Below the pieces are notes generated by a model that searched no databases, was not told where the DNA came from, and saw only the letters and a list, made by a program, of their open reading frames with translations. A stretch of DNA of 35,094 bases from a virus, in IMG/VR virus record IMGVR_UViG_3300022072_000058, positions 1 to 35,094 of that record. The stretch is one strand, 5' to 3'. Shown here one piece after another: positions 1 to 35,094 of the stretch. A program made the translations under genes and the position numbers. How positions within the stretch are numbered: position 1 is the stretch's first letter; each line of letters starts with the position of its first letter.

Positions 1-383
1 GGGGGTTCAGCAGAAAGTTTTTCCATTTTAGAAGATAATTCTTCTAGCTCTCTTTTGTAACCCATTTCGCTATCTAACATTTTTGCCATTTCAGCCATTT
101 TAGCCTCCATTTCAGCAATCTTAGATGCAAACGCTTCTTCAGTAACATAACCTTCCATAAGTTGTGTTTCTTCTGTTTCTAGTTCAGCTTCTTCAGATAA
201 TTCTTCAGTAGCCTCTGATACAGATTCTTCAACTTCAGCAGCAGCCTCTACCTCTTCGGTAGGAGTTTCTTCTGTTACAGCTTCCAATTCAGTTGTCTCT
301 TCGACTACTTTTTCTGGTTCTGCAATAGAGGACAGCTTCTGCAAGATTTCATTTAGAATTGTTGTTGCTTTTGGACTGTTCAT
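1..383 (-). CDS. scaffold-like acidic protein, N-terminal part (continues at 34825-35094)
   Basis: This is the 5' part of a gene that runs off the left window edge and continues at the right end through the shared terminal repeat. Joined across the repeat it gives a 168-aa protein starting at ATG 383. The first 75 residues are very rich in Glu, Thr, Ser and Val. Residues around 80-125 form a likely coiled coil with Met/Lys/Glu heptads. It lies directly upstream of the major capsid gene in transcription order, the usual place for a head scaffold. No sequence signature of a scaffold is visible, so the role rests on position, acidity and coiled coil. It could instead be a minor head protein. Confidence 0.7.
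   Translation of the reverse strand, partial: MNSPKATTILNEILQKLSSIAEPEKVVEETTELEAVTEETPTEEVEAAAEVEESVSEATEELSEEAELETEETQLMEGYVTEEAFASKIAEMEAKMAEMAKMLDSEMGYKRELEELSSKMEKLSAEP
4..145. repeat. terminal direct repeat, left copy
   Basis: These 142 bases match 34952-35093 except position 125 (A here, C at 35073). The match stops at position 3 on the left and position 146 on the right. The repeat is inside one open reading frame that continues through the joint, so it reflects circularity or terminal redundancy of the molecule and not a gene duplication. Confidence 0.95.
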
Positions 384-437
384 TTTACGAATAATTTTAA
401 ATAGTAATTGTTAATATGCTGTCTGTTCGATTTTTAA

Positions 438-911
438 CTATGCTTTTTGCTGTATAATAAACCATTCAGTTCCATTTCCCCAAACTTTTATGCCTTCATA
501 TGCTCTATTTAAGTCGAATGCATCGTTAGAACCGTCTAATGTTTGAGAGCCGTAAGGTGTTAAATCTACGTGGGTTGAGTTAGAGAAACTAGAGTCGGTT
601 ATGATACGTTTAGTTCTATTTAGGTTCTTATCTAGGGTAACATCTGGAAGTGTAAGTGTTGCTCTTCCGTTTTCGCCAACCCAACTAAGAACAATAAGTT
701 CTGCTTCATCGTAAACTTCATTTCCTAAATCGTAAGTTCCGCCTGCTGTAACACTTAATGTTGTTGGCGTTAGGTGGTTTGTAATGTATTTTTGTACATT
801 CTCTAGTGTCGCTTTTTTTGTTTCTGTAGACTGAACTAAGGCTATTTCTTCAGTTCCTAAGATGTTTACAGCCGTTACTTCTGTTAGTTGTGATATTTTC
901 TTATCTGCCAT
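438..911 (-). CDS. structural protein with fibre-type N-terminus
   Basis: A 157-aa protein starting at ATG 911, which directly follows the stop of the upstream gene. Its N-terminus begins MADKKISQLTEV and continues with a short helix-rich segment ending near residue 45, a pattern seen at the start of many phage fibre or neck-appendage proteins. The rest is beta-rich, with an aromatic C-terminus (WGNGTEWFII). It sits between the prohead protease and the scaffold-like gene, so it is probably a virion decoration or fibre protein. The exact position in the virion cannot be told. Confidence 0.6.
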   Translation of the reverse strand: MADKKISQLTEVTAVNILGTEEIALVQSTETKKATLENVQKYITNHLTPTTLSVTAGGTYDLGNEVYDEAELIVLSWVGENGRATLTLPDVTLDKNLNRTKRIITDSSFSNSTHVDLTPYGSQTLDGSNDAFDLNRAYEGIKVWGNGTEWFIIQQKA

Positions 912-1162
912 TATAAAATAATTTTGTCGTTGTTTTCTTGTAATATGAAATCTCCATTTTCTAGTAGTAAGTATGAATCACCGTTTGGTGGCGGTTCAAC
1001 TGGAGCTTCAGAAGGAGTTCCTGTTATGCTTCCTATTCCCTGTGCCTGCAAACTTCCGTCACAGCACTTAGACGAATATGTTCGCCCATCGGCACATAAA
1101 CAGCCTCTTCTACCGCCCTTTCTACTGGTTCTGCTGTATGTATACCTTCTTCTGCTTTTCAT
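911..1162 (-). CDS. small Cys-rich virion-associated protein
   Basis: An 83-aa protein whose ATG (1162) overlaps the stop codon of the protease gene. The first 20 residues are strongly basic. They are followed by a Cys cluster, GCLCADGRTYSSKCCDG, and AQGIG, a combination I recognise from small proteins of Bacteroidota phages. After a Pro-rich linker the C-terminus holds two near-copies of an L-x-E-N-x-D-x-I-L unit (around residues 66-83). The position in the late operon suggests a virion component. No biochemical function is assigned. Confidence 0.6.
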   Translation of the reverse strand: MKSRRRYTYSRTSRKGGRRGCLCADGRTYSSKCCDGSLQAQGIGSITGTPSEAPVEPPPNGDSYLLLENGDFILQENNDKIIL

Positions 1163-2076
1163 TACTTATCTAGTGAGTTAATTTTAGATTCAGACCAGCT
1201 TAGTGCTGATTTACCACCCCACGCATCGTACATCAGTTTGCCACACCCGTCAGAATAACCTTTAGAAGCCTTTAGATCGCCTTTATGGCGTGAGAGGTAG
1301 CTGTACATCCTTTTGATGGTAGATACGCTTATAGCCTCTCTATTTGCTAACTGGGATGCTCTACGTTTTCCTACAGCAGTTCCACAGCTTCCCCAACCAT
1401 TCTCTTCTGCCCATTCTAAAGCTCTTTTAGCATTGTTTGACACAGAGTCTGGATAGTCGCTATATGAGGCTAGATTAAGCATCCTAGATTCTAATGCGTC
1501 AGAAATCTCTTCTAATAGTGAGATAGCCTCTGGGCTATTTAATTCATCATCCTGACTCATCTCTACTCTATCTGTAAAGTAACCTTCTATAGAGAATCCA
1601 GATACCTTACCTGTCTTAACATAGTCTTCCCATACCTCATCATTATTTACCTTCATAGATACCATCCACGTACCTACTGGTAGATTCATTCCATACTTTC
1701 TGGATTTGTCGTGAGTTTCATCTTCTATGATCCAAGACTCTACTACAGATAATCCGTGAAGGTCTGCCTGATGCTCTAGGGTAGATTTGTTCTGGTTGCC
1801 TCGCATTAAGAATAGTTCTGACGCCTGACGAACCGTATCATCCGAAAAGAAGATATAGTATTCTTCATCCTCATTTTGGCGATAAATGTTCTTGTTTGGA
1901 ATTAAAGCCGCACCCATAAGCACTCGCTTCTCCTCATCAACCTTAGCTAACTCTACTTTATCCTCTTTAGATAATGCGATAAACTTTTCCTCGATTGCTG
2001 GGCGGTCAACTATGCTGATCGCTTCTATTCCTGAAAGCATTGCTTCCTCATCAATAATTAATTCTATTATTCTCAT
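1162..2076 (-). CDS. XkdF-type prohead protease with extra C-terminal domain
   Basis: A 304-aa protein. Residues 1-170 resemble the XkdF-like putative phage serine protease family: an N-terminal strand with SIVDRPAIEEKFIAL, then HQADLHGLSVVESWI and a segment ending in GFSIEGYF. Such proteins mature the prohead by cleaving scaffold and capsid. Residues about 205-300 form a separate domain with SNNAKRALEWAEENGWGSCG, GKRRASQLA and LMYDAWGGKSALSW, a module often found fused to phage head proteins. The gene overlaps the tape-measure stop by 4 bases (ATGA) and precedes scaffold and capsid genes. The protease call is by family resemblance; catalytic residues were not assigned. Confidence 0.75.
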   Translation of the reverse strand: MRIIELIIDEEAMLSGIEAISIVDRPAIEEKFIALSKEDKVELAKVDEEKRVLMGAALIPNKNIYRQNEDEEYYIFFSDDTVRQASELFLMRGNQNKSTLEHQADLHGLSVVESWIIEDETHDKSRKYGMNLPVGTWMVSMKVNNDEVWEDYVKTGKVSGFSIEGYFTDRVEMSQDDELNSPEAISLLEEISDALESRMLNLASYSDYPDSVSNNAKRALEWAEENGWGSCGTAVGKRRASQLANREAISVSTIKRMYSYLSRHKGDLKASKGYSDGCGKLMYDAWGGKSALSWSESKINSLDK

Positions 2077-4436
2077 ATTCCTGCTGTGTTTACTATGTTT
2101 CTATCAAGTTCTTGCTGATTGGTAACGTCTTTACCTACAACATATGCTTTTATTGGTTCGTTTGTTTGTCCTGCTACGGTTTGCGCCAATTGATCTACAG
2201 AAGACGTACCTACTACATTGAAGTCTGGTGCTTGTACTGGTGCGCTAGCTGCTGAAGCACCTCCACCCGAAGCTGATGGCTTTCTAAACGAAGCTATTGT
2301 AGTGGCTAAAATATTGGCTATAGATATACCTGCGCTTATGTTATTCCTTAACCTAAGTGGAGTTGTTATGGGTATGGTTGCACCTAATGAAGCTGTGTCT
2401 TGCGCTATAGTAACCGCATTTGCCGCCTGCGTCTTAATTACAATATCAGCAATTGCAGCTCCTTTTTCTACAATTAGTGCTGCTTTCTGAAGGGCTTCAT
2501 TTTCCCCAGCTAAAGTACCCATAAGTTGAGATATGCCTTTTGCAAATCCAACGTACTCCATATTGATAGCTTGCTTAGCTTTTATAGATGAAATCTCCTT
2601 ATCAAGATTCAAGTCTATCTGCTGATTTTGCAAGGCGAATGACTGCTTTCTTAATTCAGCAACCTCTAAGTCTGAAAGCTTAAGCGTATCTGCATTAGCT
2701 ATTTGAGCGTCTACATTCTCCTTATCCTTACCTACTTGCTCTAATTTTTTATTAAAATATTCTTCGTTAGCTCCTATAGAGAATCTTAGCCTATCTATTT
2801 CTGCATCCTCTATTGATCGCTCAATTCTACCTATAGCCTGCGCCTCTTTATCTTTAGCTAGAATACGCTTAGTTATGATACCATCTTCTATAGCTAGAAT
2901 GGCTTCACCGTGCTTAATTTTAGCATCTTCTATAGAATTTTGATAATCTAGCTCTGCGTTAGCTATAAGCTCTCCAGCATTCTTAGCTCCCTTTACCCTT
3001 TCCTTATACTCTTCTAGTCTCTTTGCCTGCTGTTCCTCAAAGTTTTTTAATTTAGAATCCGCTTCTCTTTTGGCATATTCCTCTTCTAAATCTAACTTCT
3101 CATCTAAAGTTCTTACATTTATCTTATCAGCCTCTTCATTATATCTATCTATTAACCTTTGTATTCTAAATAAGCCCTCTTGAAATTCTCTTAAACCTCT
3201 TTTGTTTCCTTTATATTCATCTTCGTCCCTAACGCCTTTCAGCTTTTTCTGTAAGTCAACTACACTCTTTAATATAGCGTCAGCCTCTATTTCAGATGCC
3301 TTTAGAAACGTCTGGAAATCTGCTTCAGTTTGATCGACCTTTAATTTCGATAATTGTGCATCAGATTGACTCTTTATTTTTATTCTTTTATTATCTGAAT
3401 CGTCTAATTCTTTATTATATTTTTCAATATTTCTTATTAAATCTCTATTCTTTTCTTCTTCAGTTCTAACATCATTTTCAGCTGCATCTTTAGCTACAAC
3501 ACTTCTAGCTTTAATAAGTTCAGAACCTGCGACCACACCATCATAGAAGTTTGCCTCCTCCTTAAGCAAACTATTAATAGCTTCACTCCTTTTATCAGTA
3601 TCTTTTATAGAATCAATCTCCCTTAACTTTCTTTTTCGAGAAAATGTTTCAGCATTCAAATCTATAATAGCCTCTATTTCAGCTCTTATTAGTAACTGAT
3701 TTATATAGTCCTCAACCGAATCAGTTAGATTGTCATAAGATAATTTTAAGTTACCATTATCATCAATAGCATCTGGAACAACATCGCTGATAGCATTTAT
3801 AGCCTCTAATCTAGCTTCCTCTGAAGAAGTTACGTCTTTTAACACATCTACATACCCTAAAAGCTCTAATCTGTTTTCTTTTATAGGCTTAACTAAACCT
3901 TCCATTGTAGATTTCAGTTTACTAGCCGCTGCATCTGTCTCAAAGAAAAAGGCATATATTCTATCTCCGTAAGCAATTAGCAATTGTACAGCTATAAGAA
4001 TACCGCCAGTACCCAATAAGGATTTACCTAAATTCTTAAGAGAAGTAACTACATTATCGCTAGTGTTTATAAGCGATCCAAATAAACTAGCTAACTGACC
4101 AACGTTGTTCGCCACACCATTAAATCCAAATCTTGCGTCAGATGCTGCTCTACCAGCTTCTTGTAGTATCGCATTATTTAGACCAACCTGTGTTCTAAAT
4201 TGCTTACTTCCATTCTGCGTATTTTTCAGTAAAGCTGCAGCAGCCTGATTGTTGAGGGCTATCTGCTCTTTGGTTTGTATATTTACCTTAGCTATCTCAA
4301 CAGCAGTTGCACTTTCCGCTTCCTTAAGCCTTTTTTGTGCAGCAGCTAATTTATCTACGCTTTGCTTAGCATTACCTAAATTAGCTTCCGCCTTTCCAGA
4401 GTTTACATTTATGCTAATTAGAATTTCTTGCGCCAT
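2073..4436 (-). CDS. tail tape measure protein
   Basis: A 787-aa protein, mostly predicted helical and coiled-coil with long Glu/Lys/Ala-rich stretches. A hydrophobic segment near residues 140-165 (LLGTGGILIAVQLLIAYGDR) and others near 640-730 fit the membrane-active regions of tape measure proteins. The N-terminus (INVNSGKAEANLGNAKQSV) is typical of Bacteroidota phage tape measures. The protein sets tail length and is ejected with the DNA. It is the second-longest gene here, and it follows the tail structural genes. At 787 aa a tail of about 110-120 nm would be expected from the usual 0.15 nm per residue; that figure is inference. Confidence 0.88.
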   Translation of the reverse strand: MAQEILISINVNSGKAEANLGNAKQSVDKLAAAQKRLKEAESATAVEIAKVNIQTKEQIALNNQAAAALLKNTQNGSKQFRTQVGLNNAILQEAGRAASDARFGFNGVANNVGQLASLFGSLINTSDNVVTSLKNLGKSLLGTGGILIAVQLLIAYGDRIYAFFFETDAAASKLKSTMEGLVKPIKENRLELLGYVDVLKDVTSSEEARLEAINAISDVVPDAIDDNGNLKLSYDNLTDSVEDYINQLLIRAEIEAIIDLNAETFSRKRKLREIDSIKDTDKRSEAINSLLKEEANFYDGVVAGSELIKARSVVAKDAAENDVRTEEEKNRDLIRNIEKYNKELDDSDNKRIKIKSQSDAQLSKLKVDQTEADFQTFLKASEIEADAILKSVVDLQKKLKGVRDEDEYKGNKRGLREFQEGLFRIQRLIDRYNEEADKINVRTLDEKLDLEEEYAKREADSKLKNFEEQQAKRLEEYKERVKGAKNAGELIANAELDYQNSIEDAKIKHGEAILAIEDGIITKRILAKDKEAQAIGRIERSIEDAEIDRLRFSIGANEEYFNKKLEQVGKDKENVDAQIANADTLKLSDLEVAELRKQSFALQNQQIDLNLDKEISSIKAKQAINMEYVGFAKGISQLMGTLAGENEALQKAALIVEKGAAIADIVIKTQAANAVTIAQDTASLGATIPITTPLRLRNNISAGISIANILATTIASFRKPSASGGGASAASAPVQAPDFNVVGTSSVDQLAQTVAGQTNEPIKAYVVGKDVTNQQELDRNIVNTAGI

Positions 4437-4572
4437 AGTAAGTACGTTTTAGTGTTTGTTTAAGTTCCTTTGCGTCTTTAACCGCCTTATACTTGCCTTT
4501 GGCAATATCTATATTTTCTGATACACCGTACCATTCGTTGCTATTAAGTAGCTCTAGTATATTCTTTATCAT
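4414..4572 (-). CDS. small hypothetical protein between tail protein and tape measure
   Basis: A 52-aa reading frame starting at ATG 4572, which overlaps the stop of the upstream tail gene in an ATGA, and ending 23 bases inside the tape-measure gene. The double overlap, the good start context and the lack of any other reading for the gap make it a likely real, translationally coupled gene. It is Lys-rich and probably helical (KGKYKAVKDAKELKQTLKR). Function unknown; the position suggests a tail assembly role. Confidence 0.6.
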   Translation of the reverse strand: MIKNILELLNSNEWYGVSENIDIAKGKYKAVKDAKELKQTLKRTYYGARNSN

Positions 4573-6857
4573 TCTACTATTTCTTCTGCATTAAGGTTTA
4601 TCAGTTCTAATGTTGACTTACCTGTTGTTAAATTTGTAGTTATAGAATTAATGCGATACACTACATCTTGTATCTTTAGTTGGTCGTTTAATTTGTAATG
4701 TATTAAGAAACTAGGCGGTAAGTATGCCTCGAACTTAAACATTCTTTTTGTCGGATCAAATACACTCTTAATGTAGTTTCTGTAGTATTTAGCAAATAAT
4801 GAATTGTCTGTATATCCATCATCAACAGTAGTCCATTCATCTGGCTCTGATCCAAAGTTTAAACTGTATTCGGCTGGGTTAGATACTGTGCTATCTTCAT
4901 TTCTATTTGAAGCTCTCCAATATCCTGTATATCTACCAGATGTCTCAAAGTTTGGGTTACTGTAGTTAAAAGGATTTGCCGAAGCATCAACTTTGAGTCC
5001 GTAGAATAGTAATGGAGGCATATTTGTGGAGGTGTATCCCCCTTTTGGAGGTCTAATGTCGTTTAGGTCAGAATAGTCTGGGTCTTGTGGAGAAAAATCA
5101 CCTCCTGCTGCAAAACCCCATTGTATATTTGTGTCAATTATTCTTTCATACTTCAACTTACCAAAAGGTAACTTAACTTCATACTTTTTGCCAAGGAATA
5201 ATGTTGGATATAAATTCTGAACTTCTAGTACTGAATCGCCAAAAGTCTTTCCGAACAAATTAGTGTGATTTTCCATCAGTAGTGTGTCTGATTCCTTAAA
5301 CTTAAACTCTATTTCTGAAAATGGAACAGAAGTATTTACTACGTGACTAGAAACATCTATATACTTACTAACGTCAATTATTCCTTTAGATTGATTGTTT
5401 ACAGCATCAGCATAGTAATCGTCTAGCGTTATACATTTTATTACTGGTGTTGTTGCATTGTATTCTGGATCGTTCTCGTCATCAATATAATAAGCTGTCA
5501 AATTAAACATCTTAAACATTCCCGTTAAGAAATCTAAAATCTTTATATCAGGAAGATGCTCCCTTACTGACAGGATTATGTTTGATGTAGCTATATCATC
5601 AAAATTAGTTCCAGTATTATCATCATCAGCCTTATAAACGTCTCTAATTAATCCTCCGAATGCAGGATTAAGAACCTCAACACTCACTTCAGTTCCAGCC
5701 ATAGGATTCTTTGATGAAATCTCTACTTCATACACTAAGTCTGGATCACCTTCAGTTCTCGGAGTAAAGGAATAGTCTCCCTGTATATCATTAGTTCCGT
5801 CTATACTAAAAACAACCTCTCCTGTGCTTTTATCTATTAGCTTAATAGAATATTTAGCTCCTTGATGTACATCAGAGGCACTACCTTTGATTCTTATATT
5901 ATAATATTGTTGACCAACATAAGAGCCTGTTTCCTGACCTATTCTTAATTCAGAACCAGATACTGTAAACCAAGGAATGTCCGCATTATCATCAGGGTGG
6001 GTAGTGTATTGAGTTGCAATTGTCTTGTATGGATATTCATCAGACCCTTCATCACCAAAAATATTACCAGCTGAATTGCTTAACCATAGATACAAATTGG
6101 ATATTGCATCATTATGTTTAGAGAAGAAATCTTTAGTTCCGACATTATCATTCGGTATAAGAGTTATATTATACTTAGATTCTATCGCTTTTATAATATG
6201 ATAAACCTTTATAGCTGGTTTTAGGTCGTGATTAGTTACACCTCTTTTAAAATACCTATCCGTATCTCCTGTTATAGGATCAGGTCTATATAGGTTTCCC
6301 TCAAAGTTATTGTTATCGTTGTTAGCTAATGTGCTATCATAGAATAACCTCTTCTTAGACGTTATAAGTGGGTATATGAGTGCTGAAGCATCCCCATCAA
6401 CCTCTAGCCCATCGCCAACTATGAAAGCTCCAACATCACCATAAGAATATTCGTGATTGAATGATTGTAAGTCTAGGGCAATCAATTTATCATCGCCAAA
6501 TAAATCAGTTAATGATACAGTATTTCCAAAGAAGGTAACGTTATAGGTGTGCGGAACATTGTTCTTCATATTAACGCCATTTAAGAATATCTTACCCTTC
6601 TTAAATAGTAAGCTATTTATAAATATTTTAGCTTCGTGACGTACCCTACCATCAAATCCACCAGATATATTGAAGTTATAGAAGTGTTTGAATATCTTGT
6701 TATTTTCAGCAGAGGCTGGTAAAGCAAACGATTGACTGTAATCGGTAAAAACTTTGCTTATATCCTTAGCATCCTGAATCGAAGATGTTACCTCTATACT
6801 TTCGTCTTTGAACAGATCAATTCTTTGATCCTCTATATATATCTGTACTTCTCTCAT
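4569..6857 (-). CDS. tail protein, conserved Bacteroidota phage family
   Basis: A 762-aa protein. The N-terminal 110 residues carry a strongly conserved block (RIDLFKDESIEVTSSIQD, KVFTDYSQSFALPAS, NVTFFGNTVSLTDLF) that I recognise from large tail proteins of flavobacterial phages. The remainder is beta-rich with many Asp/Asn/Gly loops, as in distal tail or baseplate proteins. ATG 6857 overlaps the preceding stop. It lies just before the tape measure in transcription order, so it probably belongs to the tail tip or distal tail. The exact role is not resolved by sequence. Confidence 0.7.
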   Translation of the reverse strand: MREVQIYIEDQRIDLFKDESIEVTSSIQDAKDISKVFTDYSQSFALPASAENNKIFKHFYNFNISGGFDGRVRHEAKIFINSLLFKKGKIFLNGVNMKNNVPHTYNVTFFGNTVSLTDLFGDDKLIALDLQSFNHEYSYGDVGAFIVGDGLEVDGDASALIYPLITSKKRLFYDSTLANNDNNNFEGNLYRPDPITGDTDRYFKRGVTNHDLKPAIKVYHIIKAIESKYNITLIPNDNVGTKDFFSKHNDAISNLYLWLSNSAGNIFGDEGSDEYPYKTIATQYTTHPDDNADIPWFTVSGSELRIGQETGSYVGQQYYNIRIKGSASDVHQGAKYSIKLIDKSTGEVVFSIDGTNDIQGDYSFTPRTEGDPDLVYEVEISSKNPMAGTEVSVEVLNPAFGGLIRDVYKADDDNTGTNFDDIATSNIILSVREHLPDIKILDFLTGMFKMFNLTAYYIDDENDPEYNATTPVIKCITLDDYYADAVNNQSKGIIDVSKYIDVSSHVVNTSVPFSEIEFKFKESDTLLMENHTNLFGKTFGDSVLEVQNLYPTLFLGKKYEVKLPFGKLKYERIIDTNIQWGFAAGGDFSPQDPDYSDLNDIRPPKGGYTSTNMPPLLFYGLKVDASANPFNYSNPNFETSGRYTGYWRASNRNEDSTVSNPAEYSLNFGSEPDEWTTVDDGYTDNSLFAKYYRNYIKSVFDPTKRMFKFEAYLPPSFLIHYKLNDQLKIQDVVYRINSITTNLTTGKSTLELINLNAEEIVE

Positions 6858-7981
6858 TAACGAATGCTTTGTATAAATTCAGAATCCATTTCAAACTGTA
6901 GTTCGTAATTGATAAGTTTATCGTCTCTCTTTGTTTTGAAGTCTAGTGAATTAGTAACCACACTTATCGGTATAGCTAAGTTAGCACCTGCATTAGTTGG
7001 GCTAAGTCTAAAGTTATCGTGAATATATACATACTCCGAAACTAGCAATTGCTTCATAACCTCGTTATAACTCTCATCAATAAATCCAGTATTCATTGTG
7101 ATAGATTCTCTACCCTGATTCTCTAAGTATACTCTCTGGTGATCCGATATATTGTATGAAGCTCCTGTTGCGCCAACAGAAAGCGTATTCTTTTTGTACT
7201 GCTCTCTCTGTGAAGATATACTGTCTTTACGTTTGGCGAAGAACCATATATCTTGCATTACACCGAATTTGTTAATAAACGATACTTTGTGCGGTATATT
7301 CTTACACTCATCTATACATTTAACTTCAATGCTTTTTGTGCCTCCATTAGATGTAGCATACTGTATAGCAGTTATTCCATCTATTATTTCAGCAACGTCT
7401 GTTGAGTCTTCTGGATTTGCAGCTAATGAAGCTGTTTTATCTATCGTTATAACAGTTCCAGAGGGATTTAAATGTATACTTTGAGCTACAGTATAAGGAC
7501 TAACACTACCAGTAACTAAATTTCCTGCTTCTGCTGCATCGGAGGCATAGGTAATTTGAGTTACACCATCCTCACCTCTAGTGTAAAATGGTATTGTTAA
7601 AGGTGCGCCACATAGATTATGAACTACTTTATTAGAAACTAACAAATCTTTAGATAGCTGTGGATTTATGCCATCTTCTAATTCACCATATCCCCTAAAA
7701 GCAATAGCGTCTACGACATAAAAATCTTCAGTAGCATCATCCCCTGTTCCATAAGTCCTAGTGACTTTATAGTGAACCCATTTAGTCTGTTTTAGACTAC
7801 CATAATCACCATTAAACTCTATTGTGATGTGGTCTTTTATAAGTTCAGAAATCTCAAATACAATCGATGTTTCTGTAGATAACCTAGTTTTCGTTAACGT
7901 ATAGTTGGGTGTGTCTGGAATAGCCTCTATGCTCCCTCCATAAACGTATAATTCTAACTTAGCTTTTGTTAATTCTGCCAT
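6857..7981 (-). CDS. tail structural protein
   Basis: A 374-aa protein with beta-rich sequence and repeated hydrophobic strands (for example ITIEFNGDYGSLKQTKWVHY). It contains a small Cys pair region near residue 220 (VKCIDECKNIPHKVSF). The C-terminal section (FKTKRDDKLINYELQFEMDS) resembles ends of tail proteins found beside the large tail protein in Bacteroidota phages. It overlaps that gene by one base pair and is likely made with it in fixed ratio. Probable tail-tip or baseplate component; I cannot name the family precisely. Confidence 0.6.
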   Translation of the reverse strand: MAELTKAKLELYVYGGSIEAIPDTPNYTLTKTRLSTETSIVFEISELIKDHITIEFNGDYGSLKQTKWVHYKVTRTYGTGDDATEDFYVVDAIAFRGYGELEDGINPQLSKDLLVSNKVVHNLCGAPLTIPFYTRGEDGVTQITYASDAAEAGNLVTGSVSPYTVAQSIHLNPSGTVITIDKTASLAANPEDSTDVAEIIDGITAIQYATSNGGTKSIEVKCIDECKNIPHKVSFINKFGVMQDIWFFAKRKDSISSQREQYKKNTLSVGATGASYNISDHQRVYLENQGRESITMNTGFIDESYNEVMKQLLVSEYVYIHDNFRLSPTNAGANLAIPISVVTNSLDFKTKRDDKLINYELQFEMDSEFIQSIR

Positions 7982-7991
7982 TTTTTTTATA

Positions 7992-9260
7992 TTAGTAGGT
8001 GAAACTTTCTGCTTCTGGGAATGAAGCTAACTCAAAAGTTTGGTTCGTAATCTGTATACCGTTTAACCAATATTGCTGAATTTTATATGACCCAGATTCT
8101 AAGTGGTTAAATTGATTAGAACCAATAGTTCCTAATCTATTTACGGTAAATGTTTGTTTGTTAGTGCTGTTATCTAATCTGGCTATTATAGATACTCCTG
8201 ATCTTGAATTATCATATCCTAATCTTGATACTAAACTTTTATCTCCAATTACATATATTCCAGCTGCTCTAGTTACAAACGCTTCGTCATTAACTCTAGT
8301 GTCACCAGTAAAAAGTTCAATTGCGTGTGAGGAGAAACTAACCTCATAATTTCCGTTATATGTACTGTCCTGCCCAGTAAATTGATTCATCTCAAAAACA
8401 TTAGTGTCGTTATTTAAGTTGGCTGCTGGTCTATAAACAACAGTATGATCAGGAGAGTTCCATACAGGGAAATCCCCACCTGCAGCGTGATGTGCATCTA
8501 GGTAAAATGGAGCTAAGTCTGGTGTGTATACTCCAAAAACATAGCTAACAGCTGTACCTTGCTCTGGTAATGTCATCCAATCAGCGTCCACACCATTAAG
8601 TTTATTTGGAATAGGTGCGTCATACGATGGATCAACATTATCGTTATATATAGTCATAATAACAACTACATTCTGTCCACTATCTTCTGCAACAGCAGGA
8701 ACATCTGCTGGACATTCAAATTCCCACGCCAATCCTGTAGCTAAATTAATTATGGGATGATACACCTCCAATACCACAGTTTCTCCGTATGTATCTATAT
8801 CTGATTGTGTAGAAGTGTATGTTATTGTTTGATCGTTCCCATCTGGATTAGTGGCTATTGTTGTAGATGATGGTGTTGGCGTTCCTACTGAATTTAACCA
8901 ATCGGTATCGCTGTTTATCCATCCAGCCATAAACGTATAATCAGATGGCATATTTCCTTTAATTCCTATCTTAGCATAGAAAGGAACTGTAATTCCAGTA
9001 AAATTTATATTATAATCTCCAATTTGTTTGCCTGTTGCAGAAAGCTCAAATCTGTATACTCCCGTTACAACACCTGCATTCCAGTTAGACCCACAATTAA
9101 TAGTATATGTTTCAGCTACAGGCTCTGTTGGTTCTTCAAACGGTTCTTCTCCACCTCCTGTATCATCGCTTTCAACTCCACCTTCCGAAACAGGCTTAGT
9201 CACATTTACGAAGTATGGACTTCTTACATTTATTTTTCTTAATTCTTCTTCTGACGCCAT
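7992..9260 (-). CDS. probable tail structural/adhesin protein
   Basis: A 422-aa protein starting at ATG 9260, which overlaps the stop of the gp10-like gene. After an acidic and Pro-rich linker (residues about 20-50, GGGEEPFEEPTEPVAE) it is rich in Thr, Asn, Asp and aromatic residues and looks like several beta-sandwich domains. The window shows no family motif that I recognise. The location among tail genes suggests a major or minor tail component, possibly exposed. An alternative is a tail-tube protein with an Ig-like domain. Confidence 0.55.
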   Translation of the reverse strand: MASEEELRKINVRSPYFVNVTKPVSEGGVESDDTGGGEEPFEEPTEPVAETYTINCGSNWNAGVVTGVYRFELSATGKQIGDYNINFTGITVPFYAKIGIKGNMPSDYTFMAGWINSDTDWLNSVGTPTPSSTTIATNPDGNDQTITYTSTQSDIDTYGETVVLEVYHPIINLATGLAWEFECPADVPAVAEDSGQNVVVIMTIYNDNVDPSYDAPIPNKLNGVDADWMTLPEQGTAVSYVFGVYTPDLAPFYLDAHHAAGGDFPVWNSPDHTVVYRPAANLNNDTNVFEMNQFTGQDSTYNGNYEVSFSSHAIELFTGDTRVNDEAFVTRAAGIYVIGDKSLVSRLGYDNSRSGVSIIARLDNSTNKQTFTVNRLGTIGSNQFNHLESGSYKIQQYWLNGIQITNQTFELASFPEAESFTY

Positions 9261-9829
9261 TATACGAATTTTATTGTTTTACCCTTTAGATCAAAGCCTG
9301 CCTCCCTTAGAATATCCTCCACACTCTCTTTTACATCCTCCACTACAGGAGCAACTACCTTTAGGTTTTTTAACTGCTCCTTTACGATTCTGTTTATAAA
9401 CCCTGTTGGGCGAACTCCCTGATTTGCTATCTTTCGCTGAATTAACCTTGCTAGATTCTGTACCTTTGGAGTGCTTGTGCTTAGACCCTCTAGGCTTTGT
9501 ACCCCTCGAACTGACTTGTAGTTTACTGGCTTGCTTACTATCCATTGAGCTAAATCGTTTACGCTTACTGTTTTTGGTTTATTCTGTTCATTTAATCCTA
9601 TTTCCTCTAAATAATCTATACCAACAATATCAATACCTAGTTCAGATTCAGTTTGCCTAGATAAAGTCCACCTTATGCTTTCTCTAGCAGCACCTGTGTT
9701 TGTGATCCTAGGGTTAGCATATCCCTGTCTATCTGGTTGCGGAGTATCCATTTCCTTTTTAAGTAATGAAACTAGCTTATCAGAATAGCTTTTTAGGTAT
9801 GCGTTAGTATTTTTAGTTTTTATGGACAT
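9260..9829 (-). CDS. tail completion protein, HK97 gp10-like
   Basis: A 189-aa basic protein. Features that fit the gp10-like tail completion group are the N-terminal helix with YLKSYSDKLVSLLKKEM, a middle segment with an Arg-rich SIRWTLSRQTESELGIDIVGIDYLEEIG, and a C-terminal FINRIVKEQL helix. Such proteins join the tail to the head or finish the tail end. The gene overlaps the upstream one by 10 bases and begins the run of tail structural genes. Family assignment is by pattern and position only. Confidence 0.5.
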   Translation of the reverse strand: MSIKTKNTNAYLKSYSDKLVSLLKKEMDTPQPDRQGYANPRITNTGAARESIRWTLSRQTESELGIDIVGIDYLEEIGLNEQNKPKTVSVNDLAQWIVSKPVNYKSVRGVQSLEGLSTSTPKVQNLARLIQRKIANQGVRPTGFINRIVKEQLKNLKVVAPVVEDVKESVEDILREAGFDLKGKTIKFV

Positions 9830-10311
9830 TGGCTTCCGTCTGCATTTATTAACGCCATATCATTATTTGGCATATTAATATTAACCGTCATCGACCATCC
9901 TGTTACTTTGTTCTCGAATCTATCTTCAAATAATTGTGCCGTAGGGTTGCCGTCTATTTCATAGTTAGCATCATACATACCGCCTCTACGTAAAGAAGAT
10001 TGTATACCATTTACAACGTTTAGTAACGAATTGTGTATATCGTGAGTATTGTCTAAACCTAAGTGTGGATTTTCCTTAGATAGTTTATCATCTTTTTCAT
10101 CATCAACAATATCCATAACAATTATATTCAAAGATACGGTCATAATGTATTCCTGAAATGTAATCGAAGATACGCCAACGTGAGCTAACGGGAATATTGT
10201 TTGCTTTGACAAATCCACCTCTAATAGATCGCCAAAGGTAACTGTATTGATTAAACTGCTACCATTTAGATAAGTGAATAGCTGATCGATTAAGTTGTAG
10301 TATGTTTTCAT
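9820..10311 (-). CDS. tail terminator-like protein
   Basis: A 163-aa protein with an N-terminal helix (YYNLIDQLFTYLNG) followed by strands (SITFQEYIMTVSLNIIVMDI) and a central helical segment around DIHNSLLNVVNGI. This layout resembles tail terminator or neck proteins of Bacteroidota phages. ATG 10311 overlaps the stop of the frameshifted chaperone extension (ATGA), so it is probably translationally coupled to it. Function is inferred from fold pattern and neighbours. Confidence 0.5.
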   Translation of the reverse strand: MKTYYNLIDQLFTYLNGSSLINTVTFGDLLEVDLSKQTIFPLAHVGVSSITFQEYIMTVSLNIIVMDIVDDEKDDKLSKENPHLGLDNTHDIHNSLLNVVNGIQSSLRRGGMYDANYEIDGNPTAQLFEDRFENKVTGWSMTVNINMPNNDMALINADGSQCP

Positions 10312-11074
10312 TGTTTATATTGTTTTCGTATCATTTTAGCTTCTAGTTCATTCTTTTCTTTTTCAAACGTTAGGAATGTTAGGCATTGGTGGAGGGGGAG
10401 TGTCGTAACTTCATCAAATCTTCTGACATCTCCCTTAGCAAGCGCATAGATACTTTGATACCATCCCCACTTTTTTCCAAAGCCATCCTCACTTGAGACG
10501 TTATATCTTCCCTCTGAAGAGTCTTCTCCATAAAGTTCAGAGTAGTCGCTGATAACTCGATCCCTAAATTGTAAAAAAAAAGCGTACAACTCATCACTAC
10601 ACTCAAAGGCATCTCCTTCATCAATTCATTTATCTCATCACTAGGCTCATATGGAGCTATAGTATAACGCTCTTTTGACCTAAAGTTTACTGGGCGATAC
10701 AATACAGCCATAGCCTTATGCATATCATCCCAATTACCGAAGTAATTCTCTACATCAATATATTCGCCCAAAGACATATCATCCAGTTTCGGAATGAATC
10801 CCATATCAACATCTAGCAGTTTGAAGTGGCGAATAAGATCATAATCCTTCTCAAAAGCCATTTTAAGCACTCCTAAGAGCCTTTCTATGTCTCGGTAAGG
10901 TATCTTATCCACTAGGTCGTATTCGATGCCGCAAAACGCCTCTATGAGCTTCTTATTGATAAACTCTGCATCCTTTACCTCGTCTTTACCCTTTATTGCG
11001 CCCAAATAATATTGGTACTGCCCTAAGGATATCTCTTCCAGACTGTCTGGTACGATTAGCTTTAATTCTTCCAT
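10308..11074 (-). CDS. tail assembly chaperone, -1 frameshift product (gpGT-like)
   Basis: Predicted 255-aa fusion: residues 1-167 of the chaperone frame, then -1 slippage and 88 residues ending at the stop at 10308. The joined sequence reads SCTLFF then LQFRDRVISDY. The extension contains KWGWYQSIYALAKGDVRRFD and a charged KEKNELEAKMIRKQ tail, like C-terminal parts of other tail chaperone fusions. The extension frame has no convincing ATG of its own, which argues for frameshifting and against an independent gene. Expression level relative to the short form cannot be read from sequence. Confidence 0.7.
10379..11074 (-). CDS. tail assembly chaperone, unshifted form (gpG-like)
   Basis: A 231-aa mostly helical protein, first gene after the AT-rich element. 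At codons 165-168 the reading frame crosses a run of nine T (CTT TTT TTT TAC). A second open frame in the -1 register starts there and continues past this gene's stop, overlapping it by nearly 200 bases. This matches the lambda G/GT arrangement, in which the two products act as chaperones on the tape measure during tail assembly and do not remain in the virion. The pairing supports the call more than the sequence of either part alone. Confidence 0.7.
   Translation of the reverse strand: MEELKLIVPDSLEEISLGQYQYYLGAIKGKDEVKDAEFINKKLIEAFCGIEYDLVDKIPYRDIERLLGVLKMAFEKDYDLIRHFKLLDVDMGFIPKLDDMSLGEYIDVENYFGNWDDMHKAMAVLYRPVNFRSKERYTIAPYEPSDEINELMKEMPLSVVMSCTLFFYNLGIELSATTLNFMEKTLQREDITSQVRMALEKSGDGIKVSMRLLREMSEDLMKLRHSPSTNA
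10573..10581 (-). other. slippery T9 site for -1 frameshift
   Basis: Nine consecutive T on the minus strand, in zero frame read as C TTT TTT TTT AC. This provides a T TTT TTT heptamer on which both tRNAs can re-pair after a -1 slip. It lies exactly at the start of the overlapping -1 frame. I did not find a clear downstream pseudoknot by eye. Confidence 0.7.
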
Positions 11075-11112
11075 TGTTATATTAACTGTGTTTAAGGTTT
11101 ATGTACTGAAGG

Positions 11113-11282
11113 GAATCTCCAACTGATAGATTGACACCTCTATACATAAAGTATGTATATATATTATACACAATAGTGTATATATACTGTATACTTGTAT
11201 ACTGTATGTAAAATATATATAAACCCTTAGTTATAGTATATATACTATTATATATATATGTGACAAAATGACACTTGGAGAT
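11113..11282. promoter_or_regulatory. AT-rich palindromic element before the late operon
   Basis: A non-coding stretch upstream of the tail chaperone. Eight-base inverted arms ATCTCCAA (11115-11122) and TTGGAGAT (11275-11282) enclose about 150 bp of nearly pure A/T. Inside are three dyads: TATACATA-aag-TATGTATA (11141-11159), TATACAC-aata-GTGTATA (11165-11182) and a perfect 16-bp palindrome ATAGTATATATACTAT (11233-11248). At 11261-11281 is a 21-bp motif shared with 23832-23852. Likely a control region for late genes or an easily melted origin-type sequence. No host-type promoter is visible in it. Confidence 0.55.
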
Positions 11283-11286
11283 GTGT

Positions 11287-11610
11287 CTATTTATTGTTGT
11301 CATAGTAGTGACAGTAGAATTCATAGATTTTTAAGTTAGCCTCCTGCTGGGTATAGGTTTTTGGCGATAAAGCTATTATTCCATTATTGTCGACAAATAT
11401 CTTGACTAAGCCATTCTCGTAAGGATTCTTAATCTTATTCACATTAACTTTGTACTTTTCTTTACCTGATGTCCTCCATTCTGTATCCAGATACTCTTCG
11501 CCTAAATTTATATGTATTTTAATGCCATTAGACAAACACCAATGCATACACTTATCCTGATCTTCCCTGTACATAGGTATACCAATCATCTTATTCCGCT
11601 TCTTAGCCAT
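11287..11610 (-). CDS. hypothetical 107-aa phage protein
   Basis: Starts MAKKRNKMIGIPMYREDQDK at ATG 11610 and ends with TAG at 11287. A TTG six bases upstream is in frame but falls inside the promoter. The ATG lies only 3 bases beyond the -7 box, so the mRNA would have little or no leader. The protein is small and mixed alpha/beta with Cys/His near residues 20-23 (KCMHWC) and an aromatic C-terminus. It stands alone between a promoter and the AT-rich element, a position that suits a regulator of late genes. No family recognised. Confidence 0.65.
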   Translation of the reverse strand: MAKKRNKMIGIPMYREDQDKCMHWCLSNGIKIHINLGEEYLDTEWRTSGKEKYKVNVNKIKNPYENGLVKIFVDNNGIIALSPKTYTQQEANLKIYEFYCHYYDNNK

Positions 11611-11613
11611 ACA

Positions 11614-11644
11614 CAAATATAGTTAATTGCAGTCACACTAGCAA
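11614..11644 (-). promoter_or_regulatory. Bacteroidota-type promoter P11.6
   Basis: On the minus strand TTG (11644-11642), 20 bases, then TATATTTG (11621-11614), matching the TTG-N19/20-TANNTTTG consensus of Bacteroidota primary sigma factor. The start point expected a few bases downstream coincides with ATG 11610. A CAGTTGG motif (11655-11661, plus strand) sits immediately upstream. Confidence 0.7.
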
Positions 11645-11774
11645 ATGCGTTTGTCAGTTGGAAACTAAGTCTTGTGTAGAGAGTAGGGTAATAAGGTATA
11701 CTACGATACTTTTCCGTCAGAGTTGCCATCTAAGCCACTTAAATTGCTTCATCTATACCAATATACCACCTAAT

Positions 11775-11856
11775 GGGTGAAAGGCTCTTAAATCGCTTAA
11801 AAAGTGCCTTAAAATCGATGCTAGGGAGGGACGAAGCTACCAATTCACCCTTTTTT
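11775..11856 (+). ncRNA. possible plus-strand structured RNA or attenuator
   Basis: In the 260-bp gap 11645-11906, which holds no convincing gene, the plus strand has GGGTGAA (11775-11781) pairing with TTCACCC (11844-11850) followed by six T, with a nested AAGGC/GCCTT stem (11781-11785, 11806-11810). CACC at 11767-11770 can instead pair with GGTG at 11776-11779, giving a mutually exclusive hairpin. The T-run orientation fits plus-strand transcription, although no other plus-strand gene exists and no good plus-strand promoter is visible. Confidence 0.25.
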
Positions 11857-11906
11857 AAACCCACTTACAATGATTTACAGCAACTTACAAAAATATAGCA
11901 CAAAAA

Positions 11907-11928
11907 AAGAGGGCTAAAAAGCCCCCTT
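11907..11928 (-). terminator. Rho-independent terminator of the P14.0 unit
   Basis: Nine-base stem (11907-11915 with 11920-11928, one G-T pair) closed by a four-base loop and followed on the minus strand by a run of seven T. It lies just beyond the last small gene of the 13944-11965 unit. Confidence 0.85.
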
Positions 11929-11964
11929 AAAAATTAAAAATGTTAATCCATTGCATAATTAATT

Positions 11965-12102
11965 TTATTTTATTTCGGGTAAACCGAATTTGTTTATTTC
12001 TATGCTAAGGTCTAAAGGTGCGCCGCAGTCTTCGCCCTCACAATTGAAATTATCTTTTGGGTTATTGTATCCGCAAAAGTTGCAAATGTTATTTGTTTTC
12101 AT
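11965..12102 (-). CDS. tiny zinc-ribbon protein, 45 aa
   Basis: A 45-aa reading frame, ATG 12102 to TAA 11965. It contains CNFCGYNN and then CEGEDCGAPL, a CxxC...CxxxxC spacing typical of a small zinc ribbon. Last gene before the terminator and separated by one base from the gene upstream. Such proteins in phages often bind nucleic acid or host enzymes; no specific target can be stated. Confidence 0.6.
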   Translation of the reverse strand: MKTNNICNFCGYNNPKDNFNCEGEDCGAPLDLSIEINKFGLPEIK

Positions 12103-12103
12103 A

Positions 12104-12277
12104 TTATTTTATTTTGTCGATTTCTTTCAGCGAATTAATCGCATTATTGTAGATGATTCTTGCTTCTTTGGCGCTTATATCCATCAATATATTAGCAATT
12201 AAGGAAGATATAATTTGCTTTTGTTCATATTCTTTTAGCTGTATGCATTCCTTTATTATTCTTTGAACTTCTTTCAT
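12104..12277 (-). CDS. small helical hypothetical protein, 57 aa
   Basis: ATG 12277 to TAA 12104, with one intervening base before the zinc-ribbon gene and three after the upstream gene. The sequence is predicted fully helical (KEVQRIIKECIQLKEYEQKQ) with an amphipathic pattern, so it may dimerise. The tight packing with neighbours supports translation. Function unknown. Confidence 0.55.
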   Translation of the reverse strand: MKEVQRIIKECIQLKEYEQKQIISSLIANILMDISAKEARIIYNNAINSLKEIDKIK

Positions 12278-12280
12278 AAC

Positions 12281-12535
12281 TTAAAATGTTGTTGGTTTAT
12301 TGTTTATATTTATCGTTGTTGTATTATCTCGCCAAAAAATAACGCTACTTTTTAAAGCTGCAGCTAGTTCTTTGCGGTGTTGGTATTCTCTTTCTCTTTG
12401 TACTGGATCTAATAAGCGTGTATAAAACGTTTTAAGGCGGTTTGCTTTGTCTTTTATAGGCTTAATAGGGTTACTATCCAAAACGTTGTTAAGGTGCTTT
12501 AGTTTGTCTTTAATTTGTTTTTCTGTCAGTTTCAT
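12281..12535 (-). CDS. hypothetical basic protein, 84 aa
   Basis: ATG 12535 overlaps the stop of the preceding gene in an ATGA. The protein is basic and helical over residues 1-65, with many Lys/Arg and a charged LDPVQREREYQHRKELAAAL segment, and ends in an Asn/Thr-rich tail. It may bind nucleic acid, but no motif proves it. Part of the accessory unit transcribed from P14.0. Confidence 0.6.
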   Translation of the reverse strand: MKLTEKQIKDKLKHLNNVLDSNPIKPIKDKANRLKTFYTRLLDPVQREREYQHRKELAAALKSSVIFWRDNTTTININNKPTTF

Positions 12536-12771
12536 ATTATATTTTTTTGTATTAATGTTTCTTTGTACGTCTGTTCGGGGTTTTCGTCCTCAATACTTTT
12601 GTAATATTGCAATATTTCTTTCTCGTATTGCTGGAAGTTATGCGCCTTTTCTGTGTATCGAAATTGGCTAATTTTTTGGATCATATCGGACAAACTAAAA
12701 TTTTCGTCTCTTTCCTTTAACTTTATTTCTATATAGTATGCTATAAAGTTTCTCTTTTGCAATGGTCTCAT
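12532..12771 (-). CDS. hypothetical protein, 79 aa
   Basis: Starts MRPLQKRNFIAYYIEIKLKE. Highly charged, probably helical, with aromatic residues spread through it and no recognisable domain. It is coupled to the next gene by the ATGA overlap at 12532-12535 and starts 7 bases after the zinc-finger peptide gene. Unknown function. Confidence 0.6.
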   Translation of the reverse strand: MRPLQKRNFIAYYIEIKLKERDENFSLSDMIQKISQFRYTEKAHNFQQYEKEILQYYKSIEDENPEQTYKETLIQKNII

Positions 12772-12777
12772 ATTGTT

Positions 12778-12879
12778 TTATATTTCTTCAGATTCACAAT
12801 GCTCCAAACATTCGCTACAAATTTCTGTTTCTGTGTGCCATAATGAAGCACCGCAGCAATTGCTAATTAATTCTTTCAT
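12778..12879 (-). CDS. tiny zinc-finger peptide, 33 aa
   Basis: ATG 12879 to TAA 12778. The peptide carries NCCGASLWHTETEICSECLE followed by HC, giving two Cys, then CxxC and a final His-Cys. This is a typical compact zinc-binding pattern of very small phage proteins. It is located between the GP88-like gene and the 79-aa gene, with short gaps. It is the second zinc-ribbon-type peptide in this unit. Confidence 0.55.
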   Translation of the reverse strand: MKELISNCCGASLWHTETEICSECLEHCESEEI

Positions 12880-12906
12880 ATCGTTATAAATTTAAGTTGA
12901 TGTTAA

Positions 12907-13635
12907 TTATAAAAAACTGAATTCGGGATCTGTATTAATCACAAAGCCGCTTTGATCCTTTTTTGCTGCACCTTTGGCGCTTAAGCCTAAAATGCTATTT
13001 TTAACGTTAATCATTAGATCATCAGATTTATCACCGTTAACAACTTTAAAGCCTTTATACCTTTTTGGTAAATCACCTAAAAAAACTGCGCTTACATTTG
13101 CGCCTAGTTTTAACGCTTCCAAAGTTTCCTTTTGGTTATCTTCCGCCCTACTAAAAGTCAAAAAGTAGTTTTTATGATCAATATACTTTTTCACTTTCCC
13201 CAATATTTTAGTGTAATCATAGAAGACTGCATTGGATAAGGTTTCAACGTCTAAATTGGCGTATTTTTTAAGCAAATATATAAAATCAAGATCGGACGTC
13301 CCGTTTAAACGAAAAGCAACTTTTGCACCTGTTTTGACGGCTGTTTTATGCTTTGTTGTAATTTCCTTTGCCAATTGTTTTATGAATTGAGCTTTATTGG
13401 CTAGAAAATATTCTGTTTTGTTTATACGGCTATTTTTAACGCTATTGAAAGCACCCCGCCCCGCTGAAAATAAGCAAGATGCAGCGCAGCCTTTTGACGC
13501 TTTTGGGCATATGTTTACACCTTTACTATTTTGGTTATATGGTGATAAATATAGTATAAACGTTTTAAGGTCGTTTTTCTTTGTTTTGGCGTTGGTATTG
13601 CCGTTTGATAATAATTTTTTAGGTATTGTATACAT
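12907..13635 (-). CDS. GP88-family protein (phage accessory protein of unknown activity)
   Basis: A 242-aa protein starting at ATG 13635. Residues 8-60 show the family pattern: LLSNGNTNAK, then LYLSPYN, then CPKASKGCAASCLFSAGRG with Cys 43, 50 and 54. Later FRLNGTSDLDF and FLTFSRAEDN are also characteristic. I recognise this as the mycobacteriophage gp88-like domain family, spread among phages of unrelated hosts. The three clustered Cys suggest a bound metal or iron-sulfur centre, which is inference. Largest gene of the accessory unit; probably acts in the host cytoplasm on nucleic acid or metabolism. Confidence 0.7.
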   Translation of the reverse strand: MYTIPKKLLSNGNTNAKTKKNDLKTFILYLSPYNQNSKGVNICPKASKGCAASCLFSAGRGAFNSVKNSRINKTEYFLANKAQFIKQLAKEITTKHKTAVKTGAKVAFRLNGTSDLDFIYLLKKYANLDVETLSNAVFYDYTKILGKVKKYIDHKNYFLTFSRAEDNQKETLEALKLGANVSAVFLGDLPKRYKGFKVVNGDKSDDLMINVKNSILGLSAKGAAKKDQSGFVINTDPEFSFL

Positions 13636-13660
13636 TTTTTGTCTTTTTAGTTGTTAGTGT

Positions 13661-13783
13661 TTAGGCGTTAATTAATACGGTTGCAAGAAATATCATAAAA
13701 GTACCGAACCCGATACCCAACTGAATAAGTTCACCAGTTGAAAGAATACGTTCATTTTTTGCGTTGTTTTCTTTGTTGTTCAT
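13661..13783 (-). CDS. tiny membrane protein, 40 aa
   Basis: ATG 13783 to TAA 13661. A charged N-terminal 18 residues (NNKENNAKNERILSTGE) is followed by one membrane span (LIQLGIGFGTFMIFLATVLI). Second gene of the P14.0 unit, just after another single-span peptide. Possible roles include superinfection exclusion or modulation of the host membrane; nothing in the sequence decides. Confidence 0.5.
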   Translation of the reverse strand: MNNKENNAKNERILSTGELIQLGIGFGTFMIFLATVLINA

Positions 13784-13794
13784 AATAGATAAAT

Positions 13795-13944
13795 TTAATA
13801 GGATATCGAGTTGGTGAATTGTCCTAAAATTACCCCGTAATAAATAACGGTAAATAATATAGGTAGCACAATAGCCGAACCTATCCCGCCGATAATTAGT
13901 ACCTCAATTTCTGTGTTTTGTAATTTGTTTTTAATTGTTCTCAT
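13795..13944 (-). CDS. tiny membrane protein, 49 aa
   Basis: I chose ATG 13944 (MRTIKNKLQNTEIEV) over an upstream in-frame ATG at 14013 because that one lies upstream of the predicted transcription start. A basic N-terminus is followed by a long hydrophobic segment (LIIGGIGSAIVLPILFTVIY) that could form one membrane span. First gene after promoter P14.0, so expected to be strongly expressed. Function unknown. Confidence 0.55.
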   Translation of the reverse strand: MRTIKNKLQNTEIEVLIIGGIGSAIVLPILFTVIYYGVILGQFTNSISY

Positions 13945-13979
13945 AATAAATAAATTTTTGTTAGTGTTAATTATTGGTA

Positions 13980-14009
13980 CAAATGTAGCATAATTTTTCC
14001 AACTGCCAA
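13980..14009 (-). promoter_or_regulatory. Bacteroidota-type promoter P14.0
   Basis: TTG (14009-14007), 19 bases, TACATTTG (13987-13980): a full match to the Bacteroidota consensus. The -33 region reads TTTGGCAGTTGGAAAA, shared with P25.06. The expected start lies near 13974, giving a leader of about 30 bases, A/T-rich without a Shine-Dalgarno sequence. Confidence 0.8.
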
Positions 14010-14010
14010 A

Positions 14011-14096
14011 CAAATTAGCGAAAAAACGCTATTTATATTTATTCTAAATAAGCATTATATATATAATAGGACTGCAACAAATTAGCGAAAAAACGC
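14011..14096 (-). repeat. two copies of a 19-bp direct repeat upstream of P14.0
   Basis: CAAATTAGCGAAAAAACGC occurs at 14011-14029 and 14078-14096 (plus-strand sequence), 67 bp apart, with GCG-A6-CGC dyad symmetry in each. The nearer copy abuts the -33 box of P14.0. The farther copy is followed on the minus strand by a partial copy of the promoter -33 region (TTTGTTGCAGT) but no good -7 box. Candidate operator or activator sites. Confidence 0.7.
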
Positions 14097-14132
14097 AAAG
14101 TACTATGCGTGCATAATATATGAAAAACAAAA

Positions 14133-14150
14133 ACCCCCGACTAAGGGGGT
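14133..14150 (-). terminator. terminator of the P15.5 unit
   Basis: Six-base stem ACCCCC/GGGGGT with a six-base loop, followed on the minus strand by TTTTGTTTTT. It is beyond the end of the nuclease-like gene and upstream of promoter P14.0. Confidence 0.8.
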
Positions 14151-14219
14151 ATTAAATTCACATTTGACCCTATTAGATTCACAAGGGTATTAAATTCACA
14201 AAGGGGTATTAGATTCACA
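14150..14219. repeat. four short iteron-like repeats
   Basis: Plus-strand TATTARATTCACA occurs four times, starting at 14150, 14171, 14188 and 14207. A and G alternate at the sixth base, and the units are joined by short G- or C-rich spacers (17-21 bp period). The array lies between the stop codon of the nuclease-like gene and its terminator. It is likely transcribed; it could be a protein-binding array or part of the 3' end of the mRNA. Confidence 0.75.
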
Positions 14220-14231
14220 TTTCTCTGCTGC

Positions 14232-14735
14232 TTATTTTATAAACATATTTAGTTTGTCGTTTTCTATTTCCCAATTATTTGCACGCAGATTAAAAACATC
14301 ATTCCCTCTTTTTCTAAGACTACCCTTTTTATATAAAGTAGCTTTCTTATAAAACTCATCCTTACTAATCCATCCGCAGATTGTAAGCGTTTTACTTTCT
14401 GTGTTCAAGGAAGTAAATATATATCCATCACAGTTGTGATTTCTTTGATCATCAAATATATTATTCACATAGTAAGGAAGGGGCTGTCTCTTCCTTCTCA
14501 TAGACTTTATATCTAATTTTAATGAGTTATAAGTTATATCAAAACCTCCGTCCCAACCAGAATTATGCTTCATTAAGTCTAATCCTAGATAATTTCTTAC
14601 TGTGTTCTCTGAAATAATTCCTACCAATTGCTCTGTCTTACTTCCATTATTCCTAATTCTATTACCTAGATTAGTTGATTCTGAAAACTTAATACTATAA
14701 TCTATTATTGACTGTTGCAATGGTATATGTATCAT
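14232..14735 (-). CDS. PD-(D/E)XK nuclease-like protein
   Basis: A 167-aa protein. Residues 35-80 fit the nuclease core: E43 in a helix (QLVGIISENTVRNYLGLD), then D66 in GGFDIT and D75-x-K77 in LKLDIKSM, the usual D...(D/E)xK pattern. The C-terminal GWISKDEFYKKATLYKKGS is a phrase seen in phage proteins of this kind. It may cut DNA or act as a restriction-like or repair enzyme; substrate unknown. It is the last gene of the P15.5 unit and is followed by the four repeats, which could be its binding sites, although that is speculative. Confidence 0.55.
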   Translation of the reverse strand: MIHIPLQQSIIDYSIKFSESTNLGNRIRNNGSKTEQLVGIISENTVRNYLGLDLMKHNSGWDGGFDITYNSLKLDIKSMRRKRQPLPYYVNNIFDDQRNHNCDGYIFTSLNTESKTLTICGWISKDEFYKKATLYKKGSLRKRGNDVFNLRANNWEIENDKLNMFIK

Positions 14736-14750
14736 AAATTCTTAATCTGA

Positions 14751-14909
14751 CTATATTGCGTTGTCTAGCTTCTCTATAAGATATCTCATCTCCGATCTCT
14801 CTAGCGTAATATCTATAGGCTTTGAGCTAGGATAAATTATAGATATCAAATAGTAATCTTCTCTGCTGGTTTCTTTTACTTCTACTTTAAAGTCGTTCTG
14901 TTGGTTCAT
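14751..14909 (-). CDS. hypothetical protein, 52 aa
   Basis: ATG 14909 overlaps the stop of the upstream 63-aa gene (ATGA) and the frame ends with TAG at 14751, 15 bases before the nuclease-like gene. Mixed strand and helix, with an acidic C-terminal helix (ERSEMRYLIEKLDNAI). No family recognised. The overlap and tight spacing are the evidence that it is expressed. Confidence 0.55.
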   Translation of the reverse strand: MNQQNDFKVEVKETSREDYYLISIIYPSSKPIDITLERSEMRYLIEKLDNAI

Positions 14910-15097
14910 AGTTCTAATTTATCTTCTAATTCATACATCCACTTCTTATGGTCTGGTAACGCTACTTCTCCGTTATCCAAAAGACCTTCTAGTGTTTTTA
15001 TATGGTGGGTTACTAAGCTCGACATAAGAGCTATTTCTTTTTCTGTGTAGTAATTTGCATACACATCATTTCCGTTACTGTCCTTCTTTGTTCTCAT
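14906..15097 (-). CDS. hypothetical protein, 63 aa
   Basis: Begins MRTKKDSNGNDVYANYYTEK. It has a helical region ALMSSLVTHHIKTLEGLLDN, a Trp-containing C-terminal helix and an acidic end. It overlaps the 51-aa gene upstream by 23 bases and the next gene by 4. A regulator or small enzyme partner is possible; nothing specific visible. Confidence 0.6.
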   Translation of the reverse strand: MRTKKDSNGNDVYANYYTEKEIALMSSLVTHHIKTLEGLLDNGEVALPDHKKWMYELEDKLEL

Positions 15098-15230
15098 ATG
15101 GTATCTTTCTAAATACTGCTTTTGATCTCTTAATTTCTATTGGAAACCCTGTTATAGGGTTGTAAGGGTAGTGCCAAAAGTCTACAGGCATCGGTGGAGT
15201 TTCTTTACTACCCCTAGTTTCTTTCTTCAT
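15075..15230 (-). CDS. hypothetical protein, 51 aa
   Basis: ATG 15230 overlaps the stop of the WYL_2-like gene in an ATGA; it ends at TAA 15075 inside the next gene. Composition is Pro- and aromatic-rich in the centre (PPMPVDFWHYPYNPITGFP) with basic ends. I recognise no domain. Overlap on both sides supports a coupled small gene. Confidence 0.55.
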   Translation of the reverse strand: MKKETRGSKETPPMPVDFWHYPYNPITGFPIEIKRSKAVFRKIPYENKEGQ

Positions 15231-15502
15231 ATTTCATCAAAGTTGTATCTCTCGCCCTCTATTTGAATCCATTTTAAGCGGTCTGTCTTGATAGTTCTGT
15301 AACCATTGGCGTTCATATCCCATACAACGATGTTGTGTGCCTTACGTCTATCGTATTGCAATCCTACACCCTTTAGGTCTTTCTGTACACCAACTCTACA
15401 AGACATTGTACGCTGTGTTCCGTCAGCCTTAGTAAAACTAGCTGAAAAGATTTTGCCTGTTGATACAAGGCTGTCGATAATGTTAAATAGTAATTTGTTC
15501 AT
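15227..15502 (-). CDS. WYL_2-type Sm-like protein
   Basis: A 91-aa protein with the pattern FTKADGTQRTMSCRVGVQKD, then GVGLQYDRRKAHNIVVWDM and GYRTIKTDRLKWIQ. This matches the WYL_2 family of small SH3-barrel (Sm-like) proteins common in phages. Such proteins are thought to bind nucleic acid or nucleotides; their exact job in phages is not settled. First gene of the P15.5 unit, with an AAAAGGAA Shine-Dalgarno-like sequence just before the start, better than most genes here. Confidence 0.7.
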   Translation of the reverse strand: MNKLLFNIIDSLVSTGKIFSASFTKADGTQRTMSCRVGVQKDLKGVGLQYDRRKAHNIVVWDMNANGYRTIKTDRLKWIQIEGERYNFDEI

Positions 15503-15530
15503 TGTGTTTCCTTTTATATGTTTAACAGGT

Positions 15531-15560
15531 GCAATATATAACCTTTTTTTGAACTACCAA
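15531..15560 (-). promoter_or_regulatory. Bacteroidota-type promoter P15.5 (weaker match)
   Basis: TTG (15560-15558), 19 bases, TATATTGC (15538-15531). The -7 box differs from TANNTTTG in the last bases. The -33 region TTTTGGTAGTTCAAAAA resembles those of P14.0 and P25.06. It lies directly after a terminator and before the WYL_2-like gene. Confidence 0.6.
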
Positions 15561-15575
15561 AATAATTTAAACAAA

Positions 15576-15605
15576 AAACCCCCAGAAGACAAAAACTAGG
15601 GGTTT
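15576..15605 (-). terminator. terminator after the terminase unit
   Basis: Seven-base stem AAACCCC/GGGGTTT (15599-15605 with 15576-15582), loop of 16 bases, followed on the minus strand by a T-run interrupted once. It lies about 85 bases beyond the large terminase stop and just before promoter P15.5. Confidence 0.75.
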
Positions 15606-15689
15606 AATGATAATTAACCAAAATTAAATCTATGAAACAAAATTTATTACTCAAATATAAAAATATATCTCAATATAGCAAAACTTTTT

Positions 15690-16901
15690 TTACTTTATTA
15701 CATACATACCTTTTGGATTTGTTCTAAGTAGCAGATACTCAATAGCATACCTCATTGAATCTACTCCGTGATTATAGGCATCTCTAGGCTTTATACCCCT
15801 AACATCCCAAACATAGTTGTTAAATTCTTTGACTAGGTTTTCGCCATCTAAGTTTATATTGTAGTCCTGCATAAGAGCTATACCCGCTAGGATAGAACCT
15901 TTCTTCTTTACTGTTGGCGTTACATTAAGACCCCTAGAATTGAGTTCAGCAATCAGCCTAGGCTCACTACTATCACAGACAATAAGTTGCTTACCAGCGT
16001 GCCTTTGACATAATTCATATATGTTAGACGTTACTAGACCCTTTTTATAGAACATCTCCTTAACCCAAATAATCTTACGCTGCTTATCTATAGAAACCTT
16101 AGTAAGTACGCTCTCGTCCCTACTAAATCCTATATCTAGTCCATAGCAGGTGAGTTGCATCTCTTCATTAAATCTACCTATTTGCCAATCATCAAACACA
16201 ACGCCTTCAGCCTTCTGTAGCCAGCCTCCCAGTATCTGGTGCTTATATTTATCTGGTCTACGTATTTTCATATCCTCTACCTGCTTAACAAACGACTCCG
16301 ATAGATTGTCGATGTTATCTCTGTAGTCGGTATGTATATAAGTAACATTATCTTTAGTGCCGTTAAATCCATCTGGAATACCTCTGTTCTGGAAGAACCT
16401 CTGGTATATCCAATGCTCCTTTGTAGTTGGGTTTAAGATTAACAGCACTCTGTTTCTTACCCCTCTAGCTCGTATAGAATAATCGATCTTATCAAAGCTC
16501 TCTTCATCTAGCAGCTCCTCCGCTTCATCCAGTACAAATGTATTTATACCACTAATAGATTTAAGTTTGGCGGTCTGGTCACCAGAAGCTGTCTTAATCC
16601 CAGAGAAATAAATGAAGCTATCTGTATGATTATTCTTTATATCGTTCTTTGTGATAGTGAAGCTGTCCTGCGCTCCCATCATCTCAATCTTATCGTTAAA
16701 TTCAGGGATAATAGACATAGAAGCAGAACTCATAGTATATCGAGTAAACAATATACCATTGCCTTCTTCATAGGTTAGTAGATTAAGAAAAAGGGTTGCG
16801 GCATATGATTTACCAGAACCCCTTCCACCTGTAATTACAAAGTATCTACTGTCGCTATTAAAAAGGGATTGATATTTGGGATGAAGCTGTATGCTTTGCA
16901 T
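15690..16901 (-). CDS. terL: terminase large subunit
   Basis: A 403-aa DNA-packaging motor of the PBSX/Terminase_3 type. ATPase: Walker A TGGRGSGKS at residues 24-32, Walker B TFVLDEAE with D125 and E126, coupling motif LILNPT near 154-159. Nuclease: acidic residues D256 (YGLDIGFS), D310 (IVCDSSEP) and D381 (HGVDSMRYA), the three-Asp RNase H-like site. It cuts concatemeric DNA and pumps it into the prohead through the portal. The start at ATG 16901 overlaps the end of an HNH gene by 44 bases. The sequence is intact. Confidence 0.95.
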   Translation of the reverse strand: MQSIQLHPKYQSLFNSDSRYFVITGGRGSGKSYAATLFLNLLTYEEGNGILFTRYTMSSASMSIIPEFNDKIEMMGAQDSFTITKNDIKNNHTDSFIYFSGIKTASGDQTAKLKSISGINTFVLDEAEELLDEESFDKIDYSIRARGVRNRVLLILNPTTKEHWIYQRFFQNRGIPDGFNGTKDNVTYIHTDYRDNIDNLSESFVKQVEDMKIRRPDKYKHQILGGWLQKAEGVVFDDWQIGRFNEEMQLTCYGLDIGFSRDESVLTKVSIDKQRKIIWVKEMFYKKGLVTSNIYELCQRHAGKQLIVCDSSEPRLIAELNSRGLNVTPTVKKKGSILAGIALMQDYNINLDGENLVKEFNNYVWDVRGIKPRDAYNHGVDSMRYAIEYLLLRTNPKGMYVIK

Positions 16902-17373
16902 TCTTATATTTTTTTATTATATAAATTAAGTTACCTTGACTTATCTTATAACGCCTATATGTTTTCTTTTGACCAAACACTAAGTAGTGGTTGTATATTT
17001 CATCATACAAATGCTTATAGGTTCCTGCCTTTACATATTTATTATTACGAATGCAATCCCTAGCGTTATCTTTATTAGTACCTAAGTATAAGTTTTTGTA
17101 TGAGTTATCACTAGGCTGATCATTCCTATGTAGAACCATCAAACCTTTGGTAAACAGTTTTTCTCCAACTCGACAAAACATAATGAATCTATGTCCTAAA
17201 ATTATTAGAGGTTTATTTTTATATTTTATTCCGAAAACTGCGTATCCGCTTCGATAAGATAATTTTTGCAAGGAACCATCTGGCTTAAATATTATTCCAG
17301 AATCATCACATCTGTAGCCCCTATTGTATGCCTCGATTATAACTTTATTTGATTGGCTTAATTGTTTCTCCAT
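16858..17373 (-). CDS. HNH endonuclease between the terminase subunits
   Basis: A 171-aa protein. HNH_3-type motif: H61-R62 in LGHRFIMF, then VLHRND with H82, N90 and NLYLGTNKDNARD with N94 and N103. The C-terminal part (KKTYRRYKISQGNLIYIIKK) looks like a DNA-binding helix-turn-helix common in homing endonucleases. Its ATG lies inside a small upstream frame and its last 44 bases overlap the terL start. It may be a mobile homing enzyme or a packaging-associated HNH nuclease; HNH genes next to terminase genes are known in many cos phages. Confidence 0.82.
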   Translation of the reverse strand: MEKQLSQSNKVIIEAYNRGYRCDDSGIIFKPDGSLQKLSYRSGYAVFGIKYKNKPLIILGHRFIMFCRVGEKLFTKGLMVLHRNDQPSDNSYKNLYLGTNKDNARDCIRNNKYVKAGTYKHLYDEIYNHYLVFGQKKTYRRYKISQGNLIYIIKKYKNAKHTASSQISIPF

Positions 17374-17473
17374 CTTCCTTTGGTTTAAGTTCTGTTACTA
17401 GTCTTTCTAGTGTTTCAATCTTTTCTAGGCATAGAACCACTATCATCTCCAGTCGTTCTATTTTGTTCTTCAT
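17345..17473 (-). CDS. small coiled-coil peptide, 42 aa
   Basis: ATG 17473 lies within the 3' end of the small terminase gene and TAA 17345 within the start of the HNH gene, so it bridges both. The peptide has clear heptad-like hydrophobics (KIERLEMIVVLCLEKIETLE) suggesting a coiled coil. Another in-frame ATG is at 17446. Supported by its bridging position and amphipathic pattern only. Confidence 0.45.
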   Translation of the reverse strand: MKNKIERLEMIVVLCLEKIETLERLVTELKPKEDGETIKPIK

Positions 17474-17840
17474 TTCTATTAGCTTCGATTCTCTCATCTT
17501 TAACTTCTTTATGGGTTATATCTATAGTTTTAGGTTGGGCGAAATCAATCACAGGTATATTCACCTTAGTGTTAACATCTATTTGTTGCATCTCTTTCGG
17601 CTTACCATATCTATAGTTCATTAGATAATCCCAATGCTTTGCTGAACCTCCCTTAGCTAATTTAGCTACTTCGATCCACATCTTCTCTTCACTACCAAAC
17701 GTCTTCTTTAGTGCGGAAAGGGTAAGCCTGTTCATATCCTTATCAGCTACCTTTCTAGGTCTACCCTGCCCTCTGGAGACACCTTTCACCGCACCATTAT
17801 TCTTTCTACCGTCTACCTTTTTTGGCTTATCTTCTTCCAT
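17415..17840 (-). CDS. terS: terminase small subunit-like protein
   Basis: A 141-aa protein. The basic N-terminus contains GRKNNGAVKGVSRGQGRPRK, followed by a helical segment with KMWIEVAKLAKGGSAKHWDY and MNYRYGKPKE, a pattern seen in small terminase-like proteins of Bacteroidota phages. The C-terminal 50 residues are hydrophilic and probably disordered. It should recognise the packaging site and load the large subunit. The place just upstream of the HNH and large terminase genes supports this. Confidence 0.65.
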   Translation of the reverse strand: MEEDKPKKVDGRKNNGAVKGVSRGQGRPRKVADKDMNRLTLSALKKTFGSEEKMWIEVAKLAKGGSAKHWDYLMNYRYGKPKEMQQIDVNTKVNIPVIDFAQPKTIDITHKEVKDERIEANRNEEQNRTTGDDSGSMPRKD

Positions 17841-17843
17841 ATA

Positions 17844-17900
17844 CTATTCTTCAAAGATTAACATCATTATCAGTATACCAGCTCCTATTATATAAAACAT
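17844..17900 (-). CDS. possible 18-aa hydrophobic peptide
   Basis: A very short frame, ATG 17900 to TAG 17844, two bases after the DnaA-like gene and three before the small terminase gene. It is almost wholly hydrophobic (MFYIIGAGILIMMLIFEE), like a single membrane span. The only support is that it exactly fills the gap between the two genes. It may be chance. Confidence 0.3.
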   Translation of the reverse strand: MFYIIGAGILIMMLIFEE

Positions 17901-17902
17901 AT

Positions 17903-18442
17903 CTACTGTTCTAATTGTTCTAATTCAGCTATAAAAGTCTTAGCACAAGCAAGACTATTTCTTTTTAAGATCAAACCTTTTAGGTGTTGCAACCTAACAT
18001 TTGCCTTAATATACTTTTCTCTGTATTCGCCAGAATTTTCAACCTCATCTTTAAGTTTGTCTAAATCCGACTGTAGGGAAGCATTCTTAATAAGCAGATC
18101 AAGATAACTACGGTTCTTAACCTTTTCCTTTTGTATATTTTCCTTTATAGGAGTTACTTCGCTTAATATTTTATTATAAACCCTTATGTAAAACTTCTCG
18201 TTCCAAGAATCTAAATTGCTAAACACTTTCCTTAAGGAATGCAAAACAGTTGCGTGATCCTGTTCTAACGTCTCGCCTATAGCACAAAGACTAAGCGGAG
18301 TAACCTCCCTGCATATTCCATAATATAAAGACCTAGCATAAACGTATTCTCTACTTCTTATGTGTTTCCCTTTAGACGTTCTCTCATCTAAATTTATTTG
18401 TAATTCTTCCTCTATTCTATTCCGTATCTCCTTCGCTAACAT
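17903..18442 (-). CDS. DnaA domain IV-like DNA-binding protein
   Basis: A 179-aa protein. Residues 30-75 resemble the DnaA C-terminal helix-turn-helix: SREYVYARSLYYGICREVTP, then SLCAIGETLEQDHATVLHSL, with the D-H-x-T-V...H signature (D62, H63, T65, V66, H68) that reads DnaA boxes. The ATPase domain of DnaA is absent. The C-terminal 90 residues form a long charged coiled coil. It may bind host or phage origin sequences to steer replication, or act as a transcription regulator. Member of the P19.7 unit. Confidence 0.75.
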   Translation of the reverse strand: MLAKEIRNRIEEELQINLDERTSKGKHIRSREYVYARSLYYGICREVTPLSLCAIGETLEQDHATVLHSLRKVFSNLDSWNEKFYIRVYNKILSEVTPIKENIQKEKVKNRSYLDLLIKNASLQSDLDKLKDEVENSGEYREKYIKANVRLQHLKGLILKRNSLACAKTFIAELEQLEQ

Positions 18443-18614
18443 ATAGTAATTTTTTATAATCTTTATAAGCCTCTGCTATCCCTTGACAGCATTCGTAATG
18501 TTCTATTTCCTCATAGTATTTTCTTAGTACACTTAAATCCTCTTCAGCTAATACACCAGTTGTGAGTGATATAAGTATATCTTTGTAGCATTCATCTTTG
18601 TCAGTATATATCAT
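18417..18614 (-). CDS. hypothetical acidic protein, 65 aa
   Basis: A helical, acidic protein (KYYEEIEHYECCQGIAEAYK) between the exonuclease and DnaA-like genes. Its start overlaps the exonuclease stop by 4 bases (ATGA) and its end overlaps the DnaA-like gene by 26. No motif recognised beyond a CC pair. Co-expression suggests a replication or recombination accessory protein. Confidence 0.6.
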   Translation of the reverse strand: MIYTDKDECYKDILISLTTGVLAEEDLSVLRKYYEEIEHYECCQGIAEAYKDYKKLLYVSEGDTE

Positions 18615-19378
18615 AATATATCCTCTATGTAGAATGGCTCAAAGTCAGTCTCACCATTGGCGATCCTCTTATAGTTATGTATACCTTGCTCTACAATTTC
18701 TTTACCAGATAAGTAGAATTTTTCAGACACACTAAAGAATCCAAACTCACCTGTAGATTTATCTATAGCAATGAACACAAAATTGTCATATGTGACGTTA
18801 AACAGGCTACAGTATATATAAACCTGTGCTGCATAACCAAATTTACGAGCATCACTCTTAAACCATTTAAGGTTCTGACAGGTCTTTAAATCTGCAATAT
18901 AACCATCACCTAGTATGTCTGCCTTAGCCCGAAAGCATAAGCCATCTATGTAACCTACAGCAGGTACTTCAGGTGTAGACTTTTCTAGTATATCGCCAAT
19001 CTTAGAACAAGATAGAAATGTTTCTGCTAACTCTTCTACCTTCTCTTTATCCTTCTGAAGAAAGACTCTATCGTTCTCTGCTAATGCTTCTTTCCAAACC
19101 TTACCAGCTCTTTTTTCCACATCAACAAACACCTGTTTAGCATACACCTCTGGCTCTAGTACGTACCAATGGAATAACGAACCAAAGTCAAATACTGACT
19201 TATGTCCGCTATCACCACCAATACTATCGATATACTTTATTGGGTCTTTCGACAAAAGTTTTATTGAAGAGGATGATAGACTATTCTCACCCATATAACC
19301 AAAGTAGAATGAGTCGTCCTTCATCTTTTCCAGAAGTTCACTTTCTCGCCAAGCCTTACCATCTAAAGTAAATATCAT
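18611..19378 (-). CDS. PD-(D/E)XK exonuclease (RecE/lambda-exo functional type)
   Basis: A 255-aa protein. Motifs: GSLFH at 66-70 (helix motif), RAKADIL with D154, IADLKT with D163-x-K165 and QVYIY with Q185/Y188, as in phage PD-(D/E)XK exonucleases of the DUF3799/RecB-like group. It should resect double-stranded ends to give single strands for annealing by the phage ERF protein encoded at 25053. Together they would form a two-component recombination system, here split across two transcription units. Catalytic residues appear intact. Confidence 0.8.
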   Translation of the reverse strand: MIFTLDGKAWRESELLEKMKDDSFYFGYMGENSLSSSSIKLLSKDPIKYIDSIGGDSGHKSVFDFGSLFHWYVLEPEVYAKQVFVDVEKRAGKVWKEALAENDRVFLQKDKEKVEELAETFLSCSKIGDILEKSTPEVPAVGYIDGLCFRAKADILGDGYIADLKTCQNLKWFKSDARKFGYAAQVYIYCSLFNVTYDNFVFIAIDKSTGEFGFFSVSEKFYLSGKEIVEQGIHNYKRIANGETDFEPFYIEDIL

Positions 19379-19381
19379 AAT

Positions 19382-19528
19382 CTATTTGTAATTAGAGTAC
19401 TGCTCTACATATTTAGGCAAGTACCTGTTATACTCTTCTTGCTCCATCCAATGATGGTAAATTCTAGCCTCTTCTCCTAGAAGGTCTTCAAACTGTATTT
19501 TCTCAAATTCTCTTTTAGTTGCTCCCAT
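19382..19528 (-). CDS. small hypothetical protein, 48 aa
   Basis: ATG 19528 lies one base past the stop of the membrane peptide gene, and TAG 19382 ends three bases before the exonuclease gene. The protein is charged and aromatic (YHHWMEQEEYNRYLPKYVEQ), probably helical. Tight fit between two genes supports it. Function unknown. Confidence 0.55.
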   Translation of the reverse strand: MGATKREFEKIQFEDLLGEEARIYHHWMEQEEYNRYLPKYVEQYSNYK

Positions 19529-19529
19529 A

Positions 19530-19709
19530 TCAAAAGTTTTTTATTAAGTACTTAATTATTCGTTCGGTCTTGTTCAGTAAGAATGATAATGGGTACTCAA
19601 CAGAGACGTATAGTGCTAATAGTACAGTCTCTATGATGTAGAAGAACAAAAGCAGTACTAGTGCCATTGCTAACTTAAACGGTTTTAGAATTGTTGTTAA
19701 TATCTTCAT
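19530..19709 (-). CDS. membrane peptide, 59 aa
   Basis: I use ATG 19709 (MKILTTILKPF), preceded by AAAGGA at a good distance, since the longer in-frame ATG at 19739 lies inside the promoter. The centre is very hydrophobic (LAMALVLLLFFYIIETVLLA, residues about 12-40), giving one or two membrane spans, with a basic tail. First gene after promoter P19.7. It may modify the host membrane early in infection; this is a guess. Confidence 0.6.
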   Translation of the reverse strand: MKILTTILKPFKLAMALVLLLFFYIIETVLLALYVSVEYPLSFLLNKTERIIKYLIKNF

Positions 19710-19726
19710 AATGTTTTCCTTTGCAT

Positions 19727-19756
19727 CAAAGATAAACAAAATTTTGATACCACCAA
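19727..19756 (-). promoter_or_regulatory. Bacteroidota-type promoter P19.7
   Basis: TTG (19756-19754), 19 bases, TATCTTTG (19734-19727). It is a full consensus match located at the 3' end of the 52-aa gene. The expected start is about 10-15 bases before ATG 19709, with a Shine-Dalgarno-like AAAGGA between. Confidence 0.75.
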
Positions 19757-19757
19757 A

Positions 19758-19916
19758 TTATTTTTTCGGATTGAAGTTACTTTTCCACATAGTTTGACAT
19801 ACTGCAAAGCGTTGATCCCTATCTGGAAACTCGCTTATCATCTTAGCATTGTTCATACATCTGCGGTTAAATTCTTTCTGTTCCTCGTACTTCTTAGGTT
19901 GCATCTTAATTGGCAT
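19758..19916 (-). CDS. small phage protein, 52 aa
   Basis: ATG 19916 lies inside the end of the MazG-like gene and the frame ends at TAA 19758. The motif FNRRCMNNAKMISEFPDRDQ followed by RFAVCQTMW is a common ending in small phage proteins that carry a Cys-x...Arg-Phe-Ala-Val-Cys pattern. No activity is known to me. Last gene of the P25.06 replication unit, partly overlapping promoter P19.7. Confidence 0.6.
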   Translation of the reverse strand: MPIKMQPKKYEEQKEFNRRCMNNAKMISEFPDRDQRFAVCQTMWKSNFNPKK

Positions 19917-20163
19917 TATTTATTAGTTTTAATAGTTTCTCACAATACAATGTAGCATCCATCATCTCTTCCTGTAGGTGTCTGATAAACGCTATTGTAT
20001 CTTCTTTAGACTCTTCTAAGGTCGTTCCGTATTTATTTATACCAACCTTACTTCTGTTGTTGTACTTTCGGACAACATTCTCGACTATGCTATCCACTCG
20101 CTCCGTTTGAATTGGAGAAGTAGATGAGGCATTCTCAAAATACTTTGTTACTGAATCACTCAT
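19906..20163 (-). CDS. MazG-like all-alpha NTP pyrophosphohydrolase, tentative
   Basis: An 85-aa helical protein with RKYNNRSKVGINKYGTTLEE and then IRHLQEEMMDATLYCEKLL. The KYG near the middle and the E-E-x-x-D of the final helix resemble the metal-binding pattern of phage MazG-like or dATP/dGTP pyrophosphohydrolase families. If so it would trim the nucleotide pool. It is shorter than classic MazG proteins, so the family call is tentative. Starts in an ATGA overlap with the preceding gene. Confidence 0.5.
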   Translation of the reverse strand: MSDSVTKYFENASSTSPIQTERVDSIVENVVRKYNNRSKVGINKYGTTLEESKEDTIAFIRHLQEEMMDATLYCEKLLKLINNAN

Positions 20164-20549
20164 AATTTTTCTGCTTTAGTTACTGATAAAAACCCAACCC
20201 TCTTTTCCACCCTATTGGCGTCAGAGAAGTGAGTCGTTTTTCTTAGTCTCATAGATTCCCATCTAGGTTTGAATTGTTTTAGGTTAAACCTAAAAACTCC
20301 CTCTGGTGTAGAATTTATATACATAGGTATCTCGAAAGTGCCACTACATTTGCCCACCATAGCTTTATGCTTCTTTTCCTCAATCATCAACTTATCGTAA
20401 TGAGATGTACGGCATTTAAGCTCTATTCTGTGATTAGCCGCAGCTGAATAACAATCCCACCTACTAGTAGGATCACTAGCCTTAACTAAGTCTGGATAGT
20501 AGTTCTCCTTTAGGTAATTAAACAAATCTTTCTCTTCCCAGTTTTTCAT
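20160..20549 (-). CDS. small PD-(D/E)XK-like protein
   Basis: A 129-aa protein with SRWDCYSAAANHRIELKCR (D32, then E43-x-K45), the core of the PD-(D/E)XK fold, followed by a helix with MIEEKKHKAM. The rest is basic with RWESMRLRKT near the C-terminus. It may be a nuclease or an inactive DNA-binding relative. Start overlaps the upstream gene by ATGA. Family resemblance is by motif only. Confidence 0.55.
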   Translation of the reverse strand: MKNWEEKDLFNYLKENYYPDLVKASDPTSRWDCYSAAANHRIELKCRTSHYDKLMIEEKKHKAMVGKCSGTFEIPMYINSTPEGVFRFNLKQFKPRWESMRLRKTTHFSDANRVEKRVGFLSVTKAEKL

Positions 20550-20959
20550 TTATACTTTCTATACACCTTCTCTAACTTTTTAAGAACGCTGTTAACAAAA
20601 CAGGGAGCGCAACTTGTTCCCTCTACATTATCATTAAATACTCTATTGTATATATTAACAAGACTATTCTGTTGGTCTCTAGTGACTGTAGACCGTCTTT
20701 GCCCAAACCAATCAGCAAGATAATTATATTCATCTTCGGTTAAGCAATTAGGTTTCTCATAAGGAAACATACGATTTAAAAGTTCCTTACGACTATCACA
20801 TCCGCAATCTTCGCCTAGAATGAACTTAGCTACTTTCGCTACTCCAGTCTTTTCCAACACCTTCTCAACGGTATCACCTAGACCCTTACTCTCTTTTTCT
20901 TGTTTAGCCTTCCAATCTCGATAGGCTTTGGTGCGTTTATCGCCTTTAAACTCTTCCAT
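20546..20959 (-). CDS. hypothetical protein with two Cys pairs, 137 aa
   Basis: Basic N-terminus with RTKAYRDWKAKQEKESKG, then a hydrophobic helix, CGCDSRKELL, a middle helix and SCAPCFV near residue 117. The CxC and CxxC could bind zinc. This layout occurs in phages of Bacteroidota, where it usually carries no functional name. It lies between the sigma-like factor and the PD-(D/E)XK-like gene, so a regulatory role is possible. Confidence 0.6.
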   Translation of the reverse strand: MEEFKGDKRTKAYRDWKAKQEKESKGLGDTVEKVLEKTGVAKVAKFILGEDCGCDSRKELLNRMFPYEKPNCLTEDEYNYLADWFGQRRSTVTRDQQNSLVNIYNRVFNDNVEGTSCAPCFVNSVLKKLEKVYRKYK

Positions 20960-20960
20960 A

Positions 20961-21509
20961 CTATTTTGTATATTTATTATTCTTAGCTTCTAAGTACTCT
21001 TTCCACTCTTTCTCAAAAGCTCTTCTTACTTTCATCTTTCCATTCTTTAGAGTTCCAAATATAGAACTCAAACTTATTCTAGTTACAGAGGATATTGCTC
21101 TCATACTAAGTTGCTTCTTAAAATGTATTTCCCACAACTTCTTATCATACCAGTACCAACTATTTACCATTTCTTCTATTCCGCCAACTAGATTCTCAAA
21201 ACTATCCTCATACTCATATACATCAAATAGACTGTCTGGCGATACATTACTTTCGCTGAAATCTCCATCTATCTTCCACTTATGTACTTTAGATAGGAAT
21301 AAATTCCTAAGGGTAACATATACATAGAAGCTATTAAGCTCCTTATCATTATACATAATCCTTTCTGGATCGTCTATGTATTTAACTAATCGAACATACA
21401 TTGACTGTACTATCTCGTTAGCCTCTTCTTCATTGCATCCAAAGGACATAGCCATATGAATCCAATCCGAATGCTTATCAGCAAGTCTATCAATTAATCG
21501 TTCCACCAA
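20961..21509 (-). CDS. sigma-70-like transcription factor
   Basis: A 182-aa protein. Residues 10-70 resemble sigma region 2 (SDWIHMAMSFGCNEEEANEI then VQSMYVRLV and NSFYVYVTLRNLF), and residues 125-165 an HTH like region 4 (QLSMRAISSVTRISLSSIFG). I recognise it as the small sigma-like group common in Bacteroidota phages. It could redirect host polymerase to phage promoters lacking the host consensus, such as the late region. No in-frame ATG exists upstream, so it starts at TTG 21509 or GTG 21506. Confidence 0.65.
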   Translation of the reverse strand: MVERLIDRLADKHSDWIHMAMSFGCNEEEANEIVQSMYVRLVKYIDDPERIMYNDKELNSFYVYVTLRNLFLSKVHKWKIDGDFSESNVSPDSLFDVYEYEDSFENLVGGIEEMVNSWYWYDKKLWEIHFKKQLSMRAISSVTRISLSSIFGTLKNGKMKVRRAFEKEWKEYLEAKNNKYTK

Positions 21510-21661
21510 TGAAATGATATTCCGAATACACCTATAAAAATCTGTATCATATATTCTGGTGATAAATCTTCTGGGTGAGGCTCATCTTCAGGAAGCATAT
21601 GTGTGTCCCAATAATTAACTCCAAATGTAAATCCGTAAATAGGAAAAATTTGTACGTGCAT
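21494..21661 (-). CDS. hypothetical 55-aa protein
   Basis: ATG 21661 follows the RusA stop by one base and TAA 21494 lies inside the sigma-like gene. Sequence starts MHVQIFPIYGFTFGVNYW, then an acidic Pro-rich section, and ends MIQIFIGVFGISFHWWND. Similar short aromatic proteins occur in flavobacterial phages. Tight spacing supports it, and overlap with the sigma gene suggests translational coupling, which would explain the non-ATG start there. Confidence 0.6.
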   Translation of the reverse strand: MHVQIFPIYGFTFGVNYWDTHMLPEDEPHPEDLSPEYMIQIFIGVFGISFHWWND

Positions 21662-21662
21662 C

Positions 21663-22061
21663 TTATGTTGTTTTATATTGTTTTATTGTTGCTACAATCC
21701 TAGCGTCCTCTTTATCAATACCTCCGAATAAAGAAGTAATCTTCACAACCGTATCTGTATCGTCAGTCTCAATGCATCCAGTCTCCACTAGAGCATCCTG
21801 AAAGAACTTATCAGCTACAGCTATAACATTCATTAAATCTCTCTTTCTTTTATCTGGCGCATAGTAGACGTAATCTATCTCTACCTGTCCTAAAATAGAA
21901 AAGTCGAGGTTTCCCCCGACTTGCTCTTTGAACTTCTTCTTTATGTTGTTACTTACCTGATAGTGCCAGTTACGGTACTGGTTAAGATTAAGATACCTCT
22001 TCTTCTTACCAGATTTTATCCAGATCGGTAACGTTATTTGTATGTCCTGTACGGATTTCAT
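21663..22061 (-). CDS. rusA: RusA-family Holliday junction resolvase
   Basis: A 132-aa protein with the RusA pattern: YVYYAPDKRKRDLMNV (D70, D75), VADKFFQDALVETG (D89) and CIETDDTDTVV (D100, D101). RusA enzymes are dimers that cut four-way DNA junctions, here probably clearing branches before packaging. The N-terminus overlaps the primase-helicase gene by 56 bases. The acidic catalytic residues look intact. Confidence 0.82.
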   Translation of the reverse strand: MKSVQDIQITLPIWIKSGKKKRYLNLNQYRNWHYQVSNNIKKKFKEQVGGNLDFSILGQVEIDYVYYAPDKRKRDLMNVIAVADKFFQDALVETGCIETDDTDTVVKITSLFGGIDKEDARIVATIKQYKTT

Positions 22062-23763
22062 CTACTTTTGTGAATGGTGTTTTACCGTTAAAATAATACC
22101 TCTGCTCCTTCATACTGAATGTTATGTTAGTTAATTCCTGTGGTGTACCCACTAATTTCTGTTTCTTTATCTTCTGTGAACCAAAGGTAACTAAAGTCGA
22201 GTTAAAAACCAAAGCCCTGTCTGGACGCCATATAAACATTACATTGTCAGCCTTGTCGGCAAATGTACCTCCACCCTTTATTCTATTGACGTCAGGCTTA
22301 ATATAACGACCATCTTCAGTCTTAGTTGGCGTAACCTGATGCGCCACTAAATGTACTGATATTTTCTGATCTAATGCAAATCTTTTTAGTTCTGACATAA
22401 ACCTAGAGATATATAAATCCTCTCTTTCTCCAGATCGGAGCTTATGTTGAATTGTGTTATAAGGGTCTATGATTAAACTTCTAATACCTTTTGTTTTTAC
22501 TAAATATTTTGCTCTCTCAAATATAGCACTAAGCTCAAAATTCTTCTTTGGATATATCACATAGAAATGTTTCTTTACAAAATCCATTGCAGCTTTATAC
22601 TCTTCTATACTCATCTGTATGTTCTTGTGATGAGGGTCTGCTGAACGACCAATATACATTTCAATTATATCGTTAAAGAAGTCATTCATTGGCATATTCT
22701 CTGGAGAAAATATAGCAAACTTCCACCCATCCATAGCTGCTTTTAAGGTCGCCAATTGGTTTATAAATAGAGACTTTCCTTCGTTCTGATAGCCAGTCCA
22801 AATATTCACCTCACCATTTCGCCACGTCCAAGCCCTATCAACCTCTGGAATATAGGTTGTAGTTCCTCTCTCTTGACCATTATAAAATCCATCAATCATA
22901 GATTCAGACACATCATCTATACTGAATACACCCTCTATTTTTGGATTTGAGGCTGATTTAAGACGGTTTCTCAAACTTTCTACACCTTCGTTCATTAGAA
23001 CCTCATTAGCGTCCTTAAAAGGCTTTAAATCGACTAATAAGCATTTCTCTGCGCCAAAACGTCTAACCAGCTCATCTTTTAGATTCCTACCGTTCTCATC
23101 CTCATCAGTAGCAATGTATATTCTTTTCGCCTCTTCAAATACGTCATAGCAGTTGCTTATGCACTCTAGTTTCTTATCTACATTTTTATCATTACTGTTT
23201 GGCGCACCCATATTAACAGATGTGTGTGACTCAATTCCTGTAACCTCCCAAGACATAGAATCCATTTCGCCTTCACAAATAACAATAGTATCAGCTCCTT
23301 TACAACGATCATAATTGTAGATTACTGGTTCAGCATCTTTTGACTGTGTAAAGAACTTATTGTTTAATCCTCTAGTTTTATAATTAACAATTTTACCATT
23401 CTTAAAATAAGGCAATAGAATGTTCTTGTTATCCTTTGTAGACACTATTTTGTTAGCGTCAATAACTTCGTTTGTTATACCCCGATCTAAAAGAAACTTT
23501 CTACCCTCTGCGGTAAGTTTTTTCATATTCTTTTTTTCTGGCGATGTGTAAGATTTTATACTCATAATCTTCTCCTGTGTTTTGTTTATACTACCAGCCC
23601 AACCACATTTATGGCAATTAAATACTCCTTTCGCCTGATTAACAGATAAGCATCTGTCTCTAAAATTCTCTTTACCTAGCTTTACGCAATTAGGACATTG
23701 AACTTTTTGGTCGCTGTTAGTGTTGTGTTTAATCTCTATTCCTAAGTCTATAAAATTCTCCAT
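22006..23763 (-). CDS. bifunctional primase-helicase (T7 gp4 type)
   Basis: A 585-aa replication protein. Domains in order: zinc finger with C23/C26 (CPNC) and C50/C53 (CHKC); TOPRIM primase core with E164 (CEGEMDSM) and D220/D222 (ATDEDENG); DnaB-family helicase with Walker A GYQNEGKS (324-331), Walker B LIIDPYN (430-436) and HLVAHQ (471-476). It should unwind the fork and prime lagging-strand synthesis. No DNA polymerase gene is visible in the window, so the host enzyme is probably used. The AT-rich tract and a 21-bp motif lie just upstream. Confidence 0.92.
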   Translation of the reverse strand: MENFIDLGIEIKHNTNSDQKVQCPNCVKLGKENFRDRCLSVNQAKGVFNCHKCGWAGSINKTQEKIMSIKSYTSPEKKNMKKLTAEGRKFLLDRGITNEVIDANKIVSTKDNKNILLPYFKNGKIVNYKTRGLNNKFFTQSKDAEPVIYNYDRCKGADTIVICEGEMDSMSWEVTGIESHTSVNMGAPNSNDKNVDKKLECISNCYDVFEEAKRIYIATDEDENGRNLKDELVRRFGAEKCLLVDLKPFKDANEVLMNEGVESLRNRLKSASNPKIEGVFSIDDVSESMIDGFYNGQERGTTTYIPEVDRAWTWRNGEVNIWTGYQNEGKSLFINQLATLKAAMDGWKFAIFSPENMPMNDFFNDIIEMYIGRSADPHHKNIQMSIEEYKAAMDFVKKHFYVIYPKKNFELSAIFERAKYLVKTKGIRSLIIDPYNTIQHKLRSGEREDLYISRFMSELKRFALDQKISVHLVAHQVTPTKTEDGRYIKPDVNRIKGGGTFADKADNVMFIWRPDRALVFNSTLVTFGSQKIKKQKLVGTPQELTNITFSMKEQRYYFNGKTPFTKVDEIRTGHTNNVTDLDKIW

Positions 23764-23852
23764 TATGTATAATATTATTATATATATTATTATATATTAT
23801 ATATTTATTATATATACTATATACTATGATATGACAATTTGACAGTTGGAGA
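23764..23852. promoter_or_regulatory. AT-rich tract with shared 21-bp motif before the primase-helicase
   Basis: About 65 bp of almost pure A/T (23764-23828), then at 23832-23852 TGACAA-TT-TGACA-G-TTGGAGA, which differs in only three positions from 11261-11281. The motif covers the last codons of the winged-helix gene. Candidate control site or origin for the replication unit; no host-type promoter box is seen here. Confidence 0.5.
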
Positions 23853-24113
23853 AACGTAAATTCTACGATCTTTTCCGTACCGTCCTGTCGAGTTTGTTAC
23901 CCTTTTTATTAAGTTTTTTTCTTCCAGCTTATTTAAAACTCTGTACAAGGTTCTTTCGTGAATACCCAAAGATGTAGACAGATGCTCCGTTGAAGCATAG
24001 CAGTAATCTTTCCTTGTTAGTGAAGCTAGGTATGATAATACAGCAGATTCATTTAGGCTTAAATCTAATTCAGTAATATCTTTCTTTATTGTTACAAATT
24101 TAGTTTTACTCAT
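23817..24113 (-). CDS. winged-helix DNA-binding protein
   Basis: A 98-aa protein from ATG 24113 (MSKTKFVTIKKDI); a GTG at 24164 is in frame but adds a doubtful stretch. The wHTH reads LNESAVLSYLASLTRKDYCY, then ASTEHLSTSLGIHERTLYRV and LNKLEEKNLIKRV. The pattern resembles replication-initiator or MarR/GntR-like winged helices. It is upstream of the primase-helicase, so it may load it at an origin or regulate transcription. Its own 3' end carries the 21-bp motif. Confidence 0.75.
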   Translation of the reverse strand: MSKTKFVTIKKDITELDLSLNESAVLSYLASLTRKDYCYASTEHLSTSLGIHERTLYRVLNKLEEKNLIKRVTNSTGRYGKDRRIYVSPTVKLSYHSI

Positions 24114-24176
24114 TTTAAGGCGTTTTAAGAGTAGTTTAAGGGGCAAGGTATACTTACCCCTCACTACAAGGTTAAA

Positions 24177-24458
24177 CTAGAAAGGGAGACCGTCTCCTGC
24201 GCTTACAGGGGCATTATTAGCATTATCATTCTTCTGATCTTTGTCTGACTGATAATCATTTACCCAAACGCTGTGAGTTTTACCCCACTCATTTGCTTCA
24301 CGTAGTTTACCTACTGTAAGGCGAACATACTGCTCCCCATTGTACTCATAGAAGTGTGGCTCTAATTGACTCTTCTTTAACGAAATGTTTATGTAGTACT
24401 CTCCGCTTTGCGTACCGTTTCCTACATAGTTTCTTGGTTTCTGTGTTACTTCACTCAT
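24177..24458 (-). CDS. SSB-like protein with SSB-type C-terminal tail
   Basis: A 93-aa protein with a beta-rich core (GEYYINISLKKSQLEPHFYE and GEQYVRLTVGKLREANEWGK) and a disordered Asn/Asp-rich section ending GDGLPF. The final acidic-hydrophobic LPF resembles the C-terminal tip of bacterial SSB, which recruits partner enzymes. It lies between the ERF annealase and the winged-helix gene. The fold is shorter than full SSB, so this is a likely small single-strand binding protein; not proven. Confidence 0.5.
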   Translation of the reverse strand: MSEVTQKPRNYVGNGTQSGEYYINISLKKSQLEPHFYEYNGEQYVRLTVGKLREANEWGKTHSVWVNDYQSDKDQKNDNANNAPVSAGDGLPF

Positions 24459-24483
24459 AATATAAAAAAATTAAAGGTTAAAA

Positions 24484-25053
24484 TTACTTAGTTAATAGTT
24501 TCTCTACGTCAGCACTTACGTTGTACCGAGTCTTTACTTCATTCATACTGAATCCCTCGTTTAGAGCTTTTTTAACTCTATTAAAGGCTTCTGTATTCGC
24601 TACTAAGCTAGGCAAACTAGCAGGCTTATTAGTAGTCGTATTAGACGCACTTGTGTTAGATTTACTGTGCGTATTTGTAGCATCTGCATCTTTGGTATCA
24701 TCTATTAAAAATAGACCATTTAAAGCGTACTTACGAGCGTAAGAAGAACTACTACCGAATGACTGTGCAATATCCATCCCTTTGCGGTTAGGATCAATAC
24801 CTGCCTGTGCTTTAACGGCTATAGTGTTTTCGCCATCAGATACTGTAGCTGTGGCTTCTACATACGTTAAATTACCTACAGATAATACCTCATCGCTAAT
24901 AGTTAGGTTCAACTTAGCTTTGAGTAGTAAAGGCTTTACAGCCTCTAAAATGTCTTCACAACTACGGTAGTTATACTTACCGAAATTGTTCCTTTGGTTC
25001 TTAGGTGCTTTCAGACTCCCCTGAATGTTCACCAATTTCTCTTGTAATTTCAT
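24484..25053 (-). CDS. erf: ERF-family single-strand annealing protein
   Basis: A 189-aa protein. ERF core: NFGKYNYRSCEDILEAVKPL (residues 23-42) and SFGSSSSYARKYALNGLFLI followed by DDTKDAD (about 98-124). C-terminal part has a Ser/Thr/Asn-rich linker and a small helical domain. It anneals complementary single strands made by the phage exonuclease, supporting recombination and repair of replication ends. First gene after promoter P25.06; ATG 25053 is only 5 bases after the -7 box. Confidence 0.88.
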   Translation of the reverse strand: MKLQEKLVNIQGSLKAPKNQRNNFGKYNYRSCEDILEAVKPLLLKAKLNLTISDEVLSVGNLTYVEATATVSDGENTIAVKAQAGIDPNRKGMDIAQSFGSSSSYARKYALNGLFLIDDTKDADATNTHSKSNTSASNTTTNKPASLPSLVANTEAFNRVKKALNEGFSMNEVKTRYNVSADVEKLLTK

Positions 25054-25057
25054 ACAG

Positions 25058-25088
25058 CAAATATATAATAAAGTTTTCCAACTGCCAA
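25058..25088 (-). promoter_or_regulatory. Bacteroidota-type promoter P25.06
   Basis: TTG (25088-25086), 20 bases, TATATTTG (25065-25058). The -33 section TTTGGCAGTTGGAAAA equals that of P14.0. The ATG of the ERF gene is 5 bases downstream of the -7 box, so the predicted transcript is leaderless or nearly so. Confidence 0.78.
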
Positions 25089-25104
25089 ATATTATATAAG
25101 AAAA

Positions 25105-25130
25105 AAGAGCCAGTAGTTAAACTGACTCTT
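25105..25130 (-). terminator. terminator at the end of the late/lysis region
   Basis: Ten-base stem (25105-25114 with 25121-25130, including a G-T pair) with a six-base loop, followed on the minus strand by six T. It separates the lysis genes from promoter P25.06. The gap 25131-25223 holds nothing further that I can identify. Confidence 0.85.
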
Positions 25131-25223
25131 CTTAAAAGGAGAACAAACAAAGGATTTGTTATTAAACACTACAAATATACGTCAATTGCATCCATATATC
25201 TGTATAAAAACTAATTTATTTTT

Positions 25224-25643
25224 CTATCTATGCTTATTATTACCCATAATTTTTTCAGCACCTCGACTACCAAAGTAACCTATAAAGACTATTGTGAGCA
25301 ATTCTTTGACGGTATCTAATCCCTCTAATTGATACGCCCATCCGATTACAAAGGAAGCGGTTAAGAATGCTAAAGTTAGGGGTCTCACATTAGAAGATAG
25401 CCAACTCCCAGACCTAGCATCCGCTACCCAACGTCTAGTAATACCATCAAACTCGTTAATTTCTTGATCTAGTTTCTTAAGAGCAATTTCTTTATCAGCA
25501 TCGGACATTTCACTACCACTAATAAGAGTGCGAACCACATTGCCAATGGGATGACCATCAGCAAGGCTACCGACAACGGATGGAATTTTGTTAAGCAAGA
25601 ACTGACCAACCTTTGTATCTTTGAATTTTTTCTTATCACTCAT
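25224..25643 (-). CDS. holin, GTA/3TM-holin type
   Basis: A 139-aa protein. After a hydrophilic N-terminal 70 residues come ITRRWVADARSGSWLSSNVR, a membrane span about 87-104 (LTLAFLTASFVIGWAYQ), and a second span about 113-125 with GYFGSRGAEKI at the end. This matches the three-helix holin family, whose signature is the RW-x-AD...S-x-W...RP run. It would permeabilise the inner membrane and time lysis. Last gene of the late region, directly after the M15 peptidase. Confidence 0.8.
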   Translation of the reverse strand: MSDKKKFKDTKVGQFLLNKIPSVVGSLADGHPIGNVVRTLISGSEMSDADKEIALKKLDQEINEFDGITRRWVADARSGSWLSSNVRPLTLAFLTASFVIGWAYQLEGLDTVKELLTIVFIGYFGSRGAEKIMGNNKHR

Positions 25644-25663
25644 TTAAAGTATTTCCTACGGTT

Positions 25664-26014
25664 CTAGTACAACCAAATGGCTGGGTTTTTATTAGGATCA
25701 TTGTCGCAATGGATAAAGGTTTTAGCAATTCCAATTCTTCTAAATCCTGCTCTGATAAGTGAGTTAAGTATAACCTCTCTGTCTGCTGAATTGTTACAGG
25801 CAATATCGGCTGCATATCCATACAAATGTGAACTTCCTTGCACACCCCCAACGTAGGCGTTGTGAGATGGCGTTCTAAATCCACTTGTAATTCTAAAGGG
25901 TATTCCTGCAATTCCTCTTGCATCATCGAGCATCTGTAAAAAGGCAGAATCCATATTAGAACCACTACCAATTTCATCAGGCGAATCAAATTCAGATATT
26001 TCAAAGTGTAACAT
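25664..26014 (-). CDS. endolysin, M15 D,D-carboxypeptidase-like
   Basis: A 116-aa protein with ITSGFRTPSHNAYVGG, SSHLYGYAADI and FIHCDND. The SxHxxGxAxD pattern (H63, D70) and the later H102 are the zinc ligands of Peptidase_M15_3 enzymes, which cut peptide bonds in peptidoglycan. At 116 aa it is a single catalytic domain without a separate cell-wall binding part. No signal peptide is visible, so it probably needs the holin. Positioned between membrane proteins in the lysis block. Confidence 0.88.
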   Translation of the reverse strand: MLHFEISEFDSPDEIGSGSNMDSAFLQMLDDARGIAGIPFRITSGFRTPSHNAYVGGVQGSSHLYGYAADIACNNSADREVILNSLIRAGFRRIGIAKTFIHCDNDPNKNPAIWLY

Positions 26015-26039
26015 AATTTAGTTGTTTACGACTAATATA

Positions 26040-26408
26040 CTACTTTTTATTCTTTAACTCAAATATAGTGTCAAAGGCTACCGAACCAGCTAAAGACAGC
26101 TTGTCGATAATATCGTTCTGTAAGGCTATTATTTGAGCCTCATACGCATCTTTTTGCTGTACTAGCATATCTATATGCTTTTGTTGAGATTCGACCTTAG
26201 ATTGTAAGGCAGATACCTCTTCGGGGTTCTTACCTATGATGGCGTAAATAACAACTGAAAGACTTCCTACAATCATCCCAATAATAGAAACAAATATATC
26301 TTTGTTCTCGGCAGGTATCGAATTATTTGCTAGGTAAAGCAATAAAAGAACAACAAGAATAAATATACCTGCTGCTCCGCTATAATGTATTAAGTCCTTT
26401 TTTCTCAT
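26040..26408 (-). CDS. lysis-associated membrane protein with coiled coil
   Basis: A 122-aa protein with two membrane spans (GIFILVVLLLLYLANNS near 14-30 and FVSIIGMIVGSLSVVIYAII near 38-58) followed by a long coiled coil (VSALQSKVESQQKHIDMLVQ). Such layouts occur among holins, antiholins and spanin-like proteins. It overlaps the preceding holin-like peptide gene by ATGA. The exact role among the three membrane proteins here is undecided. Confidence 0.6.
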   Translation of the reverse strand: MRKKDLIHYSGAAGIFILVVLLLLYLANNSIPAENKDIFVSIIGMIVGSLSVVIYAIIGKNPEEVSALQSKVESQQKHIDMLVQQKDAYEAQIIALQNDIIDKLSLAGSVAFDTIFELKNKK

Positions 26409-26545
26409 TTAATCTCTTTGTAGATTTTAGTTGCTGTGTACCCTATTGTTAAAACCAAGACAACGGTTTGTAATAAGGGGTTAATTTCTGTTAAGCTAAA
26501 CGCTAACGCTCCTATGTTCAATCCGTATATCTTTAAGTTTTCCAT
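26405..26545 (-). CDS. small holin-like membrane peptide, 46 aa
   Basis: ATG 26545 overlaps the stop of the LamG gene (TAATG), and the gene ends in an ATGA overlap with the next. It has KIYGLNIGALAFSLTEINPL then a membrane span LLQTVVLVLTIGYTATKIY and a basic tail. I have seen similar short peptides next to lysis genes of Bacteroidota phages. Probable lysis or tail-associated membrane factor. Confidence 0.6.
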   Translation of the reverse strand: MENLKIYGLNIGALAFSLTEINPLLQTVVLVLTIGYTATKIYKEIK

Positions 26546-29391
26546 TATTCTCCCTCGCTATGTAAAGTTGTTATTTCCTCTTGTGTTAAGGCTTTGTCGA
26601 ATATCTTAATCTTGCTAACTCTTCCATCAAAATGATTTTCTTTCGTTCCGCTGCTGTTTGTGGTAAAACCAAAAGAAGGCTTAAGAGATGCGCTACCCGT
26701 TCTCAATGTAGTGCTGCCTGTTGATTCAGTATAGGTAATGGATTGTTCTGTTTCATCTACAAATATTTGAACTCTACCTCCTGTTCCGTTTGTTTGGGAT
26801 TTACTCATATCCAAAACCATAACAACGTGATGCCAAGTATTAGCTGTAACACAAACGCTTGTTGTTCTCCCATTAGTTGTTCCGCTTGTGGGGGAAACAT
26901 ACCATTGCAATTTACCCGATTCTACCATCGATTGCGAAAAACCCGCACTATCACCTCCTAAACTACTATTGTAGTAAGCGAATAAATTTTGAGTTGCATT
27001 TAAGTCATCAAAGCGTATCCAATAAGATGCGCTAAGTGCAGTTGTTAAACCATCTAAGTAAGGCTTTAAACCATTACCAAATTCTATTGCATCGCTTGAA
27101 CTGTCTATTTCAAAGTAATTCGCAGCCCAACTTACATTCGTTAAAGAAGCGTTGATGCCATTAGGATAGTTATTCTTAGTGAAGTTATAGTTTTGTCTTA
27201 TTTGGTCTTGTGTTAATCGTGAATCATAAATTCTAAATTGTCCAATTTTACCATCAAAATCATACGTATCGTTAGTAGAACCATCTGTCTGCCCTAAAAC
27301 TACTGGAACGGATGGTCTACTATATACTACGTTTTGAGAAGCTGAATTATATTGTGATAATACAGGAATAGCTTCGCCATCAACATAAAGGGTAGGTCTG
27401 TTGCTTGCGTCGAAGGTGTGCATTATATGATGCCATTTACCAGATGTAAAGTAATCTTGCATATCAAACTCTACTGAATTACCATTCCCGCTAGAATTAT
27501 AGTATATAGAAAAAACAGCTTTACCAACACCACCAGAATTATATACATACCAAGCGAATGACCTATTATCAGTACCCGATGTATATTTTGAACATATCTG
27601 ATTATTTGCGTTAACATCTGTTATATTTACCCACATTTCAATTGAACCTCCACCGCTAAAACTCATAGGTATTACTACCTCGTCATTTAAACCATCAAAG
27701 TCTAACCAGTTACCTAGTTCACTATCAAAAGTAGCACCACTTATAGTACCATTATTACCATTTCCACTAGAATCAGTCCAAGTAGATGGTGTATTGGTTG
27801 AACCATCAAAGCTAGCTGCATCTAAATGTAGTGCTAAATCAGGATAAGCGTATAGCCCTTTAGTAGCATCGTAGTTTGTTTGAACCTGTTGAAGTGTAAG
27901 GGCTGATGGATATATTCTTGCCTGACCTATTTTGCCATTTAAATAATAACCGCCACCAGTCCTACCAAGTCTTGCACCTAGAACTGGGGTTTGGTATGGT
28001 TGAGGGTTTACTGTGTTTATAAATTCCCCATTATAATATATACTTGCATTAATAGCACTTGCATAACTTCCGCCCGTGTTGTAAGTTGAGGCTAATCCAG
28101 TCAACACTATTGTTACCTGATTCCAATTGCCTATAAAATCAGTTTTGTTTAGTAGAACTAAATTCAAACTTACGGAAGGAATATTATTAGAATTAGAGTT
28201 TATTGCAAAATCTATTCTACCACCTCCGTTAAAAAATACAACTCCTAAAGATTCAGTTGCTCCAACCGCATCTGCATTTACCCAATATTCAGCGGTTATA
28301 CTATTCAATCCAGTAGGGTTATATGATGTTTGAACATAATCAGCAACACCATCAAAGTCAAAGTAATCTGAATTACCATCATCTACATATGTAGCACCAT
28401 AAATAGTTCCATCGTTACTGTTACCAGAACTATCTAGCCAATTACCACTTCCGCTATAATCATTAGCATCTAGTTCTAATTCAGCTCCTGTTGTAACACT
28501 TCCTTCTGTAAAACTAGCTCTGTCTGGTATTAAATCAGTATAAACAATATCTCTGCCGTGTCGGTAGTTCTGTCCTACTTCTGATGCTGAAAGTGCTTTA
28601 GAGTAATATCTTACTGCTCCTATTTTTCCATCAAACTTTTGACCAAAATCATCTTCTTTTCCTATGTAATATTCATCATACGAAGTTGGTCTAGCATCTG
28701 TTATATTAGAAGAAGTTGTAGCAACCTCTACTCCATTAACATATAATTTCAAATATGTATTGTCTTTAAATACCGCAACAACGTGATGCCAAGTTCCTGT
28801 GCTTATAGTGCCTGATGTTGCAGAGGCTGAATTATTAAGGTCAGATGCTCTATAACTTACTGCCCTTACAGTTGATGTTGAATTAAAATACAATAAATGC
28901 CTTCTACTTGTTCCAACACCATTAAGTTGGAATAAAAAATCATTGGTAGCAATGGTATCAGCATTAAACCACATTTCAGTTGAATAACTACCACTATCTG
29001 TTTCTAGACTTACACTTGTATTTGATGCGAAATCACTAGCACCATCAAGCGTAAAAAAACCGCCATTATCAATATCGTAATCTGTATTTGTAAGTGATGT
29101 TAATGTAGCATCATTACTGTTGCCACTTATATCAGTCCAAGTAGTTGTATCTGTTGCAGGGTCATACGAAGTAGAATCACTAGCGTTAAGGTGTAGTTCT
29201 AAATCATCGGCATTATCAGATAAAGGAATTGTTACGTCATATTCCGATATATCGTACCATACAGTACCATCTCCATCGTAGCTATCTACATCGTTAGCAT
29301 CTAAGTGTAAGATTAACCCTTGTTCTGCTTCGTTCCCTACTGGTGCTGCTGCTGCTACTTTGGTATCTATAAGTCTTTCGTTAATCGCCAT
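26545..29391 (-). CDS. LamG-repeat tail adhesin (probable receptor-binding protein)
   Basis: A 948-aa protein, largest in the window. It contains four concanavalin-like LamG repeats, roughly residues 62-280, 303-510, 515-740 and 745-945. Each has a strand-rich core, WHHV-V or similar (GTWHHVVAVF), then LYVNG or FVDE, and FDGKIG plus a closing helix before the next. An extra truncated LDAND start lies at 28-50. LamG domains bind glycans or proteins, so it likely reads the host surface. Located between the fibre genes and the lysis genes. Confidence 0.82.
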   Translation of the reverse strand: MAINERLIDTKVAAAAPVGNEAEQGLILHLDANDVDSYDGDGTVWYDISEYDVTIPLSDNADDLELHLNASDSTSYDPATDTTTWTDISGNSNDATLTSLTNTDYDIDNGGFFTLDGASDFASNTSVSLETDSGSYSTEMWFNADTIATNDFLFQLNGVGTSRRHLLYFNSTSTVRAVSYRASDLNNSASATSGTISTGTWHHVVAVFKDNTYLKLYVNGVEVATTSSNITDARPTSYDEYYIGKEDDFGQKFDGKIGAVRYYSKALSASEVGQNYRHGRDIVYTDLIPDRASFTEGSVTTGAELELDANDYSGSGNWLDSSGNSNDGTIYGATYVDDGNSDYFDFDGVADYVQTSYNPTGLNSITAEYWVNADAVGATESLGVVFFNGGGRIDFAINSNSNNIPSVSLNLVLLNKTDFIGNWNQVTIVLTGLASTYNTGGSYASAINASIYYNGEFINTVNPQPYQTPVLGARLGRTGGGYYLNGKIGQARIYPSALTLQQVQTNYDATKGLYAYPDLALHLDAASFDGSTNTPSTWTDSSGNGNNGTISGATFDSELGNWLDFDGLNDEVVIPMSFSGGGSIEMWVNITDVNANNQICSKYTSGTDNRSFAWYVYNSGGVGKAVFSIYYNSSGNGNSVEFDMQDYFTSGKWHHIMHTFDASNRPTLYVDGEAIPVLSQYNSASQNVVYSRPSVPVVLGQTDGSTNDTYDFDGKIGQFRIYDSRLTQDQIRQNYNFTKNNYPNGINASLTNVSWAANYFEIDSSSDAIEFGNGLKPYLDGLTTALSASYWIRFDDLNATQNLFAYYNSSLGGDSAGFSQSMVESGKLQWYVSPTSGTTNGRTTSVCVTANTWHHVVMVLDMSKSQTNGTGGRVQIFVDETEQSITYTESTGSTTLRTGSASLKPSFGFTTNSSGTKENHFDGRVSKIKIFDKALTQEEITTLHSEGE

Positions 29392-29401
29392 AAAAGGGAT
29401 T

Positions 29402-29911
29402 TTAGAAGTTAATATCGTACTTCAATATAGAAGCCTTTGTTGTGAGTGCGTTAATCTCACTTTCTTTTGTTGCTACGCTAGTTCTTATTCCATCACGCTC
29501 TGTTACTACACTAGCAGGAATATCAGTACCGTTTTCCGCCTTTCTAATGGCGTACCAGTCTGTTGGTGATAGTTTATCATAGGCAACCTTTTTAAGTGCC
29601 TTAATTTGGCTTATTTTAAGTTCGGCTACTGTTTCACTAATTACCTTTGTTTTCTTATCGTAGGTAAATACTTCTCTTGTTGCGTCCTCATCTTCGGGTG
29701 TAGGACTAGGATAAGCATTGTCAAAGTGTAGGTTGTAAATTACTTCTGTTACAGGGTCGTAATCAGGAACGATAACGTCAAAGAAGCCTAGTTCTTCCAA
29801 CTCATCACTACTAAGTCTTTTGGCGTTTACATACGTCTTACCGCCAGATACAATTGTGTTTGGTATCTGTGAGTATTTTACTACTTTACCCGCTTCTAAT
29901 CTTGCTTTCAT
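29402..29911 (-). CDS. tail fibre-associated protein
   Basis: A 169-aa protein. The N-terminal 110 residues are strand- and Pro-rich; the C-terminal part is helical with KLSPTDWYAIRKAENGTDIP and VVTERDGIRTSVATKE. That ending is typical of small proteins placed after fibre genes and is related in pattern to tail-fibre assembly or XkdW/DUF4376-type proteins. It lies between the 293-aa fibre protein and the LamG adhesin, so a chaperone or connecting role fits. Confidence 0.55.
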   Translation of the reverse strand: MKARLEAGKVVKYSQIPNTIVSGGKTYVNAKRLSSDELEELGFFDVIVPDYDPVTEVIYNLHFDNAYPSPTPEDEDATREVFTYDKKTKVISETVAELKISQIKALKKVAYDKLSPTDWYAIRKAENGTDIPASVVTERDGIRTSVATKESEINALTTKASILKYDINF

Positions 29912-29912
29912 A

Positions 29913-30794
29913 TTATGCTACGTTTGAAATGGTAGCGAACATCTCTGAACTACCGTTAGTTGATACAATTTGGATTACGTTTTTACTTGCAGTACCCGAA
30001 TAATCTCCGTTTAGTTTTGTTACTCCTGTCATTACTAAAGTTTGATCTCCACTAATAACTAAAGTCTTAACCATACCAGTAAAAACATTAGAGAATGTCA
30101 ATGTAGTCGTTCCTGTTAATGTTTTAGTGAATACTGCTGCTGAACTAAAATCTACCTCCGATGCTGCTATTGCTGTACTTGTAGTAAATTCTCCTGCTAG
30201 TTTATCGTAATCAACTACATCATTTGCTATTGTTAAAGCAGTTGAGCCAGTTACATCCCCTGTATGAGTTGCGTTTGTTAATTTAGCTGAATTTAGTGCT
30301 ATTTCTGAATTGATAGAATCAGCTAATTTATCTGCTGTTACGGCATTGTCTGCTAATTGAGTGGTATCTACCCCGCCATTTGTAATTTGTATATCGTCAG
30401 CGTTTACTGTAATACCTGTTCCTGCGCCAACATTTAATGTAGCAGCTCCTCCATCTTCATTAGTACCAGTTAAACCAGCTCCCGCATTAACATCTGTAAT
30501 ATCAGCAGCTACGTTTAAATCTATTGATCCGTCTGCATCATCATATGTTACAATTACGTTAGTTTGAGTTCCATTCGAGAACATCCCTGAAACTGTGTCC
30601 TGAATCTTCTCTGTGATATGTGTATCAAAGTTTGTAGATGGAACTACTTCGGTATCTGTTAGGTTTTCAGCGTCAGTATCGCCATATATTTCAGCAAACA
30701 TCTTTCGTACCTTACGAAACGCTGCTCTTAATACATCACCATCATTAGCGTTATCCGCTGTTCCGATGTTTATGTTTTGTTGATTTGTTGCCAT
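29913..30794 (-). CDS. tail fibre protein
   Basis: A 293-aa protein starting with NINIGTADNANDGDVLRAAF then RKVRKMFAEIYGD, an N-terminus common among marine phage fibre proteins. The middle is rich in Gly, Thr, Asn and Ala with repetitive beta-type turns (ADNAVTADKL), as in trimeric shafts, and the last 90 residues look like a beta-rich head (TGTTTLTFSN). It probably forms part of the tail appendage with the neighbouring proteins. The match is by pattern. Confidence 0.65.
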   Translation of the reverse strand: MATNQQNINIGTADNANDGDVLRAAFRKVRKMFAEIYGDTDAENLTDTEVVPSTNFDTHITEKIQDTVSGMFSNGTQTNVIVTYDDADGSIDLNVAADITDVNAGAGLTGTNEDGGAATLNVGAGTGITVNADDIQITNGGVDTTQLADNAVTADKLADSINSEIALNSAKLTNATHTGDVTGSTALTIANDVVDYDKLAGEFTTSTAIAASEVDFSSAAVFTKTLTGTTTLTFSNVFTGMVKTLVISGDQTLVMTGVTKLNGDYSGTASKNVIQIVSTNGSSEMFATISNVA

Positions 30795-30795
30795 A

Positions 30796-30957
30796 TTAGT
30801 TTATTCTGTTTGTTATGGTATCTATTAGTATGTTTACGCTATCTATTAATATTGTTACTGCTGCTGCGGCTAATGCTGCTGCTCTATTAAATCCTATGTG
30901 TATATAAGACACCAATAGACCCCAGCTAGTTGTTTCGTATATTTTCCCCCAACTCAT
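30796..30957 (-). CDS. small membrane-associated protein, 53 aa
   Basis: ATG 30957 to TAA 30796, one base before the fibre gene. Sequence MSWGKIYETTSWGLLVSYIH then an Ala-rich hydrophobic stretch (ALAAAAVTILIDSVNILIDT) suggests one amphipathic or membrane helix. It overlaps the basic 41-aa gene. Unknown function; conserved overlap suggests it is translated. Confidence 0.5.
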   Translation of the reverse strand: MSWGKIYETTSWGLLVSYIHIGFNRAAALAAAAVTILIDSVNILIDTITNRIN

Positions 30958-31051
30958 ATTTTTGCTTTCTAATATAACTAGATAGCTTAATTTCGTTCTG
31001 CTCCTTTGGTCTATATTGACCTGTTTTTTTTCTTTTCTTTATAACACCCAT
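30926..31051 (-). CDS. small basic protein, 41 aa
   Basis: ATG 31051 lies inside the end of the connector gene and TAG 30926 inside the start of the 53-aa gene. It is very basic: MGVIKKRKKTGQYRPKEQNE then IKLSSYIRKQKYE. It fills the gap that otherwise separates the two genes. Possibly nucleic acid-binding or a structural peptide; unknown. Confidence 0.45.
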   Translation of the reverse strand: MGVIKKRKKTGQYRPKEQNEIKLSSYIRKQKYELGENIRNN

Positions 31052-31542
31052 CCATTAAACGTTACTTCCTTATCTGGATATATCTCTTCATTGTTGTTGC
31101 TAAAATATTCAGGGAATTTACTGGGAGCATTAAAACTCATATAGTCGATAAACCTGTTAGTATAGTAGTCAGCATAATCCCTTTCTTTGGCGATAAGCTG
31201 ATCTATCTCGTTTTTACCAGCAATTTGACTACTTTCGCTACTGTGCTTATGAACACCGCCATTTGAAATAGTATATGCTGCAAATGGAAGGTACTCGGAC
31301 ATTGCATAGTGTATTAGCATATCCTGAATATAATCATTAACTAGAGCTAGATAATCACCAGTTAAGGTGTTTGCAATTATATCTGCGCTAATCTTATCAT
31401 ATAAATCACTACCTAAAAAGTTTCTTATATGTATTTCTTGCGCCAATTTAATAAAGTGAATAAACTTATCGGTATCTACATTACCACTTAAAGCTGTATT
31501 TTTCACTAAATCCTCTCTCTTTATAAAAAGTGCTGTAGCCAT
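31039..31542 (-). CDS. head-tail connector protein
   Basis: A 167-aa helical protein following the portal gene (starts overlapping its stop). Segments FIHFIKLAQEIHIRNFLGSD, DYIQDMLIHYAMSEYLPFA and a later Tyr-rich YADYYTNRFIDYM match the DUF6712-like adaptor proteins widely present beside portals of Bacteroidota phages. It should form a ring below the portal and connect to the tail. The position right after the portal supports this. Confidence 0.75.
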   Translation of the reverse strand: MATALFIKREDLVKNTALSGNVDTDKFIHFIKLAQEIHIRNFLGSDLYDKISADIIANTLTGDYLALVNDYIQDMLIHYAMSEYLPFAAYTISNGGVHKHSSESSQIAGKNEIDQLIAKERDYADYYTNRFIDYMSFNAPSKFPEYFSNNNEEIYPDKEVTFNGWVL

Positions 31543-32750
31543 TATTCCTCGATTTCTTCGTTAATTTCTTGTTCCTTTTGTACCTGTGATGGCTTTACAC
31601 CAGTTTCTTTCTCTACTTCAGCATCTGTTAGTGCATTAGTAAGATCAGTAAATTCTAGCGGCTGTAGAGTCTGGAAATAAAGGTCTAGGTCAATCTCATT
31701 GTATTCTAGTATCTTTTCCAATCCATCAATAATAGTGACCTGCATAGGACGAATAACTGTGTTATCCATAAGCAAAGAAGCTGTCTCCAACTCCTGTGCA
31801 TTATTACCTAGTCCAGAGTTATCCTTTATTCCTACCAACATTGGCGATACAATACGGTGAGACACCATAACCTTCTTCATACTTTCATCTGAAAGGAATT
31901 GGTATTGTTGGTGAGCATCATTCAGCATAACTGGCTCTATAGAAGCAGCTAATTCTTTGCTATCATTGAACGCCAAAATAAATCTACCTGCATTTGAACT
32001 GCCAGAGAACTTTTCGTAAATAGCTCTTTCTATATCATCTCGCTGCTCCTTTGACGGAGTACCATTGTTGAAGTTAATTAACATACTAGGCTGTAAACCG
32101 TTCTGTATATTACTTATGTGATAATTAGCAATTTCTTCTTCCAGTTCAGCATACTGTAATCCTCCCTGATAGTCTACAGGAGAATAGTAGTAAAACCCTG
32201 CTTTGTAAGGTCGAATATACATAATCTCAATCCCATCTTTAGAAGTTCCAAAGGCAGAAATACGCTTAGGCTTCTCATCCCTTTTCATATCCTGCCAATT
32301 AGGGTGGTAGTAGTAACCTTTCACGTTACCAATAGTAGCCTTTTCAGCTCTCAATGTTTCGATTGGAATATGCTCTACCTGCACAATACGAGAATGGTCT
32401 TTACTGTATATTATTTGCAAAGCTGCCTGACCCATCATTTTATAGTCATAGCAAATCTTCTTCATACAGTCCTTTTTAAACAACTCACGCATCGCTGCAT
32501 ATGCTTCTGGATTCTCTTCGCTGTTAGTGGCTTCTAGCCCTCTACCATATATCATTTCAGAAATACCGTTTACAGCAGCATTATTTGTTGGCGAACCATT
32601 ATACCTATCTATTAGGTATTGGAAATAATTGTTATCTTCACCGTACTCTACCCATTCACCCCTAGCAGTTTCAATTACTGGTGGAGCTGTGTAAGAGGAC
32701 ATCTTTAAAACGTGAACAGTACTAGACTGATCTTTCTCTTTTTCTTTCAT
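31542..32750 (-). CDS. portal protein
   Basis: A 402-aa protein. Recognisable portal features are the early WVEYGEDNNYFQYLIDRYNG and SPTNNAAVNGISEMIYGRG, a middle helix with QLSD-like DAHQQYQFLSDESMKKV, and GLGNNAQELETASLLMDNTV, typical of Bacteroidota phage portals. The dodecamer forms the entry for DNA at one capsid vertex. The gene lies downstream of the capsid gene and about 16 kb from the terminase around the map, which is unusual. C-terminus is acidic. Confidence 0.85.
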   Translation of the reverse strand: MKEKEKDQSSTVHVLKMSSYTAPPVIETARGEWVEYGEDNNYFQYLIDRYNGSPTNNAAVNGISEMIYGRGLEATNSEENPEAYAAMRELFKKDCMKKICYDYKMMGQAALQIIYSKDHSRIVQVEHIPIETLRAEKATIGNVKGYYYHPNWQDMKRDEKPKRISAFGTSKDGIEIMYIRPYKAGFYYYSPVDYQGGLQYAELEEEIANYHISNIQNGLQPSMLINFNNGTPSKEQRDDIERAIYEKFSGSSNAGRFILAFNDSKELAASIEPVMLNDAHQQYQFLSDESMKKVMVSHRIVSPMLVGIKDNSGLGNNAQELETASLLMDNTVIRPMQVTIIDGLEKILEYNEIDLDLYFQTLQPLEFTDLTNALTDAEVEKETGVKPSQVQKEQEINEEIEE

Positions 32751-33085
32751 TATAATATTACAAAGTCATTATCGTACCCTGTTTGAGATACATATTCATC
32801 TTTATTTATAAAGAACTTATCCAGTTCTGTTTGATCTGTACAGTATATTAAGCCTCTATAAAGCTCTGTAGAGCCTTCTTTTACTCTGAATGAGTATTGA
32901 CTACCTTCTTTGAGAGAAAAGCTCGCAGAAAGCACCATAAAGTCTCCATCAGTAGTCTTAGTAACCGATATAGTCTCCGTTATCCTACTGGTTTTATCCG
33001 TCAATAGAAATATAGGTTCAGAAGTATCTCTTCTAGCTGATATCTTAATTGACTGCGTATCTGTTGAGGTCGTTAGTATGTGCAT
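32750..33085 (-). CDS. structural protein of the portal unit, 111 aa
   Basis: ATG 33085 (MHILTTSTDT) chosen over the TTG six bases upstream. It is beta-rich and ends with TELYRGLIYCTDQTELDKFF then DNDFVIL, a C-terminal pattern I recognise from small structural proteins of flavobacterial phages placed beside the portal. The function is not known to me; it could be a head-tail joining or decoration protein. First gene after the terminator at 33131-33154. Confidence 0.6.
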   Translation of the reverse strand: MHILTTSTDTQSIKISARRDTSEPIFLLTDKTSRITETISVTKTTDGDFMVLSASFSLKEGSQYSFRVKEGSTELYRGLIYCTDQTELDKFFINKDEYVSQTGYDNDFVIL

Positions 33086-33130
33086 AAACAAATAACTAAA
33101 AACGTATATTCTGTTTTAAAGGTACAAAAA

Positions 33131-33154
33131 AAGGGCGTACAAATGTACACCCTT
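33131..33154 (-). terminator. terminator after the probable major tail gene
   Basis: Ten-base stem (33131-33140 with 33145-33154, a G-T pair included), four-base loop AAAT, followed on the minus strand by seven T. Clear intrinsic terminator, which must be read through or bypassed to express the portal genes. Confidence 0.88.
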
Positions 33155-33175
33155 TCCTTATAAAATTGATTGATG

Positions 33176-33757
33176 TTATACAGCGGTTGGTGCGCCAATA
33201 ACAACATCTCCAGTCAATCCCAGTTCACTTACAGGGAAAGTAGCTGATGTAGCATCAACTTCAACGAAGTTTGGTGGAGCTACTTCTTGTGCAGTAAAGG
33301 TTAAGTTGTAACCGTTAAAGTCACCTAAAGCATTTCCAGTAGAAACAGTACCAGCTGTTACGTCAGCACCATTTTCTTTACCCATTAAGAATACATTGTC
33401 ATTCTGGTCAACCACAAATATGTGAGGTCTCCCCGCTGCCAACAATTTTAATTCTTTGTGGTCTTCTTTAGTTAATTTCTTTAAAGTAATATTAAGAACC
33501 TGCTCATAGAATACAGTACCATTCTCACGAGATGCGTTGATAGTAGTTTCAAATGAGTTGTTCCCTTTTACTTCGTAAGTAAATAAGGTTAAAGAATTGT
33601 CAACAGCACCAACTGTTGTTCCTGTCAGATTAGTAATTTCGTCATCTGCAGAAGTGATAGTTCCTAGCGTTCCGAAGTCTGCGAAATATATTTTTTTGAT
33701 TCCTGCTACTGTATCTTTACAAGCTTCAGCACGAGATCGAGTTAAATTACAAGCCAT
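33176..33757 (-). CDS. probable major tail protein
   Basis: A 193-aa protein beginning MACNLTRSRAEACKDTVAGI, an N-terminus recurrent next to the capsid gene in Bacteroidota phages. Residues 50-130 are strand-rich (YEVKGNNSFETTINASRENG) and the C-terminus has TFPVSELGLTGDVVIGAP. It is bounded by two strong terminators, so it is made as its own high-level unit or with the capsid by read-through, as befits an abundant virion protein such as the tail tube. The role is inferred. Confidence 0.55.
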   Translation of the reverse strand: MACNLTRSRAEACKDTVAGIKKIYFADFGTLGTITSADDEITNLTGTTVGAVDNSLTLFTYEVKGNNSFETTINASRENGTVFYEQVLNITLKKLTKEDHKELKLLAAGRPHIFVVDQNDNVFLMGKENGADVTAGTVSTGNALGDFNGYNLTFTAQEVAPPNFVEVDATSATFPVSELGLTGDVVIGAPTAV

Positions 33758-33779
33758 AGTTTTTTGTGTTTAATGAAAA

Positions 33780-33812
33780 AAGGGCGGGTAGGCTATGTGC
33801 TTACCCACCCTT
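33780..33812 (-). terminator. terminator after the major capsid gene
   Basis: Eleven-base stem (33780-33790 with 33802-33812, a G-T pair included), eleven-base loop, followed on the minus strand by a T-run. It lies about 20 bases beyond the capsid stop. Confidence 0.87.
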
Positions 33813-33834
33813 AATTCTGAATTATTGTTTATTT

Positions 33835-34818
33835 CTAGTTAGCAGAGTTTGGAATACCGTAAGTAACGATATCTTCAACGTTTGCATACTGTACACCAGC
33901 TGTAAATCGCATAACGATTCTAGCGTTTTGACTTCCGTCTAGGTCAGCCATATCTAACAATTTAACTTCGTTGTGGTCAGCGATTAAGCCTGTTCCGAAG
34001 AATAAGTTAGATTTAGTAGTGGCGATAGCGTCATTGCTTGCTAATCCGTTAGCAACAAAGATTTTTACACCATCGATTTCTAATCCACCGTTCTGATACC
34101 ACATAGTACCCTGTCCGCCAACACCGTTAGCTCCGATAGAACCTACATTTTCGTCTCCTGCTACATTTTGTACTGCTGCAAATCCACCTAAAGCTCTAAC
34201 GTAAGCTCTAGCGATGTTTTGAGATACATAGATGTAAAGGTCTTCAGCTCCGTAAAGAGTATCTGGAATAGCATCAACGATCTTGCCTAATTCAGCAACA
34301 ACGTTAGAAGAAGTGATAGTAGCTCCTGCAATTTCTTGTGCAGCAGGTAGATCAGCATCAGCGGCTAATAAAGTAGAGAATCCGTCAAACTGTCCGCTTG
34401 TAGCAGTTGATCCAGCCCAGATAGACTTTTCAGTACGCTCTGCTACTTTAGCAGCAATGTGTCCTAAAATAAAGTCTGCAAAGCTAGGTGGTACATTGTG
34501 ATAAGCAGAGTAGCCCATCTGTACAGCTTCCCAGTCAGAGGCAAAGTCTTTCTTACAGATTTGTAAGTTTACTTGCTGCTCTTCAGGAGTAAGGATTCTT
34601 TCAGTAAGAGTAATTGTTGAAGTAGGATCGAAGTCGCAAGAAGCGTCTTTTACGATATCATCAACAGATACTTTCTTTAGTACCTCCTTGAATTTAACAT
34701 TTGGTTTGATTGTAATACCACCTTTTGCAAGGGTATTAGCTTCTAGTAAAGCTGCAGCAACGTATTGTCCTGCAAATTCACCAGCATAAGTAGTTGTAAT
34801 TGAAGTAGTTGTAGCCAT
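33835..34818 (-). CDS. major capsid protein
   Basis: A 327-aa protein. N-terminal MATTTSITTTYAGEFAGQYV then FKEVLKKVSVDDIV, a middle QQVNLQICKKDFASDWEAVQ, AAKVAERTEKSIWAGS, and a C-terminal VANGLASNDAIATTKSNLF match the capsid proteins of Bacteroidota siphoviruses. It should have the HK97 fold and assemble the icosahedral shell. It follows the scaffold-like gene and is followed by a strong terminator. No long N-terminal delta domain is visible, which fits a separate scaffold. Confidence 0.88.
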   Translation of the reverse strand: MATTTSITTTYAGEFAGQYVAAALLEANTLAKGGITIKPNVKFKEVLKKVSVDDIVKDASCDFDPTSTITLTERILTPEEQQVNLQICKKDFASDWEAVQMGYSAYHNVPPSFADFILGHIAAKVAERTEKSIWAGSTATSGQFDGFSTLLAADADLPAAQEIAGATITSSNVVAELGKIVDAIPDTLYGAEDLYIYVSQNIARAYVRALGGFAAVQNVAGDENVGSIGANGVGGQGTMWYQNGGLEIDGVKIFVANGLASNDAIATTKSNLFFGTGLIADHNEVKLLDMADLDGSQNARIVMRFTAGVQYANVEDIVTYGIPNSAN

Positions 34819-34824
34819 TATTGG

Positions 34825-35094
34825 TTAGTTTTGATTGTTTAATCGGTTAAATACTCTGTCTAATGTGTTTTGTGATCTCTGCATTCCGAAATTGTAAATT
34901 GGTTTCTTTTCGGTAGCAGCTTCTGGATTGTGGTTAATTGCTTCAGCAGCAGGTTCAGCAGAAAGTTTTTCCATTTTAGAAGATAATTCTTCTAGCTCTC
35001 TTTTGTAACCCATTTCGCTATCTAACATTTTTGCCATTTCAGCCATTTTAGCCTCCATTTCAGCAATCTTAGCTGCAAACGCTTCTTCAGTAAA
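34825..35094 (-). CDS. scaffold-like acidic protein, C-terminal part
   Basis: The 3' part of the gene begun at 383-1, ending with TAA at 34825, seven bases before the capsid gene start. Contains the second copy of the terminal repeat. The C-terminal section has the coiled coil (MEAKMAEMAKMLDSEMGYKR) and a short basic NFGMQRSQNTLDRVFNRL tail, which could contact the capsid protein. In this copy codon 35071-35073 region reads Ala where the left copy reads Ser. Confidence 0.7.
   Translation of the reverse strand, partial: FTEEAFAAKIAEMEAKMAEMAKMLDSEMGYKRELEELSSKMEKLSAEPAAEAINHNPEAATEKKPIYNFGMQRSQNTLDRVFNRLNNQN
34952..35093. repeat. terminal direct repeat, right copy
   Basis: Matches 4-145 with one mismatch (C at 35073 against A at 125). 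The last base of the window (A at 35094) departs from the left copy (C at 146). Joining the two copies gives one open reading frame. Confidence 0.95.

Follow-up and report, generated by a model that had tools for sequence, protein, structure and literature searches.

The 21-bp motif TGACAA-NN-TGACA-N-TTGGAGA is probably the operator of a phage-wide regulon, which a 98-aa winged-helix protein encoded at 23817-24113 (minus strand) would read and which would serve as an early/late switch. We base this on the positions and spacing of the sites, on their conservation and concerted variation in related phages, and on the match between altered sites and an arginine-to-serine replacement (R58S) in the recognition helix of the protein.

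Within the window, i.e., the whole 35,094-nucleotide stretch of viral DNA analyzed, the motif occurs as two exact copies at 23832-23852 (site A) and 11261-11281 (site B), as the first-pass annotation had reported. A search with ≤3 mismatches returned 3 matches, against a mean of 0.05 and a maximum of 1 in 100 dinucleotide-preserving shuffles of the window; the third match is inverted and lies at 11116-11136 (site C). Since all listed genes are on the minus strand, the order in gene direction is TCTCCAA-N-TGTCA-NN-TTGTCA, then an AT tract, then a gene. The two copies had been described as similarly oriented motifs, each placed before an AT-rich tract and a gene, and in gene direction this order holds, but the copy at 23832-23852 is coding rather than intergenic: site A (TCTCCAACTGTCAAATTGTCA, minus strand) falls within the winged-helix gene, where it makes up the final codons (SPTVKLS...). 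It is followed by an AT-rich tract (23764-23831, up to 93% AT) that runs from site A to the start codon of the downstream primase-helicase gene (22006-23763, minus strand). Site B (TCTCCAAGTGTCATTTTGTCA, minus strand) is non-coding, lies 5 bp past the stop of the open reading frame (ORF) 11287-11616, and consists of the half-sites TGTC-N5-GTCA with an outer arm TCCAA, at a junction conserved in relatives. Site C (TGTCAATCTATCAGTTGGAGA, minus strand) is inverted relative to B, so that the AT-rich tract between them (11137-11260) is flanked on both sides. The first gene after this tract, at 10379-11074 (minus strand), had been named a tail chaperone, a label that is not supported: its sole match is phrog_32199, a family without assigned function. 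The motif was also considered as an RNA hairpin or terminator and this was rejected: by eye, neither the other copies nor the relatives preserve the weak 5-bp stem found at 11270-11287. Rfam gave no match.

We next turn to the relatives, which were gathered via the primase-helicase and the 10379-11074 gene, with 20 related contigs read whole. The sequence TGYC-N5-GRCA forms the conserved core, and an outer arm, TCCAAS, is found at the end distal to the AT tract. The full pattern was matched 26 times in 21 related contigs, and 23 of these matches were located at the winged-helix/primase junction or before the homologue of the 10379 gene, for an expectation of 0–0.4 matches per genome, and the distance between B and C was 137–155 bp in relatives with both sites clear. 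The motif search in related genomes suggested earlier, for which absence of the motif was to count against the idea, thus found it kept at both places in most relatives. The AT tract behind site A matches that of two relatives at 73/73 and 71/73 bases; in these relatives, 4-fold sites show 77% and 67% identity. At the other locus, the B-C junction of distant relatives contains a terminator together with a short AT stretch, consistent with a border between transcription units.

Given that site A is coding, the motif could in principle reflect coding constraint on the 3' end of the winged-helix gene, with a coincidental match elsewhere, or chance similarity altogether. We regard this as extremely improbable, as only 0.05 matches are expected by chance, site B is non-coding yet conserved, and two relatives (L065 and L066) retain the DNA site despite a frameshift that gives the winged-helix protein a different tail. 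Moreover, winged-helix homologues without site A end before the position of the site (RRIY...), suggesting that the C-terminal tail is largely a read-through of the DNA site. The number of exact half-sites is also far above expectation, with 56 observed and 7.2 expected across 26 contigs.

These half-sites extend the motif well beyond the two operons proposed in the first-pass annotation: the window contains at least 6 copies or half-copies spread across the control regions of this small marine phage, including other promoters, with full inverted repeats at A, B, and C only. Taken with its arm, the half-site reads TKNCAGTTGGA (TKNCA-G-TTGGA), and it is locked to promoters. Specifically, 24 of 26 gene-strand half-sites had TAnnTTTG or TAnnTTGY exactly 10–11 nt downstream (background ~0.1), while such a box was found at 10–11 nt for 0 of 30 opposite-strand half-sites. 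TAnnTTTG is the flavobacterial sigma-A -7 box, and TAnnTTGY a variant of that motif (PMC9723704). At promoters, the half-sites cover the -33 box; these promoters are of the flavobacterial sigma-A type and come after terminators. In the window, a -7 box at the fixed spacing from TTTG was found at sites D and F and at the promoter beside site G. Site D (25077-25087, minus strand) is a half-site TGGCAGTTGGA on the -33 box, with a -7 box TATATTTG at 25058-25065 and, directly before the promoter, a terminator-like hairpin with T-run identified by eye (25107-25130, minus strand); this promoter serves the Erf, 24177-24458, and winged-helix genes. Site F (13998-14008, minus strand) has the same half-site sequence, again on the -33 box, with a -7 box TACATTTG at 13980-13987. 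Site G (11652-11662, plus strand; TCCAACTGACA in gene direction) is located upstream of the promoter for ORF 11287-11616, for which the -7 box, identical to that of D, is at 11614-11621. Like site A, site G probably overlaps coding sequence. By eye, an unlisted reading frame of ~47 aa (MATLTEKYRSIPYYPTLYTRLSFQL...) spans ~11595-11740 (minus strand) and overlaps the start of 11287-11616, and a conserved stretch TGTGTAGAGAGTAGG is found beside site G in many relatives.

The paired sites behave differently. The 110 nt adjoining each A and B site contained no recognizable sigma-A -7 box, and this includes the tract behind B in the window. Behind site C, a conserved TACA/G (11102-11105, minus strand) is found 9–12 nt past the half-site in 14 genomes, i.e., at the place of the -7 box of the other sites. 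This box is poor, as would be expected for a promoter that needs help.

The fixed register with promoters could also arise if the motif were a promoter element recognized by a phage-modified polymerase, for instance with the sigma-like protein encoded at 20961-21509 (minus strand), and not by the winged-helix protein. The half-site does occupy the -33 region at fixed spacing, and a sigma-like protein is encoded, although its matches are weak (Sigma70_r2, E 0.15; phrog_1740, E 0.037); a clearer candidate is encoded close to the terminase of a related phage, Nonlabens phage P12024L. We nevertheless consider this reading improbable: sites are found in both orientations and as palindromes, and the host-type -33 TTTG and TAnnTTTG boxes are retained. 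In addition, the sigma-like protein is 87% identical both in a phage with altered sites (G002) and in one that keeps Arg58 (G004), so that its divergence does not track site change, while that of the winged-helix protein does.

The winged-helix protein is a plausible DNA-binding reader. It matches Pfam HTH_36 (PF13730) with 41.2 bits for a curated cut-off of 25, and its AlphaFold2 model (mean pLDDT 83.7) places R58 (codon 23940-23942, minus strand) in the recognition helix formed by residues 53-65. At the sequence level, its matches are to phage replication initiators (phrog_428, 270, and 186), in their DNA-binding part. Among the fold matches of its model are regulators of the MarR family and also initiator domains of plasmid Rep proteins, hence the fold does not decide between a regulator and an initiator.

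Variation among relatives points to a shared reader for the different sites. Non-orthologous sites in the same genome agreed with each other at 0.699 versus 0.664 (sd 0.008; 0 of 5000 shuffles), and removing the three phages with the most variation left the signal in place (p 0.007). This concerted variation was strongest at arm base 10, where G006 and G008 each had C in 5/5 sites. Arm variants in a further phage, G012, looked concerted but were left unused; sites A and B differ there from the other sites.

A further case is a phage represented by contigs G002, G030, and G031, in which the winged-helix protein is 70% identical, compared to 90–92% for the others, while its other replication proteins remain ~87–93% identical. 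There, the recognition helix changes from RTLYR to RTIFS, i.e., R58S, and sites A, B, C, D, F, and G are all of TRCA type instead of GRCA type, with G031 identical to G002 over 7.7 kb and G030, which has B, C, F, and G, tied to G002 only by sample and by ends that overlap by 22 bp within a single gene. In the same phage the AT tract behind A has hardly changed, and Arg58 is kept at 16/16 other winged-helix loci compared. R58S represents a single lineage, whose recognition helix carries further substitutions, and the correspondence has exceptions: site E, degenerate in this lineage, is unchanged; G004 has one TTGCA half-site though its protein retains Arg58; and in L019 site A has decayed yet the Arg is kept. 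Another candidate reader, a DnaA-C-like protein (17903-18442, minus strand), was rejected because it diverges equally where sites did and did not change (73% identity in G002 and G004, 57% in G001). Overall, the concerted site variation and the recognition-helix change accompanied by six changed sites argue that one phage-encoded protein probably reads both of the sites first described, as had been suggested; of the two readers then named, the winged-helix protein is the most likely and the sigma-like protein unlikely.

From these patterns we infer binding, dimerisation, the choice between repression and activation, and timing as follows. Host RNA polymerase would make the winged-helix protein from promoter D, and the protein would bind A, B, and C as a dimer and the half-sites as a monomer or dimer. 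By doing so it would probably repress the promoters with a covered -33 box (D and F), its own promoter D included. At the poor promoter behind C, the protein may instead aid the polymerase and thereby start the structural unit. The paired TGYC-N5-GRCA sites would mark the two AT tracts that split this one-strand genome into two units, replication/packaging and structural, and transcriptional control at the AT tracts themselves is likewise predicted from sequence.

By analogy, such a switch would probably work like that of phi29 p4, an N-hook protein that binds CTTTTT-15 bp-AAAATG (PMC3100819). Both involve a small phage DNA-binding protein, inverted-repeat sites, and AT-rich surroundings, and the half-sites over -33 boxes and the poor box behind C may correspond to the phi29 sites that overlap the -35 of early promoters and lie near a late promoter with a poor -35 (PMC3100819). 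However, the protein here has a winged helix instead of an N-hook, the sites are scattered over the genome whereas those of phi29 are clustered in one region, and here it is half-sites that overlap the -33 boxes of promoters of the flavobacterial TAnnTTTG type, the full inverted repeats being those at A, B, and C; regulation in our case is predicted from sequence. T4 MotA similarly has a box for a phage protein around -30 at a fixed distance from a host-type -10 (PMC2988021), but MotA has a double-wing domain and needs AsiA, and the host -33 TTTG is kept here, the comparison being one of box position alone.

Small phage regulators that act through operators at promoters are already a known kind. 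New details would be the half-sites locked to flavobacterial promoters, the paired sites flanking AT tracts, one of them in the last codons of the regulator, and what appears to be a natural specificity switch. A literature search found no published description of this motif and, to our knowledge, transcription control in phages of marine Flavobacteriia has been little studied. The analysis provides a concrete candidate regulator with a putative and directly testable binding code (Arg58/GRCA versus Ser58/TRCA), a set of promoters probably under its control, and a motif by which this phage family can be recognized in metagenomes.

The two AT tracts may also be replication origins. Taken as the primary function, this would make A and B/C origins at which the winged-helix protein, as an O-like initiator, opens the AT tract and the primase-helicase is loaded, with the promoter half-sites reduced to autoregulation. 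We consider this unlikely as the main explanation, but it has several attractive features. The protein resembles the initiator DNA-binding parts and plasmid Rep domains noted above, and site A lies at the end of the initiator-like gene, beside the 93% AT tract and the primase-helicase gene. A similar arrangement is seen in lambda, where the iteron is an inverted repeat with a 5-bp spacer inside the O gene, next to an AT-rich tract and a downstream replication gene, and where extra iterons add residues to O (PMC7466680). The position of sites B and C on either side of an AT tract recalls the iterons that surround the melting region in origins of phage-inducible chromosomal islands (PICI), in which the origin adjoins the initiator gene as A does here (PMC6092414), and the absence of a sigma-A -7 box behind A and B would fit as well. 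On the other hand, an origin-only role leaves unexplained the half-sites in fixed register with sigma-A promoters. Lambda O has four to six iterons whereas each tract side here has one paired site and no iteron array, the protein lacks the O C-terminal half, and the site family recurs both at promoters and 12.5 kb away. Likewise, PICI origins have iteron sets 3' of rep, while B and C are single paired sites flanking a tract 12.5 kb from the initiator-like gene. Tract A is absent from four relatives (L027, L038, L049, and L055), and third-position GC skew, a gene-specific signal that does not decide on an origin, has no step at A.

The regulator and origin readings can both hold. Under a combined scheme, to which we assign a low probability, a single 98-aa protein would be initiator and master switch at once, using half-sites for promoters, its own included, and paired sites to open two AT origins 12.5 kb apart, one adjoining the site inside its own gene.

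A single DnaA box (TTATACACA) was found in the B-C tract of the window and none in the tracts of relatives, and this candidate was set aside. The AT tracts have no general iteron period; clear 21-bp repeats, AGAGTAACATGATATACACAC in 2.4 copies, are specific to the clade of phage G006 (contig L100, ~2408-2457, in the B-C tract), and other phages carry ACACTATGTGT-like palindromes in their place. The DnaA-C-like protein mentioned above has a DnaA C-terminal DNA-binding domain (Bac_DnaA_C, E 8.6e-12), is fast-evolving, and could bind AT tracts or block host DnaA.

A 142-bp direct repeat at the two ends of the record (1-146 and 34952-35094) indicates that the genome is probably complete and either circular or circularly permuted. 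After the large terminase gene lies an AT-rich gap (15503-15689) with a terminator and a promoter, in which the half-site is good in relatives and degenerate in the window (TGGTAGTTC). The start of the same terminase gene is overlapped by an HNH endonuclease gene (16858-17373, minus strand) that is replaced or strongly diverged in relatives.
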